From Microbacterium sp. Leaf320 (GTDB taxonomy: Bacteria; Actinomycetota; Actinomycetes; Actinomycetales; Microbacteriaceae), in the NCBI RefSeq assembly GCF_001423485.1, contig NZ_LMOD01000005.1, positions 62,001 through 126,000 on the forward strand: a DNA stretch of 64,000 bases. The letters run 5' to 3'. Position numbers and translations under genes: made by a program. Below are positions 1-64,000 of the stretch, in pieces. The notes under the pieces are model-generated. The model was given only the letters and a program-made list of their open reading frames with translations, was not told where the DNA came from and did no database searches. The first letter of the stretch is position 1; every line of letters begins with the position of its first letter.

Positions 1-1338
1 ATCGAGCTGCGCGATCTCAAGATCTCGTCGTACCTCACGATGAAGCCGCGCGAGGTCCGGGTCTACCCGAACGGCGCGGTCGCCGGAAACCTCCTCGGAT
101 TCCTCGACGGAGCGGGCACGGCGCAGGCCGGCATCGAGAAGATGGACGAGAAGTGCCTCGCGCCGACCGACGGTGAGGAGTCGTACCGCACCGGCAAGAA
201 CGGCGTGGTCATCCCCGGCAGCGAGAGCAGGGTCGACGCCGTCGACGGCGGTGCCGTGCAGCTCACGATCAACAGCGACCTGCAGTGGTACATGCAGCAG
301 ATGATCGCCGAGGAGGCGCAGACACAGGGCGCCAAGGGCGGCACGGTGACGGTCGTCGAGGTGGCCACCGGCAAGATCCGGGCGGCTGCGGAGTGGCCGA
401 CCATGGACCCCAACGACCTGGACGCATCGTCGTCCGACACGTGGGGCAGCAAGCTCTTCACCTACCCGTTCGAGCCCGGCTCCACGTTCAAGGCGGTCAC
501 CGCCGCGGCGATCATGGAGAACGCCGGCGTGACGATGACGAGCCCCACGGTGTCGGCGTCGTCGAAGGAGAAGTTCGACAACGGCGCGGTGATCAACGAC
601 GCATTCGTGCACCCGACGTTCCAGTACACCCTCGCCGGCGCCCTCATCGACTCCTCGAACGTGGCGCTGTCGAAGTTCGGCACCATGGTGAGCCCCGATG
701 TGCGTTACGACTACCTGCAGCGCTTCGGCGTCGGCACCAGGACTGTCGACTTCCCCGACGAGGCAGCCGGTCTGCTGCACCCGACGAGCGAGTGGGACAA
801 CCAGTCGCTGTACACGACCACGTTCGGTCAGTACTTCACCGTCACCGCCCCGCAGCTCGCCGGCGCCTACCAGGCCATCGCGAACGGCGGAGAGAAGATC
901 GGCCTGTCGCTGATCGAGTCCTGCACGACGCCCGACGGCGAGGTGGTCGCTCCCGAGGCTCCGGCGCACGATCAGATCATCAAGCCCGAGACCGCCGCCG
1001 ACCTGACGCGGATGCTCGAGAACGTCGCCGTCCAGGGCGGCAACGCCGAGCGCATCCAGGTTCCCGGCTATCGCGTGACCAGCAAGACGGGTACCGCACA
1101 GATCCCTGATGGCAACGGCGGATACAAGGCCGGCGTGTACTACACGAGCATGGTGGGCTTCGCTCCCGTCGATGACCCGCAGTACGTCGTCGTGGTCACT
1201 CTCGACGAGCCGACTAGAGTTACATCGTCTGCTGCTACCGCGTCGGCCTTCCAGAAGGCCATGACCCAGACCATGAAGACCTACCGCGTGATGCCGTCCT
1301 CCACACCGATGGACGCACTGCTTCCCAAGTTCGAATAG
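1..1338 (+). CDS. ftsI: Septal peptidoglycan transpeptidase FtsI (PBP, class B), 5'-truncated by window edge
   Basis: Partial gene: the frame is open from base 1 and the true start lies upstream of the window. The protein cross-links septal peptidoglycan and acts outside the membrane with FtsW. Three penicillin-binding motifs are visible: STFK with the catalytic Ser at 481-483, SSN at about 652-660, and KTGT at about 1084-1095. The N-terminal anchor and most of the dimerisation domain are not in view. It heads the cell-wall cluster, with murF starting 28 bases after its stop. Near the C terminus (1213-1224) four successive codons, ACT AGA GTT ACA, break the otherwise strongly GC-ending codon usage. 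The family call is firm; assignment to FtsI rather than another class B PBP rests on the position before murF and ftsW. Confidence 0.95.
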   Translation: MELRDLKISSYLTMKPREVRVYPNGAVAGNLLGFLDGAGTAQAGIEKMDEKCLAPTDGEESYRTGKNGVVIPGSESRVDAVDGGAVQLTINSDLQWYMQQMIAEEAQTQGAKGGTVTVVEVATGKIRAAAEWPTMDPNDLDASSSDTWGSKLFTYPFEPGSTFKAVTAAAIMENAGVTMTSPTVSASSKEKFDNGAVINDAFVHPTFQYTLAGALIDSSNVALSKFGTMVSPDVRYDYLQRFGVGTRTVDFPDEAAGLLHPTSEWDNQSLYTTTFGQYFTVTAPQLAGAYQAIANGGEKIGLSLIESCTTPDGEVVAPEAPAHDQIIKPETAADLTRMLENVAVQGGNAERIQVPGYRVTSKTGTAQIPDGNGGYKAGVYYTSMVGFAPVDDPQYVVVVTLDEPTRVTSSAATASAFQKAMTQTMKTYRVMPSSTPMDALLPKFE

Positions 1339-1366
1339 ACGGCGCCCCGCCGCGCCTGGAGACGTC

Positions 1367-2779
1367 ATGATCGCCCTGTCGCTTGCTGAGATCGCCGCCG
1401 TCCTCGGGGGTGATCTCCGACTCGCAGGTACCGCGACGGCCGAGACCCTCGTCGACGGCGTGGTCGACACCGATTCGCGCACCATGGCGCCCGGATCCGT
1501 CTTCGTCGCGAAGCCGGGTGCCGAGACCGACGGACACCGCTTCGTCGGATCCGCGCTGGCAGCCGGCGCCGCTCTCGCGATCGTCGAGCATCCTGTCGAC
1601 GACGAGATCACGCAGATCGTCGTCCCGAGCGCTGTCGCCGCCCTCGCCGATCTGGCGCGAGAGGTCGTGGCGCGCGTGCGCGCCGAGGGGCATCTCAAGA
1701 TCGTCGGCATCACGGGCTCGAACGGCAAGACGACGACCAAGAACTTCCTCGCGCGCATCCTCGCCGGCGAGGGGGAGACGGTGGCGCCCATCAACTCGTT
1801 CAACAACGAGGTGGGCGCTCCGGTGACGATGTTGCGGATCACGCACGACACGCGGTTCCTCGTGAGCGAGTTCGGTGCGGACGCGCCGGGCAGCATCGCA
1901 CGCCTCGCGGGCCTCGTGGAGCCGGACATCGCCGTGGTGCTGATGGTCGGCATGGCGCACGCCGGAGGATTCGGCGGCATCGAGGCGACCGCGAAGGCCA
2001 AGTCCGAGCTCGTCTCCGCCGCCATCCCCTCGGGGACCGCCGTGCTCAACGTCGATGACCCCCGAGTCGCGGCGATGCGCGAGCTCGCCGTCTCACGCGG
2101 CATGCAGGTCGTCGGCTTCGGTCAGAGCGCTGCGGCGGACGTGCGGGCCCATGACCTGGAGGTCACCGCATCGGGCACCTCCTGCGTGATCGAAGCTGCG
2201 GGGGAGCGGCTTCCGCTCCGGCTGCAGGTCCTCGGTGCTCATCATGTCGGCAACGCTCTGGCTGCCATCGCGGCTGCGCGTGTGCTGGGCGTCTCGACGG
2301 CAGATGCTGTCGCTCGGCTCGAGACGGTCGAGATCGCCGAGCGCTGGCGCATGCAGCCGATGGGCAACGAGCGCGTGCGTATCATCAACGACGCCTACAA
2401 CGCGAGTCCTGACTCCATGGCTGCGGCGCTGCGCACGCTCGCGCAGATCACCGGCCCCGACGAGCGGACGGTCGCGGTGCTCGGCGCCATGAGCGAGCTC
2501 GGCGAGACGGCGGGTGAGGAGCACGACAGGATCGGTCTGCTCGCCGTGCGGTTGAACATCCAGCGGATCGTGGTCGTCGGCCCCGAGGCTCGCCGCCTCT
2601 TCATCTCCGCGATCGGCGAAGGCTCGTGGGACAGCGAGGCCGTGTTCTTCGCCGACCAGGAGTCTGCGTTCGAGTACCTGCGTGGCGAGCTGCGCGATGG
2701 CGACCGCGTGCTCGTCAAGTCATCCAATTCCGTGGGGCTCCGGCACCTCGGCGATCGTCTGGGAGAATTGTTCTCGTGA
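1367..2779 (+). CDS. murF: UDP-N-acetylmuramoyl-tripeptide--D-alanyl-D-alanine ligase MurF
   Basis: Cytoplasmic Mur ligase of 470 aa that adds D-Ala-D-Ala to the UDP-MurNAc-tripeptide, using ATP. The P-loop GITGSNGKTTTKN lies around residues 113-125, followed by the MurF-type NSFNNEVGAP substrate loop. The signature NDAYNASPDSM near residue 341 separates MurF from MurE, which carries a different motif there. Length is normal. The ATG is preceded by a GGAGA ribosome site. It follows ftsI directly, so the murE gene expected between them is absent here. It overlaps mraY by 4 bases (GTGA), so the two are probably translationally coupled. Confidence 0.96.
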   Translation: MIALSLAEIAAVLGGDLRLAGTATAETLVDGVVDTDSRTMAPGSVFVAKPGAETDGHRFVGSALAAGAALAIVEHPVDDEITQIVVPSAVAALADLAREVVARVRAEGHLKIVGITGSNGKTTTKNFLARILAGEGETVAPINSFNNEVGAPVTMLRITHDTRFLVSEFGADAPGSIARLAGLVEPDIAVVLMVGMAHAGGFGGIEATAKAKSELVSAAIPSGTAVLNVDDPRVAAMRELAVSRGMQVVGFGQSAAADVRAHDLEVTASGTSCVIEAAGERLPLRLQVLGAHHVGNALAAIAAARVLGVSTADAVARLETVEIAERWRMQPMGNERVRIINDAYNASPDSMAAALRTLAQITGPDERTVAVLGAMSELGETAGEEHDRIGLLAVRLNIQRIVVVGPEARRLFISAIGEGSWDSEAVFFADQESAFEYLRGELRDGDRVLVKSSNSVGLRHLGDRLGELFS

Positions 2780-3888
2780 GATCTCTCATCATGGCGGCCG
2801 CCATATCCCTCGCCTTCACGCTCTTCCTGACTCCCGTCTTCCTCCGGCTCTTCCGGAAGTGGGGCTGGGGGCAGGTCATCCGCACGCCCGAGGCGATCGA
2901 GAACCCGAGCCATGAGGCGAAGCGCGGAACCCCGACCATGGGCGGCGTGATCTTCATCGTCGGCACCATGGTCGGCTATTTCACCGGAACCTACGTGGGC
3001 GGAGGCACTCCGTCGACGTCCGCGCTCCTCGTCATCTGGCTGATGGTCGGCTTCGGAGCCGTCGGGTTCATCGACGACTACATGAAGGTGCGCAGTCAGC
3101 GCAGCCTCGGACTCTCGGGCTGGCGCAAGATCATCGGCCAGCTGCTGGTGATCATCCCGTTCGGCATCATCGCCCTGAACTTCCCGAACTCGTACGACCA
3201 GACACCGGCATCCGGCTCGATCTCGCTCTTCCGCGACATCCCCTGGCTGAACCTCTTCGCCTTCACCGCGATCCTCGGCTGGGCCCTCTACCTGCTCTGG
3301 ATCTCGGTCATCGGCGTGGCGACGTCCAACAGTGTCAACCTCACGGACGGGCTCGACGGCCTCGCCGCGGGAGCCGGAGTCATCGTCGTCGGCGCCTACA
3401 GCCTGATCGCCTTCTGGCAGTTCAAACAGTCCTGCGTCGGCGAAGGCGTCGAATCGGCGGCCATAGGCGGATGCTACGAGGTGCGCGATCCGTTCAGCCT
3501 GGCGATCATCGCCGCGTCGTTCGCCGCCAGCCTGATCGGGTTCCTCTGGTGGAACGCCCCCAAGGCCAAGGTCTTCATGGGCGACGTCGGCTCGATGGCG
3601 ATCGGCGGTGTGATCACCGCGATGGCGATCCTCACCCGCACCGAGCTGCTGCTCTTCGTGATCGCCGGAGTCTTCGTCCTCGCGTCGGGCTCGGTCATCC
3701 TGCAGCGCGCCTACTTCAAGGTCACTCGCGGTAAGCGGCTGTTCCTGATGAGTCCCTTCCACCATCATCTCGAGATGCGCGGGTGGTCAGAGGTGACGAT
3801 CGTCGTCCGGATGTGGATCATCGCAGGACTCCTCGCCGTCTCGGCCGTCGGACTCTTCTACGTCGAATGGCTCACGCGTGTCAGCTGA
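2776..3888 (+). CDS. mraY: Phospho-N-acetylmuramoyl-pentapeptide transferase MraY
   Basis: Polytopic membrane enzyme (370 aa) that transfers phospho-MurNAc-pentapeptide to undecaprenyl phosphate, forming lipid I. Visible family motifs are FIDDYMK (about residue 98), NLTDGLDGLAAG, MGDVGSMAIGG and the histidine-rich PFHHHLEMRGW. About ten hydrophobic segments are apparent. I chose GTG at 2776 because it gives the usual length and a GTGA overlap with the murF stop. Starting further upstream would add a non-conserved arginine-rich stretch read inside murF. The 3' end overlaps murD by 11 bases. Confidence 0.95.
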   Translation: MRSLIMAAAISLAFTLFLTPVFLRLFRKWGWGQVIRTPEAIENPSHEAKRGTPTMGGVIFIVGTMVGYFTGTYVGGGTPSTSALLVIWLMVGFGAVGFIDDYMKVRSQRSLGLSGWRKIIGQLLVIIPFGIIALNFPNSYDQTPASGSISLFRDIPWLNLFAFTAILGWALYLLWISVIGVATSNSVNLTDGLDGLAAGAGVIVVGAYSLIAFWQFKQSCVGEGVESAAIGGCYEVRDPFSLAIIAASFAASLIGFLWWNAPKAKVFMGDVGSMAIGGVITAMAILTRTELLLFVIAGVFVLASGSVILQRAYFKVTRGKRLFLMSPFHHHLEMRGWSEVTIVVRMWIIAGLLAVSAVGLFYVEWLTRVS

Positions 3889-5416
3889 GTCCAGGCTCGC
3901 GACGCTGACCAGCTGGCGCTCCGACTGGTCGGGCCTGCGGGTCGCCGTGCTCGGGCTCTCGATGACCGGCTTCTCGGTGGCCGACACGCTCACGGAGCTC
4001 GGTGCCGATGTGCTCGTGCTCAGCGAGTCTGCCGAGCAGGAATACGCCGATCTCCTGCCCGTGATCGGCGCGCGCCTCGAACTGGGCTCTCTCGTCGAGG
4101 TACCCGAGGTGCTCAGCGTCTTCGCGCCCGAAGTGATCATCGCCTCTCCCGGCTTCTCTCCCGCGCATCCCGTGATCCGGTGGGCGCAGGAGTCCGGCAT
4201 CGCGATCTGGGGCGACATCGAGCTCGCCTGGCGCGTCCGCGACAAGGTGACGCGCGCCGACGGCACTCCCGCCGACTGGGTGCTGATCACCGGCACCAAC
4301 GGCAAGACCACCACGACGCAGCTGACGGCATCCCTCCTCGTCGAGGGCGGGCTGCGTGCGGCCCCCTGTGGCAACATCGGAGTGCCGGTGCTGGATGCCG
4401 TGCGCGACCCCGAGGGCTTCGATGCGCTCGTCGTCGAGCTCTCCAGCCACCAGCTCTGGTACCTCGGGCAGTCCAGCGCCGAGGGGCAGCTCTTCCCGCA
4501 TGCGTCGGTGTGCCTGAACCTCGCAGACGACCACCTCGTGTGGCACGGCAGCGCCCAGGCGTATCGCGACGCGAAGGCGATCGTCTATCGCAACACGCGT
4601 GTCGCCTGCGTCTACAACAAGGCCGATGAGGCCACACGGCTCATGGTCGAGGAGGCCGAGGTCGTCGACGGTGCACGAGCGATCGGCTTCGACCTCGGCA
4701 TCCCCGGGCCCAGCGACCTCGGCGTGGTCGAGGGGCTGCTCGTCGATCGGGCGTTCCTCGACGATCGGGCGACCAGTGCGCTGGAGCTGACGACGGTGGC
4801 CGACCTGCAGAGCGTCGGCCTCGCCGCGCCGCACATCGTGCAGAACATCCTGGCGGCCAGCGCCCTCGCACGTTCGCTCGGGGTCGAGCCCGAAGCCATC
4901 CATGCAGCTCTCCAGTCCTTCCGACTCGACGAGCACCGTATCCAGGTCATCGCGCGTCACGCCGGCATCACCTGGGTCGATGATTCCAAGGCGACGAATC
5001 CGCACGCCGCCGCTTCGTCTCTGCGTGCCTACCCCGGAGCGGTCTGGGTCGTCGGCGGAGATCTGAAGGGCGTCGACATCGCCGATCTGGTCGCATCCGT
5101 CGGCTCGACGGCCCGTGCGGCCGTCGTGATCGGCGTCGAGCGCACCTCCGTCGTCGCGGCATTCGAGCGACACGCGCCGGGGGTGCCGGTATTCGAGGTG
5201 GATGCTGGCGAGACTGGTCACGTCATGAATCGCGTCGTGGAGATCGCCGCGGGAATCGTCGATGGCGAGGGCACAGTTCTGCTGGCCCCCGCAGCGGCAT
5301 CCTTCGATCAGTTCTCCAGCTACGCGGATCGCGGACACCGCTTCGCCGAGGCGGTGCGGGACTGGATAGACCGGGGGAGCGCCGATGACGCAGGTCGCAC
5401 GCCCCCCACGGTCTGA
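3878..5416 (+). CDS. murD: UDP-N-acetylmuramoyl-L-alanine--D-glutamate ligase MurD
   Basis: Cytoplasmic Mur ligase (512 aa) that adds D-Glu to UDP-MurNAc-L-Ala. The ATP loop ITGTNGKTTTTQL is near residues 137-149. An N-terminal Rossmann-like segment (GLRVAVLGLSMTGFS) fits the MurD uracil-binding domain. The C-terminal domain contains WVDDSKATNPHAA, typical of MurD. GTG at 3878 lies within mraY, giving an 11-base overlap. The 3' end overlaps ftsW by 32 bases. This tight packing suggests one polycistronic message from murF through ftsW. Confidence 0.95.
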   Translation: MSAESRLATLTSWRSDWSGLRVAVLGLSMTGFSVADTLTELGADVLVLSESAEQEYADLLPVIGARLELGSLVEVPEVLSVFAPEVIIASPGFSPAHPVIRWAQESGIAIWGDIELAWRVRDKVTRADGTPADWVLITGTNGKTTTTQLTASLLVEGGLRAAPCGNIGVPVLDAVRDPEGFDALVVELSSHQLWYLGQSSAEGQLFPHASVCLNLADDHLVWHGSAQAYRDAKAIVYRNTRVACVYNKADEATRLMVEEAEVVDGARAIGFDLGIPGPSDLGVVEGLLVDRAFLDDRATSALELTTVADLQSVGLAAPHIVQNILAASALARSLGVEPEAIHAALQSFRLDEHRIQVIARHAGITWVDDSKATNPHAAASSLRAYPGAVWVVGGDLKGVDIADLVASVGSTARAAVVIGVERTSVVAAFERHAPGVPVFEVDAGETGHVMNRVVEIAAGIVDGEGTVLLAPAAASFDQFSSYADRGHRFAEAVRDWIDRGSADDAGRTPPTV

Positions 5417-6623
5417 GTCCGGCCGCACCTCGTCGGGAGGCCTGGCCGCCCGTGTCTCCCTCGGGAGGCGATTCACCCCGGTCTCGACCGAGTTCCTGAT
5501 GATCGCGTCGGCCGCCCTGATGCTGACGATCTTCGGACTCGTGATGGTGCTCTCGGCGACGAGTGCGACCGCGGTGGCCAAGGGCGAGAACCCGATGGAC
5601 GGCGCGCTGCGCCAGGGGATCTTCGCGGTGCTCGGCATCCCGCTGATGTTCCTGATCTCGCGACTGCCGATCGCCTTCCTCAAGCGCATGGCGTGGCCTG
5701 CGCTGTTCGGCTCGATCGCCCTGCAGATGCTCGTCTTCACGCCTCTCGGCATCGAGGACGGCGGTAACCGCAACTGGATCATGATCGCGGGATTCACCCT
5801 GCAGCCGTCGGAGTTCCTGAAGCTCGCGCTCGCGCTCTGGGTCGGGTACGTGCTGCTGCGCAAACAGACGATGCTCGGAACCTGGCACCAGGTGTTCATC
5901 CCGGTGGTTCCGGTCGGAGCGCTCGCGATCGGCACGGTCATCGCCGGAAAGGACCTCGGCACCGCGATGGTGCTGGTCATCGTCCTGCTCGGCTGCCTGT
6001 TCTTCTCCGGCGTGAAGCTGCGACTGTTCATCCTGCCCGTGCTGCTCGGCGTCGTGGCGGTCATCGCCCTCGCCGTGACGAGCCCGGACCGCATGCGACG
6101 CATCACAGCCACCTGCTCCGACATGTCGGCGTACACCGGTGACTGCTACCAGTCGATCCACGGGATCTGGGGCATGGCCTCCGGAGGCATCTTCGGCGTC
6201 GGCCTCGGCAACTCGCAGGAGAAGTACGGGTGGCTGCCCGCCGCGGGCAACGACTTCATCTTCGCGATCGTCGGCGAGGAGCTCGGACTGATCGGCTGCA
6301 TCGTCGTCCTCGCGCTCTTCACGCTCTTCACGGTCGGCGCCTTCCACATCATCCGCAAGACGGACGACCCGTTCATCCGCGTCGCAGCCGGTGGCATCAC
6401 CGTCTGGATCACGGGCCAGGCCGTGTTCAACGTCGGCGTCGTCATCGGACTGTTCCCGGTCATGGGCGTTCCGCTGCCTTTCATGTCGCAGGGCGGCACG
6501 GCGCTCCTCGCGGTGCTCATCGCCTGCGGCGTCCTGCTGTCCTTCGCTCGCACCCTCAAGGTCCCGGAAGCACGTGCGGCTGAGCGGACCCCTTCGGCAG
6601 GGCGGGGTAGGGTCACACGGTGA
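5385..6623 (+). CDS. ftsW: Septal SEDS glycosyltransferase FtsW
   Basis: SEDS-family membrane protein of 412 aa that polymerises lipid II at the septum together with FtsI. Around ten membrane segments are visible. The family signature near the C terminus reads VIGLFPVMGVPLPFMSQGG. An arginine-rich cytoplasmic N terminus of about 35 residues precedes the first segment. ATG at 5385 has a GGGGGAG ribosome site and lies inside the end of murD. The last codons contain a TAGGGT box placed 6 nt before the murG GTG, so a second promoter may be embedded here. Confidence 0.94.
   Translation: MTQVARPPRSESGRTSSGGLAARVSLGRRFTPVSTEFLMIASAALMLTIFGLVMVLSATSATAVAKGENPMDGALRQGIFAVLGIPLMFLISRLPIAFLKRMAWPALFGSIALQMLVFTPLGIEDGGNRNWIMIAGFTLQPSEFLKLALALWVGYVLLRKQTMLGTWHQVFIPVVPVGALAIGTVIAGKDLGTAMVLVIVLLGCLFFSGVKLRLFILPVLLGVVAVIALAVTSPDRMRRITATCSDMSAYTGDCYQSIHGIWGMASGGIFGVGLGNSQEKYGWLPAAGNDFIFAIVGEELGLIGCIVVLALFTLFTVGAFHIIRKTDDPFIRVAAGGITVWITGQAVFNVGVVIGLFPVMGVPLPFMSQGGTALLAVLIACGVLLSFARTLKVPEARAAERTPSAGRGRVTR
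6608..6613 (+). promoter_or_regulatory. Candidate -10 box of a leaderless murG promoter
   Basis: TAGGGT ends 6 nt before the GTG of murG and lies within the last codons of ftsW. The spacing puts the predicted transcript start at or next to the GTG. No convincing -35 is visible. Confidence 0.5.
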
Positions 6624-7696
6624 CCACGTACCTTCTCGCCGGCGGTGGAACCGCCGGTCACGTCAATCCCCTGCTCGCCGTCGCTGACGGACTGCGCGCC
6701 CGCGAAGCCGATGCGACCGTCCTGGTGCTGGGCACGGCGGAGGGCCTCGAGTCCCGACTCGTGCCCGCCCGAGGATACGAACTCCTCATCGTCGACAAGG
6801 TGCCGTTCCCGCGTCGTCCCAACAGGCAGGCGGCCGCATTCCCCGGACGTTTCCGTCGTGCGATCGCCCAAGTGCGTGCGCACATCCGCACGCACGCCGT
6901 CGATGTCGTGGTCGGTTTCGGCGGATACGCCTCCGCCCCAGCCTATGTGGCCGCCCGCCGAGAGGGTGTGCCGTTCGTCGTGCACGAGGCGAACGCCAAG
7001 CCCGGCCTCGCGAACGTGCTGGGTGCGCGTCGCGCCGCGGCGACCGGAGTCGCCTTCGGCGGCACGAAGCTGCGCGGTGGCGAGGTCGTCGGCATGCCGC
7101 TGCGCCGCGAGGTCATCGAGCTCGACCGCGCCGCCGCCCGTGACGAGGCCGCAGAGCACTTCGGACTCGATGCCTCTCGTCCTGTCCTGCTCGTGTTCGG
7201 CGGATCTCTCGGAGCTCAGCGCCTGAACGAGGCCCTCGCCGACTCCTGGGGCGACGTCCTCGCCGCAGGATGGCAGCTGCTTCACGTCACGGGCGAGCGC
7301 AGCGATCTCGCCGACCCCGAGGTGCCCGGCTACGCACTGCGCCGCTACGTCGATCGCATGGATCTCGCGTTCGCTCTGGCCGACCTCATCGTCTCGCGCT
7401 CCGGGGCGGCGACGGTCAGCGAGATCAGCGCGCTCGGCATCCCCGCGCTGTACGTGCCGTACTCGGTGGGCAACGGCGAGCAGCGCCTCAACGCGGCATC
7501 CGCCGTCGCCGCCGGTGCCGCGCGTCTGCTCGACGATGCCACCTTCGACGGAGACGCCGTGCGGCGCATCGTTATCCCCGTGCTGAAGGATCCGCAGCGG
7601 CTCTCGGCGATGGCGGACGCAGCAGGTCACGTGGGCACGCGCAGCGGTACCGAGAATGTCATCGCGCTCGTCGACCGAGCCCTCGGGCTCGTCTGA
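6620..7696 (+). CDS. murG: UDP-GlcNAc:lipid I N-acetylglucosaminyltransferase MurG
   Basis: Peripheral membrane GT28 glycosyltransferase (358 aa) that converts lipid I to lipid II. The N-terminal glycine-rich loop GGGTAGHVNPLLA starts at about residue 7. GGSLGAQRLNEA opens the C-terminal UDP-GlcNAc-binding domain. SRSGAATVSEISALG followed by PALYVPY matches the donor-binding signature. The GTG start overlaps the ftsW stop (GTGA). Besides coupling to ftsW, a TAGGGT box 6 nt upstream could give it its own leaderless message. Length is normal. Confidence 0.95.
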   Translation: MTTYLLAGGGTAGHVNPLLAVADGLRAREADATVLVLGTAEGLESRLVPARGYELLIVDKVPFPRRPNRQAAAFPGRFRRAIAQVRAHIRTHAVDVVVGFGGYASAPAYVAARREGVPFVVHEANAKPGLANVLGARRAAATGVAFGGTKLRGGEVVGMPLRREVIELDRAAARDEAAEHFGLDASRPVLLVFGGSLGAQRLNEALADSWGDVLAAGWQLLHVTGERSDLADPEVPGYALRRYVDRMDLAFALADLIVSRSGAATVSEISALGIPALYVPYSVGNGEQRLNAASAVAAGAARLLDDATFDGDAVRRIVIPVLKDPQRLSAMADAAGHVGTRSGTENVIALVDRALGLV

Positions 7697-7745
7697 GTCC
7701 GCTGCAGACACGGCTCAGCGCCGCCGAAACGTCCTCACTGAAAAG

Positions 7746-7751
7746 TAGACT
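7746..7751 (+). promoter_or_regulatory. -10 box of a probable leaderless murC promoter
   Basis: TAGACT lies in the 64-base murG-murC gap, 9 nt before the murC ATG. No Shine-Dalgarno sequence separates it from the ATG. The same hexamer precedes dnaE, ctaC, coaE and uvrA in this window. Confidence 0.6.
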
Positions 7752-7760
7752 GAATCCGAC

Positions 7761-9158
7761 ATGATCAGACCTGACCTCACTCTCCCGATCCCCGAGTCGA
7801 TCTCCTCCGCGCACTTCATCGGCATCGGAGGATCCGGCATGAGCGGCCTCGCCAAGATGTTCCTCGATGCGGGAATCCGCGTCTCCGGGAGCGACCGGGC
7901 GGACAGTGACAACCTCCGCGCTCTCGCAGCGGCCGGCGCCACGGTGCACGTCGGACACGACGCCGCCCATCTCGGCGATGCCGACACGGTGGTGCACACG
8001 GGTGCGATCTGGCCCGAGAATCCCGAATTCCTCCTGGCGAAGGAACGTGGATTGCACGTGATCCATCGTTCGCAGGCGCTGCACTGGCTGATCGGCGCGC
8101 GGCGACTCGTATCGGTCGCCGGCGCGCACGGCAAGACGTCGTCGACCGGCATGATCGTGACGGCTCTCCAGGCGCTGGGTGCCGACCCGAACTTCGTGAA
8201 CGGCGGCGTGATCGAGCAGCTCGGTGTCTCGAGTGCGACGGGCGCGGGTGAGCTCTTCGTGATCGAGGCCGACGAATCCGACGGAACCTTCCTGCTCTAC
8301 GACACCGCGGTCGCGCTCATCACCAACGTCGACCCCGACCACCTCGACCACTACGGGTCGGACGAAGCCTTCCACGATGCATTCGTACGCTTCGCCGACG
8401 CCGCCACCGAGGCCGTCGTGATCTCCAGCGATGACCTGGGCGCGCTGCGTGTGGGCGCCGGGCTGTCGCACCCGAACGTCATCACCTTCGGCCAGGCCGA
8501 AGATGCCGACGTCCGTGTCACCGACATCGTCACCGCGGGCCCCGTGTCCGCCACGATCACCCGGGGTGATGAGAGCGTGCGACTGCAGCTCGCCGTGCCC
8601 GGTGTGCACAACGCGATCAACGCGGCCGGCGCCATCACGGTGCTCATGTCCGTCGGCTTCGGGCTGACCGAGTCCGCGCGCGCCGTCGAGGGCTTCGCCG
8701 GCACCGTGCGGCGGCTCGAGAAGCACGGAATCGAGCGCGGCGTCACGGTCTACGACGACTACTCGCACCACCCGACCGAGGTGCGGGCCGCGCTCGAGGC
8801 GATGCGCTCGATCGCAGGCTCCGGCAGGATCATCGCGATCCAGCAGCCCCACACGTACTCGCGCACGAAGCACATGTTCCGCGAGTTCGCCGACGTGCTC
8901 GAGACCTACGCCGACCACACGGTCGTGCTCGACGTCTACGGCGCGCGCGAGGATCCGGTGCCCGGGGTGACGGGTGAGCTGGTCAGCGGCGCTTTCCAGA
9001 ACCCCTCGCATGTGCACTTCGTCGCGGACTGGCAGCAGGCCGCCGACTACACGGCGTCTGTCGCGCGTGAGGGCGACTTCGTCGTCACGCTCGGCTGCGG
9101 CAACGTCTACCAGATCATCCCGCAGGTGCTCGAGTCGCTGCGGACCACAGAGGTCTAG
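7761..9158 (+). CDS. murC: UDP-N-acetylmuramate--L-alanine ligase MurC
   Basis: Cytoplasmic Mur ligase (465 aa) that attaches the first amino acid, L-Ala, to UDP-MurNAc. The N-terminal loop [18 protein letters not shown] starts at about residue 17. The ATP loop is [13 protein letters not shown], and [10 protein letters not shown] in the C-terminal domain is the MurC hallmark. Length is normal. The ATG follows a 64-base gap after murG and has no ribosome site, but a TAGACT box is positioned for leaderless transcription. ftsQ begins 3 bases after the stop. Confidence 0.96.
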
Positions 9159-9161
9159 GCG

Positions 9162-10103
9162 ATGCGACGTCCGCCTCCGCTTCCCACGCCTCCCGCGGGT
9201 CTCGCGGAAGGCGAGTCCGCAGCCGGGCGACGGGCGGGCTCTCGCGGTCGCGCACGCGCTGCTGCGGGTGAGGATGGGCGCGACAATGCGGATGTCGTCG
9301 ATCTCGGGGCGTACGCAGGAGACGCGGGGGCGGCGGATGCCGAACGGCCGACGTCGACGCGCGACGTCTGGCGGGCGGCGCGCGCACGGCGCAAGGCGCT
9401 CCGTGCCGAGATCCGCCGCTTCACCCAGCGCTCACGCCGCCGACGGATCATCTGGCTGAGCGCGATCGGCGCTGTCGTCCTCCTCGTCGGGGGAACGACC
9501 GCCGCGGCGTACAGCCCACTGTTCGCGGTCGAGAAGATCACCGTGGTGGGCGCGACGACCCTGGATGCCGCAACCGTCGAAGCGGCACTGGCCGACCAGA
9601 TCGGCACCCCTCTCGCTTCGATCGACTCGAGCGCGGTCAAGGCCTCTCTGCTGGCCTTCCCGCTGATCGAGACCTATGCGCTGGAGGCGAAGCCCCCGCA
9701 CGACCTCACGGTGCGGATCGTCGAGCGCACACCCGTCGGCGTCATCCGCTCGGAGGCGGGGTACACGCTCGTCGACGCCGCGGGGGTCGCTCTCGCGACG
9801 ACGACGGACCAGCCCGCCGGACAGCCCGTGCTCGACATCGAGGGCGGCACGGACTCGGCAGCCTTCGAGAGCGCGGGTCTCGTCGTGCGGTCGGTGCCGG
9901 CCGATCTGAGGGCGATGCTCACGGGCGTGCGTGCGACGTCGCCGGATGACGTGACGCTCACGTTGAGCTCAGGTCTCACTGTGGTGTGGGGGAGCGCTGA
10001 GGACTCGCCGCTGAAGAGCGAGGCCCTTTCGAAGACGTTGATCGGGCGTCCGGACGCATCCACGATCGACGTCACTTCGCCCCACGCAGTCGTCGTCGGC
10101 TGA
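9162..10103 (+). CDS. ftsQ: Cell division protein FtsQ (POTRA domain)
   Basis: Bitopic division protein of 313 aa that bridges early and late divisome proteins. A long polar, arginine-rich N terminus (about 100 residues) precedes one membrane segment (WLSAIGAVVLLVGGTTAAAY, about residues 98-117). A POTRA domain follows (FAVEKITVVGATTLDAATVE) and then the FtsQ/DivIB domain. The extended cytoplasmic tail is common in actinobacteria. The ATG follows murC by 3 bases, with AGAGG as a ribosome site overlapping the murC end. No ddl or ftsA gene is found around it. Confidence 0.92.
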   Translation: MRRPPPLPTPPAGLAEGESAAGRRAGSRGRARAAAGEDGRDNADVVDLGAYAGDAGAADAERPTSTRDVWRAARARRKALRAEIRRFTQRSRRRRIIWLSAIGAVVLLVGGTTAAAYSPLFAVEKITVVGATTLDAATVEAALADQIGTPLASIDSSAVKASLLAFPLIETYALEAKPPHDLTVRIVERTPVGVIRSEAGYTLVDAAGVALATTTDQPAGQPVLDIEGGTDSAAFESAGLVVRSVPADLRAMLTGVRATSPDDVTLTLSSGLTVVWGSAEDSPLKSEALSKTLIGRPDASTIDVTSPHAVVVG

Positions 10104-10117
10104 GGTTTCGACGGCAA

Positions 10118-10134
10118 ACGGGCGACACGCCCGT
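10118..10134 (+). terminator. Hairpin after ftsQ, possible weak terminator
   Basis: ACGGGCG and CGCCCGT form a perfect 7-bp stem around a 3-nt loop, followed by GTCTTT. The short T run makes full termination uncertain. It lies just before the AT-richer ftsZ upstream region. Confidence 0.45.
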
Positions 10135-10179
10135 GTCTTTGCGGGTGCGCGGGGTCGCGACGCTTACCTTCGAACAAGA

Positions 10180-10279
10180 GAAACCAATACCGGGAAATAC
10201 TTTACACCTCTAGTTGAGGTTTAAGGTTCAACCCTCGGGATCTCGCCCAAAGACAGGCTCGACTATTCGGAGGCCGGCC
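10180..10279 (+). promoter_or_regulatory. ftsZ upstream control region (AT-rich, with inverted repeats)
   Basis: This stretch is clearly AT-richer than its surroundings. It holds the inverted repeat ACCTC-TAGTT-GAGGT (10206-10220) and a TAAGGT box (10222-10227) that could be a -10, with TTTACA upstream at a short spacing. A GGAGG ribosome site lies 6 nt before the ftsZ ATG. The exact promoter assignment is inference. Confidence 0.5.
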
Positions 10280-11431
10280 ATGAGCCAGAACCAGAACTAC
10301 CTCGCCGTGATCAAGGTCGTCGGCGTCGGCGGTGGCGGCGTCAACGCCGTCAACCGCATGATCGACCTCGGTCTCCGCGGAGTCGAGTTCATCGCAGTGA
10401 ACACCGACGCGCAGGCGCTGCTGATGAGCGACGCCGACGTCAAGCTCGACGTGGGCCGCGAGCTCACTCGCGGACTCGGCGCAGGAGCCGACCCCGAGGT
10501 GGGTCGCCGTGCAGCCGAGGACCACGCCGAAGAGATCGAGCAGGCGCTCACGGGCGCCGACATGGTCTTCGTGACGGCGGGTGAGGGCGGCGGAACCGGA
10601 ACCGGTGGCGCCCCCGTCGTCGCTCGCATCGCGAAGTCGATCGGCGCACTGACCATCGGTGTCGTCACCAAGCCGTTCTCCTTCGAGGGGCGTCGTCGTC
10701 AGAGCCAGGCCGAAGCCGGCGTGGTGAAGCTCAAGGAAGAGGTCGACACGCTCATCGTGGTGCCGAACGACCGCCTCCTCGAGATCAGCGATCGCGGCAT
10801 CTCGATGATCGAGGCCTTCGCCACGGCCGACCAGGTGCTCCTCGCCGGTGTGCAGGGCATCACAGACCTCATCACGACCCCGGGTCTCATCAACCTCGAC
10901 TTCGCGGACGTGAAGTCGGTCATGCAGGGCGCCGGTTCGGCGCTCATGGGAATCGGATCCGCCCGAGGCGCCGACCGCGCGATCAAGGCCGCCGAGCTGG
11001 CTGTCGAGTCGCCGCTCCTCGAGGCCAGCATCGAGGGAGCTCACGGAGTCCTGCTCTCCATTCAGGGTGGTTCGAACCTCGGCATCTTCGAGATCCACGA
11101 CGCCGCAGACCTCGTCAAGGAAGCCGCGCACCCCGAGGCGAACATCATCTTCGGTACCGTCATCGACGACACGCTCGGCGATGAGGTGCGGGTCACCGTG
11201 ATCGCCGCCGGCTTCGACAGCGGCGAGCCCTCACTGCGCCTCGACCCGATGGTCGTCACGCGTCCCGCCGCAGCGAGCACGCTCCCCGAGGTCGCTCTCT
11301 CGAACGACGAGGAGAGCAAGCCCGCCTCCGAAGCCGTCGAGGCCGAGAAGGCTCCCCAGCGCGTCACCGCCACGAGCATCGAGCCCGCGTTCGCGGATGA
11401 CGACATCGACATCCCTGAATTCCTGAAGTGA
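10280..11431 (+). CDS. ftsZ: Cell division GTPase FtsZ
   Basis: Tubulin-like GTPase (383 aa) that forms the cytokinetic Z ring. The N-terminal [16 protein letters not shown] binds nucleotide, and the tubulin signature [10 protein letters not shown] lies around residues 105-114. The conserved C-terminal tail ends [10 protein letters not shown], the site where SepF and other partners dock. I placed the start at ATG 10280 because of its GGAGG ribosome site and the canonical MSQNQNYLA beginning; reading further upstream would cross the regulatory region. The stop overlaps the start of the YggS-family gene. ftsA is absent, as usual in actinobacteria, where SepF takes over membrane tethering. Confidence 0.97.
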
Positions 11432-12132
11432 CCCTCGCGCAGGGCCCCGAGGAATCTGGTCTGGCCGCGCGGCTCTCGGCGATCGATGAACGGATCGCCG
11501 AGGCCGCGCGCCTGGCCGACCGTGATCCGGGTGACATCACCCGGATCGTCGTGACCAAATTCCACCCGGCATCCCTCGTGCGCGACCTGCACGCGCTGGG
11601 CGTGCGCGAGGTGGGGGAGAACCGTCAGCAGGAGCTCTCCGCGAAGGTCGGCGAGCTCGACGGCCTCGATGTCCGCTGGCACTTCATCGGGCAGGCGCAG
11701 ACCAACAAGGCCTCGGCGATCCGGCGGAGCGCGGATGCCGTGCATTCGGTCGACCGCGACAAGCTCGCCGACGCCCTGCACAGGGCTGCCGAGGGGGATG
11801 ACGTCCTCGACGTCCTCGTTCAGGTCAACCTGACGGCGGACGAGGGGCGAGGCGGTGTCGCGCCCGAGCATGCCCGCTCGCTCGCCGAGCACATCTTGAC
11901 CCTCCCGACGCTTCGTCTGCGAGGCGTGATGGCCGTGGCGCCTCTCGACGAGGAGCCCGCGTCGGCGTTCGCCCGGTTGCGCGCGATCGCCGATGGAGTG
12001 CGCGAGGTCGAGCCCGCGGCCGACTGGATCTCCGCCGGCATGACCGGTGACTTCGTCGAAGCCATCGACGCCGGTGCGACACACCTGCGGATCGGCTCCG
12101 CAATCACGGGACCCCGCCCCGACCGGGGTTAA
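11428..12132 (+). CDS. YggS/PROSC-family PLP homeostasis protein
   Basis: Alanine-racemase-fold protein (234 aa) that binds pyridoxal phosphate and buffers it in the cell. The PLP-lysine region is [13 protein letters not shown], followed by the family segment [27 protein letters not shown] and [10 protein letters not shown], with GSAITGPR near the end, are also typical. GTG overlaps the ftsZ stop (GTGA), so translation is coupled. The family sits between ftsZ and sepF in many Gram-positive genomes, though no direct role in division is established. Confidence 0.9.
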
Positions 12133-12175
12133 CCTGTGAACAGACCAACCCGACACGTTCGAACCGGAGGACACG

Positions 12176-12649
12176 ATGGGTAACCCGCTGAAGAAGACCA
12201 TGGTGTATCTCGGCCTCGCCGACGAGGAAGAGGCTTACGAGGAGCAGGCTCCGGCCCGCGCCCACCGCGAGCGTGATCGCGATCGTGACCGGGAAGAGCC
12301 CGCTCCGGCGCCCGTCACCCCGCTGCGGCGCCCCGTCGCCGTGCGCCAGCCCGCAGGAGGGGCAGTGAACGAGATCCTCACCGTGCACCCGAAGCAGTAC
12401 CGCGATGCTCAGCTCATCGCGGAGAGCTTCCGCGAAGGTGTCCCGGTCATCATCAACCTCTCGCAGATGAGCGATGCTGACGCTCGCCGTCTGATCGACT
12501 TCGCATCGGGTCTCTCGCTCGGCCTGTACGGCCGCATCGAGCGGGTCACCTCGAAGGTGTTCCTGCTCTCGCCGGAGAACATCGCGGTGTCGGGCCACGG
12601 GGGAATCGCGCACGCAGACGCTGAGTCCGCGGGCTTCGACCAGTCGTAA
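12176..12649 (+). CDS. sepF: Cell division protein SepF
   Basis: FtsZ-binding membrane anchor of 157 aa. The first residues ([16 protein letters not shown]) form the amphipathic membrane-binding helix. A charged linker rich in Arg, Asp and Glu follows (about residues 20-60). The compact SepF domain includes [20 protein letters not shown] and ends with the [10 protein letters not shown] strand. It starts with a clear GGAGG ribosome site, 43 bases after the previous stop. It stands in for FtsA as the essential membrane tether of FtsZ. Confidence 0.95.
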
Positions 12650-12652
12650 ACC

Positions 12653-12952
12653 GTGGGGATCGTCGTCTCCATCGTCGCCAGCATCATCCACCTGATGCTT
12701 CTGCTGTATCTGCTGGTGCTCTTCGCTCGTCTGATCCTGGGCTACATCCCGATGTTCAATCGGGAGTGGCGGCCTAAGGGGGCGGGTCTCGTCGCAGCCG
12801 AGCTCGTCTACACGCTGACCGATCCGCCCGTCCGGTTCTTCCGGCGGATCATCCCACCCTTGAGGATCGGCTCGATCTCGCTGGATTTCGGGTTCTCGAT
12901 CACGATTCTGATCGTGCTGATCCTCATGAGCATCGTCCGCAACTTCATCTGA
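12653..12952 (+). CDS. YggT-family membrane protein
   Basis: Small protein (99 aa) with two hydrophobic segments, one near residues 3-30 and one near the C terminus (ISLDFGFSITILIVLILM). The segment FARLILGYIPMF and the PPVRFFRRIIPPLR motif match the YggT family. Start is GTG, 3 bases after the sepF stop. Precise function is unknown; in Gram-positives it is often in this position between sepF and divIVA and is thought to relate to division or membrane integrity. Confidence 0.88.
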   Translation: MGIVVSIVASIIHLMLLLYLLVLFARLILGYIPMFNREWRPKGAGLVAAELVYTLTDPPVRFFRRIIPPLRIGSISLDFGFSITILIVLILMSIVRNFI

Positions 12953-12967
12953 GGCCTGCCCGACTTC

Positions 12968-12991
12968 GACGCCGCGGAGTGTCGCGGCGTC
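12968..12991 (+). terminator. Strong hairpin between yggT and divIVA
   Basis: GACGCCGCG and CGCGGCGTC form a perfect 9-bp stem with a 6-nt loop. No T run follows. It could end or attenuate the ftsZ-yggT message before the divIVA promoter. Confidence 0.5.
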
Positions 12992-13012
12992 GCGGCTGAC
13001 AGGCTCGGGGAC

Positions 13013-13018
13013 TATGCT
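13013..13018 (+). promoter_or_regulatory. Candidate -10 box for divIVA
   Basis: TATGCT lies 88 nt before the chosen divIVA ATG, giving a leader of roughly 80 nt that carries a GAAGGAG ribosome site. A spaced -35 is not evident. Confidence 0.4.
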
Positions 13019-13106
13019 TGGCTCCCAGGTGCGCGCCCCGGGTTCGCGCCACATCACGACCACGCCATTCTCGAAACTGGCAACCGAACTCATCGAAGGA
13101 GCCACC

Positions 13107-13709
13107 ATGGCACTTACCCCGGATGACGTCGTCACCAAGCAGTTCCAGCACGTCCGCTTCAAGGACGGCTTCGACCCGGACGAGGTCGACGACTTCCTCG
13201 ACGAGATCGTCATCGAGTGGCGCAAGGCCCTCGAGGAGAACGTCGAGCTCAAGGCCAAGCTGGCCGCGTTCGAGTCCGGCGATGCGCCGGTCGCTGCTGC
13301 GGCTCCCGCAGCCGAGGCGCCCGCGCCCGTCGTCGAAGAGGCGCCCGTCGCCGCACCGGCCGAGCCCGCTCCGTCGGGTTCCGCGACCGCGACCGCCGGC
13401 ATCATCGAGCTCGCACAGCGCCTGCACGACGAGCACGTCGCCGAGGGCGAGGCCAAGCGCGCTCAGCTCATCGCCGACGCCGAGGGCGAGGTCAACCGCA
13501 TCCGCACCGAGGCCGAGGCCAAGCAGCGCGAAGAGTCGGCCCGTCTCGAGCGCGAGCGCAACACGCTCGAAGCCCGCATCACCGAGCTCCGCAACTTCGA
13601 GCGCGACTACCGCTCGCAGCTGCGCGGCTACATCGAGGGTCAGCTCCGCGACCTCGACGAGAAGTCGGCGTCGACGGACTCGACCCCGGTCTCCGCGATC
13701 GGACTGTAG
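13107..13709 (+). CDS. divIVA: Polar growth protein DivIVA (Wag31-like)
   Basis: Coiled-coil scaffold (200 aa) that gathers at negatively curved membranes and directs polar wall growth. The N-terminal domain MALTPDDVVTKQFQHVRFKDGFDPDEVDDFLDE (given here only as its start and end: residues 1-33) is the family hallmark. An Ala/Pro-rich linker spans about residues 58-95. A charged coiled coil follows up to the C terminus. ATG 13107 is chosen for its AAGGAG ribosome site and because the hallmark begins there. An in-frame ATG at 13014 would add 31 residues without family resemblance. It sits before lspA, as in many actinobacteria. Confidence 0.93.
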   Translation: MALTPDDVVTKQFQHVRFKDGFDPDEVDDFLDEIVIEWRKALEENVELKAKLAAFESGDAPVAAAAPAAEAPAPVVEEAPVAAPAEPAPSGSATATAGIIELAQRLHDEHVAEGEAKRAQLIADAEGEVNRIRTEAEAKQREESARLERERNTLEARITELRNFERDYRSQLRGYIEGQLRDLDEKSASTDSTPVSAIGL

Positions 13710-13718
13710 GTCGTCCCT

Positions 13719-14369
13719 TTGCCAGGACGCCCTGCCCTTCGTCGGTCGGCGGCTGGCGCGATCGTTGCGATTCTCGCAGCGATCGTGCTGGCCGCCGATC
13801 AGTTTGTGAAGCACCTCACCACCGAGAACCTGCCGCTGCAGGAGCCCGTCCCGGTGCTCGGTGAGTTCCTTCAGCTGTACTACGTGCGCAATCCCGGTGC
13901 GGCGTTCTCGCTCGGGTCAGACGTCACGTGGATCTTCACCATCGCGCTTGCGGTCGTCGCCGGTGTGATCGTGTGGAAGGCCCTCGGCCTGCACTCCCGG
14001 CTCTGGGCCGTCGTCCTCGGGTGCCTTCTCGGTGGAGTGCTCGGCAACCTCACGGATCGCCTCTTCCGCGATCCGGGTTTCCCCATGGGGCACGTCGTCG
14101 ACATGATCTCGATGCCGTGGATGATGCCCGCGATCTTCAACGTCGCGGACATCTTCATCGTCACGGGCATGATCTCCGTGGCGTTGCTCGTCGTCTTCGG
14201 GCTGCGTTTCGACGGCACGCGCGAACGCGACCACGCCCCTGTGGAGACGGACGAAGAGGCTGAGGCCGTCGCCATCGCCGAAGAGGCGGATGCCATGGAG
14301 CAGACGGACGCCTCACGCGCCGACAGCACGTCTCCCGATGCGCCCGCCGCTGCGTCGGACGGGCGCTGA
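13719..14369 (+). CDS. lspA: Lipoprotein signal peptidase LspA with acidic C-terminal tail
   Basis: Membrane aspartyl peptidase (216 aa) that removes signal peptides from prolipoproteins. Four hydrophobic segments are visible. The two catalytic Asp motifs are GNLTDRLF (about residue 109-116) and FNVADIF (about residue 140-146). From about residue 165 a hydrophilic tail rich in Glu, Asp and Ala extends some 50 residues beyond the usual end. The TTG start at 13719 is a best guess from position; it has only a weak AGG upstream. rluD begins 2 bases after the stop. Confidence 0.9.
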
Positions 14370-14371
14370 GC

Positions 14372-15292
14372 GTGGAGTTCCGCTCCCTTCCCGTTCCTGA
14401 CGGGCTGGAGGGCACGCGCGTCGACGCCGCCCTGGCGAAGATGCTCGGCTTCTCCCGGACCTTCGCGGCAGATGTCGCCGCCGCCGGAGGCGTGCGTCTC
14501 GACGGCGTCACACTCGACAAGTCCGACCGTCTTCGCGGCGGCGGATGGCTCGAAGTGGAGTGGCAGCCGAAAGAGGAGCCGCGGATCATCCCGATCGCGG
14601 TACCCGAACTCGGGATCGTCTACGACGATGACGACATCGTGGTGGTCGACAAGCCCGCGGGCGTCGCCGCCCACCCGTCTGTCGGCTGGGAGGGCCCCAC
14701 GGTGGTGGGTGCTCTCGCCGCCGCAGGATTCCGCGTAGCCACGAGCGGTGCGCCCGAGCGTCAGGGCGTGGTCCATCGCCTCGACGTCGGCACCAGCGGA
14801 CTGATGGTCGTCGCCAAGAGCGAGTCCGCCTACACGGCCCTCAAGCACGCCTTCAAAGAGCGCACGGTCGAGAAGATCTACCACGCGGTCGTCCAGGGGC
14901 ACCCCGATCCGTTCACGGGCACGATCGACGCGCCGATCGGTCGGCACCCGAATCACTCGTGGAAGTTTGCTGTCGTCACCGACGGCAAGCCCTCGGTGAC
15001 CCACTACGAGACGCTCGAGGCGTTCCCCGGCGCCTCCCTCCTCGAGATCCATCTCGAGACCGGTCGCACGCACCAGATCCGCGTGCACATGGCCGCACTC
15101 CGGCATCCGTGTGTCGGCGACCCGCTCTATGGGGCGGACCCCACGCTGTCGGCGAAGCTCGGTCTCACCCGTCAATGGCTGCATGCGCACAAACTCGCGT
15201 TCACGCACCCGGCGACGGGGGAGTGGGTGCAGTTCGAGTCGGCGTATCCTGCGGACTTCGAGCACGCGCTGGCGGTTCTGCGAGGCGAGTGA
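14372..15292 (+). CDS. rluD: RluA/RluD-family 23S rRNA pseudouridine synthase
   Basis: Pseudouridine synthase of 306 aa. An N-terminal S4-like RNA-binding domain covers about residues 10-65. The catalytic motif [16 protein letters not shown] contains the nucleophile Asp138. [11 protein letters not shown] and PCVGDPLYG are further family landmarks. GTG at 14372 follows lspA by 2 bases, a gene pair conserved in many bacteria. The exact uridine positions modified cannot be read from sequence, so the gene symbol is by similarity. Confidence 0.9.
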
Positions 15293-15377
15293 ACCACTCG
15301 GCCGGCCAGCGACGAGAACGGCACTCATGGCGTGCCCGGGGTTCACTGAGCGCCTAGGCGATGTCCGTAGGGTGGGC

Positions 15378-15383
15378 CAGACT
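15378..15383 (+). promoter_or_regulatory. Possible -10 box of a leaderless GNAT promoter
   Basis: CAGACT, one base off the recurring TAGACT, ends 6 nt before the ATG at 15390. A TAGGGT also lies at 15368-15373, giving an alternative with a short leader. Confidence 0.35.
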
Positions 15384-15389
15384 GGGCGC

Positions 15390-15989
15390 ATGAGCATCGA
15401 GGTGCAGCCGGCGACCGAGTTCGATGACGTGGCCGCTCTCGTCGGCCCGAAGAAGCCGACGTCGAACGTGTGCTTCTGCCTGAGCTATCGGATCGGCAGC
15501 AAGGAGAACAACGAGCTGCGAGGCGCCCAGCGCGCTGATCGGGTGCGTGAGCTCTGCCGTCAGGACCCGCCTCCCGGCGTGATCGCCTACCTCGACGACG
15601 AACCGGTCGGGTGGGCGGCAGTGCATCCGCGCAGCGATACGAGCTTCGCTCGGAACAGGCTGATCCCGAAGATCGACGATCTCGACGTGTGGTCACTGTG
15701 GTGCATCCGGGTCCGGCCGGGACACCGCAAGCAGGGGATCTCGCATGCGCTGATCGACGGGGCCGTGGCCCATGCGAAGAAGTGTGGAGCGCCGGCCATC
15801 GAGGGGTACCCCGTCGACAACAGGGGAGAGAAGGTGAATCTGACCATGGCGTACGTCGGCACGCGAGGGCTGTTCGAAGCAGCGGGCTTCACCAAGGTCG
15901 CAGACACCGACTCGACTCTCGACGGCTTCCCGCGGGTGCTGATGAGACTCGATCTTCGACAGGGGCGGAATCCGTCGAAGAAATCGTGA
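15390..15989 (+). CDS. GNAT-family N-acetyltransferase
   Basis: Predicted acetyltransferase of 199 aa with unknown substrate. The acetyl-CoA pyrophosphate loop is seen in IRVRPGHRKQGISHALID (about residues 104-121). A cysteine-bearing N-terminal segment SNVCFCLSYRIG lies near residue 25. ATG 15390 was chosen because the upstream frame runs backward through rluD without family resemblance. It stands alone between rluD and the ECF sigma gene. Confidence 0.8.
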   Translation: MSIEVQPATEFDDVAALVGPKKPTSNVCFCLSYRIGSKENNELRGAQRADRVRELCRQDPPPGVIAYLDDEPVGWAAVHPRSDTSFARNRLIPKIDDLDVWSLWCIRVRPGHRKQGISHALIDGAVAHAKKCGAPAIEGYPVDNRGEKVNLTMAYVGTRGLFEAAGFTKVADTDSTLDGFPRVLMRLDLRQGRNPSKKS

Positions 15990-16020
15990 ACCGAGCCGCG
16001 GGTCAGAGGCAATACACAGT

Positions 16021-16608
16021 GTGAGCACAGACAGTGAGATCATCCGCCGGTCGCTGGATCATCCGTCGGCCTTCGCCGAGCTGTTCGACCGGCACGCTCG
16101 CGCGGTGAACGCCTTCGCGACTTATCGCATCGGTCGGCATGCCGCCGAAGACGTGCTCAGCGAGACCTTCCTCGTGGCCTTCCGCCGCAGGGCGGACTTC
16201 GACCTGACGAAGGACTCGGCCTCGCCGTGGCTGCTCGGAATTGCCGCCACGCTGATCCGCCGGCATCGAGTGGTCGAGGCGAAGCACTGGCGATCGTTCG
16301 CTGCAGTGGCCTCCGGTGAGGGGCACGCGACGCTCGGCGGGCTGGAGGACGCGATGAGGCGCGTCGACGCGGAGCGTGAAGTACGTGCCCTCAGAGAGCG
16401 GATCGCGGCGCTCGCCCCGAAGGATCGGGAGACGCTGCTTCTGTACGCCTGGCAGGGGCTGAGCTATGACCAGATCGCGGAGGTGCTCTCGGTGCCTGTC
16501 GGCACCGTGCGTTCGCGGCTGAACAGGGTCCGCAAGAAGTTGGATCCTCAGCGGAGGATCCAGGCATTCGAGAAGCAGCAGGGAGGAGAAGTCCATGGAC
16601 GTGTTTGA
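16021..16608 (+). CDS. ECF-type RNA polymerase sigma factor
   Basis: Small sigma-70 family protein (195 aa) with region 2 (FAELFDRHARAVNAFATYR, then DVLSETFLVAFRRR) and region 4 (LLYAWQGLSYDQIAEVL with VPVGTVRSRLNRVRKKL). Regions 1 and 3 are missing, as in ECF factors. The GTG at 16021 has a weak AGAGG about 11 nt upstream. The next gene overlaps it by 14 bases and encodes a single-pass membrane protein, the usual arrangement of a sigma factor with its regulator. The signal sensed and the target promoters are not visible. Confidence 0.88.
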   Translation: MSTDSEIIRRSLDHPSAFAELFDRHARAVNAFATYRIGRHAAEDVLSETFLVAFRRRADFDLTKDSASPWLLGIAATLIRRHRVVEAKHWRSFAAVASGEGHATLGGLEDAMRRVDAEREVRALRERIAALAPKDRETLLLYAWQGLSYDQIAEVLSVPVGTVRSRLNRVRKKLDPQRRIQAFEKQQGGEVHGRV

Positions 16609-17731
16609 AAGGGTCCAGCAGACGAGGCCCGTGAACGAGGCCGACGAACTCGATCTCGGCTCCGCCCGCGCGCGGCTGATGAGCGCGATCGAGGCCGAGC
16701 GGCGGACGGTGAGGCCTCGGGAGTCACGGCGGCCATGGATCATCGCTGGTGGGCTCGCGGGGGCGGCCGCCGCCGTCACGGTCGGTGTTCTCGTGGTGAA
16801 CGGGTTGACGAGTCCCGCGCCGACGATCGAGGCGTTCCCGACGCGGGAGCCCGGGAGTCTTCTCGTCCCCACGTCCTCACCGGAGCCGCCGACGGCGGAG
16901 ACGTCAGCCGAGGTGTTGCGCGGTGCGGCGGTGGCCGCGGCCGAGTTCGTGCCTCCGATACTCGCGCCCGGCCAGTATCTCCGTCGTGAGTGGACGGCAG
17001 AGGAGCTGTATGTGTATGAAGACGCCTTCGGTTCGTGGGCTACGCCTGGATGGGGAGGCTCGCGGGAGACCGCGACGAGCGCGTGGGTGGTGGGCGCGCG
17101 CGGGACGCAGTACATCCCTGCTGATCTGGCGGACCAATGGTACGGGTCGATGGATCAAAGGGAGCTCGTATCGAGCTTCGGCGACAGCGCGGAAGTCGAG
17201 GCTGGAGCTCAGGTGCTCCCGGGGATGCTCGGATCGACCCCTCAGATCGAGCCCTACGACGTCTTCGCGCCGTGGCCCGTCGGCGGCGCGAGCGATCTCG
17301 CTTCCTTCTTCGGCGCGATGCCCGACGACCCGGAGGAGATGGTGAGCTGGGTTCGGAATCAGGTGGAGCCGGACCGACCGGGAGGGGAGGACTTCAAGGT
17401 CGGCTGGACCCTCATCGGTCTGCTCTCGTACAACGCGGGTCCGCCGGATGTCCGGGCCACGATGTACCGGGCACTCAGTCTGCTCCCGGGCGCCACGGTC
17501 GGCGAGGAACAGGCGGGAGGAGCGCGTACCCTCACGTTCGACTCTCGTTTCGGGTGGGCGTCTGATCCCTCTGACTCGTCCTTGACGCGGTTCACGGTGA
17601 CCATCGACATGGCGACCGGCGACATCAGGGAGACGACGTACACGTCGGATGTCGGTGAGGGCGTCATCCCAGCCGAGGTCCCGGATTCTCGCACGATGTA
17701 CACGGTCAGCGTGGTGGATGGGCTCCCGTGA
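16595..17731 (+). CDS. Single-pass membrane protein paired with ECF sigma (CU044_5270-like)
   Basis: Protein of 378 aa with about 46 cytoplasmic residues, one membrane segment (WIIAGGLAGAAAAVTVGVLVV, about residues 47-67) and an extracytoplasmic domain of about 300 residues. No zinc-binding HxxxCxxC anti-sigma motif is present. The layout resembles the CU044_5270 family found beside actinobacterial ECF genes. It overlaps the sigma gene by 14 bases. I infer an anti-sigma or signal-sensing role; no enzymatic motif was recognised. Confidence 0.65.
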   Translation: MDVFERVQQTRPVNEADELDLGSARARLMSAIEAERRTVRPRESRRPWIIAGGLAGAAAAVTVGVLVVNGLTSPAPTIEAFPTREPGSLLVPTSSPEPPTAETSAEVLRGAAVAAAEFVPPILAPGQYLRREWTAEELYVYEDAFGSWATPGWGGSRETATSAWVVGARGTQYIPADLADQWYGSMDQRELVSSFGDSAEVEAGAQVLPGMLGSTPQIEPYDVFAPWPVGGASDLASFFGAMPDDPEEMVSWVRNQVEPDRPGGEDFKVGWTLIGLLSYNAGPPDVRATMYRALSLLPGATVGEEQAGGARTLTFDSRFGWASDPSDSSLTRFTVTIDMATGDIRETTYTSDVGEGVIPAEVPDSRTMYTVSVVDGLP

Positions 17732-17739
17732 TGACGATG

Positions 17740-17783
17740 CCGACATCGGGTCGGGCGGCAGACACGCCGGCGCCCGATGTCGG
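17740..17783 (+). terminator. Hairpin terminator between the ECF operon and dnaE
   Basis: CCGACATCGGG (17740-17750) pairs perfectly with CCCGATGTCGG (17773-17783). The 22-nt loop can form a small inner CGGC/GCCG stem. No T run follows. It fills the short gap before the dnaE promoter. Confidence 0.6.
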
Positions 17784-17793
17784 ACGCCGAAAG

Positions 17794-17799
17794 TAGACT
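17794..17799 (+). promoter_or_regulatory. -10 box of a probable leaderless dnaE promoter
   Basis: TAGACT ends 7 nt before the ATG of dnaE, with no ribosome site in between. Confidence 0.6.
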
Positions 17800-17806
17800 C
17801 GAAGGC

Positions 17807-20800
17807 ATGGCATCCGACTCCTTCGTCCACCTGCACGTGCACAGCGAGTATTCGATGCTCGACGGGGCGGCGAAGATCGCAGCGATGACTCAGGCGGCTG
17901 CGGATTACGACATGCCGGCCATCGCGGTGACCGATCACGGCAACACCTTCGCGGCCTTCGAGTTCTACAAGGCCGCAAACGCCGCGGGCGTCAAGCCGAT
18001 CATCGGACTCGAGGCCTACGTCACCCCCGGCACGCACCGCAGCGACAAGACGCGAGTGCAGTGGGGCTCGCCCGATCAGAAGAGCGACGACGTCTCGGGT
18101 TCCGGTGCATACACCCACATGACGATGTGGAGCGAGAGCACGCAGGGGATGCACAACCTCTTCCGGCTCAGTTCGCTGTCGAGCATGGAGGGCTACTACT
18201 TCAAGCCCCGCATGGATCGGGAGCTCCTGCAGACGTACGGCAAGGGCCTGATCGCCACGACCGGATGCCCGTCAGGTGAGATCCAGACCCGGCTGCGCCT
18301 CGGCCAGTACGACGCGGCTCGCGCGGCGGCGGCCGAGTTCCAGGATCTGTTCGGCAAGGAGAACTACTTCGCGGAGATCATGGATCACGGTCTCTCGATC
18401 GAGCGCCGGGTCATGACCGACCTGATCCGCCTTGCCAAAGACCTCAGCATCCCGCTCGTCGGCACCAACGACTCGCACTACACGCACCAGCACGAGGCTG
18501 ATGCGCACGCGGCGCTGCTGTGCGTGCAGTCCGGCTCGACGCTCGACGACCCGAACCGCTTCAAGTTCGACGGCGACGGGTACTACATCAAGACGGCCGC
18601 AGAGATGCGTCAGCTGTTCCGCGACCACCCCGAGGCATGCGACAACACTCTGCTCATCGCCGAGCGCTGCGAGGTCGAGTTCAACACCGCGGCGAACTAC
18701 ATGCCGCGCTTCCCCGTGCCGGACGGCGAGACCGAGGACAGCTGGCTCATCAAGGAGGTCGAAGCGGGACTCCACTACCGGTACCCGAGCGGCATCCCCG
18801 ACAAGGTACGCAAGCAGGCCGAATACGAGACCGGGATCATCCTGCAGATGGGTTTCCCGGGCTACTTCCTCGTCGTCGCCGACTTCATCAACTGGGCCAA
18901 GGACAACGGCATCCGCGTCGGTCCCGGTCGTGGTTCGGGTGCCGGATCCATGGTCGCGTACGCCATGAAGATCACCGACCTCGATCCCCTCGAGCACGGC
19001 CTGATCTTCGAGCGGTTCCTCAACCCCGACCGCGTCTCGATGCCCGACTTCGACGTCGACTTCGACGACCGTCGCCGCGGCGAGGTCATCGACTACGTGA
19101 CCAAGAAGTACGGCTCCGAGCGCGTCGCGCAGATCGTCACCTACGGCACGATCAAGTCGAAGCAGGCGCTGAAGGATGCCGGGCGAGTGCTCGGCTTCCC
19201 CTTCAGCATGGGCGAGCGACTGACCAAGGCCATGCCGCCGCCCGTCATGGGCAAGGACATGCCGCTCGACGGCATGTTCGACTCCGCGCACCCCCGCTAC
19301 AAGGAGGCGAGCGAGTTCCGTGCGCTGATCGAGACCGACCCCGAGGCGAAGACGGTGTTCGATCGCGCACTCGGGCTCGAGGGACTGAAGCGCCAGTGGG
19401 GCGTCCACGCCGCCGGCGTGATCATGTCGTCCGAGCCGCTTCTCGACATCATCCCGATCATGCGTCGCGAGCAGGACGGCCAGATCGTCACGCAGTTCGA
19501 TTACCCGTCGTGCGAGTCGCTCGGCCTGATCAAGATGGACTTCCTGGGGTTGCGCAACCTCACGATCATCTCCGACGCGCTCGACAACATCCGCACCAAC
19601 AGGGGAGAGGAGCTCGATCTCGAGCATCTCGAGCTCGACGATCGAGGAGCCTACGACCTGCTCGGTCGTGGTGAGTCGCTCGGCGTCTTCCAGCTCGACG
19701 GCGGGCCCATGCGCGCGCTCATGCGTCTGATGCGCCCCGACAACTTTGGCGACATCTCGGCTCTCATCGCGCTGTACCGTCCAGGGCCCATGGGCGCGAA
19801 CTCGCACACGAACTACGCGCTGCGAAAGAACGGCCAGCAGCCCATCACGCCGATCCATCCGGAGTTCACCGAATCGCTCGCCGACATTCTCGACGAGTCC
19901 TACGGCCTGATCATCTATCAGGAGCAGGTCATGGCCATCGCCCAGCGCGTGGCCGGATTCTCCCTCGGCCAGGCCGACATCCTCCGCCGGGCGATGGGCA
20001 AGAAGAAGAAGTCCGAGCTGGACAAGCAGTTCGAGGGCTTCCAGGCCGGTATGCACGCGAACGGCTACTCGGATGGTGCCGTCAACGCCATCTGGGAGAT
20101 CCTGCTCCCGTTCTCCGACTACGCCTTCAACAAGGCCCACTCGGCCGCTTACGGCGTCGTGTCGTACTGGACCGCCTACCTCAAAGCGCACTATCCCGCC
20201 GAGTACATGGCCGCACTGCTCACCAGCGTCGGCGACTCGAAAGACAAGATGGCGCTGTATCTGAACGAGTGCCGCCGGATGGGCATCAAGGTGCTCCCGC
20301 CGGATGTCTCCGAATCCATCAACTACTTCGCCGCCGTCGGCGACGACATCCGATTCGGGCTCGGCGCCGTGCGCAACGTCGGCAGCAACGTCGTCGAGGG
20401 CATCGTGAAGTCGCGGAAAGACGAGCGCTTCACCTCGTTCCACCACTTCCTCGACAAGGTACCGCTGCACGTCTCGAACAAGCGCACCGTCGAGTCGCTG
20501 ATCAAGGCAGGGGCTTTCGACTCGATGGGCGACTCCCGCCGGGCGCTGCTGGAGATCCATGAGGATGCCGTCGAGGCCGCCGTCGATCGCAAGCGGAACG
20601 AAGCGCAGGGCGCGATCGGCTTCGACTTCGACAGCCTGTACGAGGGCATGGACGAGGCAGCGCCGGCCAAGGTCCCCGCGCGACCTGAGTGGATCAAGAA
20701 GGACAAGCTCGCATTCGAACGCGAGATGCTCGGTCTGTACGTCTCCGACCATCCGCTCGCCGGGCTCGAAGTGCCTCTCGCGAAGCATGCGTCGATCTCG

Positions 20801-21325
20801 ATCCACAACCTCATCAACTCGGAGGAGATGCAGGACGGCGAGCAGGTCACCGTCGCGGGGCTCGTCACCAGTGTCCAGCACCGCGTAGCGAAGGCCAGCG
20901 GAAACCCGTACGGCATGATCACGGTCGAGGACTTCAACGGCGAGGTGACGGTCATGTTCATGGGCAAGACCTACACCGAGTTCCAGCACATCCTCCAGCA
21001 GGATTCGATCCTGGCTGTCCGCGGACGCGTCTCGAAGCGCGACGACGGGCTCAACCTCCACGCGCAATCGGCATTCGCACCCGACGTCGGCTCTTTCGAT
21101 GCGGCAGGACCGCTCGCACTCGTGCTGGCTGAGCAACGAGCGACCGAGAGGGTCATGCACGAGCTCGCCGAGGTCCTGCGCCGACACAACGGAGACACCG
21201 AGGTGGTTCTGCGCGTGCACCGTGGCGGCACGGCGAAAGTGTTCGACGTGCCGATGCCCGTGAAAGTCTCCGCCGACCTGTTCGGCGATCTCAAATCACT
21301 CCTCGGACCGAGCTGCCTCGGCTGA
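17807..21325 (+). CDS. dnaE: DNA polymerase III alpha subunit DnaE
   Basis: Replicative C-family polymerase (1172 aa). The N-terminal PHP domain starts with FVHLHVHSEYSMLDG. The catalytic Asp motif MPDFDVDFDD is at residues 412-421, and GPGRGSGAGSMVAYA lies just before it. The palm and finger regions follow (YRPGPMGANSHTNYA and the helix containing FNKAHSAAYGVVSYW). A C-terminal OB fold starts with EQVTVAGLVTSVQHR. The length fits DnaE1, the main replicative enzyme, rather than the shorter DnaE2. ATG 17807 gives the canonical MASDSFVHLHVHSEYS start. Confidence 0.96.
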   Translation: MASDSFVHLHVHSEYSMLDGAAKIAAMTQAAADYDMPAIAVTDHGNTFAAFEFYKAANAAGVKPIIGLEAYVTPGTHRSDKTRVQWGSPDQKSDDVSGSGAYTHMTMWSESTQGMHNLFRLSSLSSMEGYYFKPRMDRELLQTYGKGLIATTGCPSGEIQTRLRLGQYDAARAAAAEFQDLFGKENYFAEIMDHGLSIERRVMTDLIRLAKDLSIPLVGTNDSHYTHQHEADAHAALLCVQSGSTLDDPNRFKFDGDGYYIKTAAEMRQLFRDHPEACDNTLLIAERCEVEFNTAANYMPRFPVPDGETEDSWLIKEVEAGLHYRYPSGIPDKVRKQAEYETGIILQMGFPGYFLVVADFINWAKDNGIRVGPGRGSGAGSMVAYAMKITDLDPLEHGLIFERFLNPDRVSMPDFDVDFDDRRRGEVIDYVTKKYGSERVAQIVTYGTIKSKQALKDAGRVLGFPFSMGERLTKAMPPPVMGKDMPLDGMFDSAHPRYKEASEFRALIETDPEAKTVFDRALGLEGLKRQWGVHAAGVIMSSEPLLDIIPIMRREQDGQIVTQFDYPSCESLGLIKMDFLGLRNLTIISDALDNIRTNRGEELDLEHLELDDRGAYDLLGRGESLGVFQLDGGPMRALMRLMRPDNFGDISALIALYRPGPMGANSHTNYALRKNGQQPITPIHPEFTESLADILDESYGLIIYQEQVMAIAQRVAGFSLGQADILRRAMGKKKKSELDKQFEGFQAGMHANGYSDGAVNAIWEILLPFSDYAFNKAHSAAYGVVSYWTAYLKAHYPAEYMAALLTSVGDSKDKMALYLNECRRMGIKVLPPDVSESINYFAAVGDDIRFGLGAVRNVGSNVVEGIVKSRKDERFTSFHHFLDKVPLHVSNKRTVESLIKAGAFDSMGDSRRALLEIHEDAVEAAVDRKRNEAQGAIGFDFDSLYEGMDEAAPAKVPARPEWIKKDKLAFEREMLGLYVSDHPLAGLEVPLAKHASISIHNLINSEEMQDGEQVTVAGLVTSVQHRVAKASGNPYGMITVEDFNGEVTVMFMGKTYTEFQHILQQDSILAVRGRVSKRDDGLNLHAQSAFAPDVGSFDAAGPLALVLAEQRATERVMHELAEVLRRHNGDTEVVLRVHRGGTAKVFDVPMPVKVSADLFGDLKSLLGPSCLG

Positions 21326-21375
21326 CCCGAGCCTATACACGAGTCGCCCGATGACGTCCTCCCGGATGCACCGGG

Positions 21376-21381
21376 TAGTAT
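21376..21381 (+). promoter_or_regulatory. Candidate -10 box for the 21442 membrane protein gene
   Basis: TAGTAT lies about 60 nt before the ATG, giving a leader of some 54 nt with an AAAGGA ribosome site. ATGACG (21351-21356) is a possible but widely spaced -35. Confidence 0.4.
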
Positions 21382-21441
21382 CAGGACGCGTTCGGGTGCA
21401 GGGCGTCAGAGCCTCTGCACCGTGGCGAAAGGACCACCCCC

Positions 21442-22860
21442 ATGAGCACGGAATCCCCCTTCCTGAACAGTGACGCCTCGGATGCAGACGGTGCAGCCGC
21501 GGCCTCCGAGTCCACGGTCGACGAGGTCTTCTCCGACGACGACGGTGTCCTCTACGACGACGAGGTGACACCGGAGTTCGGCATCCTCGGGTTCACCCTG
21601 CGTGAGCTCCTCATCGTCGGTGTCTGGCTCGTCGCATTCATCTCGTCGTTCTTCCCGCATGCGGTCGACGCATCGATCTGGAGCACCGGCATCCAGTGGA
21701 TCCTTCCGATCGGTGTGCCCACGGTCGCGGTCTTCCTGCTCATCCTGCGCCGCTTCTCACCGGACGGCATCCGCCGGGTCGGCTCCCTCGGGATCGATCA
21801 GTTCGCCTCTGTCGCCTTCTCCGTCGCTGCCGTCTTCTGGATCGGTGCGCTGTGGAACGCGGTCGCCTTCGCCATCGAGTTCGGCATCTTCGCTCTCTCC
21901 TGGAGCGGCATCGTCCAGCTCGTCGCATCGCTCGCGCTCGTCGTCCTCACCGTGTTCGCGCCGCTGGTCCCCGGGCTCAGGGAAGACTTCCACGGCCGCC
22001 TCGTCACGCTCGCTCACCGCAACGCGAACCCGGTGCGTCCGGTCATCCCGCGGCCGCGCCCTGAGCCGACGCCCGCGGTGGAGGCGACTTCGGTGAGCGC
22101 CTCGCGAGACGCCGAAGAATCCTCGCCGGGTGCGCCTCTCGCCGGGGCGGGCTATGCGACCGTGCCCTCGTCCGAAGCGACAGCCCAGGACGCGGCAGCC
22201 CAGGACATGACAGCCCAGTACGCGCCCGACACGACCGAGCAGTACGCGACTGACACGACCGAGCAGTACGCGCCTGACGAGACCGTCCCTCACGAGGCCG
22301 TCCGTAGCGCCGAGCAGGTGCCGCACACCACGCAGGCATTCCCTGCCGACGGACTCGACGTCGAGCTCTCCGGGCAGCAGGCGACCGACGAGGTCGCCAG
22401 GCTCGATCTGGCCCAGCAGGTGCCGCTCGCCGCGCACGCATCCGGCGGAGGAACGGGCACAGAGCAGGCCACGTCCGATGAGGACTACGCCCCGGCATAC
22501 TCCCGCAGCAACCGGGGCCAGGAGCCCGAGATCGTGTCCGACACCGGAAGCATCGAGTCGCTTCTGGGTGCGACGGCTCAGGACGTCTCGTCTCCCGAGA
22601 CGACTGCGTTCCCTGCCATCGACGACGACACAGACGCCCACGCGAACCACGCATACGACGCTGCCCCTGCCGCGCAGCCGTTCTGGGTGCTCGCTCCGAC
22701 CGAGCGCGACGTGCACGACGAGCGGGGAGAGGCGATCTTCCAGATCGGTCCCAATGCCTGGGCTCTCGTCATCGAAGACCGTGGCGGCGCCTACGTCGTG
22801 CGGCACGACGACGGCCGCATCGGCTACCTGCACGACATCGCAGACATCACGAAGGGCTGA
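21442..22860 (+). CDS. Four-pass membrane protein with repeat linker and C-terminal soluble domain, unknown function
   Basis: I do not recognise a named family. The 472-aa product has an acidic N terminus (about 45 residues) and four hydrophobic segments between about residues 50 and 175. A long, low-complexity linker rich in Thr, Ala, Glu and Asp follows. It includes three 8-residue repeats of the type QYAPDTTE near residues 259-282. The C terminus, from about residue 412, is a compact segment (FWVLAPTERDVHDERGEAIF, then an aromatic beta-rich stretch) that looks folded. hisD begins 2 bases after the stop, so the two may be cotranscribed. A lineage-restricted envelope protein is a reasonable guess. 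Confidence 0.7.
   Translation: MSTESPFLNSDASDADGAAAASESTVDEVFSDDDGVLYDDEVTPEFGILGFTLRELLIVGVWLVAFISSFFPHAVDASIWSTGIQWILPIGVPTVAVFLLILRRFSPDGIRRVGSLGIDQFASVAFSVAAVFWIGALWNAVAFAIEFGIFALSWSGIVQLVASLALVVLTVFAPLVPGLREDFHGRLVTLAHRNANPVRPVIPRPRPEPTPAVEATSVSASRDAEESSPGAPLAGAGYATVPSSEATAQDAAAQDMTAQYAPDTTEQYATDTTEQYAPDETVPHEAVRSAEQVPHTTQAFPADGLDVELSGQQATDEVARLDLAQQVPLAAHASGGGTGTEQATSDEDYAPAYSRSNRGQEPEIVSDTGSIESLLGATAQDVSSPETTAFPAIDDDTDAHANHAYDAAPAAQPFWVLAPTERDVHDERGEAIFQIGPNAWALVIEDRGGAYVVRHDDGRIGYLHDIADITKG
22216..22287 (+). repeat. Three tandem 24-bp repeats in frame
   Basis: Units begin at 22216, 22240 and 22264, each starting CAGTACGCG and encoding QYAPDTTE, QYATDTTE and QYAPDETV. Shorter CAGCCCAG repeats precede them. 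The 24-bp period keeps the frame, so copy number could vary without breaking the gene. Confidence 0.85.
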
Positions 22861-22862
22861 TC

Positions 22863-24167
22863 TTGCGCACGATCGATCTGCGGGGGCGCGAGCTCTCGCC
22901 GGCAGACATGCTCGCGGCCGTGCCGCGGGCCACACAGGCGCGCGCAGAGGCCCTCGATACGGCGGCGCGGATCGTCGAGGACGTGCGGGCGCGTGGCGAA
23001 GAGGCGCTCCGCGAGCAAGCCGACAGATTCGACCGCGTCTCCGGACACGAAGTCCGAGTGCCGGCTCAGCACATCGCCGATGCCCTCGAGATCCTGGCGC
23101 CGGAGGTCCGCGCCGCGCTCGAGGAGGCGATCCGTCGAGTGCGCATCGCCTCGGCGGCCCAGGTCCCCGCACCCCAGGTCACCGAGATCGGTGCCGGCGC
23201 CAAGATCACCCAGCGCTGGCAGCCGGTCCACCGTGCGGGCGTCTACATCCCCGGGGGCAAGGCGGTCTATCCGTCGAGCGTCATCATGAACGTCGTCCCG
23301 GCGCAGGTGGCAGGTGTCGAGCAGATCGCGCTCGCATCCCCTCCACAGGACGACCAGGACGGACGCGTCCACCCGACGATCCTCGCAGCGGCCGGTCTCC
23401 TCGGCATCACGGAGGTCTACGCGATGGGCGGCGCAGGAGCCATCGGAGCATTCGCGCACGGCGTCGCCGACATAGGTCTCGATCCGGTCGATGTGCTCTC
23501 GGGGCCGGGGAACAACTACGTCGCCTCAGCGAAGAGGGCTGTTGCCGGCGTCGTGGGCACGGATTCCGAGGCCGGTGCCACCGAGATCCTCGTCGTCGCG
23601 GACTCGGCAGCGGACCCGCGTCTGATCGCCGCCGACCTCGTGAGCCAGGCGGAGCACGACGAGCAGGCCTCGGCGGTCCTCGTGACGGACTCGGAGGACC
23701 TCGCGGACCGCGTGGCGTCCGAGGTCGCCCGGCAGGCCGCGTCGACCCGCCACGCCACCCGCGTTGCGGCCGCGCTCGACGGCCCGCAGTCCGCGATCGT
23801 CCTCGTCGACGATCGTGCGATGGCCACGGCGTTCAGCAACGCATACGCGCCGGAGCACCTGGAGCTGCACCTCGGCGATGCCGAGACCGCGGCCGCCACA
23901 TTCACCAGCGCCGGTGCCGTCTTCGTCGGCGACCACACGCCGGTGAGCCTCGGCGACTACATGGCGGGCAGCAACCATGTTCTTCCCACCGGGGGACAGG
24001 CGCGCTATGCGCCCGGGCTCGGCGCCTACACGTTCCTCCGCCCGCAGCAGGTGATCTCGTACGATCGTGCTGCCCTCGCCGAAGTCCGTGCCGGAGTCGT
24101 CGCCCTCGCCAACACCGAGGTGCTTCCCGCGCACGGTGAGGCGATCGAGGCTCGTTTCACGGCGTAG
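22863..24167 (+). CDS. hisD: Histidinol dehydrogenase HisD
   Basis: Zinc-dependent NAD enzyme (434 aa) that performs the last two oxidations of histidine synthesis. Family landmarks are [26 protein letters not shown], the [12 protein letters not shown] stretch and [14 protein letters not shown], plus a C-terminal [10 protein letters not shown] with a zinc-site histidine. The start is TTG at 22863, with AAGGG upstream at the end of the preceding gene. The rest of the his genes are not here. Its TAG stop doubles as part of the nrdR -10 box. Confidence 0.94.
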
Positions 24168-24170
24168 GAT
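24165..24170 (+). promoter_or_regulatory. -10 box of a probable leaderless nrdR promoter, sharing the hisD stop codon
   Basis: TAGGAT begins with the TAG stop of hisD and ends 7 nt before the nrdR ATG. Confidence 0.6.
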
Positions 24171-24177
24171 CGGTCAG

Positions 24178-24648
24178 ATGCACTGCCCCTTCTGCCGTCA
24201 CTCGGACTCTCGGGTCATCGATTCCCGCACCAGCGACGACGGTCTGTCGATCCGCAGACGACGGCAGTGCCCCGAGTGCGGCGGCCGGTTCACGACGACC
24301 GAGACGGCGAGCCTCAACGTCATCAAGCGGTCAGGCGTCATGGAGCCGTTCAGTCGCGAGAAGGTCATATCCGGTGTGCGCAAGGCCTGCCAGGGTCGAC
24401 CCGTCACCGAAGCCGACCTGGCCATCCTCGCCCAGCGGGTGGAGGAGGCCGTGCGGCAGACCGGTGTGTCGCAGCTCGACACGAACGAGATCGGGCTGGC
24501 GATCCTCGGCCCGCTCCGCGATCTCGACGAGGTCGCGTACCTGCGGTTCGCGAGTGTCTATCAGGCGTTCGATTCGCTCGAGGACTTCGAGAGCGCGATC
24601 ACCGATCTCCGCGCCGACCACGTGAAGCCGGAGCCCGCCGACCGGTAA
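24178..24648 (+). CDS. nrdR: Transcriptional repressor NrdR of ribonucleotide reductase genes
   Basis: Nucleotide-sensing repressor of 156 aa. An N-terminal zinc ribbon uses Cys3, Cys6, Cys31 and Cys34. An ATP-cone domain follows ([20 protein letters not shown] onward). It binds NrdR boxes upstream of nrd genes and represses when dATP is high. The ribonucleotide reductase genes are not in the window. ATG 24178 begins the invariant MHCPFC. Only 10 bases separate it from hisD, and its TAA stop overlaps the pyrD -10 box. Confidence 0.96.
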
Positions 24649-24651
24649 TCT
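24646..24651 (+). promoter_or_regulatory. -10 box of a probable leaderless pyrD promoter, sharing the nrdR stop codon
   Basis: TAATCT starts with the TAA stop of nrdR and ends 7 nt before the pyrD ATG. Confidence 0.6.
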
Positions 24652-24658
24652 GGCAGGG

Positions 24659-25681
24659 ATGTATCCGCTGCTCTTTCGCGCTGTCCTGTCGCGCTTCGAC
24701 CCCGAGTTCGCCCATCACGCCGGGATGGCGGTGATCCGTGTACTCGGCGTGCCCCCGTTCTCCTGGGCGACTCGTGCGGTCACGAAGCCCGACCCGTCGC
24801 TGCGTGTCGAGGCGCTCGGGCTGACCTTCTCGTCTCCGTTCGGCATCGCCGCGGGCTTCGACAAGAACGCGATCGGAGTACGCGGGCTCGCTGCGCTCGG
24901 ATTCGGGCACGTCGAGGTCGGTACGGTGACCGCGATCCCGCAGGAGGGCAACCCCAAGCCGCGACTCTTCCGGCTGGTCGCCGACCGGGCCGTCATCAAC
25001 CGCATGGGCTTCAACAACGAGGGTGCGGATGCCGCCGCGCGGCGACTCGCGAAGCTGCGCAGAGGAGCCCCGGAGACGGTGATCGGCGTCAACATCGGCA
25101 AGAGTCGGGTCGTCGACGTCGAGGATGCGACCGCCGACTACGTCGCCTCCGCGACCAGGCTCGCACCGCTCGCCGACTACTTGGCGGTCAATGTGTCGTC
25201 GCCCAACACGCCCGGCCTTCGCGGCCTGCAGGCCGTCGAGACGCTTGCTCCACTGCTGAGGGCGGTGCGTGCGGCATCAGGATCCACGCCGTTGCTGGTC
25301 AAGATCGCCCCCGATCTCCCGGACGACGAGATCACGGCGATCGCGAAGCTCGCCGTCGACGAGGGGCTCGCGGGCATCATCGCGCACAACACGACGATCA
25401 GCCGGGAAGGCCTGACCACGGATGCGGCGACCGTCGAGGCGGCGGGAGCCGGCGGCCTCTCCGGTGCACCGCTGAAGGAGCGGTCGCTGCAGGTCCTCCG
25501 ACTCGTCCGCACCGCGGTCCCCGAGGACTTCTGCGTCATCGCCGTCGGGGGAGTGGAGACCGCCGCGGACGTGCAGGAGAGACTCGCCGCCGGGGCGACT
25601 CTCGTCCAGGGATACACGGCATTCCTCTACCGCGGCCCGTTCTGGGGACGCGAGCTCAACAGGGGCCTCGTGCGCCGCTGA
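24659..25681 (+). CDS. pyrD: Dihydroorotate dehydrogenase, class 2 (quinone)
   Basis: FMN enzyme (340 aa) of pyrimidine synthesis that oxidises dihydroorotate and passes electrons to quinone. The N-terminal helices (MYPLLFRAVLSRFDPEFAHH) are the membrane-associating extension of class 2 enzymes. FGIAAGFDKN, NRMGFNNEGAD and NVSSPNTPGLRGLQ carry FMN and substrate contacts, with Ser as the class 2 catalytic base. GGLSGAPLKERSL and AVGGVETAADVQ complete the barrel. It is far from other pyr genes. Confidence 0.95.
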   Translation: MYPLLFRAVLSRFDPEFAHHAGMAVIRVLGVPPFSWATRAVTKPDPSLRVEALGLTFSSPFGIAAGFDKNAIGVRGLAALGFGHVEVGTVTAIPQEGNPKPRLFRLVADRAVINRMGFNNEGADAAARRLAKLRRGAPETVIGVNIGKSRVVDVEDATADYVASATRLAPLADYLAVNVSSPNTPGLRGLQAVETLAPLLRAVRAASGSTPLLVKIAPDLPDDEITAIAKLAVDEGLAGIIAHNTTISREGLTTDAATVEAAGAGGLSGAPLKERSLQVLRLVRTAVPEDFCVIAVGGVETAADVQERLAAGATLVQGYTAFLYRGPFWGRELNRGLVRR

Positions 25682-25698
25682 GGCCGCCGTACACGAAG

Positions 25699-25738
25699 AA
25701 GAGGCGTCTCGTGCTCGTGAGAGCAGGAGACGCCTCTT
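25699..25738. terminator. Bidirectional terminator between pyrD and the DUF3043 gene
   Basis: AAGAGGCGTCTC and GAGACGCCTCTT form a perfect 12-bp stem with a small GCTC/GAGC inner stem. The pyrD and DUF3043 genes converge here, so it can serve both. Confidence 0.8.
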
Positions 25739-25754
25739 GCATATGACGGGGTTG

Positions 25755-26342
25755 TCAGGCGGGGTAGTCGCCGCGCTTGACCTGGGCCTTCGGCAGGCGC
25801 ATGAAGCGCATCTGCAGCGACCGCATGGCGGCGTACCAGCCGAGGCCGCGCTCCATGCGCTCCTGGCCGAACTTCGCTGCGACCTTGCGCTTGACGCGGA
25901 AGCCCAGGAGCACCATGCCGCCGATCGCGAGGATCAGGTAGGCCATCATGACCAGGTACGCCCAGCCGGCGACGGCGAATCCACCGATCGCGAGATTGGC
26001 GGGGAGCAGCGAGATGAGGATCACGAGAACCATCACGCCCATCACGAACTCCGCGGGGTGCCATCCGGCATCCACGTAGTCGCGCACCCAGCGGCGCTGC
26101 GGGCCCTTGTCGCGTGCGGGCAGGAACTTCTCCTCGCCGGCGGCGAGACCTGCCTGCGCACGGTTGCGTCGCTCGTTGAGCTCGGCACGTGCCGCGGCCT
26201 TGGCCTCCTTGGTGTTCGCGACGAGAGGGCGACGGCGTGCGGCCTCCTGCTCGGCCCGGGTCGGCGTCGCGCGGCCCTTGCCCGAGCCTGGCGTCTCGGA
26301 GGCGTCGTCGTTCGTCGGAGGGGAGACAGGGGAAGTGGCCAC
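25755..26342 (-). CDS. DUF3043 membrane protein
   Basis: Protein of 195 aa with a charged N-terminal half (many Ala, Arg, Glu; likely coiled) and two hydrophobic segments (FVMGVMVLVILISLLP, about residues 99-114, and WAYLVMMAYLILAIGG, about residues 126-141). A basic tail follows. The pattern, including RRWVRDYVDAGWHPAEFVMG, matches the actinobacterial DUF3043 family, whose function is unknown. The start is GTG at 26342, with GAGGAA just upstream. It is divergent from the M20 peptidase gene with only 46 bases between start codons. Confidence 0.85.
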   Translation of the reverse strand: MATSPVSPPTNDDASETPGSGKGRATPTRAEQEAARRRPLVANTKEAKAAARAELNERRNRAQAGLAAGEEKFLPARDKGPQRRWVRDYVDAGWHPAEFVMGVMVLVILISLLPANLAIGGFAVAGWAYLVMMAYLILAIGGMVLLGFRVKRKVAAKFGQERMERGLGWYAAMRSLQMRFMRLPKAQVKRGDYPA

Positions 26343-26371
26343 GAGGTTCCTCGGTTCGGTGAAGGTGGATC

Positions 26372-26381
26372 ACCTTAAGAT
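26372..26381. promoter_or_regulatory. Overlapping divergent -10 boxes for the M20 peptidase and DUF3043 genes
   Basis: TAAGAT (26376-26381, plus strand) ends 7 nt before the ATG at 26389. On the minus strand TAAGGT (26377-26372) would give the DUF3043 gene a leader of about 20 nt. The two boxes overlap by two bases, so the promoters should compete. Confidence 0.5.
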
Positions 26382-26388
26382 TACTCGC

Positions 26389-27810
26389 ATGACATCTCCT
26401 GCCCAGCCCGGTGACCAGAATCTGTCCAGCGACCGCGAGCCCGCCGTCCTCGAAGCGGCATCGACAGGCTTCCCCGCGGCGCTGAGCGACCTCGGTCGGC
26501 TCGTGCGCATCCCCGGGATGGCCTGGCCCGCTTTCGACCAGACGCAGCTGGAGCGCAGCTCTGAGGCCGTCGCCGCTCTCGCGACCGACACCGGAGTCTT
26601 CGACGAGGTCCGCATCCTTCGTGCCGCGATCCCCGGCACCGACGAGCACGGTCAGCCGGCAGTGCTCGCCACGCGTGCCGCGCGCAACGGCAAGCCCACC
26701 ATCCTGCTCTACGCGCACCACGACGTGCAGCCTCCCGGTGATGACGCGCTGTGGCAGACGCCGCCGTTCGAGCCGACCGTTCGCGACGGACGCCTCTACG
26801 GGCGCGGAGCAGCCGATGACAAGGCGGGGATCATGGCGCACATCGCCTCGATCCGCGCCGTGGCCGAGGTGATCGGCGACGACCTCGAACTGGGGATCGC
26901 GATGTTCATCGAGGGCGAAGAGGAGTACGGGTCGCGCTCGTTCGCGCAGTTCCTCTCGGACAACAAGGAGGCGCTGCGCGCTGACGCGATCGTGGTCGCC
27001 GACTCCGGCAACTGGGACTCGGTCACCCCGGGGCTGACGGTGTCTCTCCGTGGGAACGCGCGATTCACGGTGCGGGTGCGCACCCTCGACCATGCATCCC
27101 ACTCGGGGATGTTCGGCGGAGCGGTGCCCGACGCCATGATGGCGACTGTCAAGATGCTCTCCACCCTGTGGAACGACGACGGCTCGGTCGCAGTGGAGGG
27201 GATGACGGAGCGGGATGCTCCCACGCCCGAGTACGGCGAGGACACCCTCCGCGATGAGGCGGGGCTCCTGCCGGGCACCTCCCCGATCGGGGACGGCACG
27301 ATCCTCAGCCGGATCTGGAACAAGCCGGCCGTCACCGTCATCGGCATCGACGCGACGAGTGTCGAGGCGGCATCCAACACGCTCCTGCCCGAGGTCACGG
27401 TCGTCGTGAGCGCCCGTGTCGCCCCCGGCCAGTCCGGTGAGGAGGCATACGCTGCCCTCGAGGCGCACCTCCGCGCGCACGCGCCGTTCGGCGCCGAGCT
27501 GACGTTCTCCGACGTCGACCTGGGCAACGGATTCCTGGTGGACACGAGCGGCTGGGCCGTCGCGCTCACGCGCGATGCGATGCGCGACGGCTACGGCGTC
27601 GCGCCGATCGACCTCGGTGTCGGTGGATCCATCCCCTTCATCGCCGACCTCGTCCGGGAGTTCCCTGACGCGCAGATCCTGGTGACCGGCGTCGAGGACC
27701 CGCACTCCAGGGCGCACAGCCCCAACGAATCCCTGCACCTCGACACCTTCCGTCACGCGGTCGCGACCGAGGCGCTTCTCCTCTCCCGCATGAACGACAT
27801 CATCATCTGA
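26389..27810 (+). CDS. M20-family dipeptidase / metallopeptidase
   Basis: Zinc-dependent hydrolase (473 aa) of the M20 group. Metal-binding motifs are YAHHDVQPPG, GRGAADDKAGIMAH and the catalytic EGEEEYGS. A lid domain follows, with DHASHSGMFGG in the middle, and the C-terminal HSPNESLHLDTF carries the last metal ligand. The substrate is probably a dipeptide or N-blocked amino acid; this cannot be decided. ATG 26389 lies 7 nt after a TAAGAT box, which argues for a leaderless message and against longer starts that run antisense through the DUF3043 gene. Confidence 0.88.
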   Translation: MTSPAQPGDQNLSSDREPAVLEAASTGFPAALSDLGRLVRIPGMAWPAFDQTQLERSSEAVAALATDTGVFDEVRILRAAIPGTDEHGQPAVLATRAARNGKPTILLYAHHDVQPPGDDALWQTPPFEPTVRDGRLYGRGAADDKAGIMAHIASIRAVAEVIGDDLELGIAMFIEGEEEYGSRSFAQFLSDNKEALRADAIVVADSGNWDSVTPGLTVSLRGNARFTVRVRTLDHASHSGMFGGAVPDAMMATVKMLSTLWNDDGSVAVEGMTERDAPTPEYGEDTLRDEAGLLPGTSPIGDGTILSRIWNKPAVTVIGIDATSVEAASNTLLPEVTVVVSARVAPGQSGEEAYAALEAHLRAHAPFGAELTFSDVDLGNGFLVDTSGWAVALTRDAMRDGYGVAPIDLGVGGSIPFIADLVREFPDAQILVTGVEDPHSRAHSPNESLHLDTFRHAVATEALLLSRMNDIII

Positions 27811-27832
27811 GCCCGTTCCGCCAAGCGGAGGG

Positions 27833-27838
27833 TAAAAT
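27833..27838 (+). promoter_or_regulatory. -10 box for the erpA-like gene
   Basis: TAAAAT lies 43 nt before the ATG, so the message has a leader of about 37 nt carrying AAGGAG. Confidence 0.5.
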
Positions 27839-27881
27839 CGAGACACCAGCCGTGCGAGCGCGGCCCGTCACAAGGAGCGAC

Positions 27882-28247
27882 ATGAGCGACACCACACTGA
27901 CTGCAGCAGAGACCACCCAGGCGCACGGCGTGAAGCTGACCGACGCCGCGGCCACGAAGGTCAAGAACCTCCTCGAGCAGGAGGGTCGCGACGACCTGCG
28001 CCTGCGCGTCGCCGTCCAGCCCGGCGGATGCTCCGGCCTGATCTACCAGCTGTACTTCGACGAGCGTTACCTCGAGGGCGACGAGACCGTCGACTTCGAC
28101 GGTGTCGAGGTCATCATCGACAACATGAGCGTCCCGTATCTCGACGGCGCATCGATCGACTTCAAGGACACGATCTCGGAGCAGGGCTTCACGATCGACA
28201 ACCCCAACGCCGCGGGCAGCTGCGCCTGTGGAGACAGCTTCCACTGA
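27882..28247 (+). CDS. erpA: A-type iron-sulfur carrier (ErpA/IscA-like)
   Basis: Small Fe-S carrier of 121 aa that hands clusters to apoproteins. The three conserved cysteines are Cys50 (GGCSG) and Cys114 and Cys116 in the C-terminal SCACGDSFH. Length is typical. The ATG has a strong AAGGAG ribosome site. It lies directly upstream of the cytochrome oxidase genes but ends with its own hairpin, so it is probably separate. ErpA is the most likely family member, as is usual in actinobacteria beside ctaC. Confidence 0.92.
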   Translation: MSDTTLTAAETTQAHGVKLTDAAATKVKNLLEQEGRDDLRLRVAVQPGGCSGLIYQLYFDERYLEGDETVDFDGVEVIIDNMSVPYLDGASIDFKDTISEQGFTIDNPNAAGSCACGDSFH

Positions 28248-28260
28248 TCCGAACCCCTCC

Positions 28261-28279
28261 GCCAACCTGCGTGGTTGGC
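28261..28279 (+). terminator. Hairpin after erpA
   Basis: GCCAACC and GGTTGGC form a 7-bp stem with a 5-nt loop, in the gap before the ctaC promoter. Confidence 0.5.
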
Positions 28280-28302
28280 ATGAATCAGGTGTGAGGTTGC
28301 CC

Positions 28303-28308
28303 TAGACT
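28303..28308 (+). promoter_or_regulatory. -10 box for the ctaCDF operon
   Basis: TAGACT lies 35 nt before the ctaC GTG. The resulting leader of about 28 nt contains GAAAGG, so this promoter makes a led message unlike most TAGACT promoters here. Confidence 0.5.
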
Positions 28309-28343
28309 TGGGTGTGCCCTGTCCGCAATCTGAAAGGTGCATC

Positions 28344-29246
28344 GTGCCCTCGAAACGCCGCCTTCGTTGGGCCGCTCTTCCCCTGGGAGTAGTGGCAGCC
28401 GTGGCCCTGGCGGGATGTACTGCCACCGAGCTGAACGGTTACCTCCCTGGCTTCGTGGAGGGTGAGCCTGCGGCCACCAACCAGACCGAGCGCGTGTCCT
28501 CGCTCTGGGTGAACTCCTGGATCGTCCTCCTCGCCGTCGGCGTGATCACCTGGGGCCTGATGGCCTGGGCTGCGATCGCCTACCGTCGCCGCAAGGGACA
28601 GACCGGCCTGCCGGTGCAGATGCGCTACAACATGCCGATCGAGATCTTCTACACGATCGTGCCGCTCATCCTGGTGCTGGGAATGTTCTTCTTCACTGCT
28701 CGCGACCAGAGCGCGATCGAGGCGAAGTGGGATGACCCCGACGTCGAGATCACCGCGATCGCCAAGCAGTGGGCGTGGGACTTCCAGTACGACGGGGAAG
28801 AAGAGGACAACTCCGACGCCGTCTGGACCATGGGCATCCAGGCTCAGCCCGACGCCGCCGGCAACATCGACCAGGCTCAGCTTCCGACCCTGGTGCTGCC
28901 GGTCGACCAGAAGGTCACCATCAACCTGCAGTCGCGCGATGTCATCCACTCGTTCTGGATCATCGACTTCCTGTACAAGAAGGACATGTACATCGGGAAG
29001 GACAATTCCTGGTCCTTCATCCCGACGCGCGTCGGCGAGTACGCCGGCAAGTGCGCCGAGCTGTGTGGTGAGTACCACTCGATGATGCTGTTCAACGTCA
29101 AGGTCGTCGAACAGGACGAGTACGACGCCTACCTCCAGTCGCTCGAGGAGGAAGGCAACACCGGCGACATCACGGATGCGTACGACCGTCTGTCGAACTT
29201 CCCGGGCACCACCGCAACGACCGACTCCGAGGAAGGAGAGGAGTAA
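28344..29246 (+). CDS. ctaC: Cytochrome c oxidase subunit II (lipoprotein)
   Basis: Subunit II (300 aa) of the aa3 oxidase, carrying the CuA centre that receives electrons from cytochrome c. The signal peptide ends in a lipobox VALAGC with the lipid-bearing Cys25. Two membrane segments follow, near SWIVLLAVGVITWGLMAW and IFYTIVPLILVLGMFFF. The CuA ligands are in CAELCGEYHSMM, with the earlier His in VIHSFWIIDF. GTG 28344 is chosen for its ribosome site and because it gives a clean signal peptide. ctaD follows after 3 bases. Confidence 0.94.
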   Translation: MPSKRRLRWAALPLGVVAAVALAGCTATELNGYLPGFVEGEPAATNQTERVSSLWVNSWIVLLAVGVITWGLMAWAAIAYRRRKGQTGLPVQMRYNMPIEIFYTIVPLILVLGMFFFTARDQSAIEAKWDDPDVEITAIAKQWAWDFQYDGEEEDNSDAVWTMGIQAQPDAAGNIDQAQLPTLVLPVDQKVTINLQSRDVIHSFWIIDFLYKKDMYIGKDNSWSFIPTRVGEYAGKCAELCGEYHSMMLFNVKVVEQDEYDAYLQSLEEEGNTGDITDAYDRLSNFPGTTATTDSEEGEE

Positions 29247-29249
29247 GCC

Positions 29250-30983
29250 ATGTCGACAACTGAAGCCCCCCGCACCGACGAGGCCCCCCGCTCCCGACCC
29301 ACGACTCTGCCCGCACGCCAGGCCGCTCTCATGAGCTCCTCGCGCGTCGAGCAGAAGGGCAACATCGTCGTCAAGTGGATCACCTCCACCGACCACAAGA
29401 CGATCGGGTACATGTACCTCATCGCCTCGGTGCTGTTCTTCCTGCTCGGTGGCGTGATGGCCCTCGTCATCCGTGCAGAGCTGTTCGCTCCCGGGATGCA
29501 GATCATCCCGACGAAGGAGCAGTACAACCAGCTCTTCACTATGCACGGCACGATCATGCTGCTGATGTTCGCGACGCCGCTCTTCGCGGGCTTCGCGAAT
29601 GCGATCCTGCCACTGCAGCTCGGAGCCCCTGACGTCGCGTTCCCGCGTCTGAACGCCTTCGCGTTCTGGCTCTTCCTCTTCGGATCCACGATCGCCGTGG
29701 CCGGCTTCCTCACCCCTCAGGGTGCGGCATCGTTCGGATGGTTCGCCTATCAGCCCCTCGCGAGCGCCTCGTTCTCGCCGGGTGCAGGCGGAAACCTCTG
29801 GATGGTCGGTCTCGGAATCTCCGGGTTCGGCACGATCCTCGGTGCGGTCAACTTCATCACCACGGTCATCACGATGCGTGCGCCCGGCATGACCATGTGG
29901 CGTATGCCGATCTTCTCGTGGAACACGCTCATCACGAGCCTCCTCATCCTGATGGCCTTCCCGGTGCTCGCAGCTGCGATCTTCGCCGCGGCCGCCGACC
30001 GAATCCTCGGCGCGCACATCTACGACCCGGCCAACGGCGGCGTTCTGCTCTGGCAGCACCTGTTCTGGTTCTTCGGTCACCCCGAGGTCTACATCATCGC
30101 CCTGCCGTTCTTCGGCATCGTGTCGGAGATCTTCCCGGTGTTCAGCCGCAAGCCGATCTTCGGATACAAGACCCTGGTCTATGCGACGATCGCCATCGCG
30201 GCGCTCTCGGTCGCGGTGTGGGCTCACCACATGTACGTGACGGGATCCGTGCTGCTGCCGTTCTTCGCCCTGATGACCATGCTCATCGCGGTGCCGACCG
30301 GTGTGAAGATCTTCAACTGGATCGGAACGCTCTGGCGAGGGTCCGTGACGTTCGAGACGCCGATGGTGTTCGCACTCGGCTTCCTCGTGTCGTTCGTCTT
30401 CGGCGGTCTGACCGGCGTCATCCTCGCGGCTCCGCCGCTGGACTTCGCTCTGTCCGACTCCTACTTCGTGGTCGCTCACTTCCACTACGTGGTCTTCGGT
30501 ACGGTCGTGTTCGCGATGTTCGCCGGCTTCTACTTCTGGTGGCCGAAGTGGACCGGACGCATGCTCAACGAGCGTCTCGGCTACGTGCACTTCTGGATGC
30601 TGTTCATCGGCTTCCACATGACGTTCCTCATCCAGCACTGGCTGGGTGTCGACGGCATGGTTCGTCGCTACGCCGACTACTCGGCGGCAGACGGCTGGAC
30701 CTGGCAGAACCAGGTGTCGACGATCGGCGCGATCATCCTCGGTGCATCGATGCTGCCGTTCTTCCTGAACGTCTGGATCACGGCACGCAAGGCGCCCAAG
30801 GTCACGGTCAACGACCCGTGGGGCTACGGCGCATCGCTCGAGTGGGCGACCTCATGCCCGCCGCCGCGTCACAACTTCACGTCGATCCCGCGCATCCGCA
30901 GCGAGCGTCCTGCATTCGACCTGAACCACCCCGAGGCGGCGGAGTTCACGCCTGCCGCTCCCGGCGAGCGAGAGGGCCACTGA
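29250..30983 (+). CDS. ctaD: Cytochrome c oxidase subunit I
   Basis: Catalytic heme-copper subunit (577 aa) with about twelve membrane segments. Heme and CuB ligands are visible in [27 protein letters not shown] (His-Glu-Val-Tyr with the His-Tyr cross-link), HHMYVTG and HFHYVVFGT. The K and D channel elements appear present. It lies between ctaC and ctaF with 3-base gaps, so the operon is tightly coupled. It is the aa3-type oxidase subunit of the actinobacterial bc1-aa3 supercomplex. Confidence 0.97.
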
Positions 30984-30986
30984 GCC

Positions 30987-31421
30987 ATGCGCGACAACGT
31001 CATTCTCTGGTGGATCCTGACCGCGTTCTTCGCACTGGTCGGAGTCGTCTACACCGGCTGGCACATCCTGGCGACTCCGTCGGAGAACTTCGCCGAGCGG
31101 ATCGAATGGGTCGGTACCGTGGCGCTGTTCTTCGCAGCCTTCATGGGTGCGCTGATCGCGTTCTACCTCGATCGCACGCACAAGGCGCAGAACGGCGAGC
31201 TGCCCGAGGACATCCTGACGAGCGACATCGACGACGGTGACCCTGAGCTCGGTGAGTTCAGCCCCTGGTCCTGGTGGCCGATCGTGCTGGCTGGATCCGC
31301 CGGCATCTTCGTGGTGGGGCTCGCAGTCGGACAATTCCTGCTTCCGATCGGCCTGGCGATCTTCGTGGTCGCAATCATCGGTTGGGTATACGAGTACTAC
31401 CGCGGCAACTTCGCCCGCTGA
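30987..31421 (+). CDS. ctaF: Actinobacterial cytochrome c oxidase subunit IV
   Basis: Small membrane subunit (144 aa) specific to actinobacterial oxidases. Four hydrophobic segments are visible, starting with VILWWILTAFFALVGVVY, with an acidic loop (EDILTSDIDDGDPELGE) in the middle. The protein ends YEYYRGNFAR, typical of CtaF. It closes the operon, 3 bases after ctaD, and is followed by a strong bidirectional hairpin. Confidence 0.93.
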   Translation: MRDNVILWWILTAFFALVGVVYTGWHILATPSENFAERIEWVGTVALFFAAFMGALIAFYLDRTHKAQNGELPEDILTSDIDDGDPELGEFSPWSWWPIVLAGSAGIFVVGLAVGQFLLPIGLAIFVVAIIGWVYEYYRGNFAR

Positions 31422-31427
31422 GATTCT

Positions 31428-31468
31428 CGACGAAGGCCCCTGGGATCAGATCCCAGGGGCCTTCGTCG
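31428..31468. terminator. Bidirectional terminator between ctaF and the rhodanese gene
   Basis: Two 20-bp arms, starting CGACGAAGGCCCCTGGGATC, are perfect reverse complements with a single base between them. The two neighbouring genes converge on it. Confidence 0.88.
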
Positions 31469-31500
31469 TGTCCCGTAGGTCGAATGATCGGTGGGGAATG

Positions 31501-31920
31501 CTACGCCTTCGTGCGCACCCGAGCAACACCGGTGAGCGGATCGACAGGGCGGTGGTGCACGCCGTCCGCGTCCTCGACCGGATACCCTTCGCGAACCCAG
31601 TACTCGAAGCCGCCGATCATCTCGCGCACTTCATACCCGAGCGCGGCGAACTCCCGGGCGCCCTTCGCGCCGGCGTTGCACCCGGGGCTCCAGCAGTAGA
31701 CGACGACCGCGGCATCGGCGGGAACCTCGACCGGAGCGCGGGTCGCGATCTCGCTGTAATGCATATGGACGGCGCCTGAGACACGCCCCTGTGCCCATGC
31801 CTCGTCAGAGCGCACATCGATGACCACGATCTCCTCTCCGGCCTTCAGAGCGGCATGGACGTCGCTGGCGTCGGTCTCGTAGGCGAGTTTGGCGGCGAAG
31901 TAGTCTGCGCGATCGATCAT
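31501..31920 (-). CDS. Single-domain rhodanese-like protein
   Basis: Rhodanese-fold protein of 139 aa. The predicted active-site Cys76 lies in VVVYCWSPGC, with a second Cys at residue 81. VVIDVRSDEAWAQGRVSGAVH is the usual first half of the fold, and GFEYWVREGYPV the end. It may transfer sulfur or serve as a redox protein; the partner is unknown. I set the start at the second in-frame ATG (31920) because TACGCT lies 6 nt before it. The upstream ATG at 31941 would place that box inside the gene. Confidence 0.85.
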   Translation of the reverse strand: MIDRADYFAAKLAYETDASDVHAALKAGEEIVVIDVRSDEAWAQGRVSGAVHMHYSEIATRAPVEVPADAAVVVYCWSPGCNAGAKGAREFAALGYEVREMIGGFEYWVREGYPVEDADGVHHRPVDPLTGVARVRTKA

Positions 31921-31926
31921 GATCCC

Positions 31927-31932
31927 AGCGTA
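31927..31932 (-). promoter_or_regulatory. -10 box of a probable leaderless rhodanese promoter
   Basis: On the minus strand TACGCT ends 6 nt before the ATG at 31920. The same hexamer and spacing occur before uvrB. Confidence 0.55.
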
Positions 31933-32005
31933 GGGACGCATTCCCTTGGGCGCCCTCGTCTTCCGGACGTGGGCACACCGGATTCCGCCAAATCGAAGTG
32001 AGCGG

Positions 32006-32509
32006 TCAGAGCTCCACGGTCATCTGCACGCGCCGTCCGTAACGGTCGAGCGAGAGCGTGGCCTCGGTGTCCACGAGGCCACGCTGGAACGGTGTCTCCG
32101 GGATGCTCTCCAGGAATCCGCACGAGGCGTAGAACGGGGCATTCCACGGAACCTCGGCATAGGTCCGCAGTGACATTCGCGTGTAGCCGCGTCCGCGGGC
32201 TTCGTCCAGAGCCGCGACGACGAGGCGGCGTCCGTAGCCCTGTCGACCGGAGGAGGGGAGGACGGACAGCTGCTCGAGGTGGGCGTGGCCGTCGGCGTCG
32301 AGCACATGGACGAATCCGACGGGGGAGGAGTCCTCGGGGTCTTCGACGACGAGGACGAAGCCGGGCGCTCCGAGTCGCTCCGCGCCGTCGCCGGCCGGCG
32401 GCCATTCCGGTGCCCCCAGGCTGTCGATCAGGAGCGCGTCGGCGTGCGCCTCGATGGCGTGCAGGACTTCGGCGTCCGCGGGGACGGCCGCACGGATGGT
32501 GCCGCTCAT
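32006..32509 (-). CDS. GNAT-family N-acetyltransferase
   Basis: Predicted acetyltransferase (167 aa), substrate unknown. The acetyl-CoA loop is in LSVLPSSGRQGYGRRLVVAAL (about residues 80-100), and NAPFYASCGFLE is the common C-terminal signature. Its ATG overlaps the stop of the RidA-family gene (ATGA), so the two are cotranscribed and coupled. The longer upstream frame runs through that gene and was not used. Confidence 0.83.
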   Translation of the reverse strand: MSGTIRAAVPADAEVLHAIEAHADALLIDSLGAPEWPPAGDGAERLGAPGFVLVVEDPEDSSPVGFVHVLDADGHAHLEQLSVLPSSGRQGYGRRLVVAALDEARGRGYTRMSLRTYAEVPWNAPFYASCGFLESIPETPFQRGLVDTEATLSLDRYGRRVQMTVEL

Positions 32510-32919
32510 CGTGGCCCCTCCGCAACCGCCGCGACGGCTTCTATCTCGACCAGCTGGTCGTCGTAGCCGAGCACCGTGACGCCCAGAAGCGTACTCGGCG
32601 CGTCGTGGTCGCCGAAGGCGGCATGTACGACGTCCCAGGCGGCCACCAGGTCCTGCTGGGACGACGAGGCAGCCAGGACGCGTGTGCTGATGACGTCGGT
32701 GAGAGTCGCGCCGCTGGCGCGCAATGCTTCGCGCAGTGTCTCCACGCAGCGGGCAGCTTGTGCGGCGTAGTCGCCCGGCGCGGTGGTGCTGCCGTCGTCT
32801 TCGAGCGGGCACGCGCCGGCGAGGAAGATCAACCGGGATCCGGATGGTGCTGTGGCCGCGTACGCGTAGGGCGCAGCGGCGAGATCGGCGGAACGGATGA
32901 GTTGGACTGCTGAGCTCAT
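32506..32919 (-). CDS. RidA-family (YjgF/UK114) protein
   Basis: Protein of 137 aa with the Rid fold. The LIFLAGACPLEDDG strand, the AAQAARCVETLREALRASGATLTDVI stretch (about residues 53-78) and the C-terminal VEIEAVAAV match the family. Many members hydrolyse reactive enamines or imines from PLP enzymes; the catalytic Arg of true RidA is not obvious here, so it may belong to another Rid subgroup. AAGGAT lies upstream of the ATG. It overlaps the GNAT gene by 4 bases. Confidence 0.82.
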   Translation of the reverse strand: MSSAVQLIRSADLAAAPYAYAATAPSGSRLIFLAGACPLEDDGSTTAPGDYAAQAARCVETLREALRASGATLTDVISTRVLAASSSQQDLVAAWDVVHAAFGDHDAPSTLLGVTVLGYDDQLVEIEAVAAVAEGPR

Positions 32920-32957
32920 GTCACGATCCTTCCACGCTCAGGTGGGAGGCTCCCGGA

Positions 32958-33000
32958 CATGAAGAAGGCCCTGTCCGAAACGGACAGGGCCTTCTTCATG
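32958..33000. terminator. Terminator after qcrB
   Basis: Two perfect 20-bp arms (CATGAAGAAGGCCCTGTCCG and its complement) flank a 3-nt loop AAA. It lies right after the end of the ctaE-qcrCAB operon and upstream of the RidA gene. Confidence 0.88.
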
Positions 33001-33014
33001 GGGGAGCGGCGGTC

Positions 33015-34829
33015 TTACTCGCCGTCCTCCGACTTCTTCTTGCGAGGCTTCTTCACCGGCTCGGTCGAAATGACCGTGCTGGGAGTGTTCGACGTCTCGT
33101 CGATATGTGTCTCGCTGACCGTGAGAGGCGCGTCAGGGAATCCTGCACGCTCGTGAGCGCCCTGGATCTCGGCAGCCTCGGTCTCGTCGTTGTGAGCCTC
33201 GACGTGGTGCTGGTGAGCATCCGCGGCCTCGACCTCGGCCTGCGTGAGCGGGGCCAGACGATCCTCGAAGAACCAGCGCGAGACGGAGGACCGCAGGTTC
33301 TCGGTCCACGAGATGCGTCCCTTCGCGTTCGGGCGGACGACCAGCGGCTCGTAGCCGTCGACGTCGATGAGCTTCCAGCGGTCGTACTTGTCGACCGGCT
33401 GGTGCACCTCGATGAACTCGCCACCGGGAAGGCGGACGATGCGGCCCGACTCGAAGCCGTGCAGGACGATCTCGCGATCCTTCTTCTGCAGGGCGAGTGC
33501 GATGCGCTTCGCCACGAAGTACCCGAGTACCGGTCCGACGAACAGCAGTGCCTGGAGTGCGTGGATCACACCCTCCATCGTCAGCATGAAGTGCGTCGCG
33601 ATGAGGTCCGAAGAGGCTGCAGCCCACAGCACCGCGTAGAAGATGACGCCGGCAACGCCGATGGCGGTGCGGGTCGCCGCGTTGCGCGGACGCTGAGCGA
33701 TGTGGTGCTCGCGCTTGTCTCCGGTGACCCACGCCTCGATGAAGGGGTAGATCGCGACGAGCACGATGAACAGTCCGAGGACGACCAGCGGCAGCAGGAT
33801 TCCGAACGACCAGGTGTGATCGAGGAACACGATGTCGAGGTTCGACGGCGCAAGACGCAGCGCACCGTCAGCGAATCCGATGTACCAGTCAGGCTGGGTA
33901 CCGGCGGAGACGGGGGACGGGTCGTAGGGGCCGTAGTTCCAGATCGGGTTGATCTGGAAGAACGTCGCGATCAGCACGATGGTGCCGAAGACGATGAACA
34001 GGTAGCCGCCCATCTTCGACATGTAGACCGGCATCATCGGGTAGCCCACCACGTTGTCGTTCGTGCGGCCGGGGCCGGCGAACTGCGTGTGCTTGTTGAC
34101 GATCATCAGCATCAGGTGCACCACGATGAGCGCGATGACGAGCATCGGCAGCAGCAGGATGTGAAGCGTGTAGAGGCGGCCCACGATCGCCGTACCGGGG
34201 AACTCGCCACCGAAGAGCAGGAACGATGTCCACGTGCCGATGAGGGGGATACCCTTCACCATTCCGTCGATGATGCGGAGGCCGTTGCCCGACAGGAGGT
34301 CGTCGGGCAGCGAGTAGCCGGTGAAGCCCTCGGCCATCGCGAGGATGAACAGCACGAAGCCGATCACCCAGTTGAGCTCGCGCGGCTTGCGGAACGCGCC
34401 GGTGAAGAACACGCGCAGCATGTGGACGCCGATGCCGGCGACGAAGACCAGGGCGGCCCAGTGGTGGATCTGGCGGACCAGGAGACCACCGCGGAGGTCG
34501 AACGAGATGTTCAGCGACGACTCGAGCGCCGCCGACATCGCGATGCCACGCATCGGGGCGTACGCACCGGTGTAGTGGGTCTCGACCATCGACGCCTCGA
34601 AGAAGAACGTCAGGAAGGTTCCGGACAGGAACACGACCACGAAGCTCCACAGCGCGATCTCGCCGAGCATGAACGACCAGTGGTCGGGGAAGATCTTGCG
34701 TCCGAGCTCCTTGACGAAGCCGGAGATGCTGGTGCGCTCATCGATGTAGTTCGACGCGGCGCCGACGAATCGGCCGCCGAGGGGCGCCTTGTTGTCCTTG
34801 TCCTCTTTGGACAGCGTTGCGGTGCTCAA
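33015..34829 (-). CDS. qcrB: Cytochrome bc1 complex cytochrome b subunit (actinobacterial long form)
   Basis: Membrane cytochrome b (604 aa) that oxidises menaquinol. The heme-binding histidines lie in RQIHHWAALVFVAGIGVHML and in YTLHILLLPMLVIALIVVHL. The quinol-oxidation region includes WNYGPYDPSPVSAGTQPDWY. A C-terminal cytoplasmic extension of over 150 residues, rich in Glu and His, is typical of actinobacteria. The start overlaps the qcrA stop by 4 bases. It is the last gene of the operon, ending 15 bases before the terminator. Confidence 0.96.
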   Translation of the reverse strand: MSTATLSKEDKDNKAPLGGRFVGAASNYIDERTSISGFVKELGRKIFPDHWSFMLGEIALWSFVVVFLSGTFLTFFFEASMVETHYTGAYAPMRGIAMSAALESSLNISFDLRGGLLVRQIHHWAALVFVAGIGVHMLRVFFTGAFRKPRELNWVIGFVLFILAMAEGFTGYSLPDDLLSGNGLRIIDGMVKGIPLIGTWTSFLLFGGEFPGTAIVGRLYTLHILLLPMLVIALIVVHLMLMIVNKHTQFAGPGRTNDNVVGYPMMPVYMSKMGGYLFIVFGTIVLIATFFQINPIWNYGPYDPSPVSAGTQPDWYIGFADGALRLAPSNLDIVFLDHTWSFGILLPLVVLGLFIVLVAIYPFIEAWVTGDKREHHIAQRPRNAATRTAIGVAGVIFYAVLWAAASSDLIATHFMLTMEGVIHALQALLFVGPVLGYFVAKRIALALQKKDREIVLHGFESGRIVRLPGGEFIEVHQPVDKYDRWKLIDVDGYEPLVVRPNAKGRISWTENLRSSVSRWFFEDRLAPLTQAEVEAADAHQHHVEAHNDETEAAEIQGAHERAGFPDAPLTVSETHIDETSNTPSTVISTEPVKKPRKKKSEDGE

Positions 34830-35902
34830 TGGCGCTCCCAGAAGCTCGGGCCGACGGGCTCGGTGAAGTCACTGCGTGCGACGAGATAGCCCTCGTCGTC
34901 GACGGTGATGGGCAGCTGCGGCAGCGGGCGTGCGGCCGGGCCGAAGATGACCTTGGCGTGGTCCGTGACGTCGAACTGCGACTGGTGGCAGGGGCACAGC
35001 AGGTGGTGCGTCTGCTGCTCGTACAGAGCGACAGGGCAGCCGACGTGGGTGCAGACCTTGGAGTACGCGACGATGCCGTCGTACGACCAGTCCTTGCGGT
35101 CCTCGGCCTCGACGAGCTGCTCGGGGCGCAGGCGCATCATCAGCACGATGGCCTTGGCCTTCTCCTCGAGGTAGCCGTCGTGATGGCTGAGGTCGGCGAG
35201 GTCCTCGGGGATCACGTGGAACGCGGAACCGAGGGTGACGTCAGCCGCGCGGATGGGGGTGCCGTCGGGGTCGCGCACGAGACGCTGACCCTTCTCCCAC
35301 ATCGTGTGCTTCAGCAGCGCGACCGGATCGCCCGCGGTGGGGTCGTCAGGGGTGCTGTGCGGAGCGAGGCCACGGAACAGGGTCACGCCGGGGATGATCG
35401 ATGCCACGATCGCTGCGAACAGCGAGTTGCGGATCATGGTGCGGCGTCCGAAGCCGGACTCCTCGTTCGCGGTCTCGAACGCCTCGATGACAGCTTCGCG
35501 CGTCGATTCCTTGCCACGGGTGGGGTGGCGGTACTCGATGTGCTCCTTGTCGCTCATGAGCGCCTTGGACCAGTGGATCGCCCCGATGCCGATCGAGAGC
35601 AGCGCGAGTGCGATGCCCAGACCGATGAAGAGGTTGTTCTGACGGATGTCGATGAGCGCGCCGCTCTCGATGGGGAACAGCATGTAGGCGGCGACCGCCC
35701 AGATGCTTCCTGCCAGCGAGAGGTAGAACAGGGTGTAGACCGTGCGCTCCGCAGCCTTCTCAGCGCGCGGGTCCTTGTCGGTCATCCGCTCGCGGTGCGG
35801 CGGCAGCCCGGGGTTCTGCACGGGATCGCTGACTGCGACACCCAGCCCCGGAGAGGGCTGGTAGGCCCTGTCAAGAGCCTGCGAGTCGTCGTCGTGTGCC
35901 AT
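34826..35902 (-). CDS. qcrA: Rieske iron-sulfur subunit of the bc1 complex
   Basis: Rieske subunit (358 aa) with three N-terminal membrane segments, the actinobacterial layout. The cluster ligands are CTHVGC (residues 284-289) and CPCH (residues 303-306). The final Cys and His of each motif bind the 2Fe-2S cluster or form the stabilising disulfide. The gene lies between qcrC, 36 bases away, and qcrB, with a 4-base overlap. It passes electrons from menaquinol to the diheme cytochrome c of QcrC. Confidence 0.95.
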   Translation of the reverse strand: MAHDDDSQALDRAYQPSPGLGVAVSDPVQNPGLPPHRERMTDKDPRAEKAAERTVYTLFYLSLAGSIWAVAAYMLFPIESGALIDIRQNNLFIGLGIALALLSIGIGAIHWSKALMSDKEHIEYRHPTRGKESTREAVIEAFETANEESGFGRRTMIRNSLFAAIVASIIPGVTLFRGLAPHSTPDDPTAGDPVALLKHTMWEKGQRLVRDPDGTPIRAADVTLGSAFHVIPEDLADLSHHDGYLEEKAKAIVLMMRLRPEQLVEAEDRKDWSYDGIVAYSKVCTHVGCPVALYEQQTHHLLCPCHQSQFDVTDHAKVIFGPAARPLPQLPITVDDEGYLVARSDFTEPVGPSFWERH

Positions 35903-35938
35903 GGTGCTCCTCGTACGTTCCTCTTCGATGAATAAGCG

Positions 35939-36742
35939 TCAGTTGGACTTCGCCGTGATCCACACGGTGATGGCGACGAGCGCGCCGATCCCGAAGATCC
36001 AGACGAACAGGCCCTCGGAGACGGGACCCAGCGAACCGAGCGAGAATCCGCCGATCTGCACGGACTGCTGCTGGTAGAGCAGAGCCGAGATGATGTCGCG
36101 CTTGTCTTCGTCCGACAGGTTCATGTCGCCGAAGACGGGCATGTTCTGGGGGCCGGTGACCATGGCCGCGTACATGTGCAGTGCGCTGGTCTCGGTCAGG
36201 GCAGGGGCGTACTTGCCCTCGGTGAGTGCACCACCGGCTGCTGCCACGTTGTGGCACATGGCGCAGTTGACGCGGAACAGCTCGGCGCCGTTCGCGACGT
36301 CGCCGCCTCCGTCGAGGATGTGCTCTTCGGGGAAGGTCGGGCCGGGAGCGGACTCCTGCACGAACGACGAGATCGCCAGGATCTGGTCCTCCGTGAACTG
36401 CGGCGTCTTCTGCGGAGCCTGCGGTCCCTGCATCTGCAGAGGCATGCGTCCGGTGGACAGCTGGAACTCGGTCGCGAGCTCGCCCACACCGTAGAGGCTG
36501 GGTCCGTTCGGGGTGCCCTGCAGGTCGAGGCCGTGGCAGGTGGCGCAGTTCGCCGTGAACAGCTTCTCTCCGTCTTCGACGGTGAGGGTGCTCTCAGCGG
36601 TGGTCTGCGTGTCGGTCGCAGCGAAGGCTGCGGATGTTCCGGCGTACACGGCGCCGGTGATCATGAGGCCTGCTCCGATGAGTGCCACCGCAGCCAGGGG
36701 ACTGCGACGGCCGTTCGAACGGCGCTTCTTCTCTCGTGCCAT
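35939..36742 (-). CDS. qcrC: Diheme cytochrome c subunit of the bc1 complex
   Basis: Membrane-anchored cytochrome cc (267 aa) that carries electrons directly from the bc1 part to CtaC. The two heme c sites are CATCHG (Cys66, Cys69) and CAMCHN (Cys160, Cys163). A hydrophobic N-terminal segment and a C-terminal membrane helix (GLFVWIFGIGALVAITVWIT) bracket the domain. This fused diheme form replaces a soluble cytochrome c in actinobacteria. It follows ctaE by 20 bases. Confidence 0.95.
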   Translation of the reverse strand: MAREKKRRSNGRRSPLAAVALIGAGLMITGAVYAGTSAAFAATDTQTTAESTLTVEDGEKLFTANCATCHGLDLQGTPNGPSLYGVGELATEFQLSTGRMPLQMQGPQAPQKTPQFTEDQILAISSFVQESAPGPTFPEEHILDGGGDVANGAELFRVNCAMCHNVAAAGGALTEGKYAPALTETSALHMYAAMVTGPQNMPVFGDMNLSDEDKRDIISALLYQQQSVQIGGFSLGSLGPVSEGLFVWIFGIGALVAITVWITAKSN

Positions 36743-36762
36743 CTCGGGGATCAGCTCCGCTC

Positions 36763-37416
36763 TTATTTCAGGAAGTAGATAACGACGAACAGCACGATCC
36801 AGACGACGTCGACGAAGTGCCAGTAGTAGGACACCACGATCGAGGACGTCGCCTCTTTGTGCCGGAAATTCTTGACGGCGTATGCGCGGCCGATGACGAG
36901 GAGGAACGCGATGAGACCGCCGGTGACGTGCAGTGCGTGGAAGCCGGTCGTCAGGTAGAACGCGGATGCGTAGGAGTCGGCGTTGATCGGCATGCCCTCA
37001 GCGACGAGCTGTGCGTACTCCCACACCTGGCCGGACACGAAGATCGCGCCGAGTGCGAAGGTGAGGAAGAACCACTCGACCATGCCCCACCCGAAGAGGC
37101 GACGACGGCCGGCGAGGTTCTTCTGCCCCTTGGCGATGCGGTACGGCTGGAGGTCCTCTGCCGCGAACACGCCCATCTGGCACGTGAAGGAGGAGAACAC
37201 CAGGATCGCCGTGTTGACGAACGCGAACGGGACGTTCAGCAGTTCGGTTCGGTCGGCCCAGAGCTCCGGTGAGGTGCTGCGGAGAGTGAAGTAGATCGCG
37301 AAGAGTCCCGCGAAGAACATCACCTCGCTGCCGAGCCACACAATGGTGCCGACAGCTACCGGGTTGGGGCGCTTGATCGTTCTTGCCGCCGGGGCATACG
37401 TCGCTGAGGTCGTCAC
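36763..37416 (-). CDS. ctaE: Cytochrome c oxidase subunit III
   Basis: Subunit III of the aa3 oxidase (217 aa), with five hydrophobic segments. [19 protein letters not shown] near the C terminus and [17 protein letters not shown] are family landmarks. I chose GTG 37416 because a CATAAT box ends 6 nt before it and the protein then starts [11 protein letters not shown]; upstream residues look non-conserved. It leads the ctaE-qcrCAB operon, divergent from trpD. This arrangement is conserved across actinobacteria, including mycobacteria. Confidence 0.93.
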
Positions 37417-37422
37417 CCTTCC

Positions 37423-37428
37423 ATTATG
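37423..37428 (-). promoter_or_regulatory. -10 box of a probable leaderless ctaE-qcrCAB promoter
   Basis: On the minus strand CATAAT ends 6 nt before the ctaE GTG. It is one base from the consensus TATAAT. Confidence 0.5.
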
Positions 37429-37483
37429 GCCGATCCTCGGGCGTGATTCTCGCACCGGGGGACCCCGATTCGCTGTCATGCGA

Positions 37484-37499
37484 CTTAGGTAACCCTAAG
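37484..37499. promoter_or_regulatory. 16-bp inverted repeat in the ctaE-trpD gap, possible regulator site
   Basis: CTTAGG-TAAC-CCTAAG is a perfect 6-4-6 inverted repeat, upstream of the ctaE promoter and about 100 bases before the trpD promoter. Part of it resembles a DtxR/IdeR iron box, with 14 of 19 positions matching when aligned to the consensus TTAGGTTAGGCTAACCTAA (counting G or C at the centre). The regulator is not known. Confidence 0.45.
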
Positions 37500-37595
37500 A
37501 AAACACTGCGAATCCTCGGTGAATCCGCGGGAAACAGGGGGTGCCGTGGGCGGAGGTGCCCGCGCGGAAGAGTCTGCACGTTTTCCCGACGCCGA

Positions 37596-37601
37596 TAGGA
37601 T
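37596..37601 (+). promoter_or_regulatory. -10 box of a probable leaderless trpD promoter
   Basis: TAGGAT ends 7 nt before the trpD ATG, the same box and spacing as before nrdR. Confidence 0.6.
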
Positions 37602-37608
37602 CGCACAC

Positions 37609-38673
37609 ATGGCTGATTCCCTGACCTGGTCCGACGTGCTCACCACTCTTCTGGAGCGCCGGGACCTCAGCGTCTGGGAGTCCACGTGGGCCATGCGTCA
37701 GATCATGCGCGGCGATGTGACCGAGGCGCAGCTCGCGGGCTTCCTCGTCGCTCTGCGAGCGAAGGGGGAGACGATCGACGAGATCGTCGGATTCCGTGAC
37801 GCGATCCTCGAGGCGGCGGTTCCGCTTCCCGTGTCGCCGAACGTGCTCGACATCGTCGGCACCGGTGGCGATCGGGTGGGCACGGTCAATGTCTCGACGA
37901 CCGCAGCGGTCATCATCGGCGCCACCGGGGTTCCCGTCGTGAAGCATGGCAATCGGGCTGCGAGTTCTGCCTCCGGATCGTCGGACGTGCTGAGCGCGCT
38001 GGGACTCGAGCTCACCCTCGACCCTGCAGCGGTGTCGTCGATCCTCGATCGCACGGGCATCACCTTCGCGTGGGCCGGCGCCTTCCACCCCGGCTTCAAG
38101 CACGCGGGCGCCGTTCGCGCAGAGCTCGGGGTGCCGACCGTGTTCAACATGCTGGGCCCGCTGTGCAATCCCGCCCGAGCCGAGGCCAACGCCGTCGGCG
38201 TGGCGCAGCTCGAGCGCGTCCCGCTCATCACCGGAGTGTTCCGCACCCGCGGTGCGACAGCGCTGGTGTTCCGCGGTGACGACGGCCTGGACGAGCTCAC
38301 CACGACGGGTCACAGCCGCATCTGGGAAGTGACTCGCGGTGACATCCATGAGCACGACCTCGATCCGCGTGACCTCGGCATCCCCGTCGCCGACCTCGCC
38401 GACCTGATCGGCGGCACCCCCGACCACAATGCGGCAGTGCTCCGTCGCACTCTCGACGGTGAGAAGGGCGCAGTTCGCGACATCGTGCTGCTGAACGCCG
38501 CGGCAGGGATCGTCGCGTTCGAGCTGTCGCAGGATGCCACGCAGGTGCAGCGTCCGATCCTGGAGCGACTGCGCGAGGGATACGAGCGAGCGGCGACCGC
38601 GGTGGACGACGGCCGAGCGATCGCGAAGCTCGACGAGTGGATCAGCGTGAGCCGAGAGCTCGCCTCCGCGTAG
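37609..38673 (+). CDS. trpD: Anthranilate phosphoribosyltransferase
   Basis: Enzyme of 354 aa in tryptophan synthesis that joins anthranilate to PRPP. The PRPP loop is VGTGGDRVGTVNVSTTAA (about residues 83-100), followed by KHGNRAASSASGSSDVLSAL and FNMLGPLCNPARAEAN. ATG 37609 is supported by a TAGGAT box 7 nt upstream and by the start of homology at MADSLTW. It is separate from other trp genes. Its position next to ctaE-qcrCAB is conserved in actinobacteria. The PHP-domain gene follows 9 bases after the stop. Confidence 0.95.
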   Translation: MADSLTWSDVLTTLLERRDLSVWESTWAMRQIMRGDVTEAQLAGFLVALRAKGETIDEIVGFRDAILEAAVPLPVSPNVLDIVGTGGDRVGTVNVSTTAAVIIGATGVPVVKHGNRAASSASGSSDVLSALGLELTLDPAAVSSILDRTGITFAWAGAFHPGFKHAGAVRAELGVPTVFNMLGPLCNPARAEANAVGVAQLERVPLITGVFRTRGATALVFRGDDGLDELTTTGHSRIWEVTRGDIHEHDLDPRDLGIPVADLADLIGGTPDHNAAVLRRTLDGEKGAVRDIVLLNAAAGIVAFELSQDATQVQRPILERLREGYERAATAVDDGRAIAKLDEWISVSRELASA

Positions 38674-38682
38674 GGGAGAGAC

Positions 38683-39669
38683 ATGGATCCCGTCGCCGCC
38701 CTGCTCGAGATCGCTTCTCTGCTGGAGCGCGAACGGGCCTCGCGCTACCGGGCGAAGGCGTTCCGCCAGGCGGCGGCGGCTCTGCAGCAGCTGTCGGCGG
38801 ATGTCCGTGAGGACCCCACTCGGTTGCGTGCCGCCAAAGGAATAGGGGAGTCGACCTTCGGTGTCATCCGGCAGGCGCAGGCCGGGGAGGTTCCGGACTA
38901 TCTCGTCGAGCTTCGCGGAGAAGTCGAGCCGGAGAAGGTCTCGCAGTTGCGGGGCAGGCTTCGTGGAGATCTGCACGCCCACACGGATTGGTCCGACGGC
39001 ACCACGCCCATTCCCGTCATGGCGGCGGCGGCGAGGGCGCTGGGGCACGAGTATCAGGCGATCACCGATCATTCCCCGCGTCTGCGGGTGGCCCGCGGAC
39101 TCTCTGCCGAGAGGCTCCGCGAGCAGATCCCGCTCGTGCGGGCGGAGTCAGGAGACGGATTCACGCTGCTTGCGGGTATCGAGGTCGACATCCTCGAGGA
39201 CGGCTCCCTCGACCAGGAGGACTCGCTGCTCGGCGATCTCGACATCGTCGTGGCATCCGTCCATTCGAAACTGCGCATGGAGGCGAGGCCCATGACGGCG
39301 CGGATGATCGCTGCCGTGTCGGCTTCGCGAGTGAACGTGCTCGGCCATTGCACCGGACGCCTCGTGCAGGGGGAGCGAGGCACGCGGCCCGAGTCGCAGT
39401 TCGATGCCCGCGCCGTCTTCGCGGCCTGCGCCGAGAACGGCGTCGCGGTCGAGATCAATTCGCGGCCGGAGCGTCAGGACCCGCCTGACGAGCTGATCGC
39501 GATCGCCCTCGACGCAGGATGCCTCTTCTCGATCGACTCGGACGCGCACGCGCCGGGTCAGCTCTCGTTGCTCGATCGCGGCGCGGAGCGCGCGGAACGG
39601 GCGGGAGTGCCCGCATCCCGCATCATCACGACCTGGGGTCTCGATCGTCTGCTCGCCTGGGCGAAGTGA
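38683..39669 (+). CDS. PHP-domain phosphoesterase with N-terminal helix-hairpin-helix-like region
   Basis: Protein of 328 aa. The first 90 residues form a helical segment resembling the 8-kDa/HhH domain of X-family polymerases (KAFRQAAAALQQL, AAKGIGESTFGVI). From about residue 93 a PHP domain carries metal ligands in DLHAHTDWSDG, AITDHSPR, EVDIL, SVHSKLR, LGHCTGR and IDSDAHA. This resembles the C-terminal part of bacterial PolX without the polymerase. It probably hydrolyses a phosphoester, perhaps on DNA. The GGGGAGAG ribosome site lies 5 nt upstream. It converges with the exonuclease gene, with one base between stops. Confidence 0.85.
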   Translation: MDPVAALLEIASLLERERASRYRAKAFRQAAAALQQLSADVREDPTRLRAAKGIGESTFGVIRQAQAGEVPDYLVELRGEVEPEKVSQLRGRLRGDLHAHTDWSDGTTPIPVMAAAARALGHEYQAITDHSPRLRVARGLSAERLREQIPLVRAESGDGFTLLAGIEVDILEDGSLDQEDSLLGDLDIVVASVHSKLRMEARPMTARMIAAVSASRVNVLGHCTGRLVQGERGTRPESQFDARAVFAACAENGVAVEINSRPERQDPPDELIAIALDAGCLFSIDSDAHAPGQLSLLDRGAERAERAGVPASRIITTWGLDRLLAWAK

Positions 39670-39670
39670 C

Positions 39671-40606
39671 TCAGCCCTCGACGGTCGCCACGGCTGCGAC
39701 GGCGCGGGCCATCGACGATCCGAGGTTCCACTTCTCCGCGAGCGCCGTCGCGGCATCCGCCTCGGCCGGGTCGAGCGGCCGCAGGGCCTCGGTCGGCGCC
39801 GCGATGTCGAGATCGGGTGCCACGGCGACGACCGTCGGCGCGACGTCGAGGTAGTCGGACGCGGCGAGGATCTTCGCTCGAACCCCGGCGCTCATCCCTT
39901 CACCGGCTTCTGCTGCCGCGCGGATCCCGACGAGATCGCCGTGCGACTGCAGCAGGGTCGCGGCGGTCTTCTCGCCGACCCCGGCGACGCCGGGCAGCCC
40001 GTCGGACGCGTCGCCGCGCATCGTGGCGAAGTCGGCATACTGACCGGGGAGCACGCCGTACTTGGCCACGACCACGGCATCCGTCACGATCTCGAGATTG
40101 CTCATGCCGCGTGCCGTATAGACGACGCGCACGTCTCTCGCGTCATCGACGAGCTGGAACAGGTCGCGGTCGCCCGTGACGATGTCGACGGGCATCGTCG
40201 AGTGTGTGGCGAGGGTGCCGATGACGTCGTCCGCCTCGTGTTCGGCGACACCGATGATAGGGATGCCGAGGAGGCCGAGCGTCTGACGGATCAGCGGGAT
40301 CTGCGCCTCGAGCGGATCGGGGACCTCTTCGACGTCGGGGCCCGCCGCCACCACCTCGACGACTCGGTGCGACTTGTAGCTCGGGATCAGATCGACCCTC
40401 CACTGCGGCCGCCAGTCGTCATCCCAGCAGGCGACCACGTGCGTCGGCTCGTAGAGCGTGATGAGCTTCGCGATGATGTCGAGCAGGCCGCGAGCCGCGT
40501 TGATCGGGGAGCCGTCCGGCGCCGTCACCTTGTCGGGAACGCCGTAGAAGGCGCGGAAGTAGAGACTGGCGGTGTCGAGCAGGAGCAGCTTGTCGGCGCG
40601 TGGCAT
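39671..40606 (-). CDS. Stand-alone 5'-3' exonuclease (PolA N-domain-like)
   Basis: Flap-type nuclease (311 aa) related to the N-terminal domain of DNA polymerase I. Metal-binding carboxylates lie in LLLDTASLYFRAFYG, EHEADDVIGTLA and VTGDRDLFQLV. The helix-3-turn-helix DNA-binding motif is DGLPGVAGVGEKTAATLL. No polymerase domain follows, so it resembles the separate exonucleases seen in mycobacteria. It sits next to rpsA, where many actinobacteria have polA. A CAGACT box lies 6 nt before the ATG on the minus strand. Confidence 0.92.
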   Translation of the reverse strand: MPRADKLLLLDTASLYFRAFYGVPDKVTAPDGSPINAARGLLDIIAKLITLYEPTHVVACWDDDWRPQWRVDLIPSYKSHRVVEVVAAGPDVEEVPDPLEAQIPLIRQTLGLLGIPIIGVAEHEADDVIGTLATHSTMPVDIVTGDRDLFQLVDDARDVRVVYTARGMSNLEIVTDAVVVAKYGVLPGQYADFATMRGDASDGLPGVAGVGEKTAATLLQSHGDLVGIRAAAEAGEGMSAGVRAKILAASDYLDVAPTVVAVAPDLDIAAPTEALRPLDPAEADAATALAEKWNLGSSMARAVAAVATVEG

Positions 40607-40612
40607 GTCGAC

Positions 40613-40618
40613 AGTCTG
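40613..40618 (-). promoter_or_regulatory. Possible -10 box of a leaderless exonuclease promoter
   Basis: On the minus strand CAGACT ends 6 nt before the ATG. It differs from TAGACT at the first base, so support is weaker. Confidence 0.35.
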
Positions 40619-40672
40619 TCAGCGCGCAGGCCGCGCGTGGTATCTCATCCTTCGCGCGGCCCCGAGATCTGA

Positions 40673-40678
40673 TAGCCT
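40673..40678 (+). promoter_or_regulatory. Candidate -10 box for rpsA
   Basis: TAGCCT lies 132 nt before the rpsA ATG, giving a leader of about 125 nt. The region holds GC-rich inverted sequences (for example CGGCCGTGCGCGGCCGG near 40752-40768) that could fold. Confidence 0.4.
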
Positions 40679-40810
40679 TGATTGTCACTCGTGGCGTGCC
40701 TACGCATGCCTGGGTGGCAGAAACCAAATCAATCGCTGCAGAGCTCGTGATCGGCCGTGCGCGGCCGGAGCTTTCAGCCCGAGTCTCCATTCACAAGGAC
40801 AACCCACTAC

Positions 40811-42265
40811 ATGACTACCGCAACGACCGCCCCGGCCACCAAGCAGGTCGCCATCAACGACATCGGATCTGCTGAGGACTTCCTGGCCGCGGTCGAGAAG
40901 ACCCTGAAGTTCTTCAACGACGGCGACATCATCGAAGGCACGATCGTCAAGATCGACCGCGATGAGGTCCTCCTCGATGTCGGATACAAGACCGAGGGTG
41001 TCATCCCCTCGCGCGAGCTCTCGATCAAGCACGACGTCGACCCCAACGAGGTCGTCAAGGTCGGCGACGAGGTCGAGGCCCTGGTTCTCCAGAAGGAGGA
41101 CAAGGAAGGCCGTCTGATCCTCTCCAAGAAGCGCGCTCAGTACGAGCGTGCCTGGGGAGACGTCGAGAAGATCAAGGAGAACGACGGCGTCGTCACCGGT
41201 ACGGTCATCGAGGTCGTCAAGGGTGGACTCATCGTCGACATCGGCCTCCGTGGCTTCCTCCCGGCCTCGCTCATCGAGCTGCGCCGCGTCCGCGACCTCA
41301 CGCCGTACCTCGGCCAGGAGATCGAGGCCAAGATCCTCGAGCTCGACAAGAACCGCAACAACGTCGTGCTCAGCCGCCGTGCGCTGCTCGAGCAGACGCA
41401 GTCGGAGTCGCGCACCACTTTCCTGAACAACCTGCACAAGGGTCAGGTCCGCAAGGGTGTCGTGTCGTCGATCGTCAACTTCGGTGCATTCGTCGACCTC
41501 GGCGGCGTGGACGGCCTCGTGCACGTCTCCGAGCTGTCCTGGAAGCACATCGAGCACGCCTCCGAGGTCGTCGAGGTGGGCCAGGAGGTCACCGTCGAGA
41601 TCCTCGAGGTCGACCTCGACCGCGAGCGCGTCTCCCTGTCGCTGAAGGCGACGCAGGAGGACCCGTGGCAGGTCTTCGCCCGCACCCACGCGATCGGTCA
41701 GGTCACGCCGGGTAAGGTCACCAAGCTCGTTCCGTTCGGTGCGTTCGTTCGCGTCGCAGACGGCATCGAGGGCCTCGTCCACATCTCCGAGCTCTCCAGC
41801 AAGCACGTCGAGCTGGCCGAGCAGGTCGTGTCGGTCGGCGAAGAGGTCTTCGTCAAGGTCATCGACATCGACCTCGAGCGTCGCCGCATCTCGCTCTCGC
41901 TCAAGCAGGCGAACGAGGCCGTCGACGTCAACGGCACCGAGTTCGACCCGGCGCTCTACGGCATGCTCGCCGAGTACGACGAGGCCGGCGAGTACAAGTA
42001 CCCGGAGGGCTTCGACCCCGAGACCGGTGCATGGAAGGAAGGCTTCGACACCCAGCGCGAGGCATGGGAGCAGGAGTACGCTGCAGCCCAGGCTCGTTGG
42101 GAGGCCCACAAGGCTCAGGTTGCCAAGGCAGCCGAGGCCGAGGCGGCCGCTGGCGACGACTTCGGTGGCCAGGTCTTCTCGAGCGAGGTCGCAGGCGCGG
42201 GCACGCTCGCTGACGACGAGGCTCTCGCGGCTCTCCGCGAGAAGCTCTCGGGCGGCAACGCTTAA
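40811..42265 (+). CDS. rpsA: 30S ribosomal protein S1
   Basis: RNA-binding ribosomal protein (484 aa) that helps mRNA attach to the small subunit. Four S1/OB repeats are visible, beginning near residues 35, 120, 208 and 293; the last two share FVDLGGVDGLVHVSELSWKH and FVRVADGIEGLVHISELSSKH-type segments. An acidic, Ala-rich tail follows from about residue 370. ATG 40811 has AAGGACAA upstream and gives the family-typical MTTATTAP start. It ends with a strong hairpin terminator. Confidence 0.95.
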   Translation: MTTATTAPATKQVAINDIGSAEDFLAAVEKTLKFFNDGDIIEGTIVKIDRDEVLLDVGYKTEGVIPSRELSIKHDVDPNEVVKVGDEVEALVLQKEDKEGRLILSKKRAQYERAWGDVEKIKENDGVVTGTVIEVVKGGLIVDIGLRGFLPASLIELRRVRDLTPYLGQEIEAKILELDKNRNNVVLSRRALLEQTQSESRTTFLNNLHKGQVRKGVVSSIVNFGAFVDLGGVDGLVHVSELSWKHIEHASEVVEVGQEVTVEILEVDLDRERVSLSLKATQEDPWQVFARTHAIGQVTPGKVTKLVPFGAFVRVADGIEGLVHISELSSKHVELAEQVVSVGEEVFVKVIDIDLERRRISLSLKQANEAVDVNGTEFDPALYGMLAEYDEAGEYKYPEGFDPETGAWKEGFDTQREAWEQEYAAAQARWEAHKAQVAKAAEAEAAAGDDFGGQVFSSEVAGAGTLADDEALAALREKLSGGNA

Positions 42266-42277
42266 GCATCACGCTCT

Positions 42278-42315
42278 GGAACGGGCCGTCATCCTTCGGG
42301 GTGGCGGCCCGTTCC
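42278..42315 (+). terminator. rpsA terminator hairpin
   Basis: GGAACGGGCCGTCATCC pairs with GGGTGGCGGCCCGTTCC around a TTCG loop, with two G-U pairs. It lies 12 bases after the rpsA stop. Confidence 0.8.
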
Positions 42316-42363
42316 GCGTATCCACCCGTGTCCGTGAGGCGTGCAGGGCTACGTGACCGATCA

Positions 42364-42384
42364 TTACGTCCGCATTCGTAACAT
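42364..42384 (+). promoter_or_regulatory. Promoter and possible operator of the sulfur/acetate operon
   Basis: TTACG (42364-42368) and CGTAA (42377-42381) form an inverted repeat with 8 bases between. It overlaps a TAACAT box (42379-42384) that could be the -10. A repressor bound here would block the promoter. The regulator is unknown. Confidence 0.4.
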
Positions 42385-42402
42385 TCCGGCGGGTTGGACA
42401 GC

Positions 42403-43266
42403 ATGGGGGGTATGACCTCCCTCCTCTCGGCGCCCTCCACGGCGCGCGGTGCGGCGAATGCCGGCACGGCGCAGCCGGTGCGCCTGCAGGGCGTGGAGCG
42501 GAGCTTCCCCCTCGCACGCGGTCGGCGTGACGTCCTCCGAGGTGTCGACGTCGAGGTCATCGCCGGTGAGATCGTCGCGATCGTCGGTCCTTCCGGATGC
42601 GGCAAGTCCACGCTCCTGCGTCTGGTCGGCGGGCTGGATGCGCCGACGAGCGGCCGCATCCTGCTCGATGACTCGGGCGTCGCCGACGTCGACGAGCGCA
42701 CCGCGATCGCCTTCCAGGAGCCTCGGCTCCTGCCATGGCGGACCATCGCGCAGAACGTCGAGCTCGGGCTTCCCCGCGGCACCGCACGACGCGAAGGGCG
42801 CGAGCGCGTGCGTGAGCTGCTCGAACTGGTCGGTCTCGAGCAGGCGGCAGACCAGCGCCCGCGTGAGGTGTCGGGTGGAATGGCGCAGCGCGCCTCACTC
42901 GCCCGCGCGCTCGCTCGCAACCCCGGCGTCCTGCTCCTCGACGAGCCTTTCGGCGCGCTCGACGCCCTCACGCGGCTGCGGATGCACGATCTCCTTCTGA
43001 AGATCCACGCCGCAGAGCCCACGACCGTCCTCCTCGTCACCCACGACGTCGAAGAGGCCCTCTACCTGGCCGACCGCGTGCTGCTGCTGCGCACGCTGGT
43101 CGGCGACGCCGAGACCGACGCGCCCTCCATCGCGCGCACGATCACGGTTCCAGGCATCCGCCCCCGCGACCGCGCCGATCGCGGCCTCGCCGACCTCCGT
43201 GCCGAGCTCCTCGAAGGACTCGGCGTCGACACCCACCACAGCACCGCCACCGAGGAGACCCGATGA
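42403..43266 (+). CDS. Sulfonate/nitrate-type ABC transporter ATPase
   Basis: Cytoplasmic ATPase (about 287 aa) of the SsuB/TauB/NrtD group. The Walker A is GPSGCGKSTLLRLVGG, the signature is VSGGMAQRASLARAL and Walker B is VLLLDEPFGALDALT, followed by the H-loop LVTHDVEEALYLADRV. The start is uncertain: ATG 42403 or ATG 42412 (or TTG 42394); I use 42403 for spacing from GGCGGG. It heads the operon and is followed by its lipoprotein, overlapping by 4 bases. The substrate could be an alkanesulfonate or other sulfur compound, judging from the downstream metY. Confidence 0.85.
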   Translation: MGGMTSLLSAPSTARGAANAGTAQPVRLQGVERSFPLARGRRDVLRGVDVEVIAGEIVAIVGPSGCGKSTLLRLVGGLDAPTSGRILLDDSGVADVDERTAIAFQEPRLLPWRTIAQNVELGLPRGTARREGRERVRELLELVGLEQAADQRPREVSGGMAQRASLARALARNPGVLLLDEPFGALDALTRLRMHDLLLKIHAAEPTTVLLVTHDVEEALYLADRVLLLRTLVGDAETDAPSIARTITVPGIRPRDRADRGLADLRAELLEGLGVDTHHSTATEETR

Positions 43267-44309
43267 GCACCATCACCCGCCGAATCATCCCCGCGATCGC
43301 GATCGCCGGGACGATGATGCTCGTCGCGTCCGGCTGCGTCGCCGGGGAGAACGCCACGGCCTCGGACACGTCGAACGACGATGCCGCCGCCACCGGCGAG
43401 TGGTCGTCGGACACGCTGTCGATCGACTTCGCCACCTACAACCCGTTGAGCCTCGTGATCCGCGACCAGGGAATCCTCGAGGACATCCTGGGCGACGACG
43501 TCGACGTCGAGTGGGTGCAGTCCGCCGGTTCCAACAAGGCGAACGAGCTGCTGCGCTCCGGGTCGATCGACGTGGGATCGACCGCGGGTTCCGCGGCGCT
43601 CCTCGCCCGTGCGAACGGTTCGCCGATCCAGGTCATCGACATCTTCTCGCAGCCCGAGTGGTCGGCGATCGTCGTCGGCCCCGACAGCGACATCACGTCG
43701 GTCGAGGACCTCGCGGGCAAGTCGGTCGCCGCCACGAAGGGCACGGACCCGTACTTCTTCCTGCTGCAGTCCCTCGAGGAGGCCGGCCTGTCGGTCGATG
43801 ACGTCGAGGTGCAGAACCTCCAGCACGCGGACGGGCGCGCAGCGCTCGACGGCGGGTCGGTCGACGCCTGGGCGGGCCTTGACCCGATCATGGCCGCGGC
43901 CGAGGTGGAGTCGGGCGATCAGCTCATCTACCGCAACGTCGACTTCAACACCTACGGATTCCTGAACGCCACCGAGGACTTCATCGAGAACCACTCGGAC
44001 CTCGCACAGGCGGTCGTCGACGCCTACGAGCAGGCGCGCGAATGGGCCCTCGAGAACCCCGACGAGACGGCCGCGCTGCTGGCCGAGGTCGCGGGCATCG
44101 ACATCGAGGTCGCGAAGACCGTCATCACCGAGCGATCGAACCTCGATGTGAGCGGCATCCCGGGAGATGACCAGGTCGCGGTGCTCGAGAAGATCGCTCC
44201 CGTGCTCGTCGACTCCGGTGATGTCCAGGGCGGCAAGGACTCGGTCGACAAGGCGCTGGACTCGATCGTGAACGCCACCTTCGCAGAGAAGGCGGTCGGG
44301 GGCGAGTGA
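43263..44309 (+). CDS. ABC transporter substrate-binding lipoprotein (SsuA/NrtA-like)
   Basis: Exported binding protein of 348 aa. The signal peptide ends in the lipobox LVASGC, with Cys25 as the lipid site. The mature domain follows the SsuA/TauA/NrtA pattern: FATYNPLSLVIRDQGIL, then WVQSAGSNKANELLRSGSID and VAATKGTDPYFFLLQSL. The bound substrate cannot be read. The ATG has GAGGAG upstream and overlaps the ATPase gene by 4 bases. No desulfonating monooxygenase gene accompanies it. Confidence 0.88.
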   Translation: MSTITRRIIPAIAIAGTMMLVASGCVAGENATASDTSNDDAAATGEWSSDTLSIDFATYNPLSLVIRDQGILEDILGDDVDVEWVQSAGSNKANELLRSGSIDVGSTAGSAALLARANGSPIQVIDIFSQPEWSAIVVGPDSDITSVEDLAGKSVAATKGTDPYFFLLQSLEEAGLSVDDVEVQNLQHADGRAALDGGSVDAWAGLDPIMAAAEVESGDQLIYRNVDFNTYGFLNATEDFIENHSDLAQAVVDAYEQAREWALENPDETAALLAEVAGIDIEVAKTVITERSNLDVSGIPGDDQVAVLEKIAPVLVDSGDVQGGKDSVDKALDSIVNATFAEKAVGGE

Positions 44310-45166
44310 GCCTTCCCGACCAGCGCGTGGTGGTGCCCGCGGACGCACGGGAGGCGCTCGACGCCGCTCGTGGCGTCCGTCGGCATGCTGAGGTGGGCGC
44401 ACGGCACGCGTGGGACCGCCCGGTGGTGCGCGTCATCGGCGGATTCCTGCTGCCCGCTCTCATCATCATCGCCTGGCAGGTCGTGACGACCACCGGACTT
44501 GTCGCGCCCTACCTCCTCCCGTCCCCTGAGTCCGTCTTCGCCGCCGGTGTCGAACTGGCCGACCGCGGTCTGCTCTGGACCCACATCGCGATCTCGGTGC
44601 AGCGCGTGCTGCTCGGCTTCGCGATCGGATCCGTGATCGGACTCGCGATCGCGGGGATCGTCGGTCTCTCGAGGATCGGCGATGTTCTGCTCAGCCCCAC
44701 GCTCTCGGCTGTCCGTGCGGTCCCGTCTCTGGCCTGGGTGCCGCTCCTGATCCTCTGGATGCAGATCGGGGAGGAATCCAAGGTGACGCTGATCGCCATC
44801 GGTGCGTTCTTCCCCGTTTACACGACCGTCGCATCGGCGCTCCGACACGTCGATCCCCAGCTCGTCGAGGCGGGACGCTCATTCAGTCTCCGCGGCTGGT
44901 CGCTGTTCCGGACCGTTCAGCTGCCCGCGGTCGTGCCTTCGGTGGTCGCAGGCCTCCGCCTCGCACTCGCGCAGGCCTGGCTGTTCCTCGTAGCCGCCGA
45001 GCTGATCGCCTCGTCGATGGGACTCGGGTTCCTGCTCACGGACTCGCAGAACAGCGGACGCGTCGACAGGATCATCCTGTCGATCGTCCTGCTGGCGCTT
45101 CTCGGCACGATCACCAACGCTCTTCTCGTGCTGGTCGAGAAGTATCTGCTCCGACGGTGGGTGTGA
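44306..45166 (+). CDS. ABC transporter permease (SsuC-like)
   Basis: Membrane permease of 286 aa with about six hydrophobic segments after a hydrophilic N terminus of about 45 residues. The EAA-type loop that contacts the ATPase is seen in VEAGRSFSLRGWSLFRTVQL. LSAVRAVPSLAWVPLLILWM is typical of the SsuC/TauC group. GTG 44306 overlaps the lipoprotein stop, so translation is coupled. The acetyl-CoA synthetase gene starts 2 bases after its stop. Confidence 0.87.
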   Translation: MSLPDQRVVVPADAREALDAARGVRRHAEVGARHAWDRPVVRVIGGFLLPALIIIAWQVVTTTGLVAPYLLPSPESVFAAGVELADRGLLWTHIAISVQRVLLGFAIGSVIGLAIAGIVGLSRIGDVLLSPTLSAVRAVPSLAWVPLLILWMQIGEESKVTLIAIGAFFPVYTTVASALRHVDPQLVEAGRSFSLRGWSLFRTVQLPAVVPSVVAGLRLALAQAWLFLVAAELIASSMGLGFLLTDSQNSGRVDRIILSIVLLALLGTITNALLVLVEKYLLRRWV

Positions 45167-45167
45167 C

Positions 45168-47168
45168 GTGACGGAAGCCCGCCTGCACGAGACCCGCACG
45201 TACTCGGCGCCCGCGGGGTTCGCCGCGGCGGCGAACGTGACCGCCGAGGCATACGCCCGGGCGGAGTCCGATCCGACCCTCTTCTGGGAGCAGGCGGCCG
45301 AGCGGCTCGACTGGGCCGAACCCTGGCACACGGCTCACGAATGGGATCCGCCCGTGGAGGACGCCGTTCCCGCCGCGCGCTGGTTCGTCGGCGGACGGCT
45401 CAACGTCGCGTACAACTGCGTCGACCGCCATGTCGAGGCCGGCCGCGGCGACAAGGTCGCCCTGCACTTCGAGGGCGAGCCGGGGGATCGCATCGCCGTG
45501 ACGTACTCGGACCTCCAGGACAGGGTGTCGCGCGCGGCCAACGCGCTCATCGCACTCGGCATCCGTCCGGGCGACCGTGTCGTCATCTATCTCCCGGTGC
45601 TGATCGAGACGGTCGTGATCACCTTGGCCTGCGCGCGCATCGGAGCCGTGCACTCGCTGGTGTTCGGCGGGTTCTCCGCCGAGGCGGTGCGGTTCCGTCT
45701 CGTCGACACCGGAGCCAAGCTGCTCGTGACGAGCGACGGCCAGTTCCGGCGTGGCGCCGCCACCGAGGTCAAATCGACGGCCGACATCGCAGCCGCGGAT
45801 CTGCCCGACCTCGAGCACGTCCTCGTGCTCCGGCGCACCGGCCAGGATGTTCCCTGGACCGAGGGACGAGACGTCTGGTGGCACGACGTCGTCGACACCG
45901 CCTCGTCCCGGCATGATCCTCAGGCGTTCGATGCCGAGCATCCGCTCTTCATCATCTACACGTCGGGAACCACCGGGAAACCGAAGGGGCTCGTCCACAC
46001 ATCCGGCGGGTACCTCACACATGCGAGCTGGGCGCATTGGGCCCATTTCGACGCGAAACCCGATGACGTGCACTGGTGCACGGCGGATCTCGCCTGGGTG
46101 ACCGCCCACACGTACGAGATCTACGGTCCTCTCTCGAACGGTCTGACGCAGGTCATCTACGAGGGGACGCCGGACACGCCGCACCGCGAGCGACACCTCG
46201 AGATCATCGAGCGCTACGGCGTGACGGTGTACTACACCGCGCCGACCCTGATCCGCACCTTCATGACCTGGTTCGGCGCAGAGCTGCCGGAGGGGCACGA
46301 CCTGTCGACGCTGCGTCTGCTCGGCACCGTCGGCGAGGCGATCAACCCCGAGGCGTGGATCTGGTTCCGCCGCAACTTCGGGCGCGACGAGCTCCCGGTG
46401 GTCGACACCTGGTGGCAGTCCGAGACCGGGGCGGCGATGATCGCGCCGCTTCCCGGTGTGACGACGCTCAAGCCGGGCTCCGCATCCGTGCCGCTGCCCG
46501 GCATCGACGCGACCGTGGTCGATGCGAACGGCGATGAGGTCGCGCCAGGAAGATCCGGAACGCTCGTGGTGCGGCGTCCGTGGCCGGGGATGGCGCGGAC
46601 CGTGTGGGGGAACTCCCAGCGATACCGTGACGCGTACTGGTCGGCCTACGCCGGACACGGCGAGCACGGCGGATACTACGTCGCCGGTGACGGGGCCACA
46701 CGCGATGCCGACGGTTACATCTGGATCCTCGGCCGCCTCGACGACGTCGTGAACGTGTCGGGCCACAGGCTCTCCACGATCGAGATCGAATCGGCGCTCG
46801 TGGCGCACGACACGGTGGGGGAGGCAGGCACCGCAGGCGTCGCCGACCCGGTCACCGGGCAGGCCGTCGTCGCATTCGTCACCGCGTCAGGACGCGCAGA
46901 GGTCTCGACCTCGCAGCTGCGAGGACAGGTCGCCACGGCGATCGGACCCGTCGCCAAGCCGAAGCACATCGTCGTGGTCCCCGACCTGCCCAAGACTCGA
47001 TCCGGCAAGATCATGCGACGACTGCTCGCGCAGCTCTGGGAGGCCGAACAGGACCGGCGCGCAGGTCGCGCACCCGCGCCGCTCGGCGACACGACATCTC
47101 TGCAGAACCCGTGGGCCGTCGACGACATCGCCGCCGTGCTCGAGACCGCTGAACTGAGGACACAATGA
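45168..47168 (+). CDS. acs: Acetyl-CoA synthetase (AMP-forming)
   Basis: ANL-family ligase (666 aa) that activates acetate to acetyl-CoA with ATP. Core motifs are IYTSGTTGKPKGLVHTSGGY (phosphate loop), DTWWQSETGAAM, and RTVWGNSQRYRDAYW with the expected Trp-rich acetate pocket. The C-terminal catalytic Lys614 lies in TRSGKIMRR. Length and the N-terminal extension fit Acs. It has no separate promoter, lying between a sulfonate-type permease and metY. That setting suggests it recycles the acetate made by MetY; general acetate use is the alternative. Confidence 0.9.
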   Translation: MTEARLHETRTYSAPAGFAAAANVTAEAYARAESDPTLFWEQAAERLDWAEPWHTAHEWDPPVEDAVPAARWFVGGRLNVAYNCVDRHVEAGRGDKVALHFEGEPGDRIAVTYSDLQDRVSRAANALIALGIRPGDRVVIYLPVLIETVVITLACARIGAVHSLVFGGFSAEAVRFRLVDTGAKLLVTSDGQFRRGAATEVKSTADIAAADLPDLEHVLVLRRTGQDVPWTEGRDVWWHDVVDTASSRHDPQAFDAEHPLFIIYTSGTTGKPKGLVHTSGGYLTHASWAHWAHFDAKPDDVHWCTADLAWVTAHTYEIYGPLSNGLTQVIYEGTPDTPHRERHLEIIERYGVTVYYTAPTLIRTFMTWFGAELPEGHDLSTLRLLGTVGEAINPEAWIWFRRNFGRDELPVVDTWWQSETGAAMIAPLPGVTTLKPGSASVPLPGIDATVVDANGDEVAPGRSGTLVVRRPWPGMARTVWGNSQRYRDAYWSAYAGHGEHGGYYVAGDGATRDADGYIWILGRLDDVVNVSGHRLSTIEIESALVAHDTVGEAGTAGVADPVTGQAVVAFVTASGRAEVSTSQLRGQVATAIGPVAKPKHIVVVPDLPKTRSGKIMRRLLAQLWEAEQDRRAGRAPAPLGDTTSLQNPWAVDDIAAVLETAELRTQ

Positions 47169-48469
47169 CGGAAGAACACCGCTTCGGGTTTCGTACGAGG
47201 GCTCTCCACGCCGGAGGCACACCGGATGCCGCGACGGGTGCCCGCGCCGTGCCGATCTACCAGACGACGTCCTTCGTGTTCGAGGATGCGACGGATGCCG
47301 GCAACCTCTTCGCGCTGCAGAAGTACGGCAACATCTACTCCCGCATCGGCAACCCCACCGTCGCCGCGCTCGAGGAACGGCTGGCATCGCTCGAGGGCGG
47401 GATCGGCGCTGTCGCGACCGCATCCGGCATGAGCGCCGAGTTCATCACGTTCGCCGCGCTCGTCGGCGCCGGTGACCACGTGGTCGCCTCGGCGCAGCTG
47501 TACGGCGGTACCGTGACCCAGCTGGATGTGACACTGCGTCGATTCGGCGTCGAGACCACGTTCGTCGCCTCCACGGACCCTGCCGATTACGCGGCGGCGA
47601 TCCGGCCCGAGACCAAGGTCGTCTACGTCGAGATGATCGGCAACCCGTCCGGTGAGATCGCCGACATCGAAGGCCTCGCGGAGGTCGCGCATGCCGCCGG
47701 TGTGCCGCTCGTCGTCGACGCGACCCTCGCCACTCCGTACCTCGCACGGCCGCTCGAGCACGGCGCCGACATCGTCATCCATTCGGTCACGAAGTTCCTC
47801 GGCGGGCACGGCACGACGCTCGGGGGCGTCGTGATCGAGAAGGGCACGTTCGACTGGGGCAACGGGCGCTTCCCGCAGATGACGGAGCCCGTCGAGTCGT
47901 ACGGCGGGATCAAGTGGTGGGACAACTTCGGCGAGTACGGGTTCCTCACCAAGCTCCGCACCGAGCAGCTGCGCGACATCGGACCGGCGCTGAGCCCGCA
48001 GTCCGCCTTCAACCTCTTGCAGGGGGTCGAGACGCTTCCGCAGCGCATCGACGCACATCTCGTCAACGCGCGCATCGTCGCGGACTGGCTGGCATCTGAC
48101 CCCCGCGTGGAATACGTGACCTGGGCGGGGCTCGAGGGGCATCCGCATCATGAGCGCGCCGCGAAGTACCTGCCGCTCGGGCCGGGGTCGGTGTTCGCCT
48201 TCGGGGTCAAGGCCGAAGACGGTCGCGCGGCGGGGGAGACGCTGATCGAGAACCTCCAGCTGGCATCGCACCTCGCGAACATCGGTGACGCGCGCACGCT
48301 CGTCATCCACCCGGCATCCACCACCCATCGACAGCTCACGGAATCGCAGCTCGTGGCGGCCGGAGTGCGCCCCGACCTCATCCGGATCTCGGTGGGCCTC
48401 GAGGACGCCGACGACATCATCTGGGACCTCGACCAGGCTCTCAGCACCGCGACGGGAGCGAACAGATGA
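47165..48469 (+). CDS. metY: O-acetylhomoserine sulfhydrylase
   Basis: PLP enzyme (434 aa) of the Cys/Met metabolism family. It makes homocysteine and acetate from O-acetylhomoserine and sulfide. The PLP lysine is Lys210 in HSVTKFLGGHGTTLGG. YSRIGNPTVAALEERLASLEGG and HPASTTHRQLTESQLVAAG are MetY landmarks; the length of about 430 separates it from the shorter MetB/MetC. The ATG overlaps the acs stop (ATGA). No metX gene is nearby. Confidence 0.92.
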   Translation: MTEEHRFGFRTRALHAGGTPDAATGARAVPIYQTTSFVFEDATDAGNLFALQKYGNIYSRIGNPTVAALEERLASLEGGIGAVATASGMSAEFITFAALVGAGDHVVASAQLYGGTVTQLDVTLRRFGVETTFVASTDPADYAAAIRPETKVVYVEMIGNPSGEIADIEGLAEVAHAAGVPLVVDATLATPYLARPLEHGADIVIHSVTKFLGGHGTTLGGVVIEKGTFDWGNGRFPQMTEPVESYGGIKWWDNFGEYGFLTKLRTEQLRDIGPALSPQSAFNLLQGVETLPQRIDAHLVNARIVADWLASDPRVEYVTWAGLEGHPHHERAAKYLPLGPGSVFAFGVKAEDGRAAGETLIENLQLASHLANIGDARTLVIHPASTTHRQLTESQLVAAGVRPDLIRISVGLEDADDIIWDLDQALSTATGANR

Positions 48470-49050
48470 GCGACGCCAACATCACGGGGGCAGACGCCTG
48501 CGCTCTCCCCACACCTCAGGATGCTGCAGCATGCGCGCTTCCCGGAGCCGCCCCGCTGCACCCTGAGCGCACGTGGGAAGGGCCGAGCCAGCAACAGCGT
48601 TTCGGCATCCTCCGACGCGCGAAGTCCGTCGCGATCGTCGGCGCATCGAACAACCCGGCCCGCGCGTCGTACTTCGTCGCGACCTATCTGCTCTCGAGCA
48701 CCGCGTACGACGTCTACCTCGTCAATCCGCGTGAGTCGTCCATCCTCGGACAGCCCGTCTATGCGTCGCTCGCCGACCTCCCCGTCGTCCCCGACATCGT
48801 CGACGTGTTCCGTCGGCACGAGGATCTTCCCGGCGTCGCGCAGGAGGCGATCGATGCCGGAGCGCAGACGCTGTGGCTGCAGTTGGGGTCATGGAACGAG
48901 GATGCGGCCGCCCTCGCCGAGGACGCAGGGCTCGCCGTGGTGATGGATCGCTGCATCAAGATCGAGCACGCGCGGTTCCACGGCGGACTGCACCTCGCCG
49001 GGTTCGACACGGGTGTCATCAGCTCCCGGCGTCAGCTCCTCGGACGCTGA
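48466..49050 (+). CDS. CoA-binding-domain protein (YccU-like)
   Basis: Protein of 194 aa with a single CoA-binding Rossmann domain: SVAIVGASNNPARASYFVAT (about residues 50-69), then VDVFRRHEDLPGVAQEAIDAGAQTLWLQ-type core. A conserved Cys (VVMDRCIKIEH) sits near the end. The N-terminal 35 residues are low complexity with several Cys. It overlaps metY by 4 bases and is often found after metY in actinobacteria. The function is unknown; it may sense or use CoA or acetyl-CoA in step with Acs and MetY. Confidence 0.82.
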   Translation: MSDANITGADACALPTPQDAAACALPGAAPLHPERTWEGPSQQQRFGILRRAKSVAIVGASNNPARASYFVATYLLSSTAYDVYLVNPRESSILGQPVYASLADLPVVPDIVDVFRRHEDLPGVAQEAIDAGAQTLWLQLGSWNEDAAALAEDAGLAVVMDRCIKIEHARFHGGLHLAGFDTGVISSRRQLLGR

Positions 49051-49070
49051 GCACGGCCGGGTTCGAAGCC

Positions 49071-49076
49071 TAGACT
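49071..49076 (+). promoter_or_regulatory. -10 box of a probable leaderless coaE promoter
   Basis: TAGACT ends 6 nt before the coaE ATG, in the 32-base gap after the CoA-binding protein gene. Confidence 0.6.
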
Positions 49077-49082
49077 GGCCGC

Positions 49083-49682
49083 ATGGCTCTCATCGCGCTC
49101 ACCGGCGGCATCGCCTCCGGGAAGTCGACCATCGCACGACGATTGGCGGAGAGGGGAGCAGTCATCGTCGACGCCGATCAGATCGTCCGCGACGTGCAGG
49201 CACCAGGGACTCCGGTTCTCGTCGCCATCGCCGAGACGTTCGGTGCAGAGGTCATCGCCGCCGACGGCTCGCTCGATCGTGCCGCCCTCGGTGCGCAGGT
49301 CTTCGGAGATGCCGGGCAGCTGGCGCAGCTGAACGCGATCGTGCACCCTGCGGTCCGCGCCGAGTCGCAGCGCCGGTTCGACGAGGCGATGTCCGCCGAT
49401 CCTGCGACGGTCGTCGTGTACGACGTGCCGCTTCTGGTCGAGGCGCGGGTCGACGATCCATGGGATCTGATCGTCGTCGCACACGCGCCCGTGGAGGAGC
49501 GCAGGCGTCGGCTCGTGGAGATCCGCGGGATGGCGGAGCAGGCCGCGCAGGAGCGGATCGACGCGCAGGTCTCCGATGAGCGCCGCCTGGCGATCGCCGA
49601 CGTGGTCATCGACACGTCCGGATCGCTGGAGCAGACCCTCGCTCAGACGGATGATCTCTGGGAGCGGATCAGCACGTCGTGA
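49083..49682 (+). CDS. coaE: Dephospho-CoA kinase
   Basis: Final enzyme of CoA synthesis (199 aa), phosphorylating the 3'-OH of dephospho-CoA. The P-loop is GGIASGKST with Lys14. VDADQIVRDVQAPG carries the catalytic Asp, and VYDVPLLVEA the CoA-binding part. ATG 49083 is set by the TAGACT box 6 nt upstream. In mycobacteria coaE is next to rpsA; here the sulfur/acetate operon lies between. It overlaps the MFS gene by 4 bases. Confidence 0.95.
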   Translation: MALIALTGGIASGKSTIARRLAERGAVIVDADQIVRDVQAPGTPVLVAIAETFGAEVIAADGSLDRAALGAQVFGDAGQLAQLNAIVHPAVRAESQRRFDEAMSADPATVVVYDVPLLVEARVDDPWDLIVVAHAPVEERRRRLVEIRGMAEQAAQERIDAQVSDERRLAIADVVIDTSGSLEQTLAQTDDLWERISTS

Positions 49683-50893
49683 CCTTCACCGGTCACACCC
49701 CGGGATCGCCCGTCTACCGACGCCTGATCGTCGGTCTGTTCTTCGCGGGTATCGCGACCTTCGCGCAGCTCTATTCACCCCAGGCCGTGTTGCCGCAGCT
49801 GTCCACAGCTCTCGGGATCTCGCCGGCGAGCGCCGCGCTCAGCGTGTCGGCGGCGACGCTCGGGCTGGCGGCCGCCGTCATCCCATGGTCGATGGTGGCG
49901 GACCGCATCGGGCGGGTGCAGGCGATGGCGATCGGCGTGCTCACGGCGACCGTGCTGGGCATCCTCGCCCCACTCAGCGCGGGGATGGAGATGCTCCTGA
50001 CGCTGCGCCTGCTCGAAGGCGTCGCGCTCGGGGCTGTGCCTGCGGTCGCGCTCGCGTACCTGAGTGAAGAGGTCAGTCCGCGAAATGCGGCCGCCGCAGC
50101 AGGAAGCTACATCGCGGGGACGACGGTGGGTGGGCTCGTCGGCCGGGTAGTGTCCGGCATCGTCGGCGAGCAGGCGGGGTGGCGGGAGGGCATGTGGACG
50201 GTCGCGGGGCTGTGCGCGCTGGCGGCAGTGCTGTTCCTGTGGCTGACACCGAAGGCGCAGGGCTTCGTCCCCGGAAGGTTCCGTGACGACGCCGGACCGA
50301 GAATGCTCACGCGCCTGCTGGCGCCGCTGCGCTCGGGGCGTCAGCTCGCACTGTACGCCCAGGGCTTCCTGCTCATGGGGGCGTTCGTGGCCGTCTACAA
50401 CTACCTCGGATTCCACCTCGCCGAACCGCCCTTCGCGCTGCCGGCCTGGGTGGTGACGCTGCTCTTCCTCGCCTACCTCGCCGGCACCGTCTCGTCGCCC
50501 TGGGCCGGCTCTCTGGCTTCCCGTTTCGGGCGATACCCCGTGCTGTTGGGCGCGATCGCCGTGATGGCCACGGGGGCGGCCGCGATGCTGGCGCATGCCA
50601 CTCCGATCGTGCTGCTCGGGCTGCTCCTTTTCACGGGAGGCTTCTTCGGGGCGCACGCGGTGGCATCGGGGTGGGCGCCGGCGGCTGCGGGACCCGCCAG
50701 CAGAGCACAGGCATCCTCGCTCTACTACTTCGGCTACTACGCAGGATCGAGCCTGTTCGGCTGGGCGCTCGGCATCGTGTTCGGCCAGGCGGACTGGGTG
50801 TGGTTCATCGTCGCGGTCCTCGCGATGTGCGCCCTCGCGGCGTCCTCGGCGGTCGCGAAGCTGCGCGGATCGCCAGCCGCCGGTTCCTCGTGA
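49679..50893 (+). CDS. MFS transporter (YnfM/AraJ-like exporter)
   Basis: Twelve-segment transporter of 404 aa. The first loop carries the MFS motif WSMVADRIGRVQAMAIG. GFLLMGAFVAVYNYLGFHL opens the second half, and SLASRFGRYPVLLG repeats the loop motif. The pattern resembles the YnfM-like drug or metabolite exporter group. The substrate is unknown. GTG at 49679 overlaps the coaE stop, so it is cotranscribed with coaE. Confidence 0.88.
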   Translation: MTFTGHTPGSPVYRRLIVGLFFAGIATFAQLYSPQAVLPQLSTALGISPASAALSVSAATLGLAAAVIPWSMVADRIGRVQAMAIGVLTATVLGILAPLSAGMEMLLTLRLLEGVALGAVPAVALAYLSEEVSPRNAAAAAGSYIAGTTVGGLVGRVVSGIVGEQAGWREGMWTVAGLCALAAVLFLWLTPKAQGFVPGRFRDDAGPRMLTRLLAPLRSGRQLALYAQGFLLMGAFVAVYNYLGFHLAEPPFALPAWVVTLLFLAYLAGTVSSPWAGSLASRFGRYPVLLGAIAVMATGAAAMLAHATPIVLLGLLLFTGGFFGAHAVASGWAPAAAGPASRAQASSLYYFGYYAGSSLFGWALGIVFGQADWVWFIVAVLAMCALAASSAVAKLRGSPAAGSS

Positions 50894-50948
50894 GCGAGTG
50901 CGGCGCCGCGAGAGTCGCAGGGCAGCGGCTTCCTGGGAGGATGGGCGC

Positions 50949-51740
50949 ATGAGCCTGAATCTCCTCGCGGCCTACGACGCACAGCTCCGAACCGATGCCG
51001 AGACCGCTCACGCACTGGCCGTGGCCCCGATGGGGCCCCTCCGTCTCGCAGTGTTCCCGGGCGGTCGCGGGTTCGTGTCGTACGCGGACCTGGACGGTGC
51101 GGATGCCGCGCGGACGGCCGAGCTCGTCGACGCCGCGCTGGAGCACTTCCGCGGCATCGCCGGAATCACGAGCGTGGAGTGGAAGACGCGCGGCCACGAC
51201 CACGCTCCTGGTCTGCACGATGCGCTCATCGCGCGAGGGTTCGTGCCGGAGGACACCGAGTCGATCATGATCGGCGAGGCGGGGCTGCTCGCCGAGGAGG
51301 TCGCGGCTCCCGACGGAGTGGAGCTGCGCCGCGCCCGCACCGAGGTGGAGGTGCTGGCCATGGAGGAGATGCAGGGCACCGTCTTCGAGGATCCGCACTG
51401 GCGTGCACGGGCGGAGACGACTCTGCGGCGCATCCGCTCGGATGACACGGTGGAGCTGTGGATCGCCGTCGCGGACGGGGCGGTGATCAGCGCAGGCCGC
51501 CTCGAACCCGTGGCGGCGACGGACTTCGCGGGGCTCTGGGGCGGTGCGACGATCGCGTCATGGCGCGGCCGGGGGATCTACCGCGCACTCACCGCGCGAC
51601 GCGCACGCTCCGCTCTCGCTCGCGGCAAGCGGTACCTCCAGTCCGACTCGACGGAGTTCTCCCGGCCGATACTCGAGCGCGCAGGGCTGATCAAAGTGTC
51701 GACCACCACTCCCTACGTCTGGGCGCCGGAGGCGGACTGA
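50949..51740 (+). CDS. GNAT-family N-acetyltransferase
   Basis: Predicted acetyltransferase of 263 aa. The N-terminal half (about 120 residues) is a degenerate GNAT-like region. The C-terminal half shows the acetyl-CoA loop in GATIASWRGRGIYRALTARR, and SRPILERAGLIKV completes the fold. The substrate is unknown. ATG 50949 has GGGAGG upstream. The longer upstream frame reads antisense-like Arg-rich sequence through the MFS gene and was rejected. Confidence 0.82.
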   Translation: MSLNLLAAYDAQLRTDAETAHALAVAPMGPLRLAVFPGGRGFVSYADLDGADAARTAELVDAALEHFRGIAGITSVEWKTRGHDHAPGLHDALIARGFVPEDTESIMIGEAGLLAEEVAAPDGVELRRARTEVEVLAMEEMQGTVFEDPHWRARAETTLRRIRSDDTVELWIAVADGAVISAGRLEPVAATDFAGLWGGATIASWRGRGIYRALTARRARSALARGKRYLQSDSTEFSRPILERAGLIKVSTTTPYVWAPEAD

Positions 51741-51795
51741 AGAGCTCTCCGTTCGCTGCTGACGGACGCGCGACCCCGGTGTCGGTGGCCCGGCA

Positions 51796-51801
51796 TACGC
51801 T
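51796..51801 (+). promoter_or_regulatory. -10 box of a probable leaderless uvrB promoter
   Basis: TACGCT ends 6 nt before the uvrB ATG. The GGAGGT between them is too close to the ATG to act as a ribosome site. Confidence 0.55.
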
Positions 51802-51807
51802 GGAGGT

Positions 51808-53880
51808 ATGCAACCCACGCGCAGTGTCCGTCCCTTCGAGGTCATCAGCGAGTACGAGCCTGCCGGCGACCAGCCGAAGGCCATCGCCGAACTCGCATCG
51901 CGCATCAATGCCGGCGAGACAGACATCGTGCTTCTCGGCGCGACGGGTACCGGCAAGTCGGCCACCACCGCGTGGCTTGTAGAGCAGGTGCAGCGCCCGA
52001 CGCTCGTGCTCGCCCACAACAAGACGCTCGCCGCCCAGCTCGCCAACGAGTTCCGCGAGCTGATGCCGAACAACGCGGTCGAGTACTTCGTCTCCTATTA
52101 CGACTACTACCAGCCCGAGGCGTATGTCCCGCAGACCGATACCTTCATCGAGAAGGACTCGTCGATCAACTCCGAGGTCGAGCGTCTCCGTCACTCGACC
52201 ACGAACTCGCTGCTCAGCCGCCGCGACGTGATCGTCGTCTCCACCGTCTCCTGCATCTACGGCCTCGGTGCGCCTGAAGAGTACCTTCGCGCCATGGTCG
52301 CCCTCCAGGTGGGTGAGCGGTACGACAGGGATGCGCTCATCCGGCAGTTCATCGCGATGCAGTACAACCGCAATGACGTCGACTTCTCGCGGGGTAACTT
52401 CCGCGTGCGCGGCGACACGATCGAGATCATCCCGGTGTACGAGGAGCACGCGATCCGCATCGAGCTGTTCGGCGACGAGATCGAGGCGCTGTACTCCCTG
52501 CATCCGCTCACCGGCGAGATCATCGAGAAGCTCGATGCGGTCCCGATCTTCCCCGCTTCGCATTATGTGGCGGGAACCGACGTGGTCCAGCGCTCCATCG
52601 GCACCATCGAGCACGAGCTCGAAGAGCGGCTCAAGGAGTTCGAGCGTCAGGGCAAGCTGCTCGAGGCACAGCGTCTGCGGATGCGCACCACGTTCGACCT
52701 CGAGATGCTGCAGCAGCTGGGCTTCTGCTCGGGGATCGAGAACTACTCCCGGCACATGGACGGACGTCAGCCCGGCGAGCCGCCGCACACGCTGCTCGAC
52801 TTCTTCCCCGACGATTTCATGCTCGTGATCGACGAGTCGCACGTCACGGTGCCGCAGATCGGTGCCATGTACGAAGGCGATGCGTCGCGCAAGCGCACCC
52901 TCGTGGAGCATGGATTCCGTCTGCCGAGCGCGATGGACAACCGCCCGCTGCGTTGGGACGAGTTCAAGAACCGCATCGGTCAGACGGTGTACCTGTCGGC
53001 GACCCCCGGCAAGTACGAGATGGGCATCGCCGACGGCGTGGTCGAGCAGATCATCCGCCCGACCGGCCTCGTCGATCCGCACATCATCGTGAAGCCGTCG
53101 AAGGGCCAGATCGACGATCTCCTCGAGGAGATCCGGGTTCGCGTGGGGCGTGACGAGCGCGTACTCGTCACGACGCTCACCAAGAAGATGTCCGAAGAGC
53201 TCACCGACTTCCTCGGAGAGCACGGCGTGCGGGTGCGCTACCTCCATTCCGATGTCGACACGCTCCGTCGTGTCGAGCTGCTCAGCGAGCTGCGGGCCGG
53301 CGTCTACGACGTGCTCGTCGGCATCAACCTGCTCCGCGAAGGTCTCGACCTGCCCGAGGTGTCGCTGGTCGCGATCCTCGATGCCGACAAAGAGGGCTTC
53401 CTGCGCTCCGGCACGTCGCTGATCCAGACGATCGGCCGCGCGGCGCGAAACGTGTCGGGTGAAGTCCACATGTATGCCGACAAGATCACCGATTCGATGG
53501 CCAAGGCCATCGAGGAGACAGACCGTCGTCGCGAGAAGCAGGTGGCCTACAACCTCGAGCACGGCATCGACCCCCAGCCGCTGCGCAAGCGGATCGCCGA
53601 TATCACCGAGGTGCTCGCTCGAGAGGGCGCGGACACCGCCGAGATGATGTCAGGGCGCGGGCGTGCGACCGGCAAGGGCAAGTCGCCGACACCGAATCTC
53701 CGTCGCACGGGGATCGCGGCCGAGGGCGCTCAGCAGCTCGAAGCCGTCATCCAGGACCTGTCCGACCAGATGCTCGCGGCCGCGGCCGAACTCAAGTTCG
53801 AGCTCGCCGGGCGACTGCGCGACGAGGTGCAGGACATGAAGAAGGAGCTGCGCGCCATGGAGAAGGCCGGGCACGCCTGA
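51808..53880 (+). CDS. uvrB: UvrABC system damage-binding helicase UvrB
   Basis: Helicase-like repair protein (690 aa) that verifies damage loaded by UvrA and recruits UvrC. Walker A is [11 protein letters not shown] with Lys50. The beta-hairpin region includes [16 protein letters not shown] is motif II (about residue 350), and SRDVIV-type and [19 protein letters not shown] motifs follow. A UvrC-binding UVR domain lies at the C terminus ([12 protein letters not shown] to [13 protein letters not shown]). uvrA and uvrC are about 5 kb downstream. No SOS-box-like palindrome was identified upstream. Confidence 0.97.
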
Positions 53881-53899
53881 GTCCCAGGAGGCGACGACG

Positions 53900-54232
53900 A
53901 TGGATGCGTCAGGAGAAGAGCTCGCCGACCGCGTGCGCGCGCTGCTGACCCTCGACGGAGAGGTCGAGGAGAAGCGGATGTTCGGCACCCGCGCCTTCCT
54001 TCTCGACGGACACATCCTGGTCGGAGCCCGCAGCGGTGGGGTGCTCCTCGTCCGAGTGGATGAAGAGCACGGCGCGGCGCTGATCACCAGACCCGGCGTC
54101 GAGACGGCGGTCATGGGACCCCGGACGATGGGAACCGGATGGCTCGACGTGTCGCCAGGAGCGCTGGTCGGCGATGACGATCTGGCGTTCTGGCTCGACG
54201 TCGCGCGCGAAGACGCAGCCCGCGACGATTGA
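53900..54232 (+). CDS. TfoX N-terminal-domain protein
   Basis: Small protein (110 aa) with the TfoX N-domain pattern: VEEKRMFGTRAFLLDGHILVG, then LLVRVDEEHG and a C-terminal LAFWLDVA. In other bacteria stand-alone versions have no defined role. The AGGAGG ribosome site is 9 nt before the ATG. It follows uvrB by 19 bases and may be cotranscribed with it. Confidence 0.85.
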   Translation: MDASGEELADRVRALLTLDGEVEEKRMFGTRAFLLDGHILVGARSGGVLLVRVDEEHGAALITRPGVETAVMGPRTMGTGWLDVSPGALVGDDDLAFWLDVAREDAARDD

Positions 54233-54243
54233 CCGCTCGATTA

Positions 54244-54486
54244 TCAGGGGCAGTGGACGAGCGTCTTCGGGCCTGAGCGATCGATCTCGTGGTCGCTCAT
54301 CGGGGCCCCGCAGAGCGGGCAGGCCCGTTCTGCTCTCTCGGCAGCGCTCGGGGGAGGCGTCTTCTCGTAGGGGCCGACCGACGCGGGGCCGGCCAACCGG
54401 ATCAGATTCGAGTTGATCCAGGAGTAGAGGCCACCTGCCTCGCGGATGCGCGAGCGAAGAGGAGGGCGATCACTGGAGCGTGCCAT
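54244..54486 (-). CDS. Small Cys-containing protein, possible zinc ribbon, divergent from MarR
   Basis: Protein of 80 aa with no named family that I recognise. A basic N terminus is followed by GGLYSWINSNLIRLAGPASVG, and by CPLCGAPM (Cys56, Cys59). A third Cys (Cys79) is next to last, so a complete zinc ribbon would need another ligand, perhaps His66 or His78. Its start lies 44 bases from the MarR gene start on the other strand, with a shared palindrome between. This makes it a likely MarR target. Confidence 0.7.
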   Translation of the reverse strand: MARSSDRPPLRSRIREAGGLYSWINSNLIRLAGPASVGPYEKTPPPSAAERAERACPLCGAPMSDHEIDRSGPKTLVHCP

Positions 54487-54491
54487 GTTGC

Positions 54492-54511
54492 TTAGTGTAC
54501 TAACTATTAGT
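54492..54511. promoter_or_regulatory. MarR-type operator overlapping divergent promoters
   Basis: TTAGT-GT-ACTAA (54492-54503) is a perfect 5-2-5 inverted repeat, followed by ACTA-T-TAGT (54503-54511). The minus-strand -10 TACACT (54499-54494) lies inside the first repeat. The plus-strand -10 lies just beyond the second. Binding here would affect both genes. Confidence 0.6.
54494..54499 (-). promoter_or_regulatory. -10 box of a probable leaderless promoter for the small Cys protein
   Basis: On the minus strand TACACT ends 7 nt before the ATG at 54486. Confidence 0.5.
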
Positions 54512-54518
54512 GCCGTTG

Positions 54519-54524
54519 TATAGT
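54519..54524 (+). promoter_or_regulatory. -10 box of a probable leaderless MarR promoter
   Basis: TATAGT ends 6 nt before the GTG at 54531, in an AT-rich island of an otherwise GC-rich region. Confidence 0.6.
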
Positions 54525-54530
54525 CGAGCC

Positions 54531-54974
54531 GTGACCGCTACGGATGATCTGCTCAAGCTGGACAACCAGCTCTGCTTCGCCCTGGTGACCGCCGCGCGCA
54601 ACGTCGTCGCGATCTACCGACCGATCCTGGAACCGCTCGGGCTCACGCATCCGCAGTACCTCGTGATGCTCGCGCTCTGGGAGCGCGCTCCGCGCCAGCT
54701 CAATGATCTCGCCGCTGATCTCGCTCTCGAGCCGGCCACCGCGTCGCCGCTGGTCAAGCGCCTCGAGGCCGACGGCCTGGTCGCCCGGCAGCGCAGCTCG
54801 GAAGACGAGCGCCGCCTCGACATCACCCTCACGGATGCCGGTCGGGCGCTCCGCGAGCGCGCGCTCGATGTTCCTCGTCAGGTCATGGCGGCGGTGGGTA
54901 TGGATCTCGAGCAGATCGCGACCCTGCGCGACGGGTTGTCGGCTTTCGCGGGTCGCCGCCCGACCCCGGAGTGA
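54531..54974 (+). CDS. MarR-family transcriptional regulator
   Basis: DNA-binding regulator of 147 aa. The winged-helix core is seen in LTHPQYLVMLALWERAPRQL, then the recognition helix EPATASPLVKRLEADGLV and the wing RQRSSEDERRLDITLT. A Cys near residue 11 (NQLCFALV) is compatible with the thiol-sensing OhrR-like subgroup, but that is only a suggestion. GTG 54531 is set by the TATAGT box 6 nt upstream. It probably represses itself and the divergent small gene through the palindromes between them. Confidence 0.88.
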   Translation: MTATDDLLKLDNQLCFALVTAARNVVAIYRPILEPLGLTHPQYLVMLALWERAPRQLNDLAADLALEPATASPLVKRLEADGLVARQRSSEDERRLDITLTDAGRALRERALDVPRQVMAAVGMDLEQIATLRDGLSAFAGRRPTPE

Positions 54975-54982
54975 CCGCGTCA

Positions 54983-54988
54983 TAGGGT
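54983..54988 (+). promoter_or_regulatory. -10 box of a probable leaderless promoter for the MoxR/DUF58 cluster
   Basis: TAGGGT ends 6 nt before the ATG at 54995, within 20 bases of the MarR stop. Confidence 0.55.
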
Positions 54989-54994
54989 GTGGGC

Positions 54995-55726
54995 ATGCCG
55001 AGTGACCGCCCGACGACCGATGCGCGTCGGGGTGTTCGTCGGCTCGGACTCGTGAGCGCCGTCGCCGCACTCTTCCTCATCGTGATGATCGCCGCCGCGA
55101 TCCAGGGTCCACCGACATTCCGTCCGTCGGAGCCGGTGCCGCCCCCGTCAGAGCCGCCGGTTCCCACGACTGCGCCCGGCGCGACGGGGCTTCCGGAAGA
55201 GGTCGAGATCGACCCCACGAGTGCCGCGGTGGTGCAGGTGCTCGCAGTGATCCTCATGCTCCTCGTGGTCGCGGGTGTCATCGCGCTCCTCGTGATCGTC
55301 GTTCGAGCGCTGCTGCGGGCCTGGCGCAACAGGCCCACGGAGCGGCGCGACGGGGTCGAGGTCGCTGCCGAGGTCGCCGAGGTGGCTGCGGTTCCCGAAC
55401 CGGAGGTGGTGGTCGAAGCCATCCGGCGCGGCATCGCCGGGGCGCTGCAGGCCATCGACGAACGCGCGCTGCCCACAGACGCCGTCATCGCCGCGTGGGT
55501 CGGACTCGAGGAGAGCGCGGCGGATGCGGGGGTCACACGCGCTCCGAGCGAGACGCCGGGGGAGTTCGCACTCAGGATCATCACGCGGCGCTCCGGCATC
55601 GAGGACGACGCCTCGGAGCTGCTGAACCTGTTCGAGCGGGTGCGCTTCGGCGCCCACGAAGCCAGCGAGTCGGAGAGGCACGCCGCACGCGCTGCGCTCC
55701 GCCGGATCGAAGAGGTATGGCGATGA
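54995..55726 (+). CDS. DUF4129 membrane protein
   Basis: Protein of 243 aa. One N-terminal membrane segment (LGLVSAVAALFLIVMIAAAI) is followed by a Pro-rich outer loop and a second segment (VLAVILMLLVVAGVIALLVIV). The C-terminal cytoplasmic part contains the DUF4129 pattern: AWVGLEESAADAGVTRAPSE, TPGEFALRII and LFERVRFG. DUF4129 is commonly encoded with MoxR and DUF58 genes, as here. The stop overlaps the next gene (ATGA). Confidence 0.85.
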   Translation: MPSDRPTTDARRGVRRLGLVSAVAALFLIVMIAAAIQGPPTFRPSEPVPPPSEPPVPTTAPGATGLPEEVEIDPTSAAVVQVLAVILMLLVVAGVIALLVIVVRALLRAWRNRPTERRDGVEVAAEVAEVAAVPEPEVVVEAIRRGIAGALQAIDERALPTDAVIAAWVGLEESAADAGVTRAPSETPGEFALRIITRRSGIEDDASELLNLFERVRFGAHEASESERHAARAALRRIEEVWR

Positions 55727-56262
55727 GGTGGGGGCGCACCGTCACTGCCTCGGCTGCCGGAGTGATCGCCGCGCTGGTGCTCACCGGTTTCGGGTTCACC
55801 TGGCCTTTCGTGATCGGGTGGAGTCTTGTCGTGGTCGCGCTCGCGCTTCTCGCGCAGCTCGTGGTGCCACTCGAACCCGGCGTCGACGCCCCGCACATAC
55901 CCGTGGAGCCCGATCGACGGCCGACGGAGATCTCCCGCATGGCGTGGGCGCTTAACACGCACACGGGGCTCGCCGGCACGCAGATCACGCGCCGCGTGCG
56001 GGAAACTCTCCGCAAACGCCTCCAGCGACGCGGAGCAGACCCGTCAGACCCCGCGAAACGGTCGGAGATCGTCGCGCTGATCGGCCCCGACCTGTGGGCT
56101 CGGCTGGAGGGCCCTGGCACCACCATCGTCGACATCGAGCGAGCGCTCGACGTGATCGACGCTCTCAACCCGGCGCACTCCGCAGAGACTACGACGGCGA
56201 CGCCCGGCACACCGCCCTCATCCACCGGCCGCGCGTCGCTGCTCCCGAGACACAGGAGATGA
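55723..56262 (+). CDS. Membrane protein of the MoxR/DUF58 cluster
   Basis: Protein of 179 aa with two close hydrophobic segments (about residues 8-50) and a basic, hydrophilic C-terminal part with KRLQRRGADPSDPAKRSEIV. No known family was recognised. ATG 55723 is preferred to ATG 55717 because it gives the ATGA overlap and a better distance to AGAGG. It is placed between DUF4129 and MoxR genes with no gap and is likely cotranscribed. Confidence 0.72.
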   Translation: MRWGRTVTASAAGVIAALVLTGFGFTWPFVIGWSLVVVALALLAQLVVPLEPGVDAPHIPVEPDRRPTEISRMAWALNTHTGLAGTQITRRVRETLRKRLQRRGADPSDPAKRSEIVALIGPDLWARLEGPGTTIVDIERALDVIDALNPAHSAETTTATPGTPPSSTGRASLLPRHRR

Positions 56263-56263
56263 C

Positions 56264-57229
56264 ATGACAACGTCCACCGAGATCGCCGAGGCCGGCGCTC
56301 GAATCCTCGCCGCCGTGCGCACCGTCGTCGTCGGGATGGATGACCCGCTCGAGATCGCGCTCGCCTCGATCCTGGCCGGGGGGCACGTGCTCTTCGAAGA
56401 CGTGCCAGGGCTCGGCAAGACCCTTGCGGCCCGCAGCCTCGCCTCGGCGCTGGGGCTCTCGTTCCGTCGGCTCCAATGCACCCCGGACATGCTCCCGGGC
56501 GATGTCACCGGGTCGTACGTGTACGCGCCCGACTCATCGGACTTCGTCTTCCGGCCGGGGCCGATCTTCACCGGCCTCCTCCTGGCGGACGAGATCAACC
56601 GCACGACGCCGAAGACGCAGTCGGCGATGCTCGAGGCGATGGCCGAGCGGCAGGTCACGGTAGAAGGCAACAGCTTCCCGCTGCCCGCGCCCTTCCACGT
56701 GATCGCCACGTCGAACCCCATCGAGTACGAGGGCACCTACGCCCTCCCCGAGGCGCAGCTCGACCGGTTCATGGTCAGGCTCTCGGTGGGGTATCCCGAT
56801 GTGTCAGGTGAGGCGCAGATCCTGCAGAACCGCGTCAGCCGACGGCAGGAGGCCACGCACGTCGCGGCCGTCATCGACGCGGAACGTCTGGTCGAGCTCC
56901 AGGCCGTGGTCGAGGCCATCCATGTCGACGAGGACATCGCGCGCTACTGCGTCGAGATCGCACGCGCGACACGGACGGCGCAGAATGTCGAAGTCGGGGC
57001 CTCCCCGCGCGGCTCGCTCGGGCTGCTGCTGCTGGGTCGCGCCCTGGCCGCGCTGGACGGTCGGGACTTCGTGCGGCCGGACGACATCAAGCGGATCGCC
57101 GTGCCCGTGCTCGCCCACCGCCTCACCTTGACACCGCAGGCCTGGGCGCAGGGCGCCTCAGCCGCCGACGTCGTGCGAGCGGTGGTGGGTCAGGTGCCCG
57201 TTCCTCCGACCGTGAAAGAGCGCGTGTGA
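56264..57229 (+). CDS. MoxR-family AAA+ ATPase
   Basis: AAA+ protein (321 aa) of the MoxR group. Walker A is [12 protein letters not shown] with Lys52. Walker B is [15 protein letters not shown], sensor 1 is [12 protein letters not shown], and [11 protein letters not shown] carries the arginine finger. MoxR ATPases act as chaperones for metal or protein complexes together with von Willebrand-like partners, here probably DUF58. It starts right after the membrane protein gene and overlaps the DUF58 gene by 4 bases. Confidence 0.93.
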
Positions 57230-58485
57230 CGAGACCATCGATGCACGGTCGCTGGAGTCCCGCGTTGGTCGTCGCCATCGCCGGCTCGATCGTCCTCGCC
57301 GTCATCGGCCTGCTGTTCTCGCGTCCTGACGTCGTCGCCATGGGTCTTCCCGTGGCCCTGTGGAGTGCTCTCGCCCTCGGGCGAGGAACCTCGGGTGTCG
57401 GGGTCGTGCCGAGCGTCGCTTCGCGTCCCAGCGCCGATGGCGAGCTGCTCACCGCGATCTCGGTCGAGAGCGACGCCGAGATGGTCGAGCTGGTCGTCGT
57501 GCAGTCCGAGCGCAGGACTCGACGCGCGATCGTTCCCGGCGCCGGCGCCACGGTTCTCGCACGGAGCCGCGTCCTCCACTCGGGCCCTGCGCTTCCTGTG
57601 CAGGTCTCGACGCGCGGTCTGGCGCTCGACGGTGCCGTGCTCGCGGCGCCGTCCGAGATCGTCCGGAGCAGACGCCAGGTCGCTCCGTCACCGCGAACGG
57701 TCGGGATGCTGCCGCTGCCGAGACGCCTGACCGGTCTGCACGGCTCGCACGAGGGTCGGCGCCCGGGGCGGGGCGGTGACTTCCGGGAAATCCATGCGTT
57801 CGCGCCCGGAGATGAGCTGCGTCGCGTCGACTGGCGCGCGACAGCGCGGATGGCGCGGAGGCCGGGTGATCTGCTGGTGCGGCGCACCCACACGCTCAGC
57901 GATGCGTCCGTGGTGATCGCGATGGACACCTCGGAAGACCTCGGCGCGGTCGTGTCGTCGTGGGGGAGCGGGGACTTCGAGCGCAGCGGAGTGACGTCGC
58001 TCGACAACGCCCGTGAGGCCGCTCGGGGGCTCGCCGGAGCCGCTATCGATGCCGGCGACCGCGTCGCCCTGCACGTCCTCATGCATGGCGGGCGTTCGGT
58101 GCGCAGCGGCGGAGGCTCTCGTCATCTCGCACGCCTCGAAGCGGCGATCGCGGCGACGGGGCAGGCTCGCGACGACGCGGCCTTCCGCAGGACCCCGCAT
58201 GTCCCGCACGGCTCGGTCGTCCTCGTCCTGTCCACGTTCTTCCAGGGGGCTGCCGCCCAGACCGCGCTGATGTGGCGGGCGAGCGGTCACCGCGTCGTCG
58301 CGATCGACGTGCTGCCGCGGCTCGATCGCTCCCGCCTCACTCGTCCTCAGCTCATCGGCCTGCGGACGGTGCTCGCGGAGCGGGAGAACGTGTTCGCCGA
58401 CCTGCACGGTGCGGGCGTCGACGTGGTGACATGGGCGGACGATCCGTCCTCCGCGCTGCGCGAGATCGCGAGGGCCAGGCGATGA
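57226..58485 (+). CDS. DUF58 (vWA-like) membrane protein
   Basis: Protein of 419 aa with two N-terminal hydrophobic segments. The DUF58 signature is around residue 185: GRGGDFREIHAFAPGDELRR, then VDWRATARMARR. The C-terminal half resembles a von Willebrand A domain, with VVIAMDTSED as a MIDAS-like start. It is the expected partner of the MoxR ATPase. GTG overlaps the moxR stop. Members act in the envelope, but the target is unknown. Confidence 0.88.
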   Translation: MTRPSMHGRWSPALVVAIAGSIVLAVIGLLFSRPDVVAMGLPVALWSALALGRGTSGVGVVPSVASRPSADGELLTAISVESDAEMVELVVVQSERRTRRAIVPGAGATVLARSRVLHSGPALPVQVSTRGLALDGAVLAAPSEIVRSRRQVAPSPRTVGMLPLPRRLTGLHGSHEGRRPGRGGDFREIHAFAPGDELRRVDWRATARMARRPGDLLVRRTHTLSDASVVIAMDTSEDLGAVVSSWGSGDFERSGVTSLDNAREAARGLAGAAIDAGDRVALHVLMHGGRSVRSGGGSRHLARLEAAIAATGQARDDAAFRRTPHVPHGSVVLVLSTFFQGAAAQTALMWRASGHRVVAIDVLPRLDRSRLTRPQLIGLRTVLAERENVFADLHGAGVDVVTWADDPSSALREIARARR

Positions 58486-59015
58486 GAGCGCGGAACGACA
58501 CGTTGCAGACCGCGCCCGCCGTCTCCTGGATCGTGGTGCGGGTCGTGTTGATCGCCGTCGTCGCGGTCGGGGCGTTCGTGCTCAATCCCCTCGTCGGGTG
58601 GCAGTGGGCCGCCGTCATCCTTGCGGTGACCGCCGCGGTGTTCCCGCAGACGTTCGCCGCGTGGGGCGGGGCCGCGTGCATCGTGATCGGGATGCTCTTG
58701 TCCGAGCCGGAACTCGGTCGGGCGATGCTCGCGGTGCTCGTCGTGCACGCGGTCCACGTCTTGACGTCGCTGACACTCGTGATCCCTCGCGGCTCACGGG
58801 TCGTGCTCGCCGCGCTGCGCCCGACCGCCATCCGTCTCGTCCTGGTGCAGGCGATCGCCCAGCCGCTGACGGTCGCCGTCATGCTCGGCATCGGCGGAGC
58901 CGAGGGCACCGCGCCGTGGGCGGTCGTCGCCGGCGGAGGCGCGGTCGTCGCGATCGCGGTGCTGCTGCTCGTGAAGGCGAATCAGCGCCAGTCAGACGTG
59001 CGGCGGCGAGTGTGA
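58482..59015 (+). CDS. Membrane protein at the end of the MoxR/DUF58 cluster
   Basis: Protein of 177 aa with five or more hydrophobic segments, spaced over nearly the whole length, and a basic C-terminal tail (KANQRQSDVRRRV). No family was recognised. It overlaps the DUF58 gene by 4 bases (ATGA), so it belongs to the operon. In many such clusters this slot holds a transglutaminase-like protein; no such motif is visible here. Confidence 0.72.
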   Translation: MRARNDTLQTAPAVSWIVVRVVLIAVVAVGAFVLNPLVGWQWAAVILAVTAAVFPQTFAAWGGAACIVIGMLLSEPELGRAMLAVLVVHAVHVLTSLTLVIPRGSRVVLAALRPTAIRLVLVQAIAQPLTVAVMLGIGGAEGTAPWAVVAGGGAVVAIAVLLLVKANQRQSDVRRRV

Positions 59016-59061
59016 GCGCCTTCCTGTGAGCCCTCACGGAGCCAATGTCCGTGGCCCCTCG

Positions 59062-59067
59062 TAGACT
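59062..59067 (+). promoter_or_regulatory. -10 box of a probable leaderless uvrA promoter
   Basis: TAGACT ends 6 nt before the uvrA GTG. Confidence 0.6.
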
Positions 59068-59073
59068 TGATCA

Positions 59074-61962
59074 GTGCCTATCGTCCCGGTTGCAACCCCA
59101 GGAAAACTCAGTGTTCGCGGTGCCCGCGTCCACAATCTCAAGAATGTCGACATCGACATCCCACGCGACTCTCTCGTCGTGTTCACCGGCCTGTCCGGAT
59201 CGGGAAAGTCCAGTCTCGCGTTCGACACGATCTTCGCGGAAGGGCAGCGTCGCTATGTCGAGTCGCTGAGCGCCTACGCGCGTCAGTTCCTCGGCCAGGT
59301 CGACCGACCGGACGTCGACTTCATCGAGGGACTGAGCCCTGCGGTGTCGATCGACCAGAAGTCGACCAACCGCAACCCGCGGTCGACGGTCGGCACGATC
59401 ACCGAGATCTACGACTACATGCGCCTGCTCTGGGCCCGCATCGGCATCCCGCATTGCCCGGAGTGCGGTGAGCGCATCCAGCGCCAGACCGTTCAGCAGA
59501 TCGCCGACCAGCTCATGGAGCTGCCTGAGCGCACCCGCTACCAGATCGTCGCGCCCATCGTCTCGCAGAAGAAGGGCGAGTTCGTCGACCTCTTCCGTGA
59601 GCTCGGGGCCAAGGGATATTCGCGCGCGATCGTCGACGGCGATCTGATCCAGCTCGCGGAGCCGCCCACGCTCAAGAAGAGCTACAAGCACGACATCGCA
59701 GTCGTCGTCGACCGTCTCGTGGCGGCTGACGACATACTCGGTCGCGTCACCGATTCGGTCGAGACCGCACTGGGGCTGGCCGGCGGCGTGGTGCAGGTGA
59801 ACTTCGTCGACGAAGAGGGCGACGACGCCTGGCAGTCGTTCTCCGAGAAGCTCGCATGCCCGAACGGTCACGCGCTCTCTCTCACCGAGATCGAGCCGCG
59901 CACCTTCTCGTTCAACGCGCCGTTCGGCGCCTGCCCGGCCTGCTCGGGACTCGGCACGCGCATGTCGGTCGACATCGACCTGATGCTCGGCGACGAAGAG
60001 CTCTCCATCCGCGAGGGTGCGATCGTCCCGTGGACCACCCAGGGCAAGGGCCTCTTCCAGTACTACGAGCGACTGCTGGAGGGGCTGGCCGACGACCTCA
60101 AGTTCTCGCTCGACACTCCATGGCAGGACCTCAGGGTCGACGTGCAGGACGCGATCCTCCGCGGTGACAACTACAAGGTCACCGTCAAGTTCAAGAACCG
60201 GTACGGGCGCGAGATGCGCTACGCCTCCGGCTTCGAGGGCGTCGTCCCCTACATCGAGCGGCAGTACGCCCAGGCCGAGTCCGACACGCAGCGCTCGCGC
60301 TGGGGCGAGTATCTCCGCGAGGTGCCGTGCCCGGTGTGCGACGGCAACAGGCTCAAGCCCGAGGTGCTCGCGGTGCAGGTGCACGGCCACTCGATCGCCG
60401 AGGTCTCGCACCTCAGCCTCGCCGATGCCCGTTCCTTCATGGAGACTCTGACGCTCACCGATCGTGAGGCCAAGATCGCGGCGCAGGTGCTGCGCGAGAT
60501 CCGCCTGCGACTCGACTTCCTGCTGCAGGTCGGCTTGTCCTACCTCAACCTCAGCCGCTCGGCCGGTTCGCTCTCGGGTGGCGAGGCGCAGCGCATCCGA
60601 CTGGCCACCCAGATCGGATCCGGGCTCACCGGCGTGCTCTACGTTCTCGACGAGCCCTCGATCGGCCTCCACCAGCGCGACAACCGGCGCCTGATCGACA
60701 CTCTGCTCAAGCTCCGTGACCTCGGCAACACTCTCATCGTCGTCGAGCACGACGAAGAGACCATCGAATCGGCCGACTGGGTCGTCGACATCGGGCCGGG
60801 AGCGGGTGTGAACGGTGGCGAGGTCGTGCACTCCGGCTCGTACTCGGCACTCCTGAACGAGCCGAATTCGATGACGGGACAGTACCTGTCCGGTCGTCGC
60901 GAGATCCCCACCCCCTCGAAGCGTCGCAAGCTTGACAAGAAGCGCATGCTGAGCGTCGTCGGCGCCCGCGAGAACAACCTCAAGAACGTGAGCGTCAACT
61001 TCCCGCTCGGCGTCCTGACGGCTGTGACGGGAGTGTCAGGATCGGGCAAGTCCTCGTTGGTCAACGACATCCTCTACCAGGTGCTCGCGTCACGACTCAA
61101 CGGTGCACGCACCGTGCCCGGAAAGCACACCAGGGTCTCGGGGCTCGACAACCTCGACAAGGTCGTTCACGTCGACCAGGCGCCGATCGGACGCACCCCG
61201 CGCTCCAACCCGGCGACCTACACCGGTGTGTTCGACCGCATCCGCTCGCTGTTCAGCGAGACGCCCGAGGCGAAGGTCCGCGGCTACCAGCCGGGGCGCT
61301 TCAGCTTCAACGTCAAGGGCGGCCGCTGCGAGGCGTGCTCGGGTGACGGCACGATCAAGATCGAGATGAACTTCCTCCCCGACGTGTACGTCGACTGCGA
61401 GGTGTGCCACGGAAAGCGCTACAACCGCGACACCCTCTCGGTGCACTACAAGGGCAAGAACATCGCCGAGGTGCTCGAGATGCCGATCGCGGAGGCCGCG
61501 GAGTTCTTCGAGCCGATCCAGGCCATCCACCGCTACATGAAGACCCTCGTCGACGTGGGTCTGGGGTACGTGCGTCTCGGACAGTCCGCGACGACCCTCT
61601 CCGGCGGCGAGGCGCAGCGCGTCAAGCTCGCCACCGAGCTCCAGCGTCGCAGCAACGGCCGCAGCATCTACGTGCTCGACGAGCCGACGACCGGTCTGCA
61701 CTTCGAAGATGTGCGCAAGCTCCTCGAGGTGCTGAACGGCCTCGTCGACAAGGGCAACACGGTGATCGTCATCGAGCACAACCTCGATGTGATCAAGTCC
61801 GCGGACTGGGTCATCGATCTCGGACCGGAGGGCGGTTCCGGTGGCGGTGAGATTCTGGCGACCGGCACTCCCGAGCAGATCGCCCGGGTCGAGGACAGCC
61901 ACACAGGTCAGTTCCTCGCCGAGATCCTGGGTGAGGGGCGCGCCGCGAAGAAGGCCAGCTGA
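59074..61962 (+). CDS. uvrA: UvrABC system damage sensor UvrA
   Basis: ABC-type repair ATPase (962 aa) that first recognises bulky DNA lesions. Two ABC modules are present: Walker [15 protein letters not shown] near the N terminus and [14 protein letters not shown] near residue 650. Signature segments [14 protein letters not shown] and [14 protein letters not shown] follow. Zinc sites include [22 protein letters not shown] and the longer [16 protein letters not shown] with [10 protein letters not shown]. The GTG start follows a TAGACT box by 6 nt. uvrC begins at its last base. Confidence 0.97.
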
Positions 61963-63878
61963 TGGCCGACGTGCTGCCGTACAAGCCGAGGGCCGGTGAG
62001 ATTCCGACCAACCCCGGCGTGTACCGGTTCCGCGACGCCGACGGCCGCGTGCTCTATGTCGGCAAAGCCAAGAACCTGCGTCAGCGCCTGTCGAACTACT
62101 TCGCGCCCCTGCGAACGCTGCACGAGCGCACCCGGCGGATGGTGACCACGGCGTCGTCGGTCGAGTGGACGGTCGTGTCGACCGATGTCGACTCGCTGCA
62201 GCTGGAGTACATGTGGATCAAGGAGTTCGATCCGCCCTTCAACGTGCGGTACAAAGACGACAAGTCGTACCCGTTCATGGCGGTCACCCTCGGAGACGAG
62301 GCTCCTCGGGTGATTGTCACCCGGAACCGCAAGATCCCCGGTGCGCGGTACTTCGGCCCCTATCCCAAGGTCTGGGCGGTGCACGAGACGATCGATCTGA
62401 TGGTCAAGGCGTTCCCCATCCGCACCTGCAGCGACTCGAGCTACAAGCGGGCCATGCAGACGGGGCGACCGTGCTTCCCCGGGCAGATCGGCAAGTGCGG
62501 CGGGCCGTGCTCGATGACCGTCACGATCGACGAGCACCGCGCGATGGTCGACGACTTCGTCGCCTTCATGGCCGGTGGTGACGAGCGGTTCACGCGCGAG
62601 CTGACCACCAGGATGCTCGCAGCTTCAGCGGCGATGGACTACGAGGCCGCGGCCAAGTACCGCGACAAGCTCTCGGCGATCGAGGCCGTGCTCGGCAAGA
62701 GCGCGCTGGTGCTGGCGACCGACGAGGACGCGGACCTGTTCGGCATCGCGGAAGACGAGCTCGCCGCCGCCGTGCAGCACTTCGTGATCCGCGGTGGACG
62801 CGTGCGCGGTGTCCGCGCGATGACGATCGAGAAGGAGATCGACATCTCCGGCGCCGAGCTCGTCGACCAGGTTCTGCAGCGCGCCTACGGAGATGCGCAG
62901 GACGTGCCTCGGCGAATCCTCGTGCCGTCGCTTCCCGACGACGCGGCCGAACTCGAGGTGTGGCTCCGCGAGCGACGGGGCAAGAAGGTCGAGATCGCGG
63001 TCGCTCAGCGCGGGCAGCGCGCCGATCTGATGCGCACGGCGACGCTCAACGCTCAACAGGCGCTGATCCGCTACAAGACTCGACGCACGAGTGACTACGT
63101 CGCGCGCACCCAGGCGTTGACCGACCTGCAGGATGCGTTGGGTCTGACCGAAGCGCCCCTGCGCATCGAATGCTTCGACATCTCGCACCTCGGTGGCACG
63201 AACGTGGTCGCCTCGATGGTCGTCTTCGAAGACGGCCTTCCGCGGAAAGACCAGTACCGATCGTTCAACATCCCCGAGACGACCGACGACACCGACTCGA
63301 TGTACCAGGTGCTCCGTCGACGCCTGGCATACCTCGATCGCCCGGAGGAGGCCGACGAGCCTGCAGCGGTCGTGGCGGTCGCCGGTGAGACGGGGGAGGG
63401 CCTCGAAGAAGTCGTCGTCGAGGTCAAGCGCAAGCCGCGGTTCGCCTATCCTCCCCAGCTGCTGCTCGTCGACGGCGGTCAGCCGCAGGTCGAGGCGGCG
63501 GCGCGGGCCCTCCGCGATGCCGGACACACCGAGATCGCGGTGTGCGGCATCGCGAAGCGACTCGAGGAGATCTGGCTTCCGGGCGAGGACTTCCCGGTCA
63601 TCCTGCCGCGCACGAGCGAGTCCCTCTACCTGCTCCAGCGCCTGCGCGATGAGGCCCACCGCTTCGCGATCACTCACCAGCGCAAGCGACGCAGGAACGA
63701 CATCTCGTCGGTGCTCTCCGAGGTCCCAGGTCTCGGTGCATCCCGTATCAAGGTCCTTCTCAAACACTTCGGATCCGTCACCGCACTCCGGGCCGCGGCG
63801 CCAGGAGAGATCGAAGAGGTGCAGGGGATCGGCCCCGTGCTCGCTCAGAACATCCATACGCATCTCTCCACTCGCTAG
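61962..63878 (+). CDS. uvrC: UvrABC system nuclease UvrC
   Basis: Repair endonuclease (638 aa) that cuts on both sides of the lesion. The N-terminal GIY-YIG domain reads [21 protein letters not shown] Cys cluster ([20 protein letters not shown], then CGGPC) and a UVR helix ([16 protein letters not shown]) follow. The C-terminal RNase H-like domain has [14 protein letters not shown], and the helix-hairpin-helix closes the protein ([31 protein letters not shown]). Its ATG overlaps the uvrA TGA by one base. Its TAG stop lies in the next -10 box. Confidence 0.97.
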
Positions 63879-63881
63879 GCT
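63876..63881 (+). promoter_or_regulatory. Candidate -10 box before rapZ, sharing the uvrC stop codon
   Basis: TAGGCT includes the TAG stop of uvrC. It lies 5 nt before an ATG (63887) that opens a 9-codon reading frame ending inside the rapZ start region. rapZ itself starts 27 nt after the box. Confidence 0.45.
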
Positions 63882-63908
63882 GGTGCATGCGGGGGAGAAG
63901 GAGTAACC

Positions 63909-64000
63909 ATGGCTGACGGGGAAAAGGGCGAGTTCCTCATCGTCACGGGCATGTCGGGCGCTGGACGCACGACGGTCGCGAACGCACTCGAGGATCTCGG
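63909..64000 (+). CDS. rapZ: RapZ-family nucleotide-binding protein, 3'-truncated by window edge
   Basis: Only the first 30 codons are inside the window. The product begins MADGEKGEFLIVTGMSGAGR, with the Walker A loop GMSGAGRTT typical of RapZ/YvcJ P-loop proteins. GAGAAGGAG is a strong ribosome site just upstream. In actinobacteria rapZ usually follows uvrC and precedes whiA. Known members bind nucleotides and sometimes RNA; the role in this group is unclear. Confidence 0.85.
   Translation, partial: MADGEKGEFLIVTGMSGAGRTTVANALEDL

Follow-up and report, generated by a model that had tools for sequence, protein, structure and literature searches.

A conserved, probable MarR-type site overlapping the divergent, probably leaderless promoters of an OhrR-related regulator and a small zinc-ribbon-like protein in Microbacterium

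A 12-bp element, TTAGTGTACTAA, lies between the divergent genes of an OhrR-like MarR regulator and a small protein in Microbacterium; the site, its geometry, its linkage to the two genes and the clade of the regulator are established by sequence comparison. We consider it likely that the two genes form a self-contained circuit, in the genus as well as in the wider family Microbacteriaceae, in which the MarR protein would repress both the small gene and itself from TTAGTGTACTAA.

Layout of the divergent locus

The locus belongs to a Microbacterium genome of 3.87 Mb and was studied within a stretch of 64,000 nucleotides (the window). Its neighbourhood consists of a TfoX-N-domain gene, the small gene and marR, flanked by uvrB and a gene for a DUF4129 protein. 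Read directly from the sequence, the ATG of the small gene occupies positions 54486-54484 on the minus strand and the GTG of marR positions 54531-54533 on the plus strand, leaving a gap of 44 bases. The features are the following.

54244..54486, minus strand: small gene, ATG start, 80 aa, matching no family above cut-off; N-terminal part helical with an AGPASVGPYE motif, C-terminal part zinc-ribbon-like (CPLC...H...C)
54492..54503, plus strand: predicted core operator TTAGTGTACTAA, a 12-mer with a TTAG-N4-CTAA frame, as a rule one per genome
54494..54499, minus strand: TACACT, the small-gene -10 box, 7 nt 5' of the ATG
54499..54511, plus strand: accessory dyad ACTAA-CTA-TTAGT, which includes ACTATTAGT (54503-54511)
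54519..54524, plus strand: -10 box TATAGT of marR, 6 nt 5' of the GTG
54531..54974, plus strand: marR, GTG start, 147 aa, OhrR-like with a single Cys
54573..54575, plus strand: Cys15 codon of marR, at the position of the peroxide-reactive Cys of OhrR (reactivity predicted by homology)
54648..54650, plus strand: His40 codon of marR, aligning with Tyr40 of Bacillus subtilis OhrR

The initial annotation had packed two start codons, two TANNNT boxes and two palindromes into these 44 bases, and all of them were found at the places given, including the minus-strand -10 box (TACACT, 54499-54494) inside the first palindrome, TTAGTGTACTAA. The arms of the latter, TTAGT and ACTAA, are 5 bp each and enclose a central GT that is not self-complementary, making the palindrome imperfect. 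With one mismatch allowed at most, the window contains TTAGTNNACTAA a single time where 0.02 occurrences would be expected, and its exact pattern is found at a single place in the 3.87 Mb genome. Since a generic sigma-70 scan of the locus returned no full -35/-10 promoter, the two promoters rest on their -10 boxes and on conservation. The DUF4129 gene that follows marR (54989-55726, plus strand) shows, by eye, a TAGGGT box shortly 5' of the ATG at 55016; it may likewise be leaderless and separate from marR.

Conservation of the core site and of the promoters

A pattern search found exact TTAGTGTACTAA in 86 of 99 genus genomes, with 87 sites in total, whereas simple chance predicts 0.019 per 3.5 Mb genome. 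In all but one case the site precedes the start of a small-protein match by 4-53 bp, and these 86 sites all have the same orientation relative to it. The only second exact copy (genome G081, C1:270598-270609) is away from the small gene and could possibly mark a second target in that genome. The small protein is present in 93 of the 99 genomes, and none of the 99 has the exact 12-mer without the small gene; seven of the 93 small-gene-bearing genomes lack the exact 12-mer, which counts against the circuit reading.

A sample independent of the site consisted of 80 named loci picked by the small protein alone, the best 80 of 202; the closest are all from Microbacterium, with Microbacterium sp. 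Leaf159 at the top. The 12-mer was present in 79 of these best 80 loci (74 exact, 5 with one or two mismatches, 1 without), while shuffled flanks reach two or fewer mismatches in at most 0.5% of cases, and marR was divergent and no more than 400 bp away, again in 79 of 80. Together with the genus counts, these figures strengthen the initial observation considerably and indicate that the first palindrome is functional. At all 79 sites, the minus-strand TANNNT is kept, the ATG lies 4-5 bp from the 12-mer, and the end of the small-gene TANNNT is 6-7 nt from the ATG, which is the spacing expected of a leaderless message.

For marR, 77 of the 78 loci scored have a TANNNT 5-8 nt ahead of a possible start (background 1.3%), a figure obtained with the start picked so as to favour a TANNNT or Shine-Dalgarno (SD) match; without this preference the count is 64 of 78 if the nearest start is taken and 53 of 78 if the farthest is. 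The comparison suggests that both messages are probably leaderless in the strain's own species group, as the initial annotation had proposed for the locus. The proposal does not extend to the marR side in several deeper species, and this absence of the leaderless layout counts against the circuit reading. By eye, six deeper Microbacterium loci carry an SD-like GGAGG or similar sequence between the 12-mer and the marR start; their small-gene side is unchanged and their marR side is without the leaderless layout, which to the eye looks like a switch from a leaderless to a led marR message inside one genus.

The second palindrome, ACTATTAGT, is real and forms part of the longer dyad at 54499-54511, although it looks like an accessory half-site rather than an equal partner of the first. 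Per-column conservation of ATTAG 3' of the 12-mer is 79-99% in 77 close flanks and 47-93% in 30 genus loci, and is weaker in 29 family loci, where the way the loci were selected fixes the 12-mer. The second palindrome is thus well kept among close relatives and decays in deeper-branching ones, in which the 12-mer persists.

Across the family (199 genomes from 85 genera), 131 genomes gave a match to the small protein and 37 have the exact 12-mer, once in each; the shortfall of 37 against 131 counts against the circuit reading. Selecting family loci by the small protein gave 28, of which 22 carry the 12-mer within two mismatches, against at most 0.5% of shuffles. Several of the others retain the TTAGTGTA half with the -10 box; in six family genomes the right arm is gone and the TANNNT stays. 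The pattern search yielded 29 family loci, 28 with both genes and one with neither, the last being a further point against the circuit reading; in 25 of the 28 the genes are divergent. In the other three the genes are co-directional, with marR after the small gene, and the 12-mer keeps its place upstream of the small gene in unchanged orientation; this altered order links the site to the small gene, and links the regulator to both.

Judged from the family loci, the -10 box is the most constant part of the element, followed by the palindrome, and the box by itself would explain part of the conservation of the 12-mer. One could regard the 12-mer as nothing but a peculiar promoter element that serves the small gene and binds no MarR protein, in line with a TANNNT kept at all 22 family loci within two mismatches and also where an arm is lost. 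We find this quite improbable: TTAG, upstream of the hexamer and outside the TANNNT promoter, is nevertheless 99-100% conserved in the 77 close flanks, the arms are symmetric to each other, the core agrees with sites of the MarR/OhrR type and the genome has the site only once, which would not be expected of a general promoter element. The central GT is a point against the two-gene circuit, as it is asymmetric and kept in one orientation, neither of which a symmetric dimer site needs.

Additional targets in the strain's own genome were searched for and largely dismissed. With up to three mismatches, TTAGTGTACTAANNATTAG matches this site only; with up to two mismatches, the 12-mer matches five further places. 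One of these (L295) has no long open reading frame and resembles 23S rRNA by eye, another (L292) precedes a lipoprotein-like reading frame and may be a further target, and the remaining ones showed no visible promoter context. The backwards pattern used as a control gave 31 matches against 7; this difference is not evidence of site avoidance, since TA steps are absent from the reversed pattern.

The regulator and its small partner

The regulator matches the MarR domain PF01047 with 50 bits (cut-off 24.6), and its closest solved relatives are the OhrR proteins of Xanthomonas and B. subtilis. Its sole Cys is at position 15. Of Tyr29 and Tyr40, the pocket tyrosines of B. subtilis OhrR, the alignment shows the first retained and the second replaced by His. 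In a tree of 100 relatives, built from few columns, position 40 is His in 82, Tyr in 17 and Gln in 1, and Cys15 (helix 1) is found in all 100, three of which were flagged by the pattern and confirmed by eye. A branch supported at 98/93 sets the His40 proteins apart on one side, and all 82 members of this clade have the His. The Tyr40 proteins, whose own grouping is weak (70/83), include the ohr-linked OhrR of the same genome and ohr-linked regulators of other families. These comparisons make the regulator a sister of OhrR with a single Cys, whose clade is distinct from that of the canonical OhrR proteins.

Filing the protein as OhrR itself was rejected, given that Tyr40 and the ohr linkage are absent and that the tree sets it apart; it could still work in an OhrR-like manner. 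A second, ordinary OhrR would have Cys15 oxidised by an organic hydroperoxide, would tolerate the exchange of Tyr40 for His and would make the small protein a further peroxide-stress gene product. The conserved Cys15 and Tyr29, the OhrR proteins at the top of the PDB matches and an operator core resembling OhrR sites make this a possible but less likely reading. It is opposed by the split of the His40 group from the Tyr40 group with its ohr-linked regulators (98/93), by the position of ohr beside a paralogue, and by the NCBIfam OhrR equivalog NF052638, a Vibrio-named model that scores 134.4 bits against a cut-off of 200. No ohr or osmC gene adjoins marR at the locus; an ohr-type OsmC gene is found beside another OhrR as a separate ohrR-ohr pair in the same genome (C1:558859-559748). 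The NCBIfam SlyA model reaches 21.7 bits (cut-off 120).

The suggestion that the Cys hints at a thiol or redox signal fits the OhrR relatives and the kept Cys position, and is weakened by the His in place of Tyr40 in 82 of 82 clade members and by the presence of ohr beside a different regulator. As Cys15 is kept, the signal is probably thiol-reactive; as position 40 is His, hydroperoxide sensing is uncertain. One tentative idea, on balance rather unlikely, is that the His40 group is a distinct actinobacterial sensor class that arose from OhrR stock, now senses another signal (for example a metal, sulfane sulfur or another thiol-reactive cue) and has its own family of small effectors sharing a G(P/G)(A/P)xV-like motif. 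If true, the His40 class would be a previously undescribed stress switch with one target, present throughout Microbacteriaceae and, in versions whose partners and operators are altered, also in further families.

Calling the small protein Cys-rich was generous, with three Cys in 80 aa (C56, C59 and C79). These residues and H66 are invariant in 16 diverse family sequences and 51 Microbacterium sequences, and a structure model of modest quality (pLDDT 77.6, pTM 0.35) predicts a helix pair and a zinc-ribbon-like end; zinc binding is probable. The model gave no fold match to the PDB at an E value of 0.001 or better, and no Pfam or NCBIfam model scored above cut-off. Second, distant zinc-ribbon relatives with a conserved ...NELGMP tail were seen in other genera of the family, with no marR adjoining.

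In other families, a tiny protein with a G(P/G)(A/P)xV-like motif adjoins the related MarR, by eye, in 14 of 28 His-clade loci, and in the other 14 none was seen, pointing to a possible wider partner-protein family outside Microbacteriaceae. Operators at such loci include TTAGTGCCCTAA, TTAGTGCACGAA and TTGTGTGCAA. With a profile of the N-terminal part, proteins of family f5 score 22-26 bits and one f15 protein 10.2 bits, against a maximum of 7.3 in 1300 shuffles; the remaining f15 proteins and those of f8, f6, f16, f18 and f23 score 3.7 bits or less, inside the shuffle range. Homology of the partner outside the family is hence seen for f5 and weakly for one f15 protein, and is suggestive only.

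Peptides acting as MarR antirepressors are known, e.g. ArmR of MexR, and the small protein might similarly act on the regulator, binding MarR as an antirepressor or a co-sensor in a feedback loop, rather than being the output. Its tiny size would suit such a role, as would the constant pairing (divergent within 400 bp in 79 of the best 80 of 202 named loci; co-directional in 3 of the 28 family loci that have the 12-mer and both genes) and the motif-bearing proteins beside orthologous MarR genes in other families. Set against this are the zinc-ribbon relatives of families f5 and f16, which have no adjoining marR, and we regard the idea as improbable.

Proposed working and relation to known systems

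In the favoured two-gene circuit, a MarR dimer would bind TTAGTGTACTAA, and the neighbouring ATTAG half-site could possibly take another. Counted from the start of the small gene the 12-mer spans about -6 to -17, and counted from the marR start -39 to -28, such that a bound dimer would cover the small-gene -10 box together with the marR -35 region and block both promoters. With leaderless messages, 50 bases would hold transcription start, start codon and operator together. If a signal acted on Cys15 or on its pocket, the protein would come off the DNA, and the small protein and, by autoregulation, marR would be induced. Given one site per genome, the regulator would have one target, the small gene plus marR itself. 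We infer binding, repression and the leaderless starts from the conserved arrangement; autoactivation of marR, as proposed for ForZ, is also possible. The earlier idea that one dimer could switch both genes agrees with the single conserved MarR-type site that overlaps both predicted promoters.

A near-invariant operator-promoter with one target per genome would be a clean system for studying how an OhrR-type sensor shifts its signal and its target, and how a single site can serve two leaderless promoters. It further provides a handle on a small protein conserved in most genomes of the genus (93 of 99) and matched in 131 of the 199 family genomes. The searched literature, which took in few subscription papers, did not yield the TTAGTGTACTAA 12-mer, the partner family, the His40 clade, a pair of MarR and small protein in Microbacterium or Microbacteriaceae, or leaderless starts in this family.

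Divergent, autorepressed, leaderless MarR pairs as such are already known, as for ForZ, OhrR and CrtR. The OhrR-ohr systems, e.g. ohrR-ohrB2 of Streptomyces avermitilis (PMC6034001) and ohrR-ohrA of Chromobacterium violaceum (PMC3469484), share with our pair the Cys position, the OhrR-type sequence, a divergent or linked gene pair and related operator cores. They repress themselves from sites over the -10/-35 elements (PMC6034001, PMC3469484), as the present regulator is predicted to do. The C. violaceum study describes footprints that contain ATAGTGCACTAT as well as a leaderless ohrR, and states that the ohrR messages of Xanthomonas campestris and Streptomyces coelicolor are leaderless too (PMC3469484). 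The S. avermitilis footprint spans 28 nt and holds two boxes of 13 nt with 2 nt between them (PMC6034001); in our reading, positions 54484-54511 can be arranged likewise as two 13-nt boxes separated by GT. Upstream of the strain's own canonical ohrR (around C1:559401) we noticed a perfect 24-bp palindrome, GATTAGATTGTGCACAATCTAATC, built around ATTGTGCACAAT. Among seven ohr-divergent loci of another family (Streptomyces-type), TTGTGCACAA is present in three and variants of it in three, the seventh falling outside the stretch viewed. The related cores ATTGTGCACAAT, TTGTGCACAA and ATAGTGCACTAT suggest that the 12-mer looks like an OhrR-type site changed along with its regulator. In contrast to the OhrR-ohr systems, the partner here is zinc-ribbon-like and not ohr, Tyr40 is replaced by His, the regulator falls in a separate clade, both messages look leaderless and the operator sits on the -10 of its target.

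ForZ of Streptomyces formicae is a MarR protein with a single genomic site in a divergent promoter pair, and its own message is leaderless with the site over its -35 region, as for marR here; autoactivation was proposed for it (PMC12421854). ForZ differs in controlling an exporter and in sensing formicamycins, whereas the target here is a small conserved protein whose message is itself apparently leaderless. Similarly, the study of CrtR from Corynebacterium glutamicum (PMC5401885) describes a MarR regulator that is divergent from its target and autorepressed, with a leaderless crtR message; it differs in controlling carotenoid genes, in sensing isoprenoid pyrophosphates, in needing a TTAA motif and in a distance of 200 bp. 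Finally, the SlyA operator TTAGCAAGCTAA has the TTAG-N4-CTAA frame in common with the 12-mer, while SlyA is a global regulator of enterobacteria.
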